64,000 bases of DNA from Sipunculus nudus (taxonomy: Eukaryota > Annelida > Sipuncula > Golfingiida > Sipunculidae), in contig CM049306.1 in NCBI GenBank assembly GCA_026874595.1, forward strand, positions 11,491,019-11,555,018, given 5' to 3'. Within the stretch, counting starts at the first letter, position 1; every line of letters starts with the position of its first letter. The translations under genes were made by a program, and so were the position numbers. The notes under the pieces were generated by a model. It ran no database searches and had not been told where the DNA came from. It saw nothing but the letters and a program-made list of their open reading frames with translations. Positions 1-64,000 of this stretch are shown piece after piece.

Positions 1-475
1 TTATATCCCTGAAAAACAGTCTCTAGCATCTGCAATTCTTCTGTTAAGTGAGTAAATATATTTCCTGATTTTTTACAAGGTGAATTATGCTTGGGCCCAA
101 AACTTCGCCAAAAACGCAACACTGACGTTATTTTTGGTATGTACATAGGAAATGTATGGAAGAATATGAATAATTACTAGGATCAAATTCAGATCAGTGG
201 TTTTGAGGTTTGGCAGTCTTGAACTGAAACAATGGGTTTTTAATGGAAAACGGAGGTTTTTCCTTAATATCTCAAAGGAACGAAGTCTTAGTGACCCAAT
301 TTTCAGTATAGCAGGAGATTTTGGGGACATCTTACTGTATGCAAATTTTGGATACGTAGGTCCAACGGTTTTAAAACGTGTCCTGTTAACGGACGGACGG
401 CCGGACGATGGACAAAGGACCATGACTATAGTTCAGATGACTTCTAGTCAGCTGAGCCAAAAAACGTAACAGAGG
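1..475 (+). repeat. Dispersed hairpin-ended repeat (family 2), fragment
   Basis: Ends in a (GGAC)-rich stretch followed by an imperfect palindrome of the type AGTTCAGATGACTT..AGTCAGCTGAGC at about 430-460. The same body (a segment about 'ttccttaatatctcaaagg', then 'gattttggggacatc', then 'cctgttaacggacgg') and the same palindromic end recur at 35,100-35,170, 36,690-37,150 (reverse), 40,450-40,660, 48,880-49,190 and 50,450-50,735. The fixed hairpin at one end only resembles the 3' end of a Helitron-like element. Class assignment is inference. Confidence 0.6.
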
Positions 476-519
476 TTTTGTAAGATCTTATAGTTGATGT
501 TCGTGAGAGCATAAGAAGC

Positions 520-950
520 TAGGGCTGAAACGGGTACAAAATTTTGGACTCGAGTACCCGATAGGCAATACCCGACTCGGACTCGAGTACTCGTTACTTT
601 GGCAACGCTGTAAAGTTAAACGGACATCTGTTTACCGATGCAAAAATACATAAATTTGACTTCATGACGGCTTAACTTTATCCAAACGAAGGAATAGATA
701 TAAATACTAAAATAAAACAGTAAAAAGTCCATTCGAAAGCATATAACTCATAAATGTAAGTCTCTTCGAAATAAACTGTACAGTATGATTATTACTTCGA
801 TAATGAATAAATAGGCCAAGACTGCCAGTAAATTTGCAGTAATATTCAGATATGCAGGTACACACACGAGTACTCAAGTCCGAATTTTGGACTCGAGTAC
901 TCAGTAAGTATTACCCGGACTCGAGTACTCGAGTACTCCTTTCAGCCCTA
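520..950. mobile_element. hAT-type MITE, copy 1
   Basis: A 431-bp element with terminal inverted repeats TAGGGCTGAAA / TTTCAGCCCTA. It is flanked by an imperfect 8-bp target duplication (TAAGAAGC on the left, TAAGAAGA on the right). The inner ends carry repeated palindromes built on CTCGAGTACTCG. It has no coding capacity. A nearly identical copy lies at 3,569-3,996. An 8-bp duplication with a TAGGG-type terminus is typical of hAT elements. Confidence 0.85.
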
Positions 951-1533
951 TAAGAAGAAATGCAATTTTTATCATTACAAAACTCTGTATTGTCTGAATT
1001 GAAGCAGCTGGATTTATCGGAGGTGTTTTGATAACGACCGGTGGCCATTTTTGCGCCCCTACCCCCCCCCCCGACCAGTGTGAAAAACACGTGGATATAG
1101 GGTAGGGCAGGGCAAGACGCCCACTTTACGCGGAAACTTTTCCTGCTGCTTCTGATTCATATGTAAATCATAATTTTTATTGTCAACGGCTAGGATATAT
1201 TTGTGAAAATAGATTATGATGGAAATTTGGGCAAAATTCAGAATATTTTCTATGAAATCTATGAAATCGGGCTCCCTTCATCCAGACATCGACGCTTTCG
1301 CGGGAAAATCAGCATGGGTGGCACGAACTGCCGCACTCATGGCGCAAATGACTGTAACAGTGGCACCTTTTTCGCCACTGGTCATTTTCCTACATGGCGG
1401 TTACCTTAGTTGCAATGATCTTCCCGGGTTTATGATCATTGGTTATACCCAAATCGTCCATGTTCTAGATACGATTTTCCTTGAAAGCGGATAAACCCAG
1501 GGCTTCTTCGTAGACATAAAAAAACTTGTCAAC
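951..1533. other. No gene recognised
   Basis: Contains a C-run at about 1,060-1,072 and short open frames without recognisable protein features. No splice-consistent exon was found. Confidence 0.5.
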
Positions 1534-1880
1534 TTAAGATTTGTTGAAGTCAATGGCCCGACCGATGCTCATGGCCTGAGGAGAACGGACAAAAAGTTCT
1601 GCATGACGCTGCATTAAACCATGCAGCCAGTCCTTACCAGACAAACGCTTGGACATGCTGGAGGGGTGTTTTATGTCAGATCGCTCAGCAAACTCGAATG
1701 CTAAACGCCGAACATCCAGGGTTGTGGCCCCAAAGGCACTCGCTCCATTTCTTGATGTGCGAAACGAGCACTCGTTTAAACTGATCTGAGAGATTCGGTA
1801 AATGATTTCCCAGACGTATATTTCCTGGTTGTGCCACCCTCTGGTCACGATGTCTCCTGAGTGTCCGCCTGGGGTCACCG
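1534..1880 (-). pseudogene. Fragment of pogo/Tigger-like (CENP-B type) transposase
   Basis: The minus-strand frame contains the run 'TLDVRRLAFEFAERSDIKHP', then 'LSGKDWLHGLMQRHAELFVR', then SPQA and AIDFNKS. This is the layout of the CENP-B-type helix-turn-helix region of pogo/Tigger/jerky transposases: a ..T.D.R.LA.E.A....IPHPF stretch, a G.DW..GF.KRHPELS.R.P box, and an A..FN end. Only this roughly 100-residue DNA-binding part is present. No DDE catalytic domain follows on the minus strand (below 1,534), so it is a truncated relic. Recognition is from general family knowledge, not a search. Confidence 0.65.
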
Positions 1881-1995
1881 AAGTCTCTTGAGGCCTTCTT
1901 CAAACTAACTCCCTCAGCAACAGCATCAAAAGCTTTTCAGCTTTTCTAAAGGCGTCCTGCTCAAAGGCAACTCACGCTGAGTCAGAGAATTAATG

Positions 1996-1998
<3 letters not shown>

Positions 1999-2053
<55 letters not shown>

Positions 2054-2306
2054 ACTAAATGCTTTAGGTATCAGGACTTTCTTTGAAGACTTCGGTAATT
2101 TTTTTTAGAGAGATTCTTTTCTAATGTTTTACAGGTTAAGGGGATTTTTTTTAGGGCTTGTACGTTCGAACCATCTGAAACAATGAAAAAGTAATTAATA
2201 ATTTTATCTTATTTTCACTCATATCCCAATACATTCTATATACATATACTAGTATATGAGAGTGTGTGTGTGTGAGAGAGAGAAAGAGAGAGAGGGGGGG
2301 GGGGGG
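1999..2306. repeat. GA, GT and poly-G microsatellites
   Basis: An uninterrupted GA run covers about 1,999-2,050. A compound GT/GA/G run covers about 2,258-2,306. The sequence between them and on to 3,118 holds no recognisable gene. Confidence 0.9.
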
Positions 2307-3118
2307 ACTGAATAAATACTTTTGGTATTAGAACTTCTTTCAAGGCATTTTTTGTTTAGAGGGGTTGTTTTTATAATGTTTTACGGGTTAATGATATTTT
2401 TAGAAGGCTTATCCACCAAAATATTCCATTCATATAGGAAGGGAACCCAGCTGTTGAATTATATTTGTACAACCTACCTTTCACTTAAAAATAAACTTTA
2501 CTTTCGGCAGCTATCTGCACCCCCTTTATCATTGTCTTTAAAGGGGGCAACACGCCCATTGGGCATCTCGCCTCAACAACCACGTGGGCTTTTTGGCTAA
2601 AATCACGTAATCTAAGTTAACCGGCGTCTCGGGGCCACTTCTGTTATTTTCAATCTGAACTGTCCATTTTAATTATTTTCAAGGTTTTAGGTATGATTTA
2701 TCTCAGTCTTATGGTAAGTAGGTGCCATACGCCTATATAGGTATACCCAAGACCATATTTACAAACGTAGGCCTATTATTGTTGTAAGAAATGCGATATA
2801 ACCTACATACCTTTTCGATTACACAAAACTCGAGCGGCTGCTCTTGCTGTCTTCATAGTTTGATAGCACAGAATGAGTAGTCCTAAAGAGGAGGTGGGCC
2901 TTTTACCTTGGGGTGTGTCGTGTCTTGTCCTACTCTACCTATAGGCCTACCCCGTCGGATTGGCTCATTTCATGAAAGGTTCAAGGGATTATGTTAATTT
3001 GACAAACGTCATATATCGGATTGGGTCCCTCTAACTTTGTTTAGCTTTAGGTCAATCAAATAAGCCACCGTATGTACGGTAAGACATGGTCAATAGGCCT
3101 ATACGCATCTTAGGCCTA

Positions 3119-3256
3119 CTTTCTCGAGATCTCGAGATATAATCGACTTAATATCTCGAGATCTCAAGATAATTTTTTCTGCACCAAATTATTTTTTTTG
3201 GGTGAAAGTTTATGTCGAGATCTCGAAATATTATCTCAAGATCTCGAGAAAAATTT
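3119..3256. repeat. CTCGAG-rich inverted repeat / possible MITE
   Basis: Two clusters of overlapping ATCTCGAGAT palindromes (about 3,122-3,175 and 3,214-3,252) are arranged as inverted arms around a T-rich centre. The arms could fold into one long hairpin. No target duplication was identified, so transposon status is uncertain. Confidence 0.5.
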
Positions 3257-3334
3257 TTTTTCTGTGTCCTAAATCAGCCACCGGACTTTTTTTTTTACTC
3301 ACCATGGCTAATCTAACCTCCTTTACTACAGACA

Positions 3335-3338
<4 letters not shown>

Positions 3339-3378
<40 letters not shown>
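3339..3378. repeat. (TA)n microsatellite
   Basis: About 20 perfect TA repeats. Translated frames crossing it give IYIYIY and are not coding. Confidence 0.95.
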
Positions 3379-3380
<2 letters not shown>

Positions 3381-3568
3381 ATCTCCGGACGCGTATAAAA
3401 ATAAAGCCGACCAATTTAACAAAAAGACATCACAGAAAGCTGCCGCCAGGAGGTATGCGTTCATTGCCGTTTGTATGTGTTTGTGTGTTTCTCAACAACA
3501 AAACCCACACAGTCCTGGACGTATAATCGCTGTGACATACACAGCGGAGGCTTGCATTGCTTGGAATA

Positions 3569-3996
3569 TAGGGCTGAAACGGGTACAAAATTTTGGACTC
3601 GAGTACCCGATAGGCAATACCCGACTCGGACTCGAGTACTCGTTACTTTGGCAACGCTGTAAAGTTAAACGGACATCTTTTTACCGATGCAAAAATACAT
3701 AAATTTGACTTCATGACGGCTTAACTTTATCCAAACGAAGGAATAGATATAAATACTAAAATAAAACAGTAAAAAACTCCGTTCGAAAGCATATAACTCA
3801 TAAATGTAAGTCTCTTCGAAATAAACTGTACAGTATGATTATTACTTCGATAATGAATAAATAGGCCCAGACTGCCAGTAAATTTGCAGTAATATTCAGA
3901 TATGTAGGTACACACACGAGTACTCGAGTCCGAATTTTGGACTCGAGTACTCAGTATTACCCGGACTCGAGGACTCGTGTACTCCTTTCAGCCCTA
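3569..3996. mobile_element. hAT-type MITE, copy 2
   Basis: A 428-bp sister of the 520-950 element with the same TAGGGCTGAAA / TTTCAGCCCTA inverted ends. A perfect 8-bp target duplication TTGGAATA lies at 3,561-3,568 and 3,997-4,004. It is inserted in an older repeat whose motif 'GGAGGCTTGCATT..TTGGAAT..AGATTTCTAGT' also occurs at about 14,350-14,383. Confidence 0.92.
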
Positions 3997-4004
3997 TTGG
4001 AATA

Positions 4005-5572
4005 TAGATTTCTAGTTCCAAATACATCCCTTATTTTTAAGCATAAAATCACCCTCTTTCAATAAAAAATAAATACTTTCAAAATATAAGTACATGATTG
4101 AGGCAAAAAGGCTAAACTGCACCTTAACCGAAATAATTCAGACAGTTTCCCCATGTCTGCACAACTGGTCAGTTTTGGATTGGTCCATTAGCGACATCTC
4201 GTGGTCATTTAACGAACAATAACTAGCATTTGGTGCTGACGACTTGGAGAAGGGGAATAAATTTCCAGTTGGACTCTTGTTTGGTAAGAACTCTTACATC
4301 ACTGAGATAAGTGCAGACCAGTTTACACAAAAACGTGACGTGCCCGCGTGACGTCTGTGTTTGCCTTTAGCTAAGTTTATGCAGTTCAACTTTAAAATTG
4401 AAATCTTGCAGGTTAAGTGCTACCAACCCCAATTATCGTTCTTTGACATGTGTCAAACTTGACACTGAAGTTTAACACTGGATACACCAATTTGCCAGAT
4501 TCTATAGTTTAGAATTGGTGCATACACGAAAGTGAGGAAAATGGAATGACCTCCATGGCTTGCTCTTCCTTTTCCTCGCTCTTGTTTGTTACAGCTGTTG
4601 TGTGCTGGTGTGTGCTTTATCCCACATGGTTCTGACTTAAAACTGTGTCCTGATGAATATGCAATGTTGAGTAAGTTGAGGGAAAAAGAATCAGGAACAC
4701 ATAGATAAATGTAAGCAGGAAGGTTAGGATTTGGTCTTCCAACCTATGATCTATAGGCAGAGCCAGAGGTATAACCTCTTTGCCACTGAGGCTAATCTGA
4801 AGAGGAAGAAGGCGGGGGGGGGGGGGGGGGGGGTCATTTTACAATAGGTTCGAGATTATGGTTCAGTCTACATCATTGACTGAGCTAGTTGAATGAATTG
4901 GAGAAACCTCCCACACTCCCTTATGGTGGGAACTCAAACTCACCCCTTACTTTAAATCAAACATAATGAGAGTAACTGTAGTGTGAAACATGATAAGAAA
5001 CCCAAGGGAGCCCCACAGTTTACTAACTTCAATAAGCATTATAGTTAACCAAACAAAGATGGTGGTGGTGGATACAGTCACCTCGGGAATCCTGGTATGT
5101 GTGGTTGCCTTAAAAATGGGGATTAACCCTAAAAATGAAACATATTTTTTTTCTGTAAAGATTATTGTGAACCATTAGTTTATATATGTTTGGTTATATT
5201 CATTGGTTTATATTAACCTTGAAATAAAACGTGGGCACTGATTCTAATCTCATACCTTGCGTTGACAGTACAAGCTCAGGGGTGGACTGTTAATGTTTAG
5301 TGTTATAAGAACACTTTAATGATTTACAGGACTGTGTTTACAAACACGCACAGTCATAACAAGGTGTTAAACAGCCGTATGTGAGGAAATGAGACTGTGT
5401 GCTGGGATGGTTCTGCTGGGAAACCTTTGTACAAAGCAAAACTGAACTGATAGTGTGAAAGAATAGGCGTAATTTTGATCGTGATTATTTCCCTTTAAAT
5501 AAGTACCTTTTTTTAAAAAAATGTGGTAGATTTGTTTATGAAGCTATTTATATATAAATTTTACATAGCAAG
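4005..5572 (+). promoter_or_regulatory. PUS7 upstream region, possible promoter / non-coding first exon
   Basis: No coding exon was recognised. A locally CpG-containing patch at about 4,180-4,380, with two GTGACGT sites near 4,336 and 4,355, could be the promoter. The coding start at 5,573 is preceded by 'ttttacatag', which could be a splice acceptor, so a non-coding first exon upstream is possible. A G-run lies at about 4,815-4,832. The stretch 5,325-5,510 is a diverged repeat also found at about 29,030-29,165, downstream of the gene. Confidence 0.3.
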
Positions 5573-8500
5573 ATGGATGGAGTGACAGAAGACACGGGGC
5601 CAGCAGCCAAGAAAGTCAAGTTGACAGATGACACAGAGGAAGGTTCTACATCTGTACCATTAAAGTCTGGTAAATAATATACTTTTAAGAAACCACAACA
5701 TCAATTATCATGATTTCATGAAATAGAATCCTCTTGATGTGTTTTGGTGAAGTTTCACCCATGTTAAAATGATATTTGTTGAATTTTGTAAAAATAGTGG
5801 AATTTATATAATATTTCAAATCAGAGTCTGTGTACTTCTAATGGTAATAAGTTCTTGGTCCTATGCCAGAAACAGAGTTATCAGACCAACTAGACTGGCT
5901 GTCATATGTTTCAAATTTATAGCGGAATGCACAATGTGATACCATGTGCTGATTGGTCTAATCACATTCTTTGCTCTGTGGACACACTAGTGGTCGAACC
6001 CAGGGAATCTTCCTGCGCAAAGCAGCGGTTACAAGAAAGGAGATCTGGGAACACGGCAGTGTAAATGCTGTGTGAGGAGAAATCTGATGAAAGATGATAA
6101 AAGTGATCTTTGCAGCAAGAAGAGATTTTTAAAAGACATTTAACTTTTAAAAAATTGATAAATAATTTGTTGTTGCTTTCACTAGGTCATGAAATATGAA
6201 GGAATAGGTTTGAGGATGGTGTAAAAGAAGAATGGTATGATTATGTATTGTTTTGTTATTAACAGAAGATGATTCCATCAAAAAAGAGAAAACACATGAG
6301 TCACCAAATCACCATGACAGACCACTGTGTGAGCCTGATGTGGGGATCAGTCAGTACATCAGTCAGCATGAAGGATTTAGTGGAATCCTTAAACAGAGGT
6401 AGGGATCAGTCAGTACATCAGTCAACATCAGGGATTTAGTGGAATCCTGAAACAGAGGTAGGGATCATTCAGTACATCAGTCAGCATCAGGAATTTAGTG
6501 AAATTTCAAAACTGAGGTAGGGATCAGTCAGTATGATAGTCAGCATCAGGGATTTAATGGAATCCTTAAAAGTTGTCAGAGACTGTCACTTTTAGTTAGC
6601 ATCTAGTCATTTATGGTATGCTGAAACAGGGGCAGGGATCAGTTAAAATCTAAATCAAAATTAACAGCTCATGCATTTAGTAGTATTAGATGTATCAGAG
6701 TATTAGGAAATGAAGTACACCAAAGGGGGGGGGGGCTGCATTTGCTGATACATTAATACTTATATCTGGAACTGAAACCTAAAGGTTGTTGGATGTAAAA
6801 ATCAGTGTGTATCTTATTAAAGACTGCAAGACAAATTAATGGCTCATTTGGCCCATGTTGATTTGAGTTAGAATTACAGTTCTTCTTATTTTTTCTTTCT
6901 ACATTCTTGTTGAAGGTACTCAGATTTCCTGGTGAATGAGATTGATCCTGATGGAGTGACAGTAAGGATAACCAGCACAGAGGTTCCTACAGAAGCTCCA
7001 GTAAGTAATGTTATTGATGAACCAGGAGGAATCCTTTACTTACTGTCATATGGATTAAATCTTTATCTGAAAATGTATTGCACCACTAATGATTTGCATG
7101 CTGTTAGCCGTTTGTTTTGTAGAATTAATACTTTTCTGTTCATATCTCCAATATATAGGAAGACTTGGATATTAGATATGACCAACACAATGGTGTTTTG
7201 AAGGTGAATACATAACTTTGGTATTAATTGATAAGTTTGTTTCTTTGTTTTCAATTCCAGTTGTAGTTTTTAGAACCATCAGTATTTGTATTTAGACCCG
7301 AAACTGATTAAAGTACCTTTCAGCTTCTACTTAAATAATTTTTCATATTTATGTGTTTATTTTTCTCTGGAAAACTTCTCCTCTTTTAATACTTAAATTC
7401 CATATTTTCCTCAGTACACCAAATCCATCTGAAGTGCACCAGTTATTGTTCATTCCAAGAAACAGTTGTAACTTATGTCTGTATTATATTTGTATTCAGG
7501 TTACAAAGAGCCCATGGCCTGCGGATTTGATGGATGATACAGTGAAAGAACAGCTGACAGAACTTGCTGAGTCAAAAGACAAGTCAAAAACAGTCACAAT
7601 AAAGGTCAGGACACCCTAGTCTACTTACCTCAGGCTAGTCTCATGTAACATATTATAATATTGTATGTATCCTACATTTTATGGATTAAATAGCCAGTGT
7701 AAAGAGTATGGAACATGTAAATTGTGTAGAAAGTTATTTGTACAGTAGGATCATATAAACATCATATTGTACACACATATTTATAATTTATTTTACTACC
7801 TTATATTAATTGGCCATGCCATCATTCTTAATATACAGTCATGCTCTTGTAAAGAAATGATACTTGAATATTGTGTTGAGTTAAAAGAGATATGGACTGA
7901 CTGAAGTGTATAACTGCTACATGAGGAATGTATGGAATAATATGTTTTTATTGTAAGGTTAAATATTATATGATATGATATATGTAAATATCATAACAGT
8001 GCATGGTCAGGATGATGAACATATGACATTAACACTGCCGTACTACAATAATAAACCGGCATATCCTGGTCCATCGTTTGTACTGATTTGTTTGGACTAC
8101 TTCATTCATCTATAAAACTGCCTTTTTTTGCTGACATGGCAGGTTGCTGATGACAAAGCAGCTAGGACAAAGATTCACCAAGCAGTCAAAGAGTATTTCA
8201 GTAACCTTGACACCTTCACTAAGGTCACTAATGAAGAAAAATTTATAGAGGTCAAGGTCAAAGATATGTCAGGTATGTGTCATGAACTTTATACCGGTAC
8301 ATGATATAATTGTTCTTTATGGTTAATGGAAAGAGCATTGCTGCAACTGTTTATTAAAGTAAAACTAAATCTATTAGTTAATTTGCAAAGTTGTGTATGA
8401 TAGTAAGTATCCTGTGGCATAATGACTAAGCAGTGAGGCTTAATCATTGCTCATAATTAAATATTAAGATTTGGTCAAAGATAAGTGGTTTTACATAATT

Positions 8501-11500
8501 ATTTTCTAATCTGTGTTGATGGGGATTGATATGATTTCTGTAACTGTGACATTTGTTCAACGTTGCTGCTATAAATTTATCACAAAATACCTGGACAGAG
8601 TAAAACTTGTAAGGTCTTTATGATTTTATGATAAATTTTGTAGAATCTTCTGGTATAGTTGTTGTTCTTCTAGAAAGTTAAGATTAAATCATAAGAAATG
8701 TATTTCAGGTATGTTTGACATGATATTTTTTTATATTTTAGTTAAGGAATGAGCATTTAGTATTTTAATCTGGTAACCTGATGTCAGTGTTGTTGTGACA
8801 TGTTTATATCCAGGTAACCATAGGAACAACCGCTGGACAAAAGGAAGAGGTAACTACTGCCATCTAGTGTTGTTTAAGGAAAACAAAGACACCATGGATG
8901 CTGTAAATCTCCTGTCCAGGTTTCTGAGGTCAGTCCCAAGATGTTCACAGCTGTCCAGGTTTCTGTGATAATGATTTTTATGTGTTTATAATCCTGAGGT
9001 GACCTTACTTGGTAATGCACTTTCAGAATCAGGTTTAGTTATCAACATATGGACATTATTTTTTAAAATAAAAATTGTATATCATCATGAATTATCTTTT
9101 TATTGTGTTTTGTTTTGCCTCCAGTTTGATACAAAAAAAGTTCCACAGTGATCTTACACTTGTTTGTTCAAGACTGATGACCTTAACCTTGGTTTTCGTG
9201 GTCAAATCTGCCAAAATATAGGATATTTGTTAACTCAACTTTTGAAGCACTGTATTTTTCATTCCACCAAGTTATTGGACAAGTTAAAAAAATTGACCTT
9301 GGTTAAAATGACCTTGTAAAGTTTCAGTATATTCTTTAGAAGAAGGGAGCCTATTTTAGAAGGGTATGCCTAGCTATAGTCTAGGGACACTATGGCATCT
9401 CCCTTGCCAGAAATTTCTAGTTTTTCATGTAGTTCTACTTTAACAATTGTGCTTATATGATAACCATTATTTTTAAAAAATTGTTAGATGAGTGTGAATA
9501 AGATTAAAATATTCAACTTTAAAATTTAAGGTAGATTTTGGTTATCCTATTATCGGTTTACTGATGATTTGTGATAGTGATGTGCATTCTTTTTTTTGTA
9601 ATGTATTTTGTACTATTTCTAAATACTTTCATGTACCAGGTAAGTGATCTTTTGTGTTGCAATTTATTATAATGTAAATTATAAGAAATTATGGCATTTC
9701 CCAATTCCAGTCCCCAGTCATAAGGTTAATCTCCAATGCTGCTTGAGTGCCCATGGTGTATTGAGATGGTTACATGGAAATCTTGCATTTTATCAAATGA
9801 AAAATATATCTAACCACTTTTATTAGGATAAAACCAGGACAGATAACCTATGCAGGGACTAAAGACAAGAGAGCAAAGACTTGTCAGAGGCTGTGTATGT
9901 ACAGGTGAGTTCACAGGTAATGTCACAGGCAAACTTGGTTAACTGTATTGGCAAGCTTAAGATAGTAATACATGAATGCTTTAATAATTACATAAGTTTA
10001 CCTGTGGTTGTATGGGTAAAGTCCACAGTGAAGTTTAAACAGACTTTACAATTCAGATGACTGAAAAGTATGGGTAATTCAGCTGATTAATTTTGGGGGA
10101 AAATCACAAATATTTAATTTAAACAATATTTCTAATGCAGACAGCTGCCAAAATCAGAAGTAAAGCATGGGCTTAACTAAATATTTCTCATCTAAATATC
10201 TTTATATATTCATATCCAGCATGAGAAAATGCATGTATGGTATGTTCCAACTGCTGTTAATTTTATGGGGAATTATCAGAGTGAGCAGAAGGCAAAATGA
10301 TAGTGAAGTATTGACATTAATTGAAGTAGAAGAGAATGCTATATTATGAGGTATTCAGGCTTTTTTGCTTGATAAATGTTTGAAATTAATGCTATGATTA
10401 TTTCATGTTTTAAAGTGATTTGCCTAGCTGTTAGTTTATATGGCTATTTATTTCACTGTAACTTTATATGTTGATAATCAAGATGGCATCACTGTACCAG
10501 CCAGTTCATTACCACTGCATTTTGTTTAGAGTAGAGGCAGGTCAGCTGAAGCATCTCAACAAGAAACTGAGAGGTGTGGTCCTTGGAAACTTCAGTTATA
10601 AAGATCAACCCCTCAGACTTGGAGACCTTTCAGGCAACCACTTCACCATCATACTCAGGTTATTAACATCATCACTGTCCACTTGTATATAAATTTGCAT
10701 GGAATATTCATGTGTAAGGCTTTAAGTGTTTGATTTAATGGAATATCAGAATAATTGATCTAAAATTGCTCACAACGACCCAATTTTGTTGATCCCTAAT
10801 TAAATTATATTATGTGTGGACCTAAATACTCATCAAATTTATTTGCCTATTTATTTTTTTTATATTGTATGTACATTTGCACCAGATGCTATTTATTGTC
10901 CCCCACTTCCTCTCAACATTGAACATTGATTTGGGTTTGTCTGTCTGTCCATCTGTCTGTCTATTTGTCAGGTTTTCATTTCCATTCAGTAACTTTCCTA
11001 AATATTAAATGATTGTGTCAGTGATTTCTCTCATGCAAACCTTGGTTAGGATTGGTTTTGGAGTGTCTGTCTCACAAAATAATAAAACAATATGATATTT
11101 CAATTTTGATATGATGCATCTGCACATTTAGTTTCACAAAACACCAACAGGTGTCGCTAGTGGGGGACATAAATTCATTATATTTGCTCATTTGTACTTG
11201 AAATTAGACAGAAGAAATACTATAAAATAACACACATGATGTACATATATGTTCCTTGATGTGTATTTCCAGGGATATGACAGGCACAGATCAACAAATT
11301 AACCAAGCCCTTTCTTCACTAAAAGATATAGGATTTATCAACTATTACGGCATGCAGAGGTTTGGAACCACAAATATACCTACACATCACATAGGAAGGT
11401 AAGGTCATAATAGGAAATGGGCATTCTTAGAATATTTTCATGTCTGCAGATGTGTTCTACCTTATGTAACTAGGCCAGTTGCACTGAGCAACATTCCTCT

Positions 11501-14500
11501 GACATGGCACAACAGTTCTGCTGCTGCTTTGAAATACTGCCTTTGTTTTAGTGGATGCTTGCACTATCCAGTCAACCAGATGACTAAGGTTATGAGTTTT
11601 GAGTCAAGGGTGGTGATAGTGTGATATTAAAAGTAGGCGACAAGCAGGAGAAGTCTTGTGATCCAGAGTAGGCCTACTGTGTCCAAACATAGCACCATGG
11701 AGAACAGTGATTTCAGATATGATGAAACATATTATGGAATGTCCATGCACTGTCTGTCCATCCATTACCTTTTAGTGAGGCGGCAATAACTTACCAGGGC
11801 TTTGATGGATTTTGACAAAACTCACTTTCACTTATTACCAGAAGATTATCTCACCTGAGTTTGATACAAGGAAAATTCCATGCATAAATAATGAGGTCAG
11901 AGGTCACCAGGCTTCTATATGGTGTTGCTATGATAACTTAACAGGATATGATGGATTTCCATAAAACTCATTATGAATATTTATTAATAGGTTATCTCGC
12001 CTGATTTTGATTCTAGGTGAAATCCAAACACACTTAATGAGGTCAGAGGTCCCTAGACTTCTTTTTTTGTTTTGCTTTGATTTTAAACTATTAATGTTAA
12101 ACTATTAAAGTACCTCCCCTGGGTTCAGTTGTCTTAAATGTATATTTTATAAGGGCAAAGTCACAAGAGATACAACATTTGTGTCATGAATTCTTGCAGC
12201 CCTTTTGTTAACATGAACATTTTATAATTTGACTTTTGATAATGGAACAGGTAAGATTTGAAAAACCATATCATAATGATAATAGAAAACAGTGTACATA
12301 AAAATGTTACCTAATCATCAAGTCCTAAGATGATTTGATTGGTGCAGCAGGAGGAACTCTCTGTAGATGTATACCCATAAAATATCCTCTGAACATACTA
12401 AAACATCTTTTTATTTAGACAGCAACAGTGGTTCTTGTTTGGATTTAGTAGGCAGTTCACCTGTATTCATGTTTAAACAAATATTTTATAATTCTGTTCA
12501 GTTGTTTATCATGTAAGCTGTGAAATTTGTGTGTGTTTCAGGGCACTCATACAGAATAAATGGACGGAGGCAATAGATTTAATCCTGAAACCAAGATGTG
12601 GAGAGAAAGAACATGGTAGGTTTATCTCACAAATGTTTTATTTCTTATTTTATCTTTTTAGGTTTTAATATGCTTTTTATATCAACAGAATTCATTCAAA
12701 GATGTGATCTCTGTGAGTACAGTAACCCATCTTTAATAACTGTAGGTTCAGTAAACCTCTGGTTGCATTCAGTCATCCAAATGAATTTCTTTTGCAGATA
12801 AAAGTTGTATAAAAAATCTGTCTGTGAGATATTTTGCTGTAGGAATGGAAGAAGTGATTGCTGCCAGAGCCACCTGGTGGGAGACAAGAGATGCCAAGAA
12901 AGCTCTGGAGAAAGTACCACACCGGACATGTATTGAACGCCATCTGCTCGTAGGCCTCACTAAGAACCACAAGAATGACCTTGTAAATGCCCTGGCTTGT
13001 GTGAGTCAAGTTTCACATCACATTTTGAATTTTCAAATTTACTGGAAAAGTATATTTATATTATTTTAAGATATATATAACTGATTGTGCACAGTATGTA
13101 TTTGTTCTAGATTGCTCATAAACAGTATACTTAAGACGATGTAAATTCACAAATTTTATTCTAAAATCACTAATAATGAATGATTTGAAAATACAGGAAT
13201 ACCCACTCAACTAACATTGGAGGAATGGAGGGGGGGGGGATATTTTTCAGGTGTGGCCTAAGCGGGCTGAAATAAATTTTAGGTATATGAATTATTCCTT
13301 TTTTACAGTTATTTGATGAAATATTAATATTTTTTTATAATGCATTATTACTTTCGATAAAATACTAGGGCAGCATAATTTAATGTATCAAGCTTAATAC
13401 TTCAGTTCCTTTGCAAATAACCTTCATGAAGTACATTCTGATGCCAGTTCTAGTAAATAGGATGATTTTGGTAAGTCTCCTCTGGATAATTTATTTATTG
13501 GCATGTCACAGAAGAAGACAAAACGTGGTGCTATATTGACAAAAATTTTTATTTTTAATTGTTAGATCACATCCTGTCTCTTGATGAATGTTATTTGATG
13601 ATGGAAATTGTATTTCAGATCAATTCAGATGTGTCATTTGAATTTATTTTATAAATATTTTGCCTTCAGATTCCCCGAAACACAAGACTGATGTATGTAC
13701 ACGCCTACCAGAGTTTTATATGGAACACTGTAGTTTCACGCAGGATAGCAGAACATGGTCTCAAACCAATGCTGGGTGACCTTGCTCTCACTGACCAAGG
13801 TCAAACAGATATAGAGGAAGGTCAGTATTGCCCTAACAACATGATGTTTATGGAATAATTATTGCTCTGCTGAAACAGAGGAATAACTTTATTCATGAAA
13901 GTCATGACTCATGAGATATCACCATGACCTTCAGACATGGAGTACTGCTCAATACACAATTTTTAGGAGGGACAAAAACCAAAATGGTGCCGTATGTCAC
14001 TGCTTTACATCTCGATCCACAATTTATTGCCTCCGCAAGGAGGGTATGTGTTCATCCCTGTTCACATGTTTGTGTATTTATTCACAACATACCTAACTCA
14101 AGCAATCATGAACAGAAACTCATGGAATTTCCACAGCATTTCGGGAATGGATCAATCAGTTTGATTTTGGTGTTGATCTGGCACTTGAAATGGACTCTGA
14201 ATAATTCATCAAGGAATATTCACAAGTTTACAGTCACTTATGCATGAATGAATCTTGGAATATGGGCCAAATAAGTGAATGCAAACACATTTTTTGGAGC
14301 AACCCTCAATAGGGACACCCCCCCCCCCCCCCCCAAAAAAAAAATAGGGGAGGCTTGCATTCCTTAGAATGCAGATTTCTAGTCTTACTTCAGAATTTAT
14401 GAGCCATGCCTCTCTGTTTTTAAAATATTAATTTATAATATGCAAACTATAAAAAGTTTGTTTTATAAAGGAAAACATTCTGCAGTGGTAATTTTCTCAT

Positions 14501-17500
14501 TATTTTATTGGTTTGACTTTAACAATTTGAAAAGTAAATATCATTTCATGTTTATTTGATAAATTTAACAAATCTCATGAATGCACATTCCAATTTATGG
14601 TTGCTTGGTAACTGCAACTTATAACTTTTAATTCATGATAACTACATGATCATTACAGAGGACAGCAAAAGAAAACCAGAGGTGGTCACAGATTCAAACA
14701 TAGACAACTTTACTATACAAGATATTGTACTGCCAATGGTCGGGTATGATGTCCTGTATCCACAAAATCAAGGTCATAATACACTTTCTTTCCTTCTCGG
14801 GATGTGAAATAACATATTACCCATCCTGCTATGTAACTTTAGCTTATTTTAATTGAATTGTATATAAACAGACTGATAAATCCTGTAGCAAAGTTTTCAT
14901 ATAATTTATAGTCTAAATACAAAGATCTGAATAAAAGATGCTCTGACCAGGAGAAAATAAAAAAATTATCTTCATCACATTCCATGATTATATATTTATT
15001 TCATTTATTTATTTATTTTTTTTTCATTTATTAAATATATATTATATTTTTTCTCTGGTTCATTTAGTTGGAGAATGGTACAAAAGTCTGCTACAAGAAG
15101 ATAGTTTAGAATTCTCTGCCTTGAAAAGTAAACACAAGTATGTATATTGTTCATCTTCTGGCTACTTTTGTCCTTATTTATTCTTAAGTATTCATCTTCT
15201 GAGACTGCATGGTTGCTTTGTTCTTCACTTATCCTTAAGTGCAGCAGTGAAGAAGACATACTGCCTTCCTACTCTGGTGTTAATCATGTGAATATTTGCA
15301 GATATCAAGTTATTCTTTCCCCTGTATTTATCAAGAAATTGTTTAGATATCATTTATAAGGTTCACCAATAAGAAGTCAGATCCAGTAATAGTCATATGT
15401 GTGGTAAATTGAGTGGTCACCATTATTTTATACATATTTAAAAAAAATACAAAGCAAATGTTGAATTAGTTTCAAAGTAATATAAAAATGTATTTCAATG
15501 TGTAATGCACAAACAGCTCTCATGGAGGAAATATTTGTAAGGTAATAACAAGGTCATATGTAAAGATTATGCAAGGCCTTGAGTTTTACCATTTGTCCTT
15601 GACAGGGACTACTCATTACCTGGTGGTTACAGGAAGATCATTGTCAAGCCTACAGATGTATCATGGGAAGTAATGCACTACAGTGACTTCACTGAACCAC
15701 TGGTGTTGAGTGATTGTGAAATAATGAATGGGGAAACACTTAAACCTGCAGACACAGGTGAGGTTCACAAAGAGGAATGTGATTAATTGAAAGTAACTAA
15801 CTCAATTTGAAAAGTTTTGTTCTTCCTATCAATATCAGTGTCTTGAACTTAGTACTGTTTTACAAATGAAAAATGCAGAATCAAAACTATACATTGCAAT
15901 GAATTAAGCAGGGCCCTTGTTAACTAAAAATAAAGAATTGTATAAAGCACTTCAGATACACCTAAATAGGAATACAATTATAGTAATGCAACCTTTATCT
16001 GAACATCGTGTAAGAAAAATTGTATGATTAACATTGAAAACTGAGAAAAAAAAATTTGATCATTTATTCAAAATGTGAACAATGAAAATCTCAAAATTTT
16101 TGTAAAAGATTGTCTGATTCCAAGCAAGTGTACAGAAATAGCAGTCATAAATAATGGAGATTAATTTGCGCACCTGAGGGTCGGAAGTAGGTGTGAAAAA
16201 TGCTGCTGCGCTTGTCTGAATTGACCACGGCACACTCAAGGGTGGAGTAATTAACCAGGTGAAAGAAATGATGCTCAGTACCTTTAATGTTGTAATAATA
16301 AAATGTTTTTTTTTTCAATTAACAAAAAGAGTACATAAGGATACACACAAATGATACAAACATAGATGTACATCTACACAATTACATAATAAACAAAACA
16401 ATACATAAACATATAAACAAACATATCACTGGCTATAATTTAACCTTAGGAATGACAGAACCAGATAAAAAAAAGAATCACACAAAAGAACATACAACAC
16501 AGAATAAAACTATTTATCCCACAGTAGTAAGTTGAAATGTTGTTACTTAGTTAGTTTGATTATTTTTTTATTTATTTTATTTATTTTTTAATGGAGGTTT
16601 GCTTAAACTACTTTATGATGCTTAAAAGTTTATCCCATTTAATATGGTGTTTATTTATCTTACCTCTTTTAATTGCTATATTTTTTTCCATTGAGTGTAA
16701 ATCCTTCATGTACCCACCAAAGCCCTGAAACGTAGGTATTTTCTTGTAGCATCTACAATTATATATAAACTTTTTGGTTGCTAGTGTGAGCATGTTTATC
16801 CAGTGATGTTCACTATTATTAAAGAGAAATTCTTTACTGGATAAATTTGATAATATTACTCAGTGTAGCTGTAAAAGAACATTCCCAGAATAAATGAAGC
16901 AAAGTTTCTTCTTCCTGTTTACAAAAAGTGCATTTACTTGAATTGATAATATTTAACTTACAGAGAAATGGATTAAAAGTCAGCCTACGATGAAGGGTGT
17001 AATCTTGAAATATACGTAGCTTAGCTGATATTGTGGGCCTATATATCTTGGAAAATCCCTGGTAAACATCCATATCTGTAATGTGATAAAATCATCTTTC
17101 CATTTTTTAATTGCATTTTCTGGAGGGACTATATGTTGGTCCAGCAGTTGGTCATATATAAATTTTGCTCCTTTCTTATTAGTAAACACAGTATTAAGAA
17201 GTTTATGTCAATTTCTAGGTGATATTATTTCTTTGTTCTCATTCACTATGATTTGTTTCCACCTTCGTGGAATTGCTTGAAGTAAACTAATATAATTCAA
17301 AAATTTATTTTGACCTCATACTTACTAATAAATTCTTTATGACTCATAAACTTATTTGTGCTTTGTACCGTTTTAACTAAATTTGTTACAAATATGACTC
17401 CTTTACTGAAAAGCGGTTTGTAAAATAAAATTGTATCATTAATTTTTATATGAGAATTAAACCATATACATTGTGACATAACTTCTTCATAAGTTCCTGG

Positions 17501-20500
17501 ATCATAGAAGCTGTAATTGCACCAGTGTTGCAAAATTTCTTCCCAAAAAGGATGTTTATATTTCATAATATATTTTACATGTTTAGATTCTCCTAGTTTG
17601 AAAAATCCTAAAACAATTTTCCTCCAGACATTTTGTGGACTTTTATCTAATAAACGCTTTATCCATGCCAATATTAAATCTACATTCTTGATTGAAATCT
17701 CAATCATATCCAGGCCTCCTTTTTCAATATATACTATGGAGTTTGTCTTTTTATTAAGTCATTACATCTTCCCCAAATAAATTTATATATACGTCTCTCA
17801 ATTTGTTTCATAAATGATTGACTGGGTGTAGGTAGAACTGAAAGATGATATATCAACTGTGATAAGACAGAATTCTTTAATACAGTTATTTTACCAATTG
17901 GTGTAAGTTTTCGAGCATTCCATACTGCTAATATATTATTTATTTTGATTTTTACTGAGGCAAAGTTTTCATGTACCATATCTTCAAGTGAGGGAGTGAC
18001 CTTCACTCCTAATATTGTTATTTCTTTATCTGTATATACAAGGCCTAAATCTTCTACCTTATTTTTCATATGGTTATTACCATTCCTTAATCTCATAATA
18101 AAAGTTTTATCCTTATTGATTTTTAATCCAGAAAATGATTTAAAATCTTCAAACAAATATAATATTATTTCTATACTTTTATGATCTTCTACAAATAATG
18201 TGGTGTCATCTGCATACTGTAAAATTTTATTTTCTTCACCATATATATTTATACCTTTAATACCTTTTTTTCTGACCTGAATGCTAATATTTCAACACAT
18301 AATTTAAATAAGTAAGGTGATAAGGGGCAACCCTGCCGCACCCCACTTGATACAGGGAAAAAACTTGATATCCACCCATTATTGACTACACAACTTGTAA
18401 TGTCATTGTTTACTGTTTTTATTATTGAGATAAAATTAGAGTCAAAGTTCATATGTCTGAGTATTGTGTACAGATAATTCCATTCTAAATAATCAAAGGC
18501 CTTTTCAAAATCTATTGCCATCAACATAGTATTTAATTTTTTTTCATCTGCATAACTAATTATAGTAATAATTGTATCCGCCAAAACGAAGTTTTACAGA
18601 TACTATGTTTTTGACCGGGTTCCGCCGCCACGTTCGTTTCCGGAGAACTCCGACGAGACTACTGGACAGATTTTTCCAAAACTTACACAAATTATTGGGT
18701 CACATGTGAACCGGTGCCTAACCAAGTGACCTTGACCTCTGACCCTTCCTCTCAGCCCAGCATCCATTCGTGCTTCTGTTTCCACACATAAAACCACACA
18801 TCTCGGGAACCTGCAACCATCTTTGCACAGTGTCCATCTGTTCATCTGCCTTGGGTTAAAATCACTCATATCTCTGCAGTGGTTTGACTGGTTTGACTAA
18901 TTCACTTGAAATTCGGCATGCGTATACATCATAGATAGCTTTCTTGATTTCATGACAGGTGGCACCACCTACCTTTACATTCACGCTGCAGACATCCAAG
19001 CTCATATCTAAGGAACCGTTTGACCAATCAGGAAAAAAATTTTATACAAATGTAGCCCTTGGATAGCTTTATAACATGCACAAAAATCGTGGCGCCACCT
19101 GCAGCCATTTTCGCACAGCGTCCATCTGTTTGTCTGACCTGGGTTAAAATCCCTCATATCTCTGCAGTGGTTTGACCAAATTACCTGAAATTCGGCATGT
19201 GTATACATCCCGCATAGCTTTCTTGATTTTATGAAAGGTGGTGCCACCTACATTCACGTTCACGCTGCAGACATTAATGCTTATATCTCCGGACTCATTT
19301 GACCAATCAGGAAAAAAAATTTACACAAATGTAGCCCTTGGATATCTTTATAACATACAAAAAATGGTGGCGCCACCTGCAGCCATTATTGCACAGCATC
19401 CATCTGTTTGTCTGCTGTGGGATAAAATCACTCATATCTCTGCAGTGGTTTGACTTTTCCACATGAAATTTTGCATGTGTATACATCTTGGATAGTTTCT
19501 CATTCAAATAACAGGTGGCGCAACCTACAATCATGTTTATGTGGTAGAGATCCATTCTAATATGTAACACATGTAAATCTATTTCCCCTTGCCACTCAAT
19601 CCATGCCTCACTTCACCGGTCCTTCTCTGATTTTGGCGGATACACGTAGTCGCTTGTTGACTACCTGTATTCTAGTTTTATTTATAGTTTCTCTGATATA
19701 TCTATCTTTAATAAATCCAGTCTGGTCACTGTTAATCAATTCTGCTAACAGACACTTTAATCTATTTGCTAAACTTTTCATAATAATCTTATAATCAGTA
19801 TTTAATAAAGTGAGTGGTCTCCAGTTTTTTTTTTTAATATTTTAAATCTTTCCCTTGTGTTAAAGAAAACTTACCCAATTGGAATGAATATTGTATAGAT
19901 TTAATAAAATAACTGTTTATATCTTTCCAAAAGAATTTATAAAATTCAGTAATAAGGCCATCAGTGCCTGGAGATTTTCCATTTTTCATTGTATTTAAGA
20001 TTTTAAATAATTCTTCATCATTTAATTCTTCAGACCATGTTATGTCAGTATTGGGTATATTTATCTGATATATATCTAGAAAGCTATTTAATTTGTTTGC
20101 ATTGTATTTAATATTAGGATCCTTCTCACAAAAGTTTGTGAATTACATGTAAGGAATGTATTTTACATCATGTTTACAGGTAAACTTTGGGGTTTATAGT
20201 CTGATATCATGGATGGTGTCAGTCCCATCTTTACAGTTCACACTTTGCCTTCCTACTAATTCTAGTAACAAGCATGCAGCTCAATATCAGCTTTGGAAAG
20301 TTATTTAATTCAGGGAAATATTATGCTGCGCAGAATGGCAGACCAACTCTTCGCAATATGAGAGAAACTTATTGAAAAGATATATATCCTTTTGAACATC
20401 TCTGTTACTATTAAATAATAATGGAAAAGGTTAATTAATTGGTGTTTGTTACTGTGAGCTGAGTTTGAGTTGGTAAGTCTCTGTTACAATTAAGGTAAAA

Positions 20501-23500
20501 GTCCTTAATTTTTTTTTAATATTATAAGTTAGTAAATATTCTCATTACATCATTATGTAATATATTTGCACTATTCTGTTAAAACATAATAATGTTGCAG
20601 AAAGACTTTGTATCATTTTAAGGAGATAGTCCTGATATATTAAACTCTCCTGTTTCTAAATGAAAACACCTGAAATAGAATGCCTGAATTATTTATAAAT
20701 GGAAATGCTGTGATTTATTTATTACTCTATTTTATTTATATATATACACATATATATATATATATTTATTTAATTTAGACATTTACACTGAAGATTATAG
20801 ATAAAATTATTAATATTCATACTATTATATAAAGTGTAATATTAAACCAAGCAATTTGATATCATTAACTGTTTATCAGCTGCAATATTCTTTTCTCCAA
20901 CTGGACACTAATAAATAAGTTTCTATTAAACATGTTTCATGACTGATTTTTGGTAACAAATATACAGTGCTCTAATGAGTTCCACCTGAGTGACTCCAGC
21001 TACTCAGGACTCAGTGACAGTTAGAGCAGGTTTGAGTCAACAAACTGATGAGTAATTAATTAACCTCCAAACAAACTCATAAACATCACTCCCTGGCTCA
21101 AGGAGATTAGTGTGATAAATTATTGTACAGTGATGTCATTGTTAGTGTCACTTGTAAGGTGTTGACAAAAACTCGTGTCAAACCTGTCAGTTTGTATGAT
21201 GGAGTATAAATACTGAGCTCATGTTGTGAGTACATCACACAGTGACTGAGTAACCATCCAGTAACACTGCTCTTGTTGTTAGTAATCATCACTTCATCAT
21301 GAATCTACTTCAGACCAGATTCCAGATTGTGGGACAAACATCACAGACCCATACACAGGGGTCATACCAAGGACAACAGGGATACCACAAAAACCATCAG
21401 TACCTGAGTAATACACAGAGGGCAGCACAGATTCCTGGTACTCAGCTGTATCCTCACTATGGCTACCCAGAATACCATTCACCACAGTATGGAGGTGTCA
21501 CCACAGGACTGCACCACATGGACATGTGCAGATACAGCACCACACCAGCACAGCCAGGGGTTCATCCAGCATCAGGCTACTCACCAGCAGTCAGCAGCTA
21601 CATGTTCCCCCAGTGGAGCTACCCCAGCCAGCAGTATCTGTACCCAGGGACCAATGTACCCAGCAGTCCCCAGATGATGTACTACACACCTGTACACTCT
21701 ACACCCAATTGGCACTCACAGGTCACCAGAGGTCAGGGGTCAAGGTTCACTCAGGATCTGTCTAGCAGCAAACAGAGCTTCAACAACACACCATCAACCA
21801 CCAGAGACTCAGGGATACAGGGATTGTATTTAAGATTTTAAATAATTCTTCATCATTTAATTCTTCAGACCATGTTATGTCAGTATTGGGTATATTTATC
21901 TGATATATATCTAGAAAGCTATTTAATTTGTTTGCATTGTATTTAATATTAGGATCCTTCTCACAAAAGTTTGTGAATTACATGTAAGGAATGTATTTTA
22001 CATCATGTTTACAGGTAAACTTTGGGGTTTATAGTCTGATATCATGGATGGTGTCAGTCCCATCTTTACAGTTCACACTTTGCCTTCCTACTAATTCTAG
22101 TAACAAGCATGCAGCTCAATATCAGCTTTGGAAAGTTATTTAATTCAGGGAAATATTATGCTGCGCAGAATGGCAGACCAACTCTTCGCAATATGAGAGA
22201 AACTTATTGAAAAGATATATATCCTTTTGAACATCTCTGTTACTATTAAATAATAATGGAAAAGGTTAATTAATTGGTGTTTGTTACTGTGAGCTGAGTT
22301 TGAGTTGGTAAGTCTCTGTTACAATTAAGGTAAAAGTCCTTAATTTTTTTTTAATATTATAAGTTAGTAAATATTCTCATTACATCATTATGTAATATAT
22401 TTGCACTATTCTGTTAAAACATAATAATGTTGCAGAAAGACTTTGTATCATTTTAAGGAGATAGTCCTGATATATTAAACTCTCCTGTTTCTAAATGAAA
22501 ACACCTGAAATAGAATGCCAAGACTTACAACAGGGATACCACAAAAACCATCAGTACCTGAGTAATACACAGAGGGCAGCACAGATTCCTGGTACTCAGC
22601 TGTATCCTCACTATGGCTACCCAGAATACCATTCACCACAGTATGGAGGTGTCACCACAGGACTGCACCACATGGACATGTGCAGATACAGCACCACACC
22701 AGCACAGCCAGGGGTTCATCCAGCATCAGGCTACTCACCAGCAGTCAGCAGCTACATGTTCCCCCAGTGGAGCTACCCCAGCCAGCAGTATCTGTACCCA
22801 GGGACCAATGTACCCAGCAGTCCCCAGATGATGTACTACACACCTGTACACTCTACACCCAATTGGCACTCACAGGTCACCAGAGGTCAGGGGTCAAGGT
22901 TCACTCAGGATCTGTCTAGCAGCAAACAGAGCTTCAACAACACACCATCAACCACCAGAGACTCAGGGATACACTCTTTACCATCACTGATACTAGAGGG
23001 CAGCAGTAGCTACTCACCAACAGCATCTAAAGACTTAAGAAACAGCAAGGAATCAGAGAATACCAGCAGTCCTGACTGTACCAGCAGAGACAAAAACAGC
23101 ACCATCGCTACAGCCCTGTCACTGTCAGGGATCAGCAAGGAAGATCTGCTTCCTCTTTCACCGCTGTCATTCACCGAGGAAGACGTCTTCCCACCACTGT
23201 CACCAACATCTCTCATCATACGAACACCACACAAACCTGTCACAGTCAACAAGACTCAGAAATCTGTCACCACCACAGCCGTAGTAACCACAGAGCAGCG
23301 GGAGCCTGCCAGCAGTGTCGTCACCTGTCCAGCACAGAGACAGACAAAGACCAAGTCTTAGTCTTGGAGTTAGTTTACAAACACCCTGTCAACACATCTT
23401 GATGTTTACTGAATAGTAATCACCCTTTTCCACAAAATGCAACCGGCAACCCAAAATGTGCTCAGCTGCATTAGATCCGCCCAGTGTTCAATATTACGTA

Positions 23501-26500
23501 TACCTTTTATTGAAAAAACACCAATTTTTAGGATTTTGACCAGTCCTGCTACCTTAAAGAGACTGACTTTATGACATTTTTTTCATGATTTGATGTCCAT
23601 ATCTTTGTTTCATTTCTCATCTTAAGCCCTCAAATCACATTGTACAAAAAGTCATTTAGTATTTATTTGTATAAAGATCTGTAAATAATGTTATGTTAAT
23701 CACTTTATGTGATCAAAATGTGAGTACAGTGTGTCATGTATCATTTTATAATTATGAGAACAAAGTGCCATATGTATATATTAATAAAGTGATATAAAAT
23801 GATATATGCTTTCTTACTTGTGGAATGAGTGTATTTATACAAGTGGGCAGATATCAGTCATATGTAAATAAATGTATATATAACAATAGCTGACAGGAGT
23901 TGTTGAATTATAATATTTGACAAAATAGATTAAAAGATACACAAATATTTATGCATTTGAGTGTCTAAAGTGACATTACATCCCCATTTGAATTAAAATT
24001 AAGGCAAGACAGTCAGTACCCACATCTAGCAGTGGACTCAGCATTTGGTGAAATAATTCATTCTCACCATTCTCACTTGGATAACTTCATTGGTAAACTA
24101 GAATACGGGTAGTCGACAAGCGACTACGTGTATCCGCCAAAATCAGAGAAGGACGGGTGAAGTAAGGCATTGATTGAGTGGCAAGGGGATATAGAGTTAC
24201 ATGTGTTAAATATTAGAATGGATCTCTGCCACATAAACATGATTGTAGGTGGCGCCACCTGTTATTTGAACGAGAAACTATCCAAGATATATACACATGC
24301 AAAATTTCATGTGGAAAGTCAAACCACTGCAGAGATATGAGTAATTTTATCCTACAGCAGACAAACAGATGGACGCTGTGCAAAAATGGCTGCAGGTGGC
24401 GCCACCATTTTTGTTCATGTTATAAAGCTATCCAAGGGCTACATTTGTGTAAAATGTTTTTCCTGATTGGTCAAACGGTTCCCGAGATATGAGCTTGGAT
24501 GTCTGCAGCATAAACGTGAATGTAGGTGGCGCAACCTGTCATAAAATCAAGAAAGCTATCTAGGATTTATACACATGCCGAATTTTAGGTGAATTAGTCA
24601 AACCACTGCAGAGATATGAGTGATTTTAACCCCAGGCAGATGAACAAATGGACACTGTGCAAAGATGGTTGCAGGTGGCGCCACCTTTTGTTGTGTATGT
24701 TATAAAGCTATCCAAGGGCTACATTTGTGTAAAAAATTTTTTTCCCGGATCGGTCAAACGGTTCCTGAGATATATGGATTTATGTGTGGATTGTTAACGT
24801 GAATGTAGGTGGCGCCACCTGTCATTAAATCAAGAAAACTATCTAGGATGTATATGCATGCTGATTTTTAGGTGGATTAGTCAAACCACTGCAGAGATAT
24901 GAGTGATTTTAACCCCAGGCAGATGAACAAATGGACACTGTGCAAACATGGTTGCAGGTGGCGCCACCTTTTGTTGTGTATGTAATTTAGCTATCCCAGG
25001 GCTACATTTGTGTAAAATTTTTTTCCGGATCGGTCAAACGGTTCCCGAGATATATGGGATTATGTGTGGAGCGTTTACGTGAATGTAGGTGGCGCCACCC
25101 GACACAAAATCGAGAAAGCTATCTAGGATGTATATGCATGCCGAATTTTAGGTGAATTAGTCAAACCACTGCAGAGATATGAGTGATTTTAACCCCAGGC
25201 AGATGAACAGATGGACACTGTGCAAACATGGTTGCAGGTGGCGCCACCTTTTGTTGTGTATGTTATAAAGCTATCCCAGGGCTACATTTGTGTAAAAATT
25301 TTTTCCGGATCGGTCAAATGATTCCCGAGATATATGGGATTATGTGTGGAGCGTTAACGTGAATGTAGGTGGCGCCACCTGTCACAAAATCGAGAAAGCT
25401 ATCTAGGATGTATATGCATGCCGAATTTTAGGTGAATTAGTCAAATCACTGCAGAGATATGAGTGATTTTAACCCCAGGCAGATGAACAGATGGACACTG
25501 TGCAAACATGGTTGCAGGTGGCGCCACCTTTTGTTGTGTATGTTATAAAGCTTTCCCAGGGCTACATTTGTGTAAAATTTTTTTCCGGATCGGTCAAACG
25601 GTTTCCGAGATATATGGGTTTATGTGTGGAAACAGACGCACAAACGGACGCTGGGCAGAGACGAAAGGTCAGAGGTCAAGGTCACTTGGTTAGGCACCAG
25701 TTCACATGTGACCCGATAATTTGTGTAAGTTTCGGAAAAATCTGTCCAGTAGTCTCAGAGGAGTTCTCCGGAAACGAACGCCGCGGCGGCGGCGGCGGAA
25801 CCCGGTCAAAAACATAGTATCCGCAAAACTTCGTTTTGGCGGATACAATTATTTATTACTTTCCTATTGAAGTTACATTTCTCAAGTTTTAGGAAAAATT
25901 TTGTTGATTTTTCTCCTTCCTCATACCACCTGACTTTACTTCTGAACATAGCTCTCCTAGTTTTTTCTTCGATTAATTTATTAAATTAATTTTTAATAGA
26001 TTCAAAGTGTTTTTTTTTCTAGGTCTGATAATTCTGAATTTTGCAATCTATTTAATTCTTTCTCTAAGACAGTAAGTTTGTAATTCTTTTTCTTTTTTAG
26101 CTGAGAACTATAACTTATTTTTAATCCTCTGATGGCCATTTTTATAGTATCCCACAGCAGGGAAGGATTTGCTTCTTTGTTATCTGATATTGTATTTAAA
26201 ATACATTCTTTTATCATTTTTATATAATCTTGATCATGTTATAGTGAATTATTAATTTTCCAAAATCCAGGTTCTTTAAAATTGTGAGGATTCTTTAAAC
26301 CTAAAACAATACCTCTGTGGTCCGTTTTATAACCTTGGACTATATCTACTACATGGATAAAACCAACAAGTCCTAAAGATATTAAGAAATAATCTAATCT
26401 ACTTGCTGTAAAGATTGGATTATTACGTGACCATGTATACATGTTAACATTAGGATTAAAGTGTCTCCAGACATCTATTAATTTTAAATCTAAAATCCAC

Positions 26501-27378
26501 TCTTTTATCAATTTACGTGTTGATTTTTATCAGAATGATAATCATCTAATCTATCCATATGAGGCTCCATTACAATGTTCCAGTTGCCTCCCACAATAAC
26601 ATTTTCATTGCACATGTTTTCAATCTGACAAAATAAATTATTAAAGAAATTTATATCTGAATTGTTAGGTGCATATAGATTACATAATGTTACCCTGGTG
26701 TCATCTATAGTGATATCAATAATAATAAATCTCCCATTTTCATCAGAGTATACACTATGTATATCATGTATAACATTATTTTTTTATCAATATAGCTACG
26801 CCTCTTAAAGAACGGTTTCCACTACTAATAGTAAAATGATGACCCATTCAGCTTGCCATTTCATAAGATCTTCTGGAACACTGTGCGTTTCTTGCAACAT
26901 AATAATACTATATTTTTTACCTTGGAGACAATGGAAAAACTCTCTCATTTTCTTACACCCACTTAATCCCCCTGCATTCAGTGATAATATATCTATGTTG
27001 GACATATAAGAAATAAATATATAGTATTACATATATTCAGTTCCATGTATCCAGTTCACATATATATCAGGACCAGTGAGAATATTTCTACAGCAATCAA
27101 TTTGGACTACATAAAAGAACTTGCTGATCAGTATTATTCTGCTAAAGTTGTAAAACATTTCAACTATTTTCACATCCTTATGCCAGTGAGATGTTATAAC
27201 TCTAACAACAACAGGACAAGTGGAAGACAAAAAACACATAAAATTACATAAAGAAACCACAAGTGTATAAGAACACATAGTTAACATCCAAGCCCTTACA
27301 GGCAGTAAGTGCTGCTGAATACTAGACCAGAAAGAGTGCCTGTATAACTGCATCAACATCATGAAAACTGGAAATACA

Positions 27379-27411
<33 letters not shown>

Positions 27412-27683
27412 TGTTATGTTTGGATATATATTTGGTATTTTGTAATAGACAAATCGAATAACATATGTTAACATGTAAGAAATTTATTGAGCTGATGAAA
27501 GGATGCAGCCTTAGAAAGTGTCTACCCCAGTAAAATGTATGATATCCTGTTTCAGATGGCAAGTTTAAAGCTTTGAAAATGGAGTTTTCACTCCCACCAT
27601 CTACATACGCAACTATGGCGATCAGGGAGGTATTGAAGGTGGACACATCTCCAGCCAAGCAAGCCCTGCTCAATGTGACATGA
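5573..27683 (+). CDS. PUS7: Pseudouridylate synthase 7 homologue (TruD family), 16 coding exons
   Basis: Converts uridine to pseudouridine in tRNA and mRNA; the family acts mostly in the nucleus. Coding exons: 5573-5669, 6266-6398, 6916-7000, 7500-7604, 8143-8272, 8814-8928, 9827-9904, 10530-10658, 11273-11398, 12542-12615, 12843-13000, 13670-13820, 14659-14772, 15068-15137, 15606-15757, 27556-27683. All junctions are GT-AG and the phases agree. The total is 1,845 nt, or 614 residues plus stop, against about 661 in human PUS7. Landmarks: Myc-like basic signal PAAKKVKL (residues 10-17), [20 protein letters not shown], catalytic box GTKDKRA with Asp235, NYYGMQRFG (314-322), [14 protein letters not shown], and C-terminal [18 protein letters not shown]. 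The start is the first ATG in frame, in context CAAGATGG. The first 70 residues are weakly conserved. A polyadenylation signal AATAAA lies at 27,939-27,944. The last intron (15,758-27,555) holds a nested gene and transposons. Confidence 0.95.
6342..6567 (+). repeat. Minisatellite made from the end of PUS7 exon 2 and its splice donor
   Basis: Four tandem units of about 59 bp. The first unit is genuine exon 2 coding sequence plus its GTAGGG donor (6,342-6,400). The next units start at about 6,401, 6,460 and 6,518 and drift progressively. Units 2 and 3 keep an AG|GTAGGG donor-like junction; unit 4 has lost it. A shorter decayed trace is visible near 6,630-6,650. The unit is not a multiple of three, and the first donor is followed by an in-frame TAG, so use of a downstream donor would truncate the protein. 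Confidence 0.9.
9827..9904 (+). CDS. PUS7: PUS7 exon 7, carrying the catalytic aspartate
   Basis: This 78-bp exon encodes residues 222-248 and includes [11 protein letters not shown]. In TruD-family enzymes the aspartate of this box (Asp235 here) attacks the target uridine. The exon has a clean acceptor (TTATTAG) and donor (GTGAGT), and is conserved in register with human PUS7. Confidence 0.95.
10897..11169. mobile_element. Possible short MITE in PUS7 intron 8
   Basis: Inverted ends TGTCCCCCACT / AGTGGGGGACA bound a 273-bp non-coding stretch, with similar ATTTAT-like sequence outside each end. A CTGT-rich run lies inside the left end. The target duplication is not clear, so this is tentative. 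Confidence 0.4.
16305..18567 (-). mobile_element. LINE ORF2 3' part: reverse transcriptase core to zinc-knuckle end
   Basis: Reading the minus strand from 18,567 down: [14 protein letters not shown], then [15 protein letters not shown], then [13 protein letters not shown] (the polymerase box), then [11 protein letters not shown], then the thumb-like [18 protein letters not shown]. It ends with a C-terminal [18 protein letters not shown] box (about 16,870-16,940) of the zf-RVT type. A T-run at about 16,307-16,317 is the poly(A) tail of the minus-strand element. The style is that of the L1/Tx1 group. Several stops and frameshifts make it inactive. It continues upstream at 19,678-20,145 and 25,853-27,005. 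Confidence 0.85.
18568..19677 (+). mobile_element. Helentron-like non-autonomous element (family 1), copy 1
   Basis: The 5' end starts ATAATTGTATCCGCCAAAAC. It carries an immediate near-palindrome (TATCCGCCAAAAC-GAA-GTTTT, with a partly decayed outer arm in this copy). The 3' end repeats the inverse motif ATTTTGGCGGATAC, followed by a perfect stem GTAGTC-gcttgtt-GACTAC and a CTAGTT terminus. Inside are diverged 280-bp-type monomers with GGTGGCGCCACC palindromes. The flanking LINE coding sequence joins in frame (..[15 protein letters not shown]..) if exactly 18,568-19,677 is removed, with no target duplication and insertion between A and T. That is the signature of Helitron-type rolling-circle insertion. 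No Rep/helicase is encoded. Confidence 0.85.
19678..20145 (-). mobile_element. LINE ORF2, N-terminal reverse transcriptase part
   Basis: The minus strand reads NFCEKDP, then [34 protein letters not shown], and [17 protein letters not shown]. These are the fingers and early palm of the same LINE continuing at 16,305-18,567. A frameshift near 19,830-19,850 (a T-run) breaks it. Its 5' neighbour, the endonuclease half, resumes only at 25,853. Confidence 0.85.
21205..21212 (+). promoter_or_regulatory. TATA box of the nested intronless gene
   Basis: TATAAATA lies about 30 bp upstream of a likely start around 21,236-21,242 and 87 bp before the ATG at 21,299. It lies in block B, which is absent from the downstream duplicate, so the second copy has no visible promoter of this type. 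Confidence 0.7.
21299..21841 (+). CDS. Nested intronless gene, upstream copy: low-complexity protein truncated in its degron
   Basis: A single open frame of 180 residues starts at the first ATG after the TATA box and lies inside PUS7 intron 15 on the same strand. I do not recognise the family. The protein is rich in Tyr, Pro, Ser, Gln and His (for example [16 protein letters not shown] and [16 protein letters not shown]) with no signal peptide, membrane segment or globular domain visible, so it is probably disordered. The first 173 residues are shared with the downstream copy. The frame then runs through the duplication join and stops after seven unrelated residues (QGLYLRF). The join falls inside the DSGIHS motif, leaving DSGIQG. 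It is either a real truncated paralogue or the 5' half of a gene split by rearrangement or misassembly. Confidence 0.65.
   Translation: MNLLQTRFQIVGQTSQTHTQGSYQGQQGYHKNHQYLSNTQRAAQIPGTQLYPHYGYPEYHSPQYGGVTTGLHHMDMCRYSTTPAQPGVHPASGYSPAVSSYMFPQWSYPSQQYLYPGTNVPSSPQMMYYTPVHSTPNWHSQVTRGQGSRFTQDLSSSKQSFNNTPSTTRDSGIQGLYLRF
22495..23361 (+). CDS. Nested intronless gene, downstream copy with complete C-terminus and DSGIHS degron
   Basis: An open frame of 288 residues. The ATG at 22,495 lies in duplicated non-coding DNA, so the authentic N-terminus is lost; native homology starts around QQGYHKNHQ. It carries the Tyr/Pro/Ser/Gln-rich region, then [15 protein letters not shown], which exactly contains the beta-catenin-type beta-TrCP phosphodegron DSGxxS. 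A Ser/Thr-rich tail follows with repeated LSPLS / PPLSPTS proline-directed sites and a basic QRQTKTKS end. Without the duplication the protein would be about 302 residues. No family is recognised. Role unknown; the degron suggests a regulated, short-lived, possibly nuclear protein (inference). Confidence 0.65.
   Translation: MKTPEIECQDLQQGYHKNHQYLSNTQRAAQIPGTQLYPHYGYPEYHSPQYGGVTTGLHHMDMCRYSTTPAQPGVHPASGYSPAVSSYMFPQWSYPSQQYLYPGTNVPSSPQMMYYTPVHSTPNWHSQVTRGQGSRFTQDLSSSKQSFNNTPSTTRDSGIHSLPSLILEGSSSYSPTASKDLRNSKESENTSSPDCTSRDKNSTIATALSLSGISKEDLLPLSPLSFTEEDVFPPLSPTSLIIRTPHKPVTVNKTQKSVTTTAVVTTEQREPASSVVTCPAQRQTKTKS
23362..23790 (+). promoter_or_regulatory. 3' UTR of nested gene with AU-rich element and polyadenylation signal
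   Basis: After the stop at 23,359-23,361 the sequence is AT-rich. TATTTATTT lies at 23,660-23,668 (AU-rich instability type) and a canonical AATAAA at 23,783-23,788. These support a transcribed unit ending near 23,800 rather than a chance open frame. From there to 24,095 nothing is recognised. Confidence 0.55.
24096..25852 (-). mobile_element. Helentron-like non-autonomous element (family 1), copy 2
   Basis: Minus-strand orientation. The 5' end ATAATTGTATCCGCC lies at 25,852-25,838. The 3' end lies at 24,096, with the stem GTAGTC-gcttgtc-GACTAC and the CTAGTT terminus. The interior is a head-to-tail array of about five monomers of ~280 bp (GGTGGCGCCACC-type sites at about 24,248, 24,396, 24,528, 24,675, 24,809, 24,958, 25,091, 25,240, 25,367 and 25,518). 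A (CGG)n stretch lies at about 25,782-25,798. It abuts the endonuclease half of the LINE directly at 25,853. Open frames inside are by-products of the monomers. Confidence 0.88.
25853..27005 (-). mobile_element. LINE ORF2 5' part: APE-type endonuclease
   Basis: The minus strand from 27,005 reads [20 protein letters not shown], then [15 protein letters not shown] (Mg-binding Glu of the APE fold). After degenerate stretches it reads TWSRNN...SRLDYFLIS and a final [11 protein letters not shown] box with the catalytic His. Linker sequence down to 25,855 ends in a [20 protein letters not shown]-like stretch. The reverse transcriptase half begins at 20,145 with only about 40 residues missing, so the halves are one LINE interrupted by 20,146-25,852. 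Multiple frameshifts are present. Confidence 0.85.
27380..27409. repeat. (AAT)n microsatellite
   Basis: About ten AAT repeats, just upstream of the final PUS7 exon. Confidence 0.95.
27556..27683 (+). CDS. PUS7: PUS7 terminal coding exon (exon 16)
   Basis: The acceptor CTGTTTCAG is followed by 128 bp that complete the split codon G|AT and encode residues 573-614, including [23 protein letters not shown]. This is nearly identical to the C-terminus of vertebrate PUS7. A stop TGA lies at 27,681-27,683. It is 11.8 kb from exon 15, which ends at 15,757 with GTGAGG. Confidence 0.95.
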
Positions 27684-28565
27684 CAGCCGTGCTGCAGCAA
27701 GGGCTGCTCAATGTGATATGACAACCGCACTGTGTGTAATGATGATGGCAAAGAGAACCAGCAGGATGCTAGCTTGGTGAAGAATTGATCATGTGACAAT
27801 GACATTATATCCCAGACATTTGCTTGATAAAACCATTGCTAAACTGGTCATATTGAACATCAGGATATTCCAGATACTCCATGGTACTTTAAATCTCATA
27901 AGAACATCCCTCAATTTTACTGACTTCATATGAAATAGAATAAAGATGTTCTAAAATGCAGTGCTGCATTTTGTGAAATTCATGTTTCTGTAGTTTCAAC
28001 ACTGAATCATTAATGAGAATAGTATTATTGGAAACTTCTGGCCAAAGTACCACAAGATAATACATGTTCCTCATCCCTCACTAAAGGAATTAACGTTTCA
28101 TTTGATGTTAATGATAGTGCTCAGCTTCTAATGATATTTTGTTATTGCATACAATATAATATTGTTTGGCTAGATTAATAAATTAATCCAGTTGCCTTTT
28201 GTTTACCAAGAGTGTAATTATGAAAGAATAATTTTATATGCATTTAATTTTCACAAAATGTACAGAAAACCCTTGCTTTTTGTTTACATATACATCAGCT
28301 GGTCTGATGTCCATGCATTATGAGCCAGCATTAAAAGTGTTGCTAATGGAAACCTGGTCAGTCTTTTGTACAGCAGTGCATCCTTATAATAAAACAGATT
28401 TGTATATATATAATTAAAGGTCACTTTCTTCTACACTGGTTTTCATTTCTTTACGAGATAGTTGCAAACTAAAGGTTACATTTTAAAAGAAATGGTACAT
28501 TTAGTATTGATCATCTCCACCCCCCCTGTGCCACTGATCATTAAACTACATATATATATATATAC

Positions 28566-28630
<65 letters not shown>

Positions 28631-29299
28631 TAGAAACATAGCCTCACCACTTCAATGCAATCTTTTTTTTGTTGGAGACCTTCCACCAAATTCTTTCAAA
28701 GTCTTCAAAGGTATAAAGCATGTTGAATTAACATAAAAATAGCTTCTTCCCTTTAAAATAAATCAGTACCATCCAAATTATTGCCTTTAAACTGTTTGCT
28801 TACTCCTGTAAACGAGTGTTGAAGACAGTGGACCAGGTGCGAACACAGGTGTCAACATAAACACAGCACGTAGGACAGTGTGCATCAGGGAGCCACAACA
28901 CATATCAGTCGGATGCCCTGACTAACTTGGCTCAAAAAAATGTAATGCATGTTTCCACTGGCTGAAACGCTGCGTGATGTGGCCCACAAGTGGACCTCCA
29001 GTCACGCGGCCTTGTTATGGTAAATGGACACATGGACTGTGTTTACCAACATGCAGAGCCATTAGGTGTTAACCAGAAACGTTTGTATAAAGCAAAACTG
29101 AACTGATAGTGGGAAAGAATAGGCAAAATATTGCTCCTGACTATGTCCCTTTAAATTAAACCTTTTGGGGTAAATTGTTTCAGAAATGTTGTGCTGTAAT
29201 GCTTCCTTAAACAAGTATAATGAAAATGACAGACAAGTTGATAAACAGAATGGATTTTATTAATTTAGACTGTGTCCATTTACTTAATAATTTCAGGTT
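27684..29299 (+). other. PUS7 3' UTR and intergenic DNA
   Basis: AATAAA at 27,939-27,944 is the likeliest PUS7 polyadenylation signal. A later AATAAA-like site lies near 28,386. A (TA)n microsatellite covers 28,549-28,627. A dispersed repeat at about 29,030-29,165 matches 5,325-5,510 (shared core 'aagcaaaactgaactgatag'). No other gene is visible. Confidence 0.6.
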
Positions 29300-30660
29300 A
29301 TAATTGTATCCCCCAAAACGAAGTTTTGCGGATACTATGTTTTTGAGCGGGTTCCGCCACCACCGTCGCTTTTGTTTCCGGAGAACTCCTCTGAAACTAC
29401 TGGACTGATTTTTCCAAAACTTGCACCAATTATCAGGTCACATGAACTGGTGCCTAACAAATTGGCGTTGACCTCTGACCTTTCCTCTCTGCCCAGTGTC
29501 CATTTGTTCATCTGTTTCCACACATAAACCCACATATCTCGGGAACCGTTTGACCAATCAGGAAAAAATATTTTGTACAAATGTAGTCCTTCGATAGCTT
29601 TATAACATACACAAAAAATGATGGCACCACCTGCTACCATGTTTGCACAGTGTCCATCTGTTCGTCTGCCTTGGGTTAAAAGCACACATATCTCTACAGT
29701 GGTTTGACTAATTCACCTGAAATTTGGCATGTGTATACATCCTGGATAGCTTTCTTGATTTTATGACAGGTGGCGCCACCTACATTCACGTTCACTGCAG
29801 ACATCCATGTTTATATCTCAGGACTGGTTTGGTGTATATTCCTGAAAATTTGCATGTGTTTAGATCTCACATAACTCTTTATCATACAAAAAACTGGTGG
29901 CGCCACCTGCAACCATTTTTGCACAGGGTCCATCAGTTCATTGGACTTGGGTTATAATCATTTATATCTCAGCCACCTACATTCCAGTTTGTGCTGCAGA
30001 CATCAAAGCTCATATCTCGGGAACTGTTTGACTGATTGGGCCAAAATTTTGTATGTTTATAAATGTCATATTGCTCTTTATTATATACAAAACTGGAGGG
30101 GCCACCTGCAACCGTTTTTGCACAGTGTCTGTCTGTTTGTCTGCCGCGGGCTAAAATCACTCATATCTCAGTAGTGATTTGACTTATCTGCCTAAAAATT
30201 TGTATGTTTATACATATTGGATAGCTTTCAAGCGTTTTTGGCAGGTGGCGCCACCTACATTTATGTAAATGCTGTAGACATTCAGGCTTATATCTCAGGA
30301 CTGGTTGGACATATCCCCCTGAAATTTTGCATGTGTATAGATCTCACATAGCTCTTAATCATACACAAAATTGGTGGCGCTACCTTCTGTTTGTTTGCTG
30401 TTGGATAAATTCACTCATATACATGTAGTGGTTTGACTTATCTGCCTAAAATTTTGCATATGTATACACCTTGGACAGCTTTCTGGATTTTGTGGTAGGT
30501 GGCACAACTTACATACACATTTCGACTGCAGACATCCTTGCTAATATGCAACACATCCACTCTATTAACCCTTGCCACTCAATCCATGCCTCACTTCACC
30601 TGTTTTACTCTGATTTTGGCGGATAAACGCAGTCACTTGTTGACTACCCGTATTCTAGTT
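29300..30660 (+). mobile_element. Helentron-like non-autonomous element (family 1), copy 3
   Basis: The 5' end ATAATTGTATCCCCCAAAAC (one substitution) is followed by the GAA-looped near-palindrome and about five half-decayed monomers with GGTGGCGCCACC sites at about 29,769, 29,897 and 30,244. The 3' end ATTTTGGCGGATAA is followed by an imperfect stem GCAGTC..GACTAC and CTAGTT at 30,660. It is more diverged than copies 1 and 2. The flanks here do not show an A|T junction. Confidence 0.82.
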
Positions 30661-31239
30661 AATTAAGGCCACCTCTGTTTCCATCATTTGACCTTGTTTA
30701 GGTTTCATAATTGTTTCTTTGACCCATCAACCTTGGGTTCTATAGAAAATTGACCACCTGTTCTGCCTGTTTATTCATATATTGGGTTACCATAAAAAGA
30801 TGGATTTGAGACATGCTCAGCAAACAGATACCAAAAGATATCCATGCCCATGTAAAATAATGAATTGAAACCAGTGTCAGTAAAATTGTCTTTACGTGCT
30901 GAATTAGAGCCCAGAGCCATGTAAGCCACACAAATTTGGCTGGCTTGAACAAAAAGACGGATGACTTTAGAAGTAAGCAGAGTTTTGTGGCTTAACTTGG
31001 CTTGCAGAAGGTTGGCGGACTTAAACTGACCTAAAAGCCTGTTCATTTGACAATATAACAAGTGACCTATGGGTCATGACGCTCAGCTGACTGGGAAGAG
31101 ATTCACAAAAGAAAATTTTATCATCTGAATGGTAGAATATACCCATTCAACTGAAGCATCAAAAAGATTAACCAACAGTCAAAAATTGTGTCTGTATTTA
31201 TATATCTAAAAAAAAGAGAAAAAATGCGTAAACTTAAAA
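30661..31239. other. No gene recognised
   Basis: Short open frames only. The motif 'CCTATGGGTCATGACGCTCAG' near 31,067-31,087 recurs in similar form near 46,911-46,931 and may mark the edge of another dispersed repeat. Confidence 0.4.
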
Positions 31240-34200
31240 AAAAATACAGGAGGCTCCACCAGTCTGCAGAAACTAATAAAAACACTTAATGGTCAATATC
31301 CATGCAAAGAATCATGGTGATCTCTGCATTAGTTGTTCAGATACTTCAGCTTTTGTATCAAATTTTCCATTATTCTGAGGGATACTTCGGAGTCCTATAG
31401 CTTGAAAGATATGGGTAACAGAGACCTAATTTCATGGGCCTCCTTGCATGACAAGAATGAAGATTCTAGGTCCAGTTGTTACAATTTGTGCCACGTTAAC
31501 AGATGACAGCATCCATAAAGGTCTAAAAAATAGAGAAAAAAATTAGAAAAAGTGAATAAAATATAGGTGGCTCCACCAGTCTGCAGAAACTAGTGAAACA
31601 CTCCATAATCAATATCCATGCAAAGAATCATGGTGATCTCGAAGATCTCGAACTTCGAAGTCCTATAGCTTGAAGGATATGGGAAACAGAGACCTAATTT
31701 CAGGTTTCCACAGACACTTAAATTTTCATGGGCCTCTTTGCATGATGAGAATGAAGATTTTAGGTCAAGTTGTTACGATTTGTACCCTGTTGACAGATAA
31801 CCACATTAAAGGTCTCAAAAATAGAGAAAAAAAATCGTAAAAATTTGAAAAAAATAGAGGTGGTGCACCTAGTCTGCAGAAACTGATGGAACACCTCATG
31901 ATCAATATGTATATCAAAAATCATGATCATCAGTGTTGTAGTTATTGAGATACTGCACTTTTTGTATCAAATTTTTCAATATTCTGGGGGGTAATTTGGA
32001 GCCATACAGCTTAAAGGATATGTGTAACAGAGACCTAAATTCAGGTTTCCATGGAGACTTTTCATGGGTCTGCCTGTGTGTCAAGACTGAAGATTCTAGG
32101 TTAAGTTGTTATAATTTGTACCCTGTTAACAGATGTTCATATCTTTAAAGGTCTCAGAAAATAGAGAAAAAAATTTGTAAAACAACTCGAACAAATACAG
32201 GTGGTGCCACCAGTCTGCAGAAAATGATGAAACAGACCTAATTTAAGGTTTCCATGGAGACTTTTCATAGGACTCTCACTGTGTCAAGAATATGATTCTA
32301 GGTCACTTCTTTACGATGTGTGCCCTGTTAACAGATGTTCATGGGCCTCAAAAATAGAGAAAAAAAATTCGTAAAACAACTCGAACAAATACAGTTGGTG
32401 CCACCAGTCTGCAGAAACTGATGAAACACTCCATGATCAATATCCATGCAAACAATTATGGTGATCTCTGCATTAGTTGTTCAGATACTTCAGCTTTTGT
32501 ATGAAATTTTTGACTATTCTGGGGGGTACTTTGGGGCCCCATAGCTCGTAGGATATGGGTAACAGAGACCTAATTTCTGGTTTCCATGGAGACTTTTCAT
32601 AGGACTCTCACTGTGTCAAGAATATAATTCTAGGTCCAGTCTTTACGATTTGTGCCCTGTTAAGAGATGTTCATGGGCTTCAAAAATAGAGAAAAAAAAA
32701 TTCGTAAAACAACTCGAACAAATGCAGGTGGTGCCACCAGTCTGCAGAAACTGATGATACACTCCATGATCAATATCCATGCAAACAATCATGGTGATCT
32801 CTGCATTAGTTGTTCAGATACTTCAGCTTTTGTATGAAATTTTTTACTATTCTGGGGGGTACTTTGGGGCCCCATAGCTCGAAGGATATGGGTAACAGAG
32901 ACCTAATTTCTTGTTTCCATGGAGACTTTTCATAGGACTCTCCAAGAATATGATTCTAGGTCCAGTCTTTACGATTTGTGCCCTGTTAACAGATGTTCAC
33001 ATTTTTAAAAGTCTCAAACATAGAGAAAACAATTCATAACAAATCGAAAAATACAGGTGGCACCACCAGTCTGCAGAAACTGATGAAACATCTCATGATC
33101 AATATGTATGCCAAAAATCATGATCATCGAGATGCAGATAATGAGATATTGAAGTTTTAGTATGAAATTTTTTACTTTTCTGGGGGGGTACTTTGGGGCC
33201 CCATAGCTTGTAGGATATGGGTAACAGAGACCTTATTTTTTGTTTCAATGGAGACTTTTCATAGATCTCTCAGTGTGTCAAGAATGAAGATTCTAGGTCA
33301 AGTCTTTACGATTTGTGCCCTGTTAACAGATGTTCACATTTTTAAAGGTCTCAAAAATAGAGAAAAAAAAATCGAAAAATACAGGTGGCACCACCAGTCT
33401 GCAGGAACTCATCGAACATCTCTTGATCAATATATATGTAAAAAATCATGACTATCAGTGTTGTAGTTCTTGAGATGTTGCAGTTTTTTTTTTATAAAAA
33501 TTTTCCATTATTCCGGGGGGTAATTGTAGCTCAAAGGATATGGGTAACAGAGACCTTATTTCAGGTTTCCATGGAGACTTTTCATGTCTCTTACTGTGTC
33601 ATGAATGAAGATTCTAGGTCCAGTCTGTACAATTTGTGCCCTGTTCACAGATGTTCACATTTTTAAAGGTCTCAAACATAGAGAAAACAATTCGAAAAAA
33701 ATTCGAAAAATACAGGTGGTGCCACCGATCTGCAGAAACTGATGAATATCTAATGATCAATATGTATGCCAAAAATCATGACCATCAGTGATGTAGTTAA
33801 TGAGATACTGAAGTTTTTGTTTGAAATTTTTTACTTTTCTGGGGGGGGGGGGGGGGTACTTTATGGCCCAATAGCTCAGAGGATATGGCTAACAGAGACC
33901 TAATTTCTGGTTTCCATGGAGACTTTTCATAGGTCTCTGTGTGTCAAGAATTAAGATTCTAGGTCCAGTCTTTACAATTTGTGCCCTGTTCACAAATGTT
34001 CACATTTTTAAAGGTCTCAAAAATAGAGAAAAAAATTCCTTAAAAAATCGAAAAATACAGGTGGCGCCACCAGTCTGCAAGAACTGATGGAACATCTTAT
34101 GATCAATAGGTATGCCAATAATCATGACCATCAGTGATGTAGTAAATGAGATATTGAAGTTTTTGTATGAAATTTTCGACTATTCTGGGGGGTAATTTGG

Positions 34201-34469
34201 GGCCCCATAGCTTAAAGGATATGGGTAACAGAGACCTAATTTCTGGTTTCCATGGAGACTTCATAGGTCTCTCAGTGTGTCAAGAATGAAGATTCTAGGT
34301 CCAGTCTTTACGATTTGTGCCCTGTTAACTGATGTTCACATTTTTAAAGGTCTCAAAAATAGAGAAAAAAAATTCATAAAAATCGAAAAATACAGAAGGC
34401 GCCACCAGTCTACAGCAGTGGCGTCAATTTTTCTTCCAGGTTGGGGGGGATGACTTTGTATATATAAAT

Positions 34470-34503
<34 letters not shown>

Positions 34504-34536
34504 TTACCTTTTTCAGCGTCTCCGAGTGACATATTC

Positions 34537-34582
<46 letters not shown>

Positions 34583-35172
34583 TTAAGTTTATTTCAAATA
34601 ATTATGTTTTAGAAAATAAGTTATTTTGTGAATTCTAAGCAAGGTTTAGATATAACATTGTTTAATTGTTTAGTAAATGGATCAAAAGTCTTTAATTCTA
34701 TTTATTAATATATTTCATTTGCAATATTATAAAATTATTCTCTGAAAAGGGGGGGGGGATGATAACATTGACCATCCCCCCCTTGCCAAAAAGTGGGGGG
34801 TATATATACCCCCCCTTCCCCCCTAATATTGACGCCCCTGGTCTACAGAAACTGATGAAACACTCCATGATCAATATCCATGCAAAGAATAATGGTGATC
34901 AATGCATTAGTTCTTCGATCAGGTACTTGAGATTTTGTATCAAATTTTTCTATTTTTCTAGGGGGTACTTCGGAGCCCCATAGCTCAAAGAATATGGGTA
35001 ACAGAGATCTAATTCTAGACTTACAAGGAGATTTTTCATTGACCTTTTCGGATGTAAAGTAAGAAGATTCTAGATCCAGCGGTTACGATTTGTGCCCTCT
35101 TAACGGACAGACGGACGACGGACAAAGAGTGATTGCTAAAGCTCAGATGACTTACAGTCAGCTGAGCTAAAA
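31240..35172. repeat. Tandem array of ~330-bp monomers ending in the family 2 hairpin
   Basis: About twelve diverged units. Each runs: a GGTGGCGCCACC-type site, CAGTCTGCAGAAACTGATG, GATCAATAT, TTCAGATACTTCAG, a G-run with TACTTTGG, GGATATGGGTAACAGAGACC, TTCCATGGAGACTTTTCAT, AAGATTCTAGGTC, GTGCCCTGTTAACAGATG. Unit starts lie near 31,260, 31,575, 31,868, 32,210, 32,406 (shortened previous unit), 32,737, 33,068, 33,398, 33,728, 34,070, 34,400 and 34,850. The array ends at about 35,100-35,172 with the same GGAC-rich stretch and AGCTCAGATGACTT..AGTCAGCTGAGCT palindrome seen at 430-460 and 50,700. It therefore looks like the body of one long non-autonomous element. Confidence 0.85.
34416..34840. 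mobile_element. hAT-type MITE inserted in the monomer array
   Basis: A 425-bp element with inverted ends CAGTGGCGTCAAT / ATTGACGCCCCTG. A perfect 8-bp target duplication GTCTACAG lies at 34,408-34,415 and 34,841-34,848. Removing it restores a continuous array monomer. It carries an internal CA/TA microsatellite (about 34,470-34,581) and G-runs. It is non-coding. Confidence 0.93.
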
Positions 35173-35990
35173 AAGTATCCATTTTATTAGCTCATCTGTG
35201 TAATAGTGATGGTTCTTTAATTTTCTGTTCCTCATACAGGCCGGCTGGCTGTTAACAAGACACGTTCTGAAATTGTTGGACCTTCAAAAAAAATTTCTTC
35301 ATACCAGTACAGTTAGATGTCCCCAAGTTTTCCTACCAAACTTAAAACTGGGTTACTGCGAATTCACCCTCTTAAAAAATTAAGGAAAAACCTTCATTTT
35401 CAAGTATAAACTTATTTTACACTTCAAAACTGCCCAAAATGAAAACCACTGGTGTTTATGTATTCATGTTTGAGATAACCATTTCTGCATTTATTTCCAT
35501 GTACATAACAGAAATTAGGTCAAGACTGCATAAATTGTTGAGGTTATGGGCTCAAACATAATGCACTTTGTCAAAATCAGGAAATATATTTATTCACCTT
35601 ACAAGAAAATTGTTGAAGCTAGAGACCTTTTTTTCTAAGGATATATCTTTATTTAATAATGATATAATTGTATGGTAGAAATCATATCAGAATTGAAAAT
35701 TATTAAGATAAGATAAGATAAGATATAGTTTATTGCTATATATATGGAATAAATTCATCACATACAATAGTATTTGGCTTGACTGGCTTGCTTAAACAAA
35801 CACATTAAACAAGAAATAATAAAATAAAATTGTGTATAGAAAAAAAGATGTATGACTAAGAATGTTTGACTAGATTATTGTGCTGCAAGTGATATATTTA
35901 ATTCCCGAACAGCTGACGTGTAAGTGCTATTTGAGTTCTTTTGGAATTGCCCGATAGCGACCTATAGCGAACCCCCAATTTCATTTTTTT
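35173..35990. repeat. Second partial copy of the family 2 body
   Basis: About 35,240-35,640 matches, in the same orientation, the 36,750-37,120 sequence: 'ATGTCCCCAAGTTTTCCTAC', 'AAATTAAGGAAAAACCT', 'TTATGGGCTCAAACATAATGC', 'GAAATATATTTATTCACC'. The rest holds short AT-rich repeats, including (GATAA)n at about 35,704-35,720. No gene. Confidence 0.6.
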
Positions 35991-35999
35991 TTTTTAAAC

Positions 36000-36540
36000 A
36001 AATAGTGCGCCGGATGACTATAGTCTTCTATAATGTCTTTGCTTTCTTCAACAATTGTGTTTGAAATAAGGAGTCAACTGTGGGTAAAGGAACCCCAATG
36101 ATCCTCTCAGCTGTTCTAACTACCCCAGAAAGACGGTTCCTTTCCTTGACCGTGATACTGCCTCCCCATACAGTGACTGACAACGTCAGGACTCCCTGAA
36201 TTACCGCCCGATAAAACTTTAATAAAATCGGTTGACTGAGCCCGAAATGTTTTAGGTTCCTTAGAAAGAATAAACGTTGTTGTGCCTTCTTTACGCAGTA
36301 ATTAACATTTAAATTTAAAACTGTCAACGATTTCAACCTCGGAGCCTTCAAATACTAAGGGAAATATTTCAGTTTTCTTCCGTCTAAAATCAATTATCAT
36401 CTCCTTGGTTTTCTTTACATTTAACTCCAGATTATTTTCAGAGCACCACGAAGTTAAAGTTTTAATTTAATCACTGGATGAGCCCAGAAACTATTGTGTC
36501 ATCTGCAAATTTTAGCAGTATTTTAAAATCAGTATCTTAA
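36000..36540 (-). pseudogene. LINE reverse transcriptase remnant, C-terminal half
   Basis: On the minus strand the polymerase box appears as KFADDTIVSGLI near 36,500. A frameshifted NNLELNVKKTKEMIIDFRRK stretch follows, then NYCVKKAQQRLFFLRNLKHF, FYRAVIQGVLTLSVTVWGG and VRTAERIIGVPLP (36,028-36,351). This is a different LINE group from the L1/Tx1-like element at 16-27 kb; the LLKFYRAVI..VLT.S.TVW pattern is common in animal non-LTR elements. It is frameshifted and truncated. Confidence 0.8.
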
Positions 36541-36689
36541 ATTTTGCCCAACTTTGACCATGGCACATTTTTTCCCTGTAAGCACCATTGATTTAATTTT
36601 CACAGTATGTTAACATAAGGATTTAATCTTTTAAAATCTGAAATTTGAATATAAAATCTCAAAAGCTCGGCTAGAAATTGAATTTTTAG

Positions 36690-37870
36690 CTCAGCTGACT
36701 ATAAGTCATCTGAGCTTTAGTCGTGGTCCATTGTCCGTCATCCGTCTGGCCGGCCGGATATTAACAGGGCACGTTTTGAGCCTATGAATCCAAAATTTTG
36801 CATACAGTTGTCCCCAAAATCTCCTACCTAACTTGATATTTGGGTCGCTAGACTTAGTTCCTTCAAAATATTAAGGAAAAACCTCTGTTTTCCATTAAAA
36901 CAAGCTATTGTTACACTTCAAGGTTGCCTAATATCAAAACCACCCATCTTTTTTTAATCATATTTAATATTCACATTTTTCCATACATTTTCTTTGAACT
37001 TACAAAAAAATTGGTTCGTATTGCTTATTGTTTTAAAGTTATGGGCCCAAAGATAATGCAATTTTTTGAGATTGAGGAAATATATTTACTCACTTAACAT
37101 GAGAATTGCTGAAGCTGGAGACTGGGATATAACTTTAATAAATCAAGATTCAGTTGTTTACCTAAAATAAGATCTGAATTTTGCAAATTTTTAAAGTTAT
37201 TAGCATAAATAAAAAATCATTACCTGAAATTCTGTCCATCTTTGGGTACGGCACGTTTTTTTTTTTCCTGTAAGCAATGTTGATTTATTTTTCACAGCAT
37301 ATGTACATAAGGATTTAATCTTTTAAAATCTGAAATTTTAAAGGTATTGATTGAAAAGAGAAGCTTTTATTCAAGTTTTTATACACCATGTCAAGTGTTG
37401 TTTACATCAAGTCCACCTATTAGTACAGCCTTCACTTGTGTTATGTAACCCTCTCCAGGCAGCTTGCCTTGGCTCAGCTTGGCCACTACTAGCAGGCTTC
37501 CCCTCTGCCCTTCACTACCCCCCCCCCCCCCCAGCTGGTGCATAAACAAGATGAATTTAATAATTTTCTGTAATTGATTCATTCTTATTCTAAGCTATGT
37601 TACATTTTAGATTTTGTATTATTAAGATATATATGTATGCATTATATGACCCGATATGAGCTACACTTTGGATAATTAATGATTGCAACTTAGAATTCTG
37701 ATATTTTAGCTTAAATTTTCAGATTTTTTTTATTACAAATTTATAAAACTTGAAAATAAAAAAAATGAATCTGATAAACACTATTAATGGAAAAAGTGGA
37801 TATGCTAAAAAAATAGGCTTTAATATAAACTTAAATGCATTATTCCCTTGAAAGTGAAACTTTACGTCCA
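36690..37870 (-). repeat. Family 2 repeat with hairpin end, near-complete copy
   Basis: Starts (plus-strand view) with the palindrome TTAGCTCAGCTGACT..AGTCATCTGAGCTT at 36,690-36,720 and the GTCCG-rich stretch. The family body follows, with a C-run near 37,519-37,532, and ends around 'CATTATTCCCTTGAAAGTGAAAC'. An inverted copy lies at about 47,770-49,190, more than 10 kb away inside TIMM17 intron 1. Open frames across it are not conserved coding sequence. Confidence 0.7.
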
Positions 37871-37959
37871 CCCCACACACATAGCAATATTCACCAAGTA
37901 TGATGCAATAACTGTTTTTGTGTGTACAATATATTTTTCTAAATTGCAAAGCTGTTTTC

Positions 37960-38382
37960 ACTTCTGTTACGAAGAAAAATTATTTACGGGAAAACATCGG
38001 GCCGATCCCGGATTCAAACCCATGTTGGTGGCGCTCAAGCCCGGCGTTCCAACCGCTTCGCTCGCAGTTTGGTCCGCTTTTATGTCACCCCGTAACACAC
38101 CCCCATAAGAGCGTTCAGCTATCAGAACTAAACTAATTATCCCAGGAGTGGCACTTTGGTGAGCTTATTCCCTGGGCCACAAAGTGTACCGTCACGTTGG
38201 ACGAACCCCTATTTTGTTACGAGGACAAACTGCTCAGATGAAAACATTGGGCCGATCCTGGATTCGAACCCATGTTGGTGGCGCACAAGTCCGGCGTTCC
38301 AACAGCTTCGCTAGCAAAGCAAGCTTCACCAGCGAGACAGTTCGGTCCGCTTTTATGTCACCCCATTACACTCCATTGTACC
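37960..38382 (-). mobile_element. Two copies of a tRNA-derived SINE-like element
   Basis: Copies lie at about 37,966-38,107 and 38,213-38,382, both on the minus strand. The second reads, on the minus strand, an A-box-like TAGCGAAGCTGTTGG (38,299-38,313 complement), then GCCGGACTT, then a canonical B box GGGTTCGAATCC (complement of 38,260-38,271). The first has GGGTTTGAATCC. Both share a GGATCGGCCC segment and a GTTACG-like tail. Placement and spacing fit a tRNA-related RNA polymerase III promoter. No intact tRNA fold was found. Confidence 0.6.
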
Positions 38383-38399
38383 AAACCTTCCTTGATATA

Positions 38400-39510
38400 G
38401 TAATTCCAACGACTAACCTATAGGTAATGTAGCATGTTTAAAGAAATTAATTTCCTTTTTAAATAATTTTAAAATATAATAAAAGCCAGCAGTATGCATA
38501 AATTGATAATATATGAGCTAAATTATTGATAAATAAAGGGGCAATTAAGTATTTTGAATTCAGAATCAATTTTTCAACAGATATTTATTTTGTTATCAGA
38601 TATATTTTTGTGGTAAAAAAATCCATTTGATTCCAAATGCAAAATGTGGTGTAATCTGACAAAATTAAAGATATATGATGTAGAATTAATGCAAGTGTTC
38701 TGCAATCTAAATTTTAAATATATAGCTGTGAATTGTAAAATGTTCAATCTAATAAATGATATATTAAAGCCATGTTTTTAATTAGCATTTGAAAATATGT
38801 TTAATCTGTTTTTAGATTTTTTAATAACATTTACACATTTTTTGTTGGTCAAATGTATCCATTCATATAACTCTTAGGCCGATGTTTTCTTTTCCTTACT
38901 GCATTATTAATGGTTTCAGGTCACAATTTTTATATTTTACAGTGCAATATGTACACAGATATAGTTTATGCTTATTTGAAAATGGAAAATTTTAATTTTT
39001 TACAGCATTTTATTTCAGTGAAAAAATTTAATGTATTGTTATACCTCTGCTAATCTTCACTTTCTTCCTTATTCCATAAAAGATAGGGGTTCATACATTC
39101 CCAGTGGAGCAGTTATTTTTTCACATATCTTACTGTCACCTAGCTGAAATACCTAATCATGAAAGGCTCCTGCATCATTGATATAGTTCATTAAAGTGCA
39201 CAGTAGTAGTTTGGCAAACATATATTTTAAATTTGATAGCAGGGCCATTTCCTCTTAGCTTTTCAAGTGCTGATCTATTTAAAACAAAAACAATAGAAAC
39301 AAGTAGATTTTGCATTTCCTACAATTTTTAAACAAGGGCTACAGGCCTAATGAGAACCTGTGCAATCGGATATACATCAGGTGTAATGCTTCAATGCTGG
39401 ACCATTACTTTTCAAGTACATTTGTAACATGTACATGAACAATGCTTGTACTTAACATTTTGAACAAGAACCAATTACGCAAACGTAACTGCTAAAATTC
39501 TGGCATGGGT
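38400..39510. other. No gene recognised
   Basis: AT-rich sequence with no recognisable exon or repeat. Confidence 0.4.
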
Positions 39511-39519
39511 GCACACAAC

Positions 39520-39870
39520 ACAAAAAATGATTCTAGGTGGCACCACCAGTCTTGTATACAACAAATCTATCAGAGATTCATACATGTCCAAAGTCAGACT
39601 GATATATCAACCCTTCCTGAGAAATAAGCAGGGATATACACTGTGCAAAATTATGTAGGTGCCACCAACAGTCTTATATACAACATAGCTCTACAATATG
39701 TATAAATATGCCCAATATCAGGCTGATATTTCAAATCCCTCTGGAGATAGTAGCAGGCACATACACTATGCAATAGTCATTGTTGGTGGCAACACCGGGT
39801 CTTGTGAACGAGAAGCCATCAAAGATGCATACAGGTCAAAATATATCCCAATATATCAAACTTCTCTAGA
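39520..39870. repeat. Short array of a third GGTGGC..CACC monomer type
   Basis: Three diverged units of about 130 bp begin AGGTGGCACCACCAGTCTTGT, GTAGGTGCCACCAACAGTC and TTGGTGGCAACACCGGGTC. Each is followed by ATACAACA..CTAT and a GA.ATCA(C/T)ACTGATAT-type stretch. Sequence grammar resembles the 280-bp and 330-bp monomers, but the bodies are not the same. Confidence 0.55.
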
Positions 39871-40449
39871 GTTTGATGCACTGGGCTGACCAGGCTTAGG
39901 TGAGAAAGGCATTGCTCCCAAGTGAACTCTGACAAATTGTTGGCTCAAGCTACCGCACTGAGTGAACTCTTGACCTGCACCTTTGCTGCACTGAGTGAAC
40001 TTTTGACCTGTACCTGGCTGCACTGCGTGAAATCTTGACCTGTTGCATAATCTGACAGTTGACAGTCTGCCAAAGCTATATATAGATCCAGACTGACCTG
40101 TGGCCTAATGTCAAATTTGAAACAGTTGGCAGGCTGCCAAGCTATTTATAGATACAGACATAATCTTGGCCTGTTGGTAAATCTGTTTATACATACTGAA
40201 AGACTGGCTACGCTTTTTTTTCAAGCTGACATATCCATTAGATTTCCTTTATCAAAATGTTTAAAATAAGAAAAGATGTAGTCCTTTCATTGTTAAAGGT
40301 CCAATAATTCTGCCAACAATCATCTAGGTAAACTTGAACAATGGGCTTCTAAAAATCGTTTTTGAGCAACGTTACAGACATTGAACAACAGAAGAAGACT
40401 ATTGCAGCCCTAAATTTGAAATAGGCTTACTAATGGCCTTAAGACCAAC

Positions 40450-40660
40450 TTAAGCTTTCTATGACTCTACCAAAACAGAGGTTTTTCCTTAATATCTCGA
40501 AGAAATGAAGTCCTAGTGACCCAATTTTCGGTATGGTATGTGATTTTGGGACATCTAACTGTATGCAAAATTTTGGATTTCATGTCCAAAGGTTTCAAAA
40601 CAAGCTCTGTTAACAGCCGGACAAAGGACCACAACTATAGCCCAGATAGACTTAATTATC
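40450..40660 (+). repeat. Family 2 repeat fragment
   Basis: Matches the 3' part of the repeat at 230-470 ('GGTTTTTCCTTAATATCTCG', 'GTCCTAGTGACCCAATTTT', 'GATTTTGGGACATC') and ends in a decayed version of the CCCAGAT..ACTT hairpin arm. Confidence 0.6.
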
Positions 40661-42044
40661 CAAAAGTGCCATGTTAACAGCTGCCTAAAATACATAAAAT
40701 ACAGAATGCTCAGATTATCTTTAAATATACAAGCCACAAACAAGTCGAGTAAAAAAAAGAACAATTTTATTCTCTCTCAAATCTCTCACGAAATGGCTTC
40801 AAAACAGATAAATGCATAAATTTGTCTTCCCCATGTATGATAATTGTTTCCTTGACACTCTAAAATGACTGCATTAGAGAGAGTTTTTATCCCATTTAAA
40901 CAAAATGATTTGATAGACTGCATGAGTTCAGCCATTTGTTTAATACATCCACTCCATTACATTCACACCTCATTACTATATACAATGTACAGTATAGATA
41001 TATAAATAACCCTTGGTTTACCTTATTGGTACACTAAAACACAGACACACACCATCCTGATTTGTAACAGAACTCGAAAATACATTCCAAGATTTCAAGC
41101 AGTATATGAATACATTCTGTCTACACACTCCAGTACAGCATCTGTGCCATAACTGTACGTCATGAACTTTCCAAACCATCAGAAAATTGACGGAGTGCTG
41201 CAGCTTTATGAGGAATTCCATCTACTTATTAAAAGCATGTTACAGTCTTTGGCAGGGAGATCATGTATATACTTCCTACATTACACAGAGGCCAAATGTG
41301 TAACCCTCGGAATATTTGCCATCACAATCCCTTTCATTATGCTGCTTCTTCCATTAAATGTAATGATGGTTCAGGATGGGGCAGAGGGTTGCTTTGTTTG
41401 TTTTTGCTAGATTTTAAGATACTGTTGTTGGCAGAATTCCCCATAAATGACTTCTCTACTGACAAATACATACAAGGTTTATCAACTTATTGAATTCAAG
41501 AAACTTTAATTTGCCCATGTGATGCATACACGCTTATAACTTCATATAACAACAGTAAAGAAAAATATATATATATATTTTCCCCATAATTATCATTAAA
41601 CAAGGACATCCCCAACCTGCTATTAATCCGATTACCACAATACATGACCAAGATGTGTGTACTGAGAAAGCAGGACAAATTATTACTTAAGAATAACCAA
41701 GTTGTGTAAATAAAAGAACACAATGGCTTTTAATTACAGAATTCAAATAGGAACTTTAGGAATTTCATGGCCCTGAATTAAAATTTAAAGAATTAAATTC
41801 ACTGGTTCTTGATGTTTAAGACCCCAAAATAAAGATTTCTTAATACTGTCACATGGCTTTGTCTATGACCTTTACTGTTGTTGTTTACCAAATACAGTCA
41901 GCCATAAACAGGAGGATTCTTTAGTTTATATCTCCAGCCTCTGTGTTGGAATCTGGCAGCGAGAATGATGTCATTATAACCATGTCTGTGACTATCATTC
42001 ACAAGTGATTATTTCCTAATATTGCTATGATCTGTGTCAGTCTG
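40661..42044 (-). other. Downstream side of TIMM17, probably including its 3' UTR
   Basis: No coding exon. On the minus strand an ATTAAA lies near 41,730 and an AATAAA near 40,767; either could be the TIMM17 polyadenylation signal. Several short open frames here have no family features. Confidence 0.35.
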
Positions 42045-45000
42045 TCATTGATATTGTGAAGGTGCACCAAATATAGAACCAGCAGTTGAACCAGCTGACG
42101 ACGTCTCAGGACCTGGTTTTGGAGGTAACTGTGCTGGGTCTTCCATCAAAACTGGATTGACTGAAAAAAAATAAAAATTTTGAAATGTAAATCTCTCTGT
42201 AAAAAGCTATTCTCAAACAGTTATATTTTTGGTAGTATAATTTGTTATGCAAAGTCAATGGAGTCAAATTTAAACAGACTTTCACACAAATAGTTATATT
42301 CACAAGTTTGTACTTTATAATCCTAAAGTTGTCACAGATTGAATAAAGCATACTGACATATAAAACTTTCAATCACTGTTTGGTAACCATATGTAATCAG
42401 ATTTTTTTAAAGGAGAAACCAGAGAGCCTTGACATTAGTTCAAATAGCAAATACCTTCAAAATATTTTGTCTTGTAAAACAGTTTCACGCTCTGGGAAAT
42501 AATAATCAGGTTTATTCAAAAATCAGAATACATCTCTCTTAAATGACCATGGCGTCTGATGTGTCAAAGTACAGCGACCTACAGAGCTAAATAAAAAGCA
42601 CAAGACCTACCTGGTTTGAACTGTTCTGCCTGGTATCTTGTAAGTAATATACCGATGCCTTCAATCATCGCCAGCAAAGTACCACCTGCAGGAAGAGAGA
42701 CAGGGAACGTTACATAACGCAGCATGTCTGAGCATCTCAGCAGAAGAAGCAATTTAAATTTATTCTTGATTAAGTAACCATTGATATGTTCAGTAATCAA
42801 AGAGTATCTGCTCAAAATATATGACAAATATAATGAACTACACAAATGTGCATCCTGCATACTCTTATAAACTAGATATGGTCAGACAATGGTCCTCAGA
42901 GGGCTCCGCTTTTCTGCTAGTGCTGGACTAGTTTACATATGGTTGAAAAATTAAGTTAAATTTGAAAAATATCACAAACAGAAACAGGTTTTTATCAATA
43001 TGCATGAGGGAAAAAATCATACTGGAAAATCAGCAATTGGGCAGTGGTGGCCATATTGAAATTCCAACAGGTCTGTAATTCAAAAGGTCTGGAACCCTTA
43101 CAGGTACCAATCCTCCCCGTGAATTTGGGAACGCTGCAGGAGGTTGTTGTTGAGATATCGCACACGAAAGAAAATCAGTGATTGGGCTGTGGTGGCCATA
43201 TTGGAATTCCTACAGGTCTGTAATTCAATAGGTTTGCAGCCCTCATAGGTACCAATCATCCCTGTGAATTAGGGTAAGCAGCAGTGTGTTGTTGTTGAGT
43301 TAATGCGTGCAAAAGAAAATCAGCGATTGGGCTGTGGCGGCCATATTTGAATTCCGAAAAGTCTGTTATTCTATAGGTCTGGAGCCATCATAGGTACCAA
43401 TCATCCCTGTGAATTTGGGAAAGCTGCAGTATGTGGTTGTTGAGTTATCGCACACGAAAGAAAATCAGTGATTGGGCTGTGGTGGCCATATTGAATTCCT
43501 ACAGGTCTGTAATTCAATAGGTCTGCAGCCCTAATAGGTACCAATCAACCCAGTGAATTCGGGAAAGCTGCAGTAGGTTGTTGTTGAGTTATCGCGCACT
43601 AAAGAAAATCAGCAATCGGGCTGTGGAGGCCATATTTGAATTCAAACAGGTCTGTTATTCAATAGGTCTGGAGCCCTCACAGGTACCAATCATCCCTGTG
43701 AATTAGGGTAAGCTGCAGTGTGTTGTTGTTGAGTTAATGCGTGCAAAAGAAAATCAGCATTGGGCTGTGGCGGCCATATTTGAATTCCGAAAAGTCTGTT
43801 ATTCTATAGGTCTGGAGCCGTCATAGGTACCAATCATCCCTGTGAATTTGGGAAAGCTGCAGTATGTGGTTGTTGAGTTACCGCGTGCGAAAGATAGTGT
43901 CACTGACACGGTGATCACTACAGGGCACCGCTTTTCAAGTGTGGCCCTAATTAACAATGTTAGCCTTGTCTGTTAGGATATCGATCAATACAAGCTGGCA
44001 ATCTAGTCATTTTATCCTCATGATCTCTTTCTTTGCTGTTCCCTGCACAGGTCTTCACAGCTACTGCATGCAACACAACTGAATTTGGCAACTTGTGCAT
44101 GCAGTACATCAAGTATGTGGCATGTGCCCTTGCTGTCTTTGGGATAGACCAAAGAGGACTTTAAAGGCAAGAAATTTGACTATAGGACCATCTTCTCCAA
44201 CATAACAAGACCAACTCTGGGCAAAGAGTGTGCGACAGGATATAACCACAGTACAAGCTTGAAGAGCTGAATAATAAGACAGTTTCATGCAATATTTATC
44301 CTTCTCCATCCAATGCCTTGTCCCCCCTGTATATGTTTACAAATCCATTCAACTGAATATGACTAGTGAATGCGTTTGGACTCCACACAGAAAATATCTG
44401 CATATATGGAAGAACCCCTGCCACCACCCTTCATGATTTTATAATTATGTATTTACAATATTATGATGACATATCTATAATTTAAGATGATTCATTCCCT
44501 GCTTTGGTGTTTTCTTTTACTTACCAATTAGTGCTGACCCAGCCATGGCAGGCACTCCATCTAAAAAAAAAAAGGAAGTTTATATTAAATAAATAGAACA
44601 GTACTATCAACAGCTTTGCCTTGTCTATGTATCTGTCAGCAAATAAAATGTCACATGCAATTGATCTGGTCACAATTAGCAGGATGAATTACCACATCTC
44701 CTACACACAATCATGTCTCTTGTGTTTAAACCTCAGTTGAATACCCGACTGTTCAGACTTTATTGTGCTGAATGAGCATGTGGTCACTGACCTCCTTCTA
44801 CTGTACCCTTGTGATATCTGTTCTTTATAAGCCAAGGAGAGCTGGGTAACTTATTGACCTACCAGTGATAAAGTTTATATCATGTATGTTGCATGTCAAT
44901 GAAGTCTCATGCAATTTCAATTCTCTGAACTTGTTTTCATATTTTTACAGCTTTTTGCTGCTGATTATATTTCTTAAATTGCTACATTACACAATATATT

Positions 45001-48000
45001 TTCAACTAATCATCTATAGCACTATATATATTTCTTATTCAACCGATAATATACCATTGTGACACATGGCAGTTCTTATGTACATAGGGAGACTGCTCTG
45101 TTCATAGCTAATTATTAGTGCTAGTGTTGCAACAGACCAGGTGACTCTTACTGAAGCGTGACATTGTGCTTCACAATACTGATGGGGGAGGGGTGACATG
45201 ACAAGTGTAATCAGGTAGTAATTATAACTAGTTATTAGGAGATCATTTGTATGCAGCATTGTGATACTTAATACTTACGTCTGACTGAGAGGATAGCACC
45301 TGTGAGGGCCCCACTCGTTATGGCGTTCCATGGATCTTCTTTCTGCCGTACATAGACCAACGTACAATCTATAGCTGAAAAAAGGCCTCCCCACACAGCA
45401 AAATTACCTGTTAGATAAAAAAGAGCAGTGTGCTTTAAAACAATGTATCAAAATTTTAATAAATCATCACCTTGGATAATAAGGAGTATGTATTATTTGT
45501 ATTTCATTTATTCTTTATATTTAAGTTAAAACCCAAAAGTTATGTTTATTATTTTCATTCACCCCTGTGAGAAACAAGCAATGTTTGTTCGCAGTTCTGG
45601 AATGTCAAGTAATATTTCTCTGAAAACAAACCTTAGTTGCTGAAATATTTAAACATACATATATCTGGTCAAGAATGCAGGATAAAATATCTAAATATGG
45701 TTGGTCTGGATTACACTGGTTTGCTAATCAAACATTCCTCCTTTGACTGTTGAATTTTCTGATTTTAATTGACTCTGACCTGGTTTTCCGTGCTTGGTGT
45801 CAAATGTTAATGCTTACCTCCAGTGACTGGAGCTCTGTCTTTTACGGCTAACATGCTACCTATAAATCTTCTGTACACCCCCTGTTAAGAAACACAAGAA
45901 ATTGATGTTTATCCTATAATATTAAGTTCAGCTGGTATGTAAAGAAGATGCCTTTTTCATCTTTCCTCTATGTATTCCACAGCAGGTATTCTTAACATTC
46001 TTAAACAGTCTTCAGTCTTCACTTTTTCACTTCACTTACATCAATGCAATGCACACATATCTAAATTGGAACTCCAAGAGTGGGTCCATAAAATCTCTCA
46101 TGTTGACAATCCTGAACAAGCAATGAGTTCCAATAATAATATATACAACCAGAATCCAGGTAATAAAAGCCTGTTGTCTGCAAAAAATGTGTTTAATACT
46201 TACACTAGGGGCATTCCTGTATCCTTTGATGGAATGAAAAACTGAGCCCCCAATTGCTCCCATAGAGAAGGCCCCTCCACAGTCATCTATAATCCGCCAT
46301 GGGCTGTAGGAAAAAAATATAGCATAATTCAAATGAAGGATCAGTCAATAGAAAAACTTAACATTTTCTTATTCTATTACACTCATTTAATGTATTTTGA
46401 ATTACATTCATATCTTTATATATTTATCATTATATTAGTTTTATATTTTAATAATTTATATATATCTCATTAAATGAGATTATATACCAAATAAATTTGC
46501 TGTTGTATAAATCTTAAATATCCCTAAAGTGCATTTACCTGGTTTACAGTTCAAATATGAAAGAATTGTTCCTATAATCTAATGCTCCCCTCTATTACAA
46601 CAGTGCAAAAATAATTACCAATGGCTTCAGAAACCTTCAAGTTGCACTGGATTGTAAAACTGTATTGCTGACATTTAATCGCAACCAATCCTAATGTCCA
46701 GAAAGTAAACATTTGATTGTCACTCTTTAAAAATCCATATATATTTTAATTCTGGAAACAATATGGGGTAAAAGATGATACTGAATGGCCTAATGGCTGC
46801 TCTGATTATGGCAGATTTAAATTCAGGTCAATGGCTGTTAAATATGTTGGGATTAGCAATGCAACTGCCTCCGTGGCACTTCAAAACACTCCCACAGCAA
46901 AAACAAGGGACCCATGGGTCACGGCGCTCAGCTGATTGTGATTGGACTATAAATGTTTCTCCACTGTGATACTATATCGAGTCGATAAAGCTTATGAATA
47001 TCATGGACATGTTGGGCTATTATAAAGGAATGTTATGTTATGTGAGTAAATGATAAATGAAATTACCTGACTGATGGATTAATAGAGTCAAATATAGTGG
47101 TTTATTTTTTATTTATTTAGGAGGGGTTGAAAATTGTGATATATTTGAGCAAATATGAATGCAATGACAGCAGTAATAAGCAGTAGTAGAATGATGATAA
47201 GGCTATTTGTTGAAGGATCGAAAGTGTATTGTAGTCTGCAAGCTTTCAATTTGACAGATATGATGTTATGATTAACTATGCTAATGAAGTGATTTATGAA
47301 TTTGTGACTGTATGACACAATATCTCTTTAGTCTTGACAAGGTACATTATTGTGATGCCCACTATGTCTACATATTACACAATATTGACATAATTTCTGG
47401 CATGTACATAGGTACCTATGGACGAATAGTTATACAAAATATTAAAGTATGAATATATCCTATTCATCTTGTTCTTGCTTACTGAGGCTGACTTTGGGAT
47501 GGGGTTCGGAGAAGGGAAAAGTGAGGGCAGCACGAAGGTGGATGTAGAAATATTCTATTGTAATTTTTTTTCATTTATATAAGAATATGAAAAGCTAAGA
47601 GGAAAGGGACCCTCCTACTTTGTTATAGTAAAGTTCTAAATATATGATTGCAAACTAATACTCTGACAAGACTGTCATGAAGAAAAACAGTAAAATTTTG
47701 AGATACTGTGATGCATATGAAAATTTACAGATGGACAGGCAAGTGGACAGAATGGACTAATACCTTTATTTCACTTTCAAGGGAATAAAGCATTTAAGTT
47801 TATATATAATCCTATTTTTTTTAAGCATATCCACTTTTTCCATTAAGAAGTTTTTATCCGAATCATTTTTTATTTACAGGTTTTATAAATTTTTAATAAA
47901 AAAACCTGAAAATATAAGTTAATATATTATATCATTATATATACAGCTCATATTGGGTCATATTATGCATACACATATATTTAATTATTTATAAATCATA

Positions 48001-51000
48001 AATGTTTAAACTGAATTTAAAAGAACATAATGCCACAACATGGCATCTACAAGAATATTCCTTGAATCACTATTAAAAAGTTTTGCACATTGGAGTTTTC
48101 AGTACATGCTTAATTTTATTCACCAAAATAAAATAAAAGTAAATTTGATAAAATAAAACATCTTTTCAAATAAAGTATACACACTTGGTTGAATGAGGGA
48201 CAAACAATATCATTGTGCTAATTACTATCCCAGTTTTAATTTATTACTGGAATTAATAGTCAATTTCACACCTGGTGAAGTTTTTACTCTTCTGAAGTAA
48301 GGAATTACTTATCTGATGAACATCCACACTTTCATAACAATACACCACTTTGTGGACACAATTAAATGTACACTTTAATCATTGTAACCCTGGTGGTACA
48401 ATACAAAATCTAAAATGTAGCACAGCCTAGAATAAGAATGAATCAAATACAGAAAATAATAACATTCATCCAGTTTATGCACCATCTGGGGGGGGGGGGG
48501 GGAGTGCAGGGCAGAGGGGAAGCCTGCTGGTAGTGGCCAGGCTGACCCAAGGCAAGCTGCCTTGGGTGGGTTACATAATGCAAGTGAAGGCTGTACTACT
48601 AGGTGGGCTAGATGTAAACAACACTTGACATAGTGTATGAAAACATGAATAAAAGCCATTCTTTCCAATAAATTTCTTTGAAATTTCAGATTTTAAAAGA
48701 TTAAATCCTTATGTATATATGCTGTGAAAATTAAATCAACAGTGCCAAAGTTGGACAAAATTTAAGGTATTGATTTTTTATTTATGCTAATAACTTGAAA
48801 AATTTTAAAAATTCAGATCTAATTTTGGGTGAACAATTGAATCATGATTAAATAAAGTTTTGTCCTGAAAAAAAGTTTCTAGGTTCAGCAATTCTCATGT
48901 TAGGTGAGTAAATATATTTCCTGATTTTTTAAAAAACTGCATTATGTTTTGGCCCATAACTTCAAAATAATACCCAATACTGACCTAATTTTTGGTATGT
49001 TCATAGAAAATGTATGAAAGAATGTGAATACTAAATACGATCAAAAACAGATCAGTGGTTTTGATATTAGGCAGCCTTGAAGTGTAACAATGGCTTTTTT
49101 TTATGGAAAACGGAGTTTTTTTCCTTAATATCTCGAAGTCCTAATGACCAATTTTTGGTATGGTAGGAGATTTTGGGGACATCTAAAATTATGCCAACAG
49201 CCTGGGGAGCATAGAGATGTGCACTGAATGACCTACAGTCATCAAAGTGGACTGCTCGACAATGTAAGGGAATACAACAAGAGCCTCCAAAAAAATACTA
49301 TAACTAGCCTAATTTTGCAGCTTTTATTTTCAAATTTCAGATTTTAACAGATTAAATCCTCATGTATACATGCTGTGAAAATTAAATCCACAGTACTTAC
49401 AGGAAAAAAAACGTGCCGTGGCCAAAGTTGGGTATATTTTAAGGTACCGATTTTATATTTTTGCCAATATTTAGAAAAATTTAACAGATTTTGATCTAAT
49501 TTTTGGTATACAATTAAATTTTGATTAATTAAAGTTGTATTACTGGAAAAAAGTCCCTACCTTTAACACTTTTGGTCTTAAGTGACCAAATATCTTCCTG
49601 ATTTTTTACAAAGTCCATTATGTTTGGGCCCATAACTTTTTTAAATTATATAATACTGACTTAATATCTGGCATGTACATAGGAACTATATAAAGGAATA
49701 TTTATGGTAAATGTGAAACTAGAATATCAACAGAAGCTGACAAAAGCCCTCAGCCAAAAGAACAGTGTTTAGAGGTGGTAACAGTGACAAGTACTAAATA
49801 TCTGTTCTCACATGGATGTATATCTGTACATGTCTCAGTTATAAATTTAAAATGGAGAGGTATGTACCATGACTCGTAACAATCCATCAAATGCTTCCTG
49901 AAAATAAGCTTCTAAGTTTTATTCTATTATAAGCTCTGTGACCTTGAAAAGCAGGTCAAGGTCACCCATCTTTGAACTTGACTGAGATTTTGTTGATATG
50001 CATATTCACCAAAGAAATAAAATTCCTATTGTGAATCCTTTTAGAGATATCCTGCTCACAAGGCCAAAATTGAAAAATCCAAGAAAAATTCATTAAAAAT
50101 CAGAAATTGCAGGTGGCGCCCACAAACTTGTGCAGCAGTTACAGACCATCAGTCCCTATGATCATAGTAAGTATTGTGAAAATCCACCCAATGGTTCCTG
50201 AGAAATAAGCTTCTAAATGTTTTTTCTATGATCAGCTCTAAAACGTAGAAAAATAGGTCAAGGTCACCCATCTTCGAACTTGACCGAGATTTTGTCGATA
50301 TACATCTTCACCGAGGAAATAAAATTCTGACGGTGAATCCTTTTCAAGATATCCCGCTCACAAGGTGAAAGTTAACGGACGCCGGACGGACGGACAGCTT
50401 GGGTGACGACAATAGCCCATCAGCCTAAGGGCTGAGGGCTAAAAACCAGACGAGTGGTTTTGATATTAGGCAGTCCTGAAGTGTGAAAATAGATTTCTAA
50501 TAAAAAATTGAGGTTTTTCCTTAATATCTCAAAGGAACAAAGTCCTATTGACCCAATTTTCGGCATGGTAGGAGATTTTGGGGACATATATGCCGAATTT
50601 CAGATTCGTAGGTCCAACGGTGTCGAAAGGTGCCAGTCTTACGGACGGACATCTGGACGGACAGACAGAGGGACAGACGACGGATAATGGACCCCGACTA
50701 TAGCTCAGATGACTTAAAAGTCAGCTGAGCTAATTATTATTCACTGGCTATCAAGCACAATTAAAATACCTGGATATTAAATATTCAACGGATTGGTCGA
50801 TCTAATCATATATATACTGGTCTATTGAAATATGGATACATGGACATATCTTGTGCGATCATGAATGAAATTTGGTCCCCAGCGGACCTGGCTGGCAGCC
50901 ATAGTCACCGATATGGCCCTTGCGAAGCTGACATACCCTGTGGTGACTGAACAGATAACTGTCTTGCCACTTATCAGTGATATCAACCTGGCAATCTTAT

Positions 51001-54000
51001 ATTTGCATAGTTGTTTAGTTCATGTTTATATTTCAAGTTTGCATACCATTCAGGATATATAGCCAGTACAAAAATAACGATTTCAAGCCTCAAGTTGGAA
51101 TGTTTAGGAGAAGGGTAACAGTCTAACTGATATAGCACAAGGGCGCCCCCTAGTTGCTGATGTCATGCAAAGCAGCCATGTTTAACCAGACGACAGGCTG
51201 TCTCTGAGTAGTCAGTTTGTTTCAGCCCCTCAAACAAAAAAGTACAAAAATTAAGCCAACTAATTTTAATGTAAACCTGCTGTGGATAAATCAACCAAAC
51301 AGACTAAATAGACTTTTTATGCTGACATCATCCAGATAAAAGGTGAGAAGCTGTCAGTTTAAAAGTTAGTTCTAACTTTTTTGTTTAGGTATCGGAGTGT
51401 ATGGACCTGTATACCACTACAAGCAATGTCAGGTCTGCTTGTATGGTATGTATACCGCTACCTGAAACCTGGAGCGGTCCCTCGAAACACCCAAAACACC
51501 GGTGTTTTGGGTATATATGACGAAACACCACGAAACACCTATAAACTCTTTAATTATAAGGAAAATATTAGTACCAGTGAATGAATAGTCACTTAACTGA
51601 TATATCTGTACAATTTTAGGCACTAAATCGGTAAAATAAAGTAAAACGAGAGTGTTTCGTCATACGGTCGGCATGATGACACTTGACAGCACAGGGCCGC
51701 CATATTTCATATTTATGCTACCAGAGTGCTTATTGACACACGGTCCGAAAGTCTCGGTTACCTCGATTTGGAAGTCTCGGTTACCGTGTTTTGAGGTCTC
51801 GGGTACTCAGAATCGGGAGTCTCGGTTACCGTGTGTCACCAGTGGTCAGTCATGCGTACCGCAAGTAAGCTGGGGCACCGTTGCCCCAATTAATCACTTT
51901 GATCACTGGTGTCCTAGATCAAAGGGCCAGGTAACTTCAAAGGCTACCAGGGAAACTGGGTGTCATGAAATGTGATGGGTTTTTTTTTTCATTGCGAAGA
52001 CGTTTCTTTTGCCTTATTGTAACAGGGGTTTTCCAGGGTAATTGTGTAATTAAAATTTTTGTTTTCAATGGCCTATTTTCCATCTTTAACGCAAATTATA
52101 AACAAAAGTAATGTTCTGTAATATAAAGGAGATGTATAATTTTACAAAAAAATAAGCATTTTATTAAAGGTGGTGGTGTTTGAGATAAATTGTGTATCCT
52201 AAGTCGAATTTATCGGCTCAAACTTTGATCTACCACCATAACGTTATGCATGACGTTGATATTGATAAAGTCGCTAAGAAAACGTTGCATTGCTTTGTAC
52301 AAGCTATTTTGATTAATTTGAGCACATTTAGTCATTACATATCAAATATGGTAATTATTCTTATATAGATATCCATTTCTTCTTATTATAGAATAAAAAA
52401 AAATTGAAAATAATGCGTCAAAGATAATAAATGAAACAAGCCTTTAAAAATTCTCTATTTGCTATTTACCTCACCCAGGGCCCCTGCATGGCAGGGCATG
52501 CATTAGGAAACACTGTTCAGAGGTCGAGAAGGATGATACTGAAGAAGACTGTATTGGAATATTTAATTTTATATGGAACTTGCTTGAATATTTATGTACG
52601 GTATATTTTGTATATATAATAAAAATATGTATGCATGTTTGTGTCCGTATCTTAACATGTTTTTGTGTATATTAATTGTGTATATTTTATATAGCATGAA
52701 TTGTTTGGATTTTCTTTTTTTTTATTACAGAAACGTAGTACATGCATAACGTAACAGTACATACATACAAACATACGTATAGAAATTAATATTTCAATAA
52801 CAATTAACATTGAATCGATAAGATAATTCATGTAGAGGAGAGCAGGTAGGTAAGGTATTCCCATTTTGAATGATGTTGTTTTAATTTACCTTCTCTCTTA
52901 GTGATTACATCTTCTGTTGAATAAATCTGCTTAACATAGCTTATACATCCATGATATAGTTCGGGGTAACATTTTGAGACATCTGCAATTATAAACATAC
53001 TTTTTTACAACCAGTGTTAGCATATTTAACCATCTATGTTCGCTTTAACCTAACAGAACTTCAGATACTGAAAACTTAACAGAGGAGTTTAATGGCGAAT
53101 TATTCAAAACCTCTTGTATTTTTAACCACAAGTTAGCGACAAAAGAACAATTCCAAAAAATATGTGATAAAGTTTCTCTTTCTAATTTACAAAAGGTACA
53201 AGTAGGAGAATCTATTAGCCTATACATAAATTCAGTCTATGAAGAAATGGGTTTAACGTCACCCGACGTTGTAGTATACATAAAACTGAAAATTCCGAAG
53301 TGGTACGAAAATTGTTGTGTCATAAATCTTGGAGAATCCCATATGAACAATCTCCTCTGATATATCAAATCTTGTTTACATTTCTTAACTACTTAGTCTG
53401 GAGTGACTAAATGTTTCTCTTGTTTTCTCTTGTTTGGATTTTCTTTGCAGGTTTTATTAGTAGTTTATTTATAATTATAATGATATGTTTATTATATAGT
53501 CCCCTTTGGGCTTATAAATGTCACCTCAAATATAAACACAGTAAATACTTAGGGGTAGATATCATACAGAATTGTTAGGGGTTCGTAATATAGGCAGAAC
53601 ATTCAAAACCATTGTGCCTCTCATCTTCGACGTCACCTATTTTACATATGAAACAGCCCCTTGCTTCAGTGTTTAGGTTCCTGTATTTATTTCGTGGTAT
53701 CAGCTTATATATGGTGTCTGAAATCTGTCAGTTTCACTTTTCCGCGCAAGTACCCCAACCATAGCCGAGCAAGTATACTGAACTTTAATATTGCTGTCGT
53801 CGATCGGGCCATATACTTTTTACCTATATACTTAATTATGTGCCGTGCACTGAATGCTGATAAAACTGATAAAAAATCTTAATTTCAGAACTGATCGGTA
53901 TTGTTCAAGCCATTTATGTTGATTATCAGAACGTAACTACTGGTTCAGATTACGTTGGCAATGCGGCGCTATTTCATTTTATGTGTGTATTGATATACAT

Positions 54001-57000
54001 CAATGGATTCGAGTATCTTACTTCTTTGCATCTGAGCACTGCAGTTATCCGCGACTTGCAAGGTCATAATCCAATATAATACTTTCTTGGTTAGACTTGT
54101 GTAATCTATATTGACTCCAAGACCGTAACATCTCAATCAAGTAATATCTACATGTTAAACAACCAATGTCTCTTTTAGAGCAGCAATTACACATCCAGAA
54201 CCTGTGAAGACTAAAAAAGGTAACGGAGAGGTCTGTTTTGAATTTTATCACATGACGGGGTTTATGCATATCCCCACAACTCAGACGCATAATCTATAGG
54301 ACTGTTACTACCATCATAGTATTTAAGTTTGTAAAGGGGTCATATAAGTATAGTATCCTTAAATTTCTTAAACTTGCTCAATACTAGACCAAGAGATTAA
54401 AATCCAGCAGGCGCTTTGAAATCAGAACTTTTAGGCCATAAAAAAAGGATTTTATACCGACATAAGGGATTTTATTTTTTTCTGCTAAGCCGTTAATTCA
54501 TATATATTAAACAGCGTGACGGATTATATCGCCTTGTACCTCAGAACCCCAAACCAATTTGTAAAAATATTATTATTTAATCATACATAAGCTTAATAAC
54601 TACTATATAAACTTTTTATTGTGTTGTAGATTTTGTAATCAATTTTTAGTCCAAACAGCCGCGAGTGAAAAGTAGTTTCCTATATTTACCCATCAACAGT
54701 TTTTTTCCTGCATGCATGCCCACTTACTAGGGCGACGTGTTTCTATTCCTTGAGGCAAACGATTACTTAATAATGAAGTAACTAAAAAATATGATCAGGA
54801 CAGGAGCGTCCTTTTCGAACCCCATTCTGATCTTTGTCTATAGGGTTAAGTTTGTTAAAGTAAGACGCGTTATTCTATAATCGATCAGGCCACGATGATG
54901 AATTGTTGATAAAGATATGACCATTCCATGGCTCGTAGTAACTTAGTCAATTTCATTTTCGGTTTGTTTCTCTTATTTTGAACATGTCCACTTTACATCT
55001 TGAAAGAATGTGACAAAATTCTCAGTTATCACGTCTCTATTATAATTAGAGTATTAAAGTATCCACTTCTCCAGGTTAATAGCAATTATTTAATTATTCA
55101 GTATCGATGTGCTTATAAAGTTTGTATATTTAGTAATAAAAAACTAGGATTAACTTACTATATTTTGTATTAATTCAATAAAGCTTATTTGTTCCTATTA
55201 TTCTTGTTTATTATTTTCTGATTAGAAAAATTATATTGAATAAAACGAGATATATGTATATGTAAATTATATTTTATTTTTAATTTGTTGAATATATTTA
55301 AAATTTTGAATAGCTTTTTTATTGTACCATTTTAAAAATAAAAAAAGATCTTTATGCATCGATATATGTTACAGAATAAATAAAATGGGAATAGCTTCTT
55401 AATAGAAGAATTTAGAAAATTAAAAAAGGAAGTATTGATTATTTATTGTTTTATTATTTACATGATTATTTATATAGCATTTTAATAGAACCATTTTAAA
55501 AATAAAATAAAAAACATTTATGTATTGATCATTGTTTTATACCCGCTAATAAAAATATAAAATGCATGGATATTTTTCTGTATACATATAAATACTGATG
55601 CTCATTAAAAAATAATAAAACGATTTTCTTCCTTGTGAAAGTTCTTTATTATCATAAAATACATGAAGGCTATTATTTACAATATGGAAAACAAACAAGC
55701 GTACATATTTCAACATTTTATTTTAATAAACATTATTTACAAACAAACTCCAAGTCCTTAATCATTCAATGAGTTGTGGTGCGCTCACGACGTCCACGGC
55801 GACGCTGGCAAGGCTTCTTGGCTACTGCAGGTAACTTTTGGATCGCAAAGTCCACATGCGTTGCTCTGATGTATTTTCCATCTGTCGGTTGGTCTATGGC
55901 TGTGCGAAGAAACTTGCAGAAATGTTCCTCTTTAGCATCATCAGAGAGCTGACGCCAGACACTGTCCGGCTTGAAAAATCGCTTGTGCTGTGGACATAGT
56001 ACGTATTCACCAAATCCGTGAAGGCAACGCCGCAAGCTTATCATCTGAAGCTTGACCTCAGAGAATAAACTCTCAATCAGGTCCGGTAGCCTCTGGCTTT
56101 TCCAGTTCACACACACTTTCATCAAGTGGTTGACGGACTCACTATTGTTGTTGGTCCATAGCTTGTCACCGCTGGTCCGATGCTTGTTCACATTCTCCAG
56201 TAGTAGGGGTCGCAGTCTATCGTTGAAGTATTTGGCGAATTTAGACACTTTTTCATCTGCCTGGTTGCACAAGTCATGGGCCTTTTCTTCAAAACTGAAC
56301 GTATCTTCCGCATTAACGAGTCCATCAGGGCCGAATATCTTGTTCACAATTTCTTTTCGCTTCTGGGTATCCACTCCAACCTTGTCCTGTAAATATCTCT
56401 GCACGTTTTCCTTCAGATGTCTTGTACACAAGTACCGTTTTGCTGTCGGAAAGACGTTATCCAGGGCTTTAACAATTGCTTTCTCTTCATCACTTACCAG
56501 GCGAATCTCTGTACTGGATATAGTTACCTGAAGTTTCCGTTGAATGTGCGAAAAGAACTGGTGGTATGATTCATACGCTCCATCCCAGTGAAGGAACAGA
56601 GGGCCTATCATTATCGGGTGTTCTTTGCTGTCTCCTCTGACTACGCGCAGATTCTTGTACACAATAGAAGTGACGTAGCATGGTCCCAGGTTGAATGTTC
56701 TATCAATGCCGATAACTTGGTCTGTGCCAGCCTCAACAAAGGCGCGCAAATCATCCATTTGTTCCGATAGGTACAGAATGGCTGCGGGGGGCTTTCCTTT
56801 AGTCATCACAAGCTCCTGAACGTATGGATGTTCGTTGACCATAGATATCACCTGCAACACATCATCAGCTATGTTGCTCCCTGCTGCCGTTCCCGTTCTC
56901 TTGCGCTCACGTGATTTGGCGTTCGTAAATTGTTTCAGGCTTCTAGGTCTGGTGTCATCATCTGCTTCCAACATCCGCTTGTATGCTGCCTTTGGGGGGT

Positions 57001-59160
57001 CATGCTTCACGGCTTTCTTTATCTTTTTCATGGTGTCTGGACTTGTCCGTATGTACGGATTTTTCGGGCCTTTAGCGTTTCCATGTGGTAGCTGAGTACT
57101 TGCTTGCTTTCCGACGTATTCAACTGCCGACTCTTCGGATAAAGTGATAAAGGAAGTCTCTGCTAAGTCTTCACATTCTCTGTGATACCAATAGGAGCAC
57201 TGCTCACAGAACACGGTCTCTTCTTGGCATTCACCACCACAGGATCCACAGAGCCACTTGACATAAAGAGCGCGTTTTCTTCTGCTGAACTCCATAACTT
57301 GCGTGGTTACGACATGCGTATTCACATATGGAATGAACAGTTACGTTAATCCTCACATATTTATAGGGTAGCCATTCGTTTGAAGTTCAGCCACGCATGC
57401 ATGACAGACAAACAAACTATGACAAAACACAAACTTTCCACCTGTAATTAAAACCGATAATGAATAATTGTGAGTTCAAGTATGATATAATCCAAACATC
57501 TTCACTCCTCCAGTCATGCGTGATTACTCAACCCCAAACCACTGATGCAATTACTAGTCTTTGATCTAGTAACTCAAAGGGGTAATTAATTGAGAAGTTG
57601 TCGCTCATCTGCCAAACCAACTGAAGCGCTAATTAACTTAGGGCCATCAGCATGGTCATCTGTGATCAGTTTAGTCACGTTTGATTGAACGGCTGAATAT
57701 ATCATCTTGAATACTGACAAACTGTGAGATTGTTGTGAGTTCACTTGACATCTTGAGTACTGTCAAACTGTAATATCGTTCTGAGTGTCAACTGATGCGC
57801 AACAACTGTTTACTGAGCAGAGTCTCATTCCTTATCTACGACTCTTGATGAAGACATAAATGAAAGGAATGTACGTCTTTTGTGCCTGGTTTGATTTAAT
57901 GTTTTATAATTATTAAAAAATAATAACAGCAAATGTGTCAATAGAAACTTCATGTAGAAATAATAATAAATAATTAATCAATGCTTAAATAATAAATAAC
58001 TGATACTTAACTATAATACTAAAAATAAATATAGTATTAAATTTAACAATTGATTGATTAAATTTTTTATAATTATGAACAAAAATTATAACGGCAAATG
58101 TGTCAATAGAAACTTCATATTGAAATAATAATGAATAATCAATGCTTAAAATAATAAATAACTGATGCTTAACAATAATAATAAAAATAAATATAGTATA
58201 AAATTTAATAATTGATTGATTTGACTAGGAATATTTTACAATTTTTTACAAGTGTTCATTTAGAAATAATAACAGATCATTTTTTATTGGAATATTTTAC
58301 AATAAAAAAAACTGTAGTCTTGATAAAGTGCACAGTGACACTCCAAATTACTGTATAAAGACAGTTTGGAAATATTAGCAAATACAACAATACACAGAGA
58401 ATCGTATTCTCACTTCTATTACAATGAATACTATCTTTTTATTCAATCACCCAAAACACGATTCACAGTAGTTTACAAAAGCTCCGCCAGGGGGCAGTAG
58501 CATAAATATGAAATATGGCGGCTCTGTGCTGTCAAGTGTCATCATGCCGACCGTATGACGAAACACTCTCGTTTTACTTTATTTTACCGATTTAGTGCCT
58601 AAAATTGTACAGATATATCAGTTAAGTGACTATTCATTCACTGGTACTAATATTTTCCTTATAATTAAAGAGATTATAGGTGTCTCGTGGTGTTTCGTCA
58701 TATATACCCAAAACACCGGTGTTTTGGGTGTTTCGAGGGACCCACCTGGAGTGATCTGTTTTTGAGAGTGGGAAGCACTCATGCAGTGGGGTGTTTGCAG
58801 ATCTAGTTCGTGTATCTTATTATTCTTTTAAATTTGTGTGCTGAGTGTAGGTCATATTGCCATATCAATGGAAATTACATTATCAGGATCTTGTGAACGC
58901 TGTAACGAAACATCATGCCATGGTCACGTAAACGCTGCTTTTCATGCCGTGACCCACGAGATGACATAGGGAATGCGAAGGTCACCGGCGTATTTTGAGA
59001 AACAAACATTATTACAACTGTCATGTGCAAATTTCATACATTAAATTAAAGTTCGAGTCTTACTCAACGTTTCTGAAAGAATAAGGATTTATTCCAAGAA
59101 ATATAAATAATGTATTATGTTTTTAAATGCTCACCATGGTTCACGTGCGTATTCCTCCAT
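42045..59160 (-). CDS. TIMM17: Mitochondrial import inner membrane translocase subunit Tim17, 7 coding exons
   Basis: A core subunit of the TIM23 translocase, which moves presequence proteins across or into the mitochondrial inner membrane. Coding exons, in transcript order: 59160-59135, 46303-46204, 45881-45818, 45407-45279, 44560-44525, 42685-42611, 42160-42045. All are GT-AG, phases agree, and 546 nt give 181 residues (human TIMM17A has 171). Seen: [21 protein letters not shown] at the N-terminus, [73 protein letters not shown], and a hydrophilic tail ending SQYQ. Cys9 and Cys78 match the disulphide pair known in yeast Tim17. The tail is a little longer than in mammals. Whether it is the A or B type cannot be stated; a single invertebrate gene is assumed. 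Confidence 0.95.
43010..43900. repeat. Tandem array of ~145-bp units in TIMM17 intron 5
   Basis: Six units anchored by GATTGGGCTGTGGTGGCCATA-like sequence near 43,049, 43,195, 43,339, 43,485, 43,629 and 43,772. Each is followed by TCTGTAATTCAATAGGTCTG, GGTACCAATCATCCCTGTGA and GTTGTTGAGTTATCGC. The array is bracketed by related edges containing CCGCTTTTC (about 42,908 and 43,928), so it may be the inside of one element. Confidence 0.8.
46775..47770. other. TIMM17 intron 1 sequence, no gene recognised
   Basis: Contains 'GACCCATGGGTCACGGCGCTC' at about 46,909-46,929, echoing 31,066. No exon or hairpin-ended repeat is recognised until 47,770. Confidence 0.35.
47770..50740 (+). repeat. Family 2 repeats: inverted copy of 36.7-37.9 kb plus further partial copies
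   Basis: About 47,770-49,190 is the reverse complement, diverged, of 36,690-37,870, with matching G-run (48,487-48,501) against C-run. Partial body copies follow at 49,310-49,690. About 50,450-50,735 has the full end: 'TTCCTTAATATCTCAAAGG', GGACGGAC-rich stretch, then TAGCTCAGATGACTT..AGTCAGCTGAGCTAA. Between them (about 49,960-50,390) two units of another monomer carry GGTGGCGCCCAC and 'AATAAGCTTCTAA'. Confidence 0.7.
51475..51721. repeat. Left terminal inverted repeat of the Mutator-like element
   Basis: Pairs with 58,497-58,743 over about 247 bp. Similarity ends abruptly after CATATTTATGCTAC. Contains the CCGG-centred palindrome and a GTTTCGTCATACGGTCGGCAT segment. Confidence 0.92.
53000..54930 (-). 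pseudogene. Decayed LINE reverse transcriptase inside the Mutator-like element
   Basis: Minus-strand fragments in order: [18 protein letters not shown] near 54,850-54,890, a damaged LFNIY-type stretch near 54,500, CKRDIGC-like C-terminal debris at 54,045-54,290, and a zf-RVT-like [20 protein letters not shown] (about 53,146-53,205). The frames are broken throughout. It may consist of more than one LINE fragment. Confidence 0.5.
55766..57325 (-). CDS. Mutator-like transposase with N-terminal PHD-type zinc finger
   Basis: Uninterrupted 519 residues. A Cys/His cluster at residues 26-51 ([24 protein letters not shown]) fits a PHD-like finger. The catalytic core follows the MULE layout: first Asp in [11 protein letters not shown] (Asp208); second Asp in [19 protein letters not shown] (Asp279), followed by a CxxH pair (Cys300, His303); and Glu in [14 protein letters not shown] (Glu396). 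A basic QRRRGRRER tail may aid nuclear entry. An alternative start is Met11 ([10 protein letters not shown]). It cuts and pastes DNA bounded by the element's inverted repeats. It is the only gene of the element, with no stop or frameshift, so it may be active. Family placement is by motif reading alone. Confidence 0.88.
   Translation of the reverse strand: MNTHVVTTQVMEFSRRKRALYVKWLCGSCGGECQEETVFCEQCSYWYHRECEDLAETSFITLSEESAVEYVGKQASTQLPHGNAKGPKNPYIRTSPDTMKKIKKAVKHDPPKAAYKRMLEADDDTRPRSLKQFTNAKSRERKRTGTAAGSNIADDVLQVISMVNEHPYVQELVMTKGKPPAAILYLSEQMDDLRAFVEAGTDQVIGIDRTFNLGPCYVTSIVYKNLRVVRGDSKEHPIMIGPLFLHWDGAYESYHQFFSHIQRKLQVTISSTEIRLVSDEEKAIVKALDNVFPTAKRYLCTRHLKENVQRYLQDKVGVDTQKRKEIVNKIFGPDGLVNAEDTFSFEEKAHDLCNQADEKVSKFAKYFNDRLRPLLLENVNKHRTSGDKLWTNNNSESVNHLMKVCVNWKSQRLPDLIESLFSEVKLQMISLRRCLHGFGEYVLCPQHKRFFKPDSVWRQLSDDAKEEHFCKFLRTAIDQPTDGKYIRATHVDFAIQKLPAVAKKPCQRRRGRRERTTTH
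58497..58743. repeat. Right terminal inverted repeat of the Mutator-like element
   Basis: Reverse complement of 51,475-51,721 with very few differences. Lies upstream of the transposase and probably contains its promoter. Confidence 0.92.
59135..59160 (-). CDS. TIMM17: TIMM17 first coding exon (26 bp)
   Basis: The minus strand reads ATGGAGGAATACGCACGTGA then ACCATG and a GTGAGC donor. It encodes MEEYAREP plus two bases of a Cys codon completed by exon 2 at 46,303. The peptide matches the N-terminus of animal Tim17 exactly where needed. The downstream intron is 12.8 kb and contains the Mutator-like transposon. Confidence 0.93.
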
Positions 59161-59384
59161 CTCGCTGGCTTCCTGCGCAGTGTCACTGTGCGCATTATGA
59201 AATCTCCCAGAAACCACAGCGACGGCCTTCACCTTCAAAACGACTGGTTTCCAAATCGTGCAGTAAGTGTATGTGTAAGATTTGGGTACCAGTATTCAAT
59301 GAACGAGAAGCGGGCAGTTTTGAAGGCCAACAAGTCATTGTATTGCAATAAACGTAATCGAAATGTCATTGTATGTTTATAAGG

Positions 59385-59471
59385 ATGGCAGGTCTTTGTG
59401 AGAAAAGTATGGATTCACGAACTGGTGACACCTCAAGTAACTCTGCATGCGCAGGTATGCGAGAGTTGAAG
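59385..59471 (+). CDS. Possible first exon of a divergent gene
   Basis: ATG followed by 29 codons (MAGLCEKSMDSRTGDTSSNS, then ACAGMRELK) ends at a good donor GTAAGC, 225 bp from and divergent to the TIMM17 start. No following exon or family was recognised, so this rests only on position, start and donor. Chance is a real possibility. Confidence 0.25.
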
Positions 59472-60218
59472 GTAAGCAACAATAAAACTTTAATTTAAAA
59501 GTTTAAAACCAACAATGACAACATGCAGCACGCACTTCACTGAGTTCATTTGTACAAAATCGAATATAGGAACTCTCGGCCCCAGAGACACTCAACCTGG
59601 AGACACTCGGCCCAAGCGACTCTCGGCCTCAGAGACACTCGGCCCCAGAGACAGTCGACCCCTGAGCATGGAGACCTAGCGACACTCGGCTTCAAGCCCC
59701 GGGAAACCCCTCGTTAACATAATTGTTCCCTTGGTAGCAAGCTAGATCGACTCGGCATGAATGGATTAGTGCCTTGGTCATCTACAAATACCGGTACTTG
59801 AATATATGCCACGAATTAAGCAACAAAAGCTGAATTTTCTATGAATAAAACATAATGCACACACAAAGTTTACATATATATATACATACAAATGTATGTA
59901 GTGAATTAACAGTGTTGTTTTTCTTCAGAGTTATATATATACATATATATTTATATATATATATATATATATAGTCCATACCAGAACCCGTGTCCACATG
60001 TTTTTCCGGGATAACTTTTTATACAAGTAAAGCAGTGTAAACCTTTCTTGTCCAAAGGTTGCAGAAGCTATTCCGCCGACTACCTGCGCAAAAAGTAACG
60101 CCTTACCTTGCTTTATTTTTGTATGAGACGAATAATCCAAAATATGACAAAACAGGTTACAGCATTTACGACTTATTCCTTGCCTCAGAACTGATAATAA
60201 ACAAGCCTGTCAAACTTA

Positions 60219-60277
60219 TGACGTCAGTCAATTGAAGGTGACGCGCGACCGATCACTGTGACGTCTTTGTGACGTCA
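60219..60277 (+). promoter_or_regulatory. CRE-rich promoter-like patch
   Basis: Two perfect TGACGTCA sites (60,219-60,226 and 60,270-60,277) and one TGACGTC (60,259-60,265) sit in a locally GC-richer 100 bp. Such palindromes are CREB/ATF binding sites by established knowledge. Use here is inference. Confidence 0.45.
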
Positions 60278-60312
60278 CTGTTGTCTAACAAACACCAAAC
60301 GCAGCCATAGAC

Positions 60313-60372
60313 ATGGAAAGTGTAACATGGAGGAATGTACTGTCCAGCAGTGCCGGGAAGACGCCATTCACG
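60313..60372 (+). CDS. Possible short first exon downstream of the CRE patch
   Basis: ATG opening MESVTWRNVLSSSAGKTPFT, followed by GTATTT, which could act as a weak donor; unspliced, the frame stops five codons later. No homologue is recognised and no second exon was found before the window ends. Confidence 0.2.
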
Positions 60373-60551
60373 GTATTTCACCATAAATAACGCAAAAGAG
60401 TTGCAAAGTTAACACATTTTACATGATATATAACTTTTTTACACAAAATCGGCGGAATATCCGTTTATCTACTTCAGGCCAAAGGACATTTTTAAAGAAT
60501 ATTTTATAAATAATTATCGCAAAAAAACATGCCGACACAGGTTTTGGGACG

Positions 60552-60947
<396 letters not shown>

Positions 60948-61912
60948 CATTAAACAATGGGGTCTATATCAATTCAGTGTTCATAATTTATTTGTGTGTT
61001 GGAGTAATCTTTATAATGGTTTATGTTAATGAATAAAGAAACAAACGGATAAAACAAGAGAAACTGACACCATTTACCATGGTTTGATCAAAGGTTGATT
61101 GCCATCTTTGTAAACTCAATGGATGTGATTAGCGCAGACATAACAATGACCATTGTGTGCATAGTAAGTTCGGTGGACCACTGATTGAGCATATCCATAA
61201 TCAACTAACCAAGAAGTCATTACCAAGCCAGTTGGACATGCTGGTGGCTGAATAAATTAAAGACAAAGGAAACAGAGAAAAAATGAAGAAAGATAGTCCT
61301 GGGGCCAATCCTGAAATTTTAAGTTTTTATAATGTCATTATAATGTTTGATGCCATTTTCTGTTAAAGTGATTCATGGAGATCATATTTCAAAACATTAC
61401 CCCTCTGGAAAAGTGTCCAAAAGGCTTGAAATCAGCAATTTTATAAACTAACCTTGGTACATAACTTTTGGAAAATATATGGGTTAATGTCAAGGATTCA
61501 CATTATGAAATTGTTAGGTGGAGAAATTTTTATTGCAAAATCCAATCAGACCTACCACCTATCCTAATTTTGATGTGCTGAATCCATTAACATTAATTTC
61601 GAAATTCTATTTCAATTTTTAACCTCCAAATTTTAAAAGTTTAAAATATTAAAAGCCATATAATATTTAACTCTTACTGTTATTTGGGATATAAAAGGGC
61701 AAGATTTATCATCAAGACTAATCATCAATTTGACGAGCCAAAATGAATCAAAATGTAATTTTTGTCATTCAGCATATTTCAAGACTGAAGGTTTACAATT
61801 TTAAGCTACTTTAAGTACCGTAATTAAAAAATTGAATATTCTAAATGCTTACCTAAACCTTATTAATAAATTCAAAATTTGAAATTTTAATTTATTAACT
61901 AAGTCAAACGGA

Positions 61913-62178
61913 AGTAAAACATACAAGTAAGATTTTTTTTTTCAGTGGAATAATCACACTAAAGTTTTGCTGTCCTGTCTTACACAATACAAAACTAACA
62001 CAAAATGCTATTCGGATACATTAAACATAAACATATTTTATAAAAGTAAAACATACAAGTAAGATTTTTTTTCAGTGGAATAATCACACTAAAGTTTTGC
62101 TGTCGACATGTCCTGTCTTACACAATACAAAATTAACACAAAATGCTATTTGGATACATTAAACATAAACATTTTATA
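61913..62178. repeat. 132-bp tandem duplication
   Basis: Two near-identical units start AGTAAAACATACAAGTAAGA at 61,913 and 62,045. The second has a short insertion (GACAT) after TTTTGCTGTC and shortened T-runs. Non-coding. Confidence 0.85.
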
Positions 62179-62931
62179 ACATTTCAAGAACAATTTGGAG
62201 ATTAAAATGATGTAACGGTTTAATTTTAGCCAGACATTTAACTAAAATTTCATTGAAATGGGCAAGCGTGACTCAATATAACTACGGGAACAGTTGTGTT
62301 AACGAGGGGTTTCCCCGGGCTTGAATCGGACCTGTGGGCAGAGTGTCTCTGCGACTGACCGACGGCCTTAGGGCCGAGTGTCGCTACCTCATCATGCTCA
62401 GGGGCCAACTGTCTCTGGGGCCGAGTTTCTCTTTGGCCGAGTGTCTCTTGGGCCGAGAGTTGCTTGGGCCGAGTGTCTCCAGGCCGAGTGTCTCTAGGGC
62501 CGAGAGTTCCTGTTACCACAAAATCTATCTATAATTGAACTCCATGGACCACCAACGAGAGTTTATTATGTTAACATTTCCTATTCAGCAACCACGCGGT
62601 GTGACTATTTACCATCTGGGACTTCCGGAACCATCCGACACCGTCGGGACTCCCTGAATAACATCCTAGACCCAGCTGTACCACCCTGAACACCAGAACT
62701 AGATTAAAAATATTACTTAAATGTATACAGACACATTGATGTTAAGTACACAAATTTATTGTCCAGATCCCAAGAAATATTGCTCCAATTAGCGACTGCA
62801 TGTACAGTGATTTATGTTATATTTAATTACGATTCTATCGGTTTAAAGAGAGATAATAGATACCTTATAATTTCCACAAAAATTGTGCAAACAACTACAT
62901 ACAATATATTAATGATAGAATAAATTTATAA

Positions 62932-62957
62932 CTCTCTCTCTCTCTCTCTCTCTCTCT
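62932..62957. repeat. (CT)n microsatellite
   Basis: About 13 CT repeats. Confidence 0.95.
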
Positions 62958-63349
62958 ATAAAAATAAGTAACATCATCAATATGAAATATAATTAAATCT
63001 TTATTTGAGGGTCACATTTTTTTTTTTACCAGGGGGATGAGGCCTTTATTGATGTGCGTATTGCTGACAGTATTATGTATTGCAAATATAATTAATGACA
63101 TGTTATGATTACAACAATACAGTTAAGCACACGGCATGTATCAGTGACAGCACCATTGACCACAGCCGTCAAACTGAGAAGATGGTAACGCTTCAACGCA
63201 TTGTATAACAACTCCTAATCACACCAACTTGCTAATTAATTATGTCACACTGACAGGCGTGCAGGGTTTCGGTGGAGCAAATAGTGGCAGGCCGTTAGTG
63301 ATCAAAGGGGCAGTTTTCCCTGACTTTCGTCCTTGACTAGGTGAGAATT

Positions 63350-64000
63350 TTTCAGGGCTAGTTCTGTTGCCCCGAACGGTATATTGGCGGGTATTATCAT
63401 ATTCTGAATACATATGATTACTAATTATAATAATCTTAACATGATCATTACCATAGCAATATAGGCCTACCAAACAATTTTATTTTTAAAAATATAATCG
63501 TAATATCTTTTGAGTGTTAATATTATAATATGTAGTATTTAATTTGGCTATTGCTCATGGTTGATCCCAGGTCTGTTCGGGGCTTGTTTCTGTTGCCCCG
63601 TACGGTATTCTGGGTGGAAGGATTATATTCAGAATGCATATGATTAATAATAATAATAATAATAATGATAATAATAATAGATTAATAATATTAATAGATT
63701 AATAATACTAATATAATCATTAACATGGCGTTAAACTGATATATTCATATTAAAATATAATAATCACTAGCTGTGGAATATAATCACATGATCTTTGAGT
63801 GTTTTGAAATGTAGTATACTTCGTTATTGTGCATTTGTGCGCAACATCTAGGTCTGGTTTTGTTGACCAGGACGGTATACTGGAGGCCCGGTCTGTCCTG
63901 GAAGGTCTGTATATGCATTTAAGTATTACTTTTAAGCTTATCATGGTGTCTCGGACGGTGTTTTAGTGTCCTGGGCGGCACAGCTATGTTCCGGACGGTA
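63350..64000. repeat. Diverged tandem repeat of ~230-265 bp, running off the window
   Basis: Units share TTCTGTTGCCCCGAACGGTAT (63,362; variants at 63,590 and 63,860) followed by TATTCTGAATACATATGATTA (63,400; 63,627). GACGGT motifs continue to the window edge. An (AAT)n run lies at 63,641-63,680. No gene is seen from 62,514 onward. Confidence 0.6.

What the first reader, a model, noticed from the sequence alone, without database searches (positions are those of the whole stretch)
20146..25852. A Helentron-like element appears to have carried a neighbouring gene into a LINE (3' read-through transduction)
The two halves of one LINE end at 25,853 (endonuclease half) and 20,145 (reverse transcriptase half), with only about 40 residues missing between them. 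The insert begins exactly at the 5' terminus of a Helentron-like element (25,852). It passes that element's normal 3' hairpin end (24,096) and continues through about 4 kb holding an intronless gene with TATA box, degron and poly(A) signal. This is the topology expected if rolling-circle replication ignored its own terminator and picked up downstream DNA. Seen: the junctions and the order. Inferred: the mechanism.
Basis: partly seen in the sequence, partly recalled or inferred. Interest (0 to 1): 0.72.

Follow-up and report, generated by a model that had tools for sequence, protein, structure and literature searches.

The report
Broken homeobox gene beside a transposon
In what appears to be a mollusc genome, a displaced and headless copy of a homeobox gene sits inside an old retrotransposon, joined almost exactly to the tail of a rolling-circle transposon; the junctions are real, but whether the transposon carried the gene there is unproven.

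Summary
The architecture is real. One LINE is interrupted by a Helentron-like element (a HINE) whose 3' end abuts 3.97 kb of gene-bearing DNA; against ten LINE copies, 79-84 bp of LINE are missing. Corrected edges: 20,117 and 25,846.

The "gene" is a broken fifth relative of four intact intronless genes 2.7 Mb away on the same chromosome; A and B were tested and carry a TALE-class homeodomain. In the window copy 193 bp of a dispersed repeat replace the homeodomain, and a perfect internal duplication splits the rest.

Read-through (end bypass) is not supported as stated. None of the four relatives has this element at the joint; the two that keep that flank lack the TT found beside 32 of 33 element copies read; the far end has filler and a target deletion. 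The gene's divergence from its nearest relative (about 3.9% per branch) is probably older than the LINE copy (1.8-3.4% by three measures) and clearly older than the element (0.8-1.1%), so the donor is probably missing from this assembly.

I favour repair capture at the element's 3' end (0.42) over independent insertions (0.28) and read-through (0.15). New case of a known kind.

The parts
25849..27397 (-). LINE, upstream (endonuclease-side) half
19678..20117 (-). LINE, middle piece, up to the true left junction at 20,117
17618..18573 (-). LINE, reverse transcriptase piece
   Evidence: RVT_1 E 3.9e-14 on ORF 18,249-18,584; 91-93% to nearest copies
18574..19677 (+). A second, more diverged HINE in the same LINE; its empty site is seen exactly in 6 of 9 LINE copies shown
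24096..25846 (-). HINE (non-autonomous Helentron-like element): first base 25,846, CTAGTT terminus at 24,096; internal repeats of about 280 bp
   Evidence: of the 39 other places listed, 31 match its 3' end at 99-100% and 8 at 97-98%
24096..24142 (-). HINE 3' end: 12-bp subTIR, hairpin GTAGTCG-CTTGT-CGACTAC 13 nt from the end, CTAGTT
20118..20124 (.). 7-bp filler (GATCCTT) between LINE and gene segment; 79-84 bp of LINE missing against 10 copies
20125..24095 (+). Homeobox gene segment homologous to paralog B at C1:8,766,826-8,770,946(-): 1.17 kb upstream DNA, broken coding region, 3' flank
20126..20141 (.). Inverted repeat TCACAAA-AG-TTTGTGA at the outer end; 2-4% of positions have one this close
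21299..21841 (+). First broken coding copy: start codon, 173 codons of homology, then LINE sequence from the duplication
21823..22519 (+). Perfect repeat of 19,988-20,684 (LINE piece, filler and gene upstream DNA)
22527..23358 (+). Second broken coding copy: lacks promoter, start codon and the first 74 coding bases; holds DSGIHS; ends where the homeodomain should start
   Evidence: no Pfam match
23365..23557 (+). 193 bp matching the 3' end of a ~1.4-kb dispersed repeat, in place of the homeodomain and tandem-repeat region (977 bp in paralog B)
   Evidence: 34 listed copies at 94-97%

Best explanation
A homeobox gene segment, with its promoter and 3' flank, was joined to the 3' terminus of a HINE that had entered, or was entering, a LINE. 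I think the join was made by DNA repair and not by rolling-circle read-through. The HINE's 5' end attached at a normal TT target in the LINE. At its 3' end the connection to the LINE was broken: the HINE end stayed exact, as an end cut by its own enzyme would, while the LINE end lost about 83 bp. About 4 kb of DNA from another copy of the gene filled the gap, joined at the HINE with at most one shared base and at the LINE with a 7-bp filler. The homeodomain was lost, before or after this, when 193 bp of a repeat took its place; a very recent partial tandem duplication then split what remained. SHOWN: single LINE, HINE ends, deletion, filler, donor family, loss of the homeodomain, duplication. 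INFERRED: that HINE insertion and gene capture were one event, that the element's enzyme made the break, and that the donor is a fifth gene lost or absent from this assembly.
For: Both the gene segment and the LINE deletion begin at the HINE's 3' terminus, within a base or two, the one place where the element's own enzyme would cut. The far junction looks like end joining: a 7-bp filler, no shared bases, 79-84 bp of LINE missing against 10 copies. The HINE 5' end sits where the LINE itself has TT (7 of 10 copies read CTAATTTATTTATTAC in + orientation). A second HINE in the same LINE shows that a normal insertion is exact: its empty site is identical in 6 of 9 copies. The donor need not have held the element, which fits B and C lacking both this element at the joint and a TT there.
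Against: Filler DNA capture as reported in print comes with 2-13 bp of shared sequence at the ends (PMC6544945, passages); here there is at most one T at the HINE side and none at the LINE side. The window has one A fewer than the LINE copies beside the HINE 5' end (0 of 10 copies share this), so a separate 1-bp change is needed; the LINE here has only 10 private indels in 2,933 bp. No donor diverged by only 1-2% was seen (40 of 492 and 40 of 402 candidates scored). A HINE landing by chance on an older gene/LINE joint gives the same picture.
Confidence: 0.42

Rival explanations
1. End bypass: a HINE lying just 3' of another copy of the gene, in antisense, was replicated past its terminator, carried about 4 kb of gene DNA and landed in the LINE; the far end was resolved badly, with loss of about 83 bp.
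For: Order and orientation are as predicted. A 7-bp-arm inverted repeat sits at the outer end, chance 2-4%. End bypass has been proposed for gene duplicates linked to such elements (PMC4067079, sections 15 and 17).
Against: None of the four relatives has this element at the joint. The joint in B and C reads CAATA, whereas TT precedes 32 of 33 copies read. An exact insertion should leave the LINE whole, and here it is not. No second copy of the chimera was seen (capped list).
Confidence: 0.15
2. Independent events: the gene segment entered the LINE first by repair, with loss of some 85 bp, and a HINE from the recent burst later inserted at a TT that happened to lie at the gene/LINE joint. The donor could then even be paralog B itself.
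For: The HINE is younger than the other parts except the duplication: 14 private changes in 1,675 bp against 48 in 1,975 for the LINE. HINEs are very common (2,150 first-look candidates for the 3' end) and another one hit the same LINE. The missing A beside the 5' end is easier to explain as a repair joint. In two of the stretches compared, W and B differ by only 5.5-6.3% (about 3% per branch), close to the LINE's own age, so a transfer from B soon after the LINE arrived is not excluded.
Against: The HINE would have to hit the exact joint among 82 AATT sites (889 TT on the + strand alone) in 7.5 kb of LINE plus insert. That the LINE itself has TT at that point in 7 of 10 copies would be a second coincidence.
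Confidence: 0.28
3. Part of the structure is an assembly error, for example a mis-joined haplotype that created the perfect internal duplication, or a false join inside the high-copy HINE.
For: The internal repeats are 100% identical over 1,144 bp; no reads could be examined.
Against: The LINE resumes within about 83 bp on the far side, which a false join in a repeat would hardly give. The segment differs by at least 5% from every relative in the cluster, so it is not a misplaced copy of one of them.
Confidence: 0.1

Closest known systems
HINEs / DINE-1-type non-autonomous Helentrons (Thomas et al. 2014, PMC4067079; passages and sections 15 and 17 seen)
   Same: 12-bp subterminal inverted repeats, 3' palindrome 13 nt from the end, TT insertion preference, internal tandem repeats, no long ORF (longest open stretch 114 codons), high copy number
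   Different: The 3' subTIR ends 35 nt from the terminus (38-60 given for the mite families); the autonomous partner was not looked for
DINE-1-associated gene duplicates in Drosophila (Kep1, NACbeta-tes, CK2beta-tes, hydra), as told in PMC4067079 section 17
   Same: Gene duplicate with such an element at or near its breakpoint; end bypass or composite transposition proposed there
   Different: Here target, element ends and a LINE deletion can be read base by base, and the far end looks like end joining
Helitron filler DNA capture (PMC6544945, passages seen)
   Same: Host DNA captured with marks of break repair
   Different: Capture at the outer 3' edge and not inside the element; shared sequence at the joints nearly absent; target deleted
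Spiralian TALE (SPILE) homeobox genes (PMC8524836, abstract and passages; PMC5322547, passages)
   Same: TALE-class homeobox genes multiplied in molluscs, partly in tandem
   Different: Clade not assigned by a tree; the window copy lacks the homeodomain and is a pseudogene

Membership tests
HINE (non-autonomous Helentron) | 12-15 bp subterminal inverted repeats near both ends | tested here: met
   TATCCGCCAAAA one base after the TT target at the 5' end; TTTTGGCGGATA ending 35 nt from the 3' end; the range given for the 3' side in mites is 38-60 nt, so this side is slightly outside
HINE (non-autonomous Helentron) | 3' palindrome close to the terminus | tested here: met
   GTAGTCG-CTTGT-CGACTAC, 13 nt from the end; 8-35 given
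HINE (non-autonomous Helentron) | Insertion at TT / T-rich target | tested here: met
   TT before the first base in 32 of 33 5' flanks, window copy included (13 of 13; 19 of 20, 4 of these 20 read by eye; exception L083). The copies are best matches or loci in hand, not a random sample. Exact empty site of the second HINE in 6 of 9 LINE copies
HINE (non-autonomous Helentron) | Mobilised by an autonomous Helentron with Rep/helicase/endonuclease | not tested
   no search for the partner was made
End-bypass transduction | Captured DNA starts at the element's 3' terminus | tested here: met
End-bypass transduction | Parental locus with the element directly 5' of the captured DNA | tested here: not met
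   Not at the joint of any of the four relatives. The one full-length HINE of the family seen in the 70-kb stretch, tail towards gene D, lies about 6.5 kb beyond D's stop codon and is 87-88% similar. The true donor may be absent from the assembly
End-bypass transduction | Target joined without loss at the new 3' end | tested here: not met
   79-84 bp of LINE missing, 7-bp filler
Filler DNA capture | Short shared sequence between break and captured ends | tested here: inconclusive
   at most one T at the HINE side, none at the LINE side; true donor not available
TALE-class homeobox (paralogs A and B) | KN-type homeodomain | tested here: met
   PF05920 E 5.2e-15 (B) and 3.5e-15 (A), above cut-off; 64 residues of B match 64 of PKNOX1 (alignment not viewed). 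C and D were not scanned; their ORFs show the same stretch
TALE-class homeobox (window copy) | Homeodomain present | tested here: not met
   no Pfam match in either piece; homology stops at about 23,358
SPILE | Phylogenetic placement among spiralian TALE genes | not tested
   no mollusc protein set on hand; the PF05920 search of this genome did not complete

The most novel reading that the evidence does not exclude
A HINE bypassed its own terminator and carried a promoter-bearing homeobox gene to a new site, with the inverted repeat at the outer end as makeshift terminator. If so, the recent HINE burst in this genome could seed displaced copies of fast-evolving mollusc TALE genes.
Probability: 0.15. 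Interest if true: 0.62.

Novelty: new member of a known kind. Interest (0 to 1): 0.36.

Why it matters
Here the target, the element ends and related genes are all in hand, so the published models (end bypass, filler DNA) can be held against one locus base by base: they differ on the donor site and on the far junction. It also shows one way in which extra copies of mollusc TALE homeobox genes can leave their cluster and die. It is one locus, now a pseudogene, with no donor identified, so its weight is modest.

Tried and rejected
Donor = paralog B. B is the only relative that covers the whole segment. Pooled noncoding divergence W-B is 130 of 1,686 (7.7%, about 3.9% per branch if rates are equal), more than the LINE's age by any of three measures (54 of 2,933 = 1.8% against an 80% majority; 48 of 1,975 = 2.4% private; tree branches 0.034 and 0.029), and the coding tree puts W with C/D. 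But single stretches range from 5.5 to 9.8%, so this is probable, not proven.

Retrocopy. Rejected: the four relatives are intronless too, and the segment includes about 1.1 kb upstream of the TATA box and DNA beyond the poly(A) signal.

Two separate LINE insertions. Rejected by the fit within 79-84 bp in the 10 copies shown.

The 193-bp repeat as a TTAA (piggyBac-type) element. TTAA follows one end, but the other end of L022 and L023 shows no TTAA. Left open.

Pseudogene decay on the W branch. Not found: private codon changes, silent/replacement, are W 6/9, A 8/8, B 4/9, C 0/1, D 2/3, and the W-B coding alignment of 906 bp has no gap (9.7 expected from noncoding).

Allelic or sister-species empty site. 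Not available: no other genome of this kind was at hand.

Literature. SPILE, Helitron, TALE homeobox (2 papers hold 2 of the 3 terms, Helitron in neither); Helitron + homeobox + gene capture (2 papers, not on this by their listing); Helentron + bivalve (13 papers listed; of these only PMC4067079 was opened). None of the listings shows this case; PMC6118893 and the rest were seen as listings only.
Full report
WHERE. The window is contig C1:11,491,019-11,555,018 of an unnamed 1.43-Gb assembly in 153 contigs. Abundant HINEs and multiplied TALE homeobox genes suggest a bivalve mollusc; the species was not identified and this is inference.

THE LINE IS ONE ELEMENT. A search with the endonuclease-side half gave 43 matches (40 of 172 candidates scored); the nearest ten rows besides the window are 88-94% identical. 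In copies that can be read across the site, sequence matching 27,397-25,849 is followed after 79-84 bp by sequence matching 20,117-19,673 (10 copies shown, of which L028 and L029 are near-identical). The LINE is thus interrupted once here, with loss of about 83 bp. One half carries RVT_1; the endonuclease label of the other half was not confirmed by Pfam.

THE HINE. The element at 24,096-25,846 (minus strand) has a 12-bp subterminal inverted repeat, a hairpin with 7-bp stem 13 nt from the 3' end, the terminus CTAGTT, and internal repeats of about 280 bp. These are marks of HINEs as given in PMC4067079 (passages). The family is young and abundant: the first look gave 2,150 candidates for its 3' end, and the 39 other matches listed are 97-100% identical. 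I read the 5' flank of 33 copies, drawn from best matches or loci in hand and so not a random sample: TT precedes the element in 32 (13 of 13, window copy included; 19 of 20, of which the script read 16 and I read 4 by eye; exception L083). After TATTCTAG, 20 of 20 further copies have TT. A second HINE at 18,574-19,677 in the same LINE has an exact empty site in 6 of 9 LINE copies shown, so a normal insertion leaves the target whole.

THE GENE. Searches with two parts of the segment found, apart from the window itself and short or repeat matches, one cluster at C1:8.757-8.806 Mb (capped at 40 scored candidates each): four intact intronless ORFs of 415 (A), 416 (B), 416 (C) and 402 (D) codons. 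A and B carry a KN-type homeodomain (PF05920 E 3.5e-15 and 5.2e-15); B's nearest solved relatives are PKNOX1, PBX/extradenticle and Meis. These are TALE-class genes. I call them SPILE-like because such genes are known to have multiplied in bivalves (PMC8524836, abstract and passages; PMC5322547, passages), but no tree was made: the search that would have fed it did not complete.

Only relative B covers the whole segment (about 20,125-24,092 in the window), with interruptions: W lacks 977 bp of B between 23,358 and 23,545, and B has about 460 bp that W lacks near 23,890. The 977 bp hold the homeodomain and a tandem repeat made of the end of the coding region. In W they are replaced by 193 bp of the 3' end of a dispersed repeat of about 1.4 kb. 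W also has a perfect partial duplication (697 + 447 bp) that includes the LINE/gene junction and so came later. Its joints carry short insertions next to local repeats, as end joining by polymerase theta leaves (recalled knowledge). No intact ORF remains.

AGES. Private substitutions: HINE 14 of 1,675 (0.84%, against 4 size-matched copies); LINE 48 of 1,975 (2.4%, against 5 copies; EN 36 of 1,227, RT 12 of 748). Other measures for the LINE are 54 of 2,933 (1.8%) and tree branches of 0.034 and 0.029; the HINE's tree branch is 0.011. W-B noncoding difference: 130 of 1,686 (7.7%), about 3.9% per branch if rates are equal; single stretches range from 5.5 to 9.8%. The W-B split is therefore probably older than this LINE copy, and the gene probably stood elsewhere before; it is clearly older than the HINE insertion. 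The W-B coding alignment has no gap in 906 bp, against 9.7 expected from 18 gap events in 1,686 noncoding bp, and its private changes look like those of the living relatives (W 6 silent/9 replacement, A 8/8, B 4/9, C 0/1, D 2/3): the frame was kept for most of that time. Caution: coding and upstream trees disagree (W with C/D at support 0.95; W with B at 0.93), and C and D differ by 2% in coding but 19% upstream, so gene conversion may have mixed the histories. The internal duplication shows 0 differences in 1,144 bp.

MECHANISM. End bypass explains the order and gains from an inverted repeat at the outer end (2-4% chance). It fails on the joint in the relatives (B reads GGCAATATCG, C reads GGCAATACCA; no TT, not this element), on the far junction (filler, deletion), and no second copy was seen. 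HINE-like DNA is not absent from the cluster: an old piece (71-74%) starts about 45 bp past the joint of C, but with its 5' end towards the gene; weaker pieces (64-72%) lie about 2 kb past the joint of B; and a full-length relative (87-88%) has its tail towards gene D, about 6.5 kb beyond the stop codon. Independent insertion needs the HINE to hit the exact joint among 82 AATT sites in 7.5 kb, though it explains the missing A beside the 5' end. Repair capture at the HINE's 3' end explains why the gene DNA and the LINE deletion both start there and why the far end is ragged; it lacks the shared sequence at the joints that the filler DNA work reports (PMC6544945, passages). I give 0.42 to repair capture, 0.28 to independent events, 0.15 to end bypass, 0.1 to an assembly error in part, and the rest to the unforeseen.

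KNOWN OR NEW. Gene duplicates with HINE-type elements at or near their breakpoints are known in Drosophila, and end bypass or composite transposition has been proposed for them (PMC4067079, sections 15 and 17). This is a new, unusually legible member of that kind. My searches showed no report of it (listings).

Noticed in passing
19,988-20,684 and 21,823-22,519; 21,373-21,819 and 22,527-22,973: Perfect partial tandem duplication of LINE piece plus gene; either a very recent event or an assembly error.
   Followed up: partly
C1:8,757,700-8,758,400, 8,767,850-8,768,450, 8,792,670-8,793,100, 8,804,980-8,805,330 (approximate): All four homeobox relatives are followed by tandem copies, about 38 bp each, of their own last coding stretch including the stop codon.
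   Followed up: no
paralogs C (L013) and D (L005): C and D differ by 2% in coding but 19% just upstream, which suggests gene conversion of the coding part.
   Followed up: no
18,574-19,677: A second HINE, in opposite orientation, in the same LINE; exact empty site in 6 of 9 LINE copies shown.
   Followed up: yes
29,306-30,660: A third HINE (plus strand) in the window, with TT target and CTAGTT end.
   Followed up: partly
23,365-23,557; L022, L023: 3' end of a ~1.4-kb dispersed repeat, 34 other copies listed at 94-97%; class not settled.
   Followed up: partly
L015 (C1:8,811,531-8,812,690): A full-length HINE with its 3' end facing paralog D, the orientation that end bypass would need, but about 6.5 kb from D's stop codon.
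   Followed up: yes
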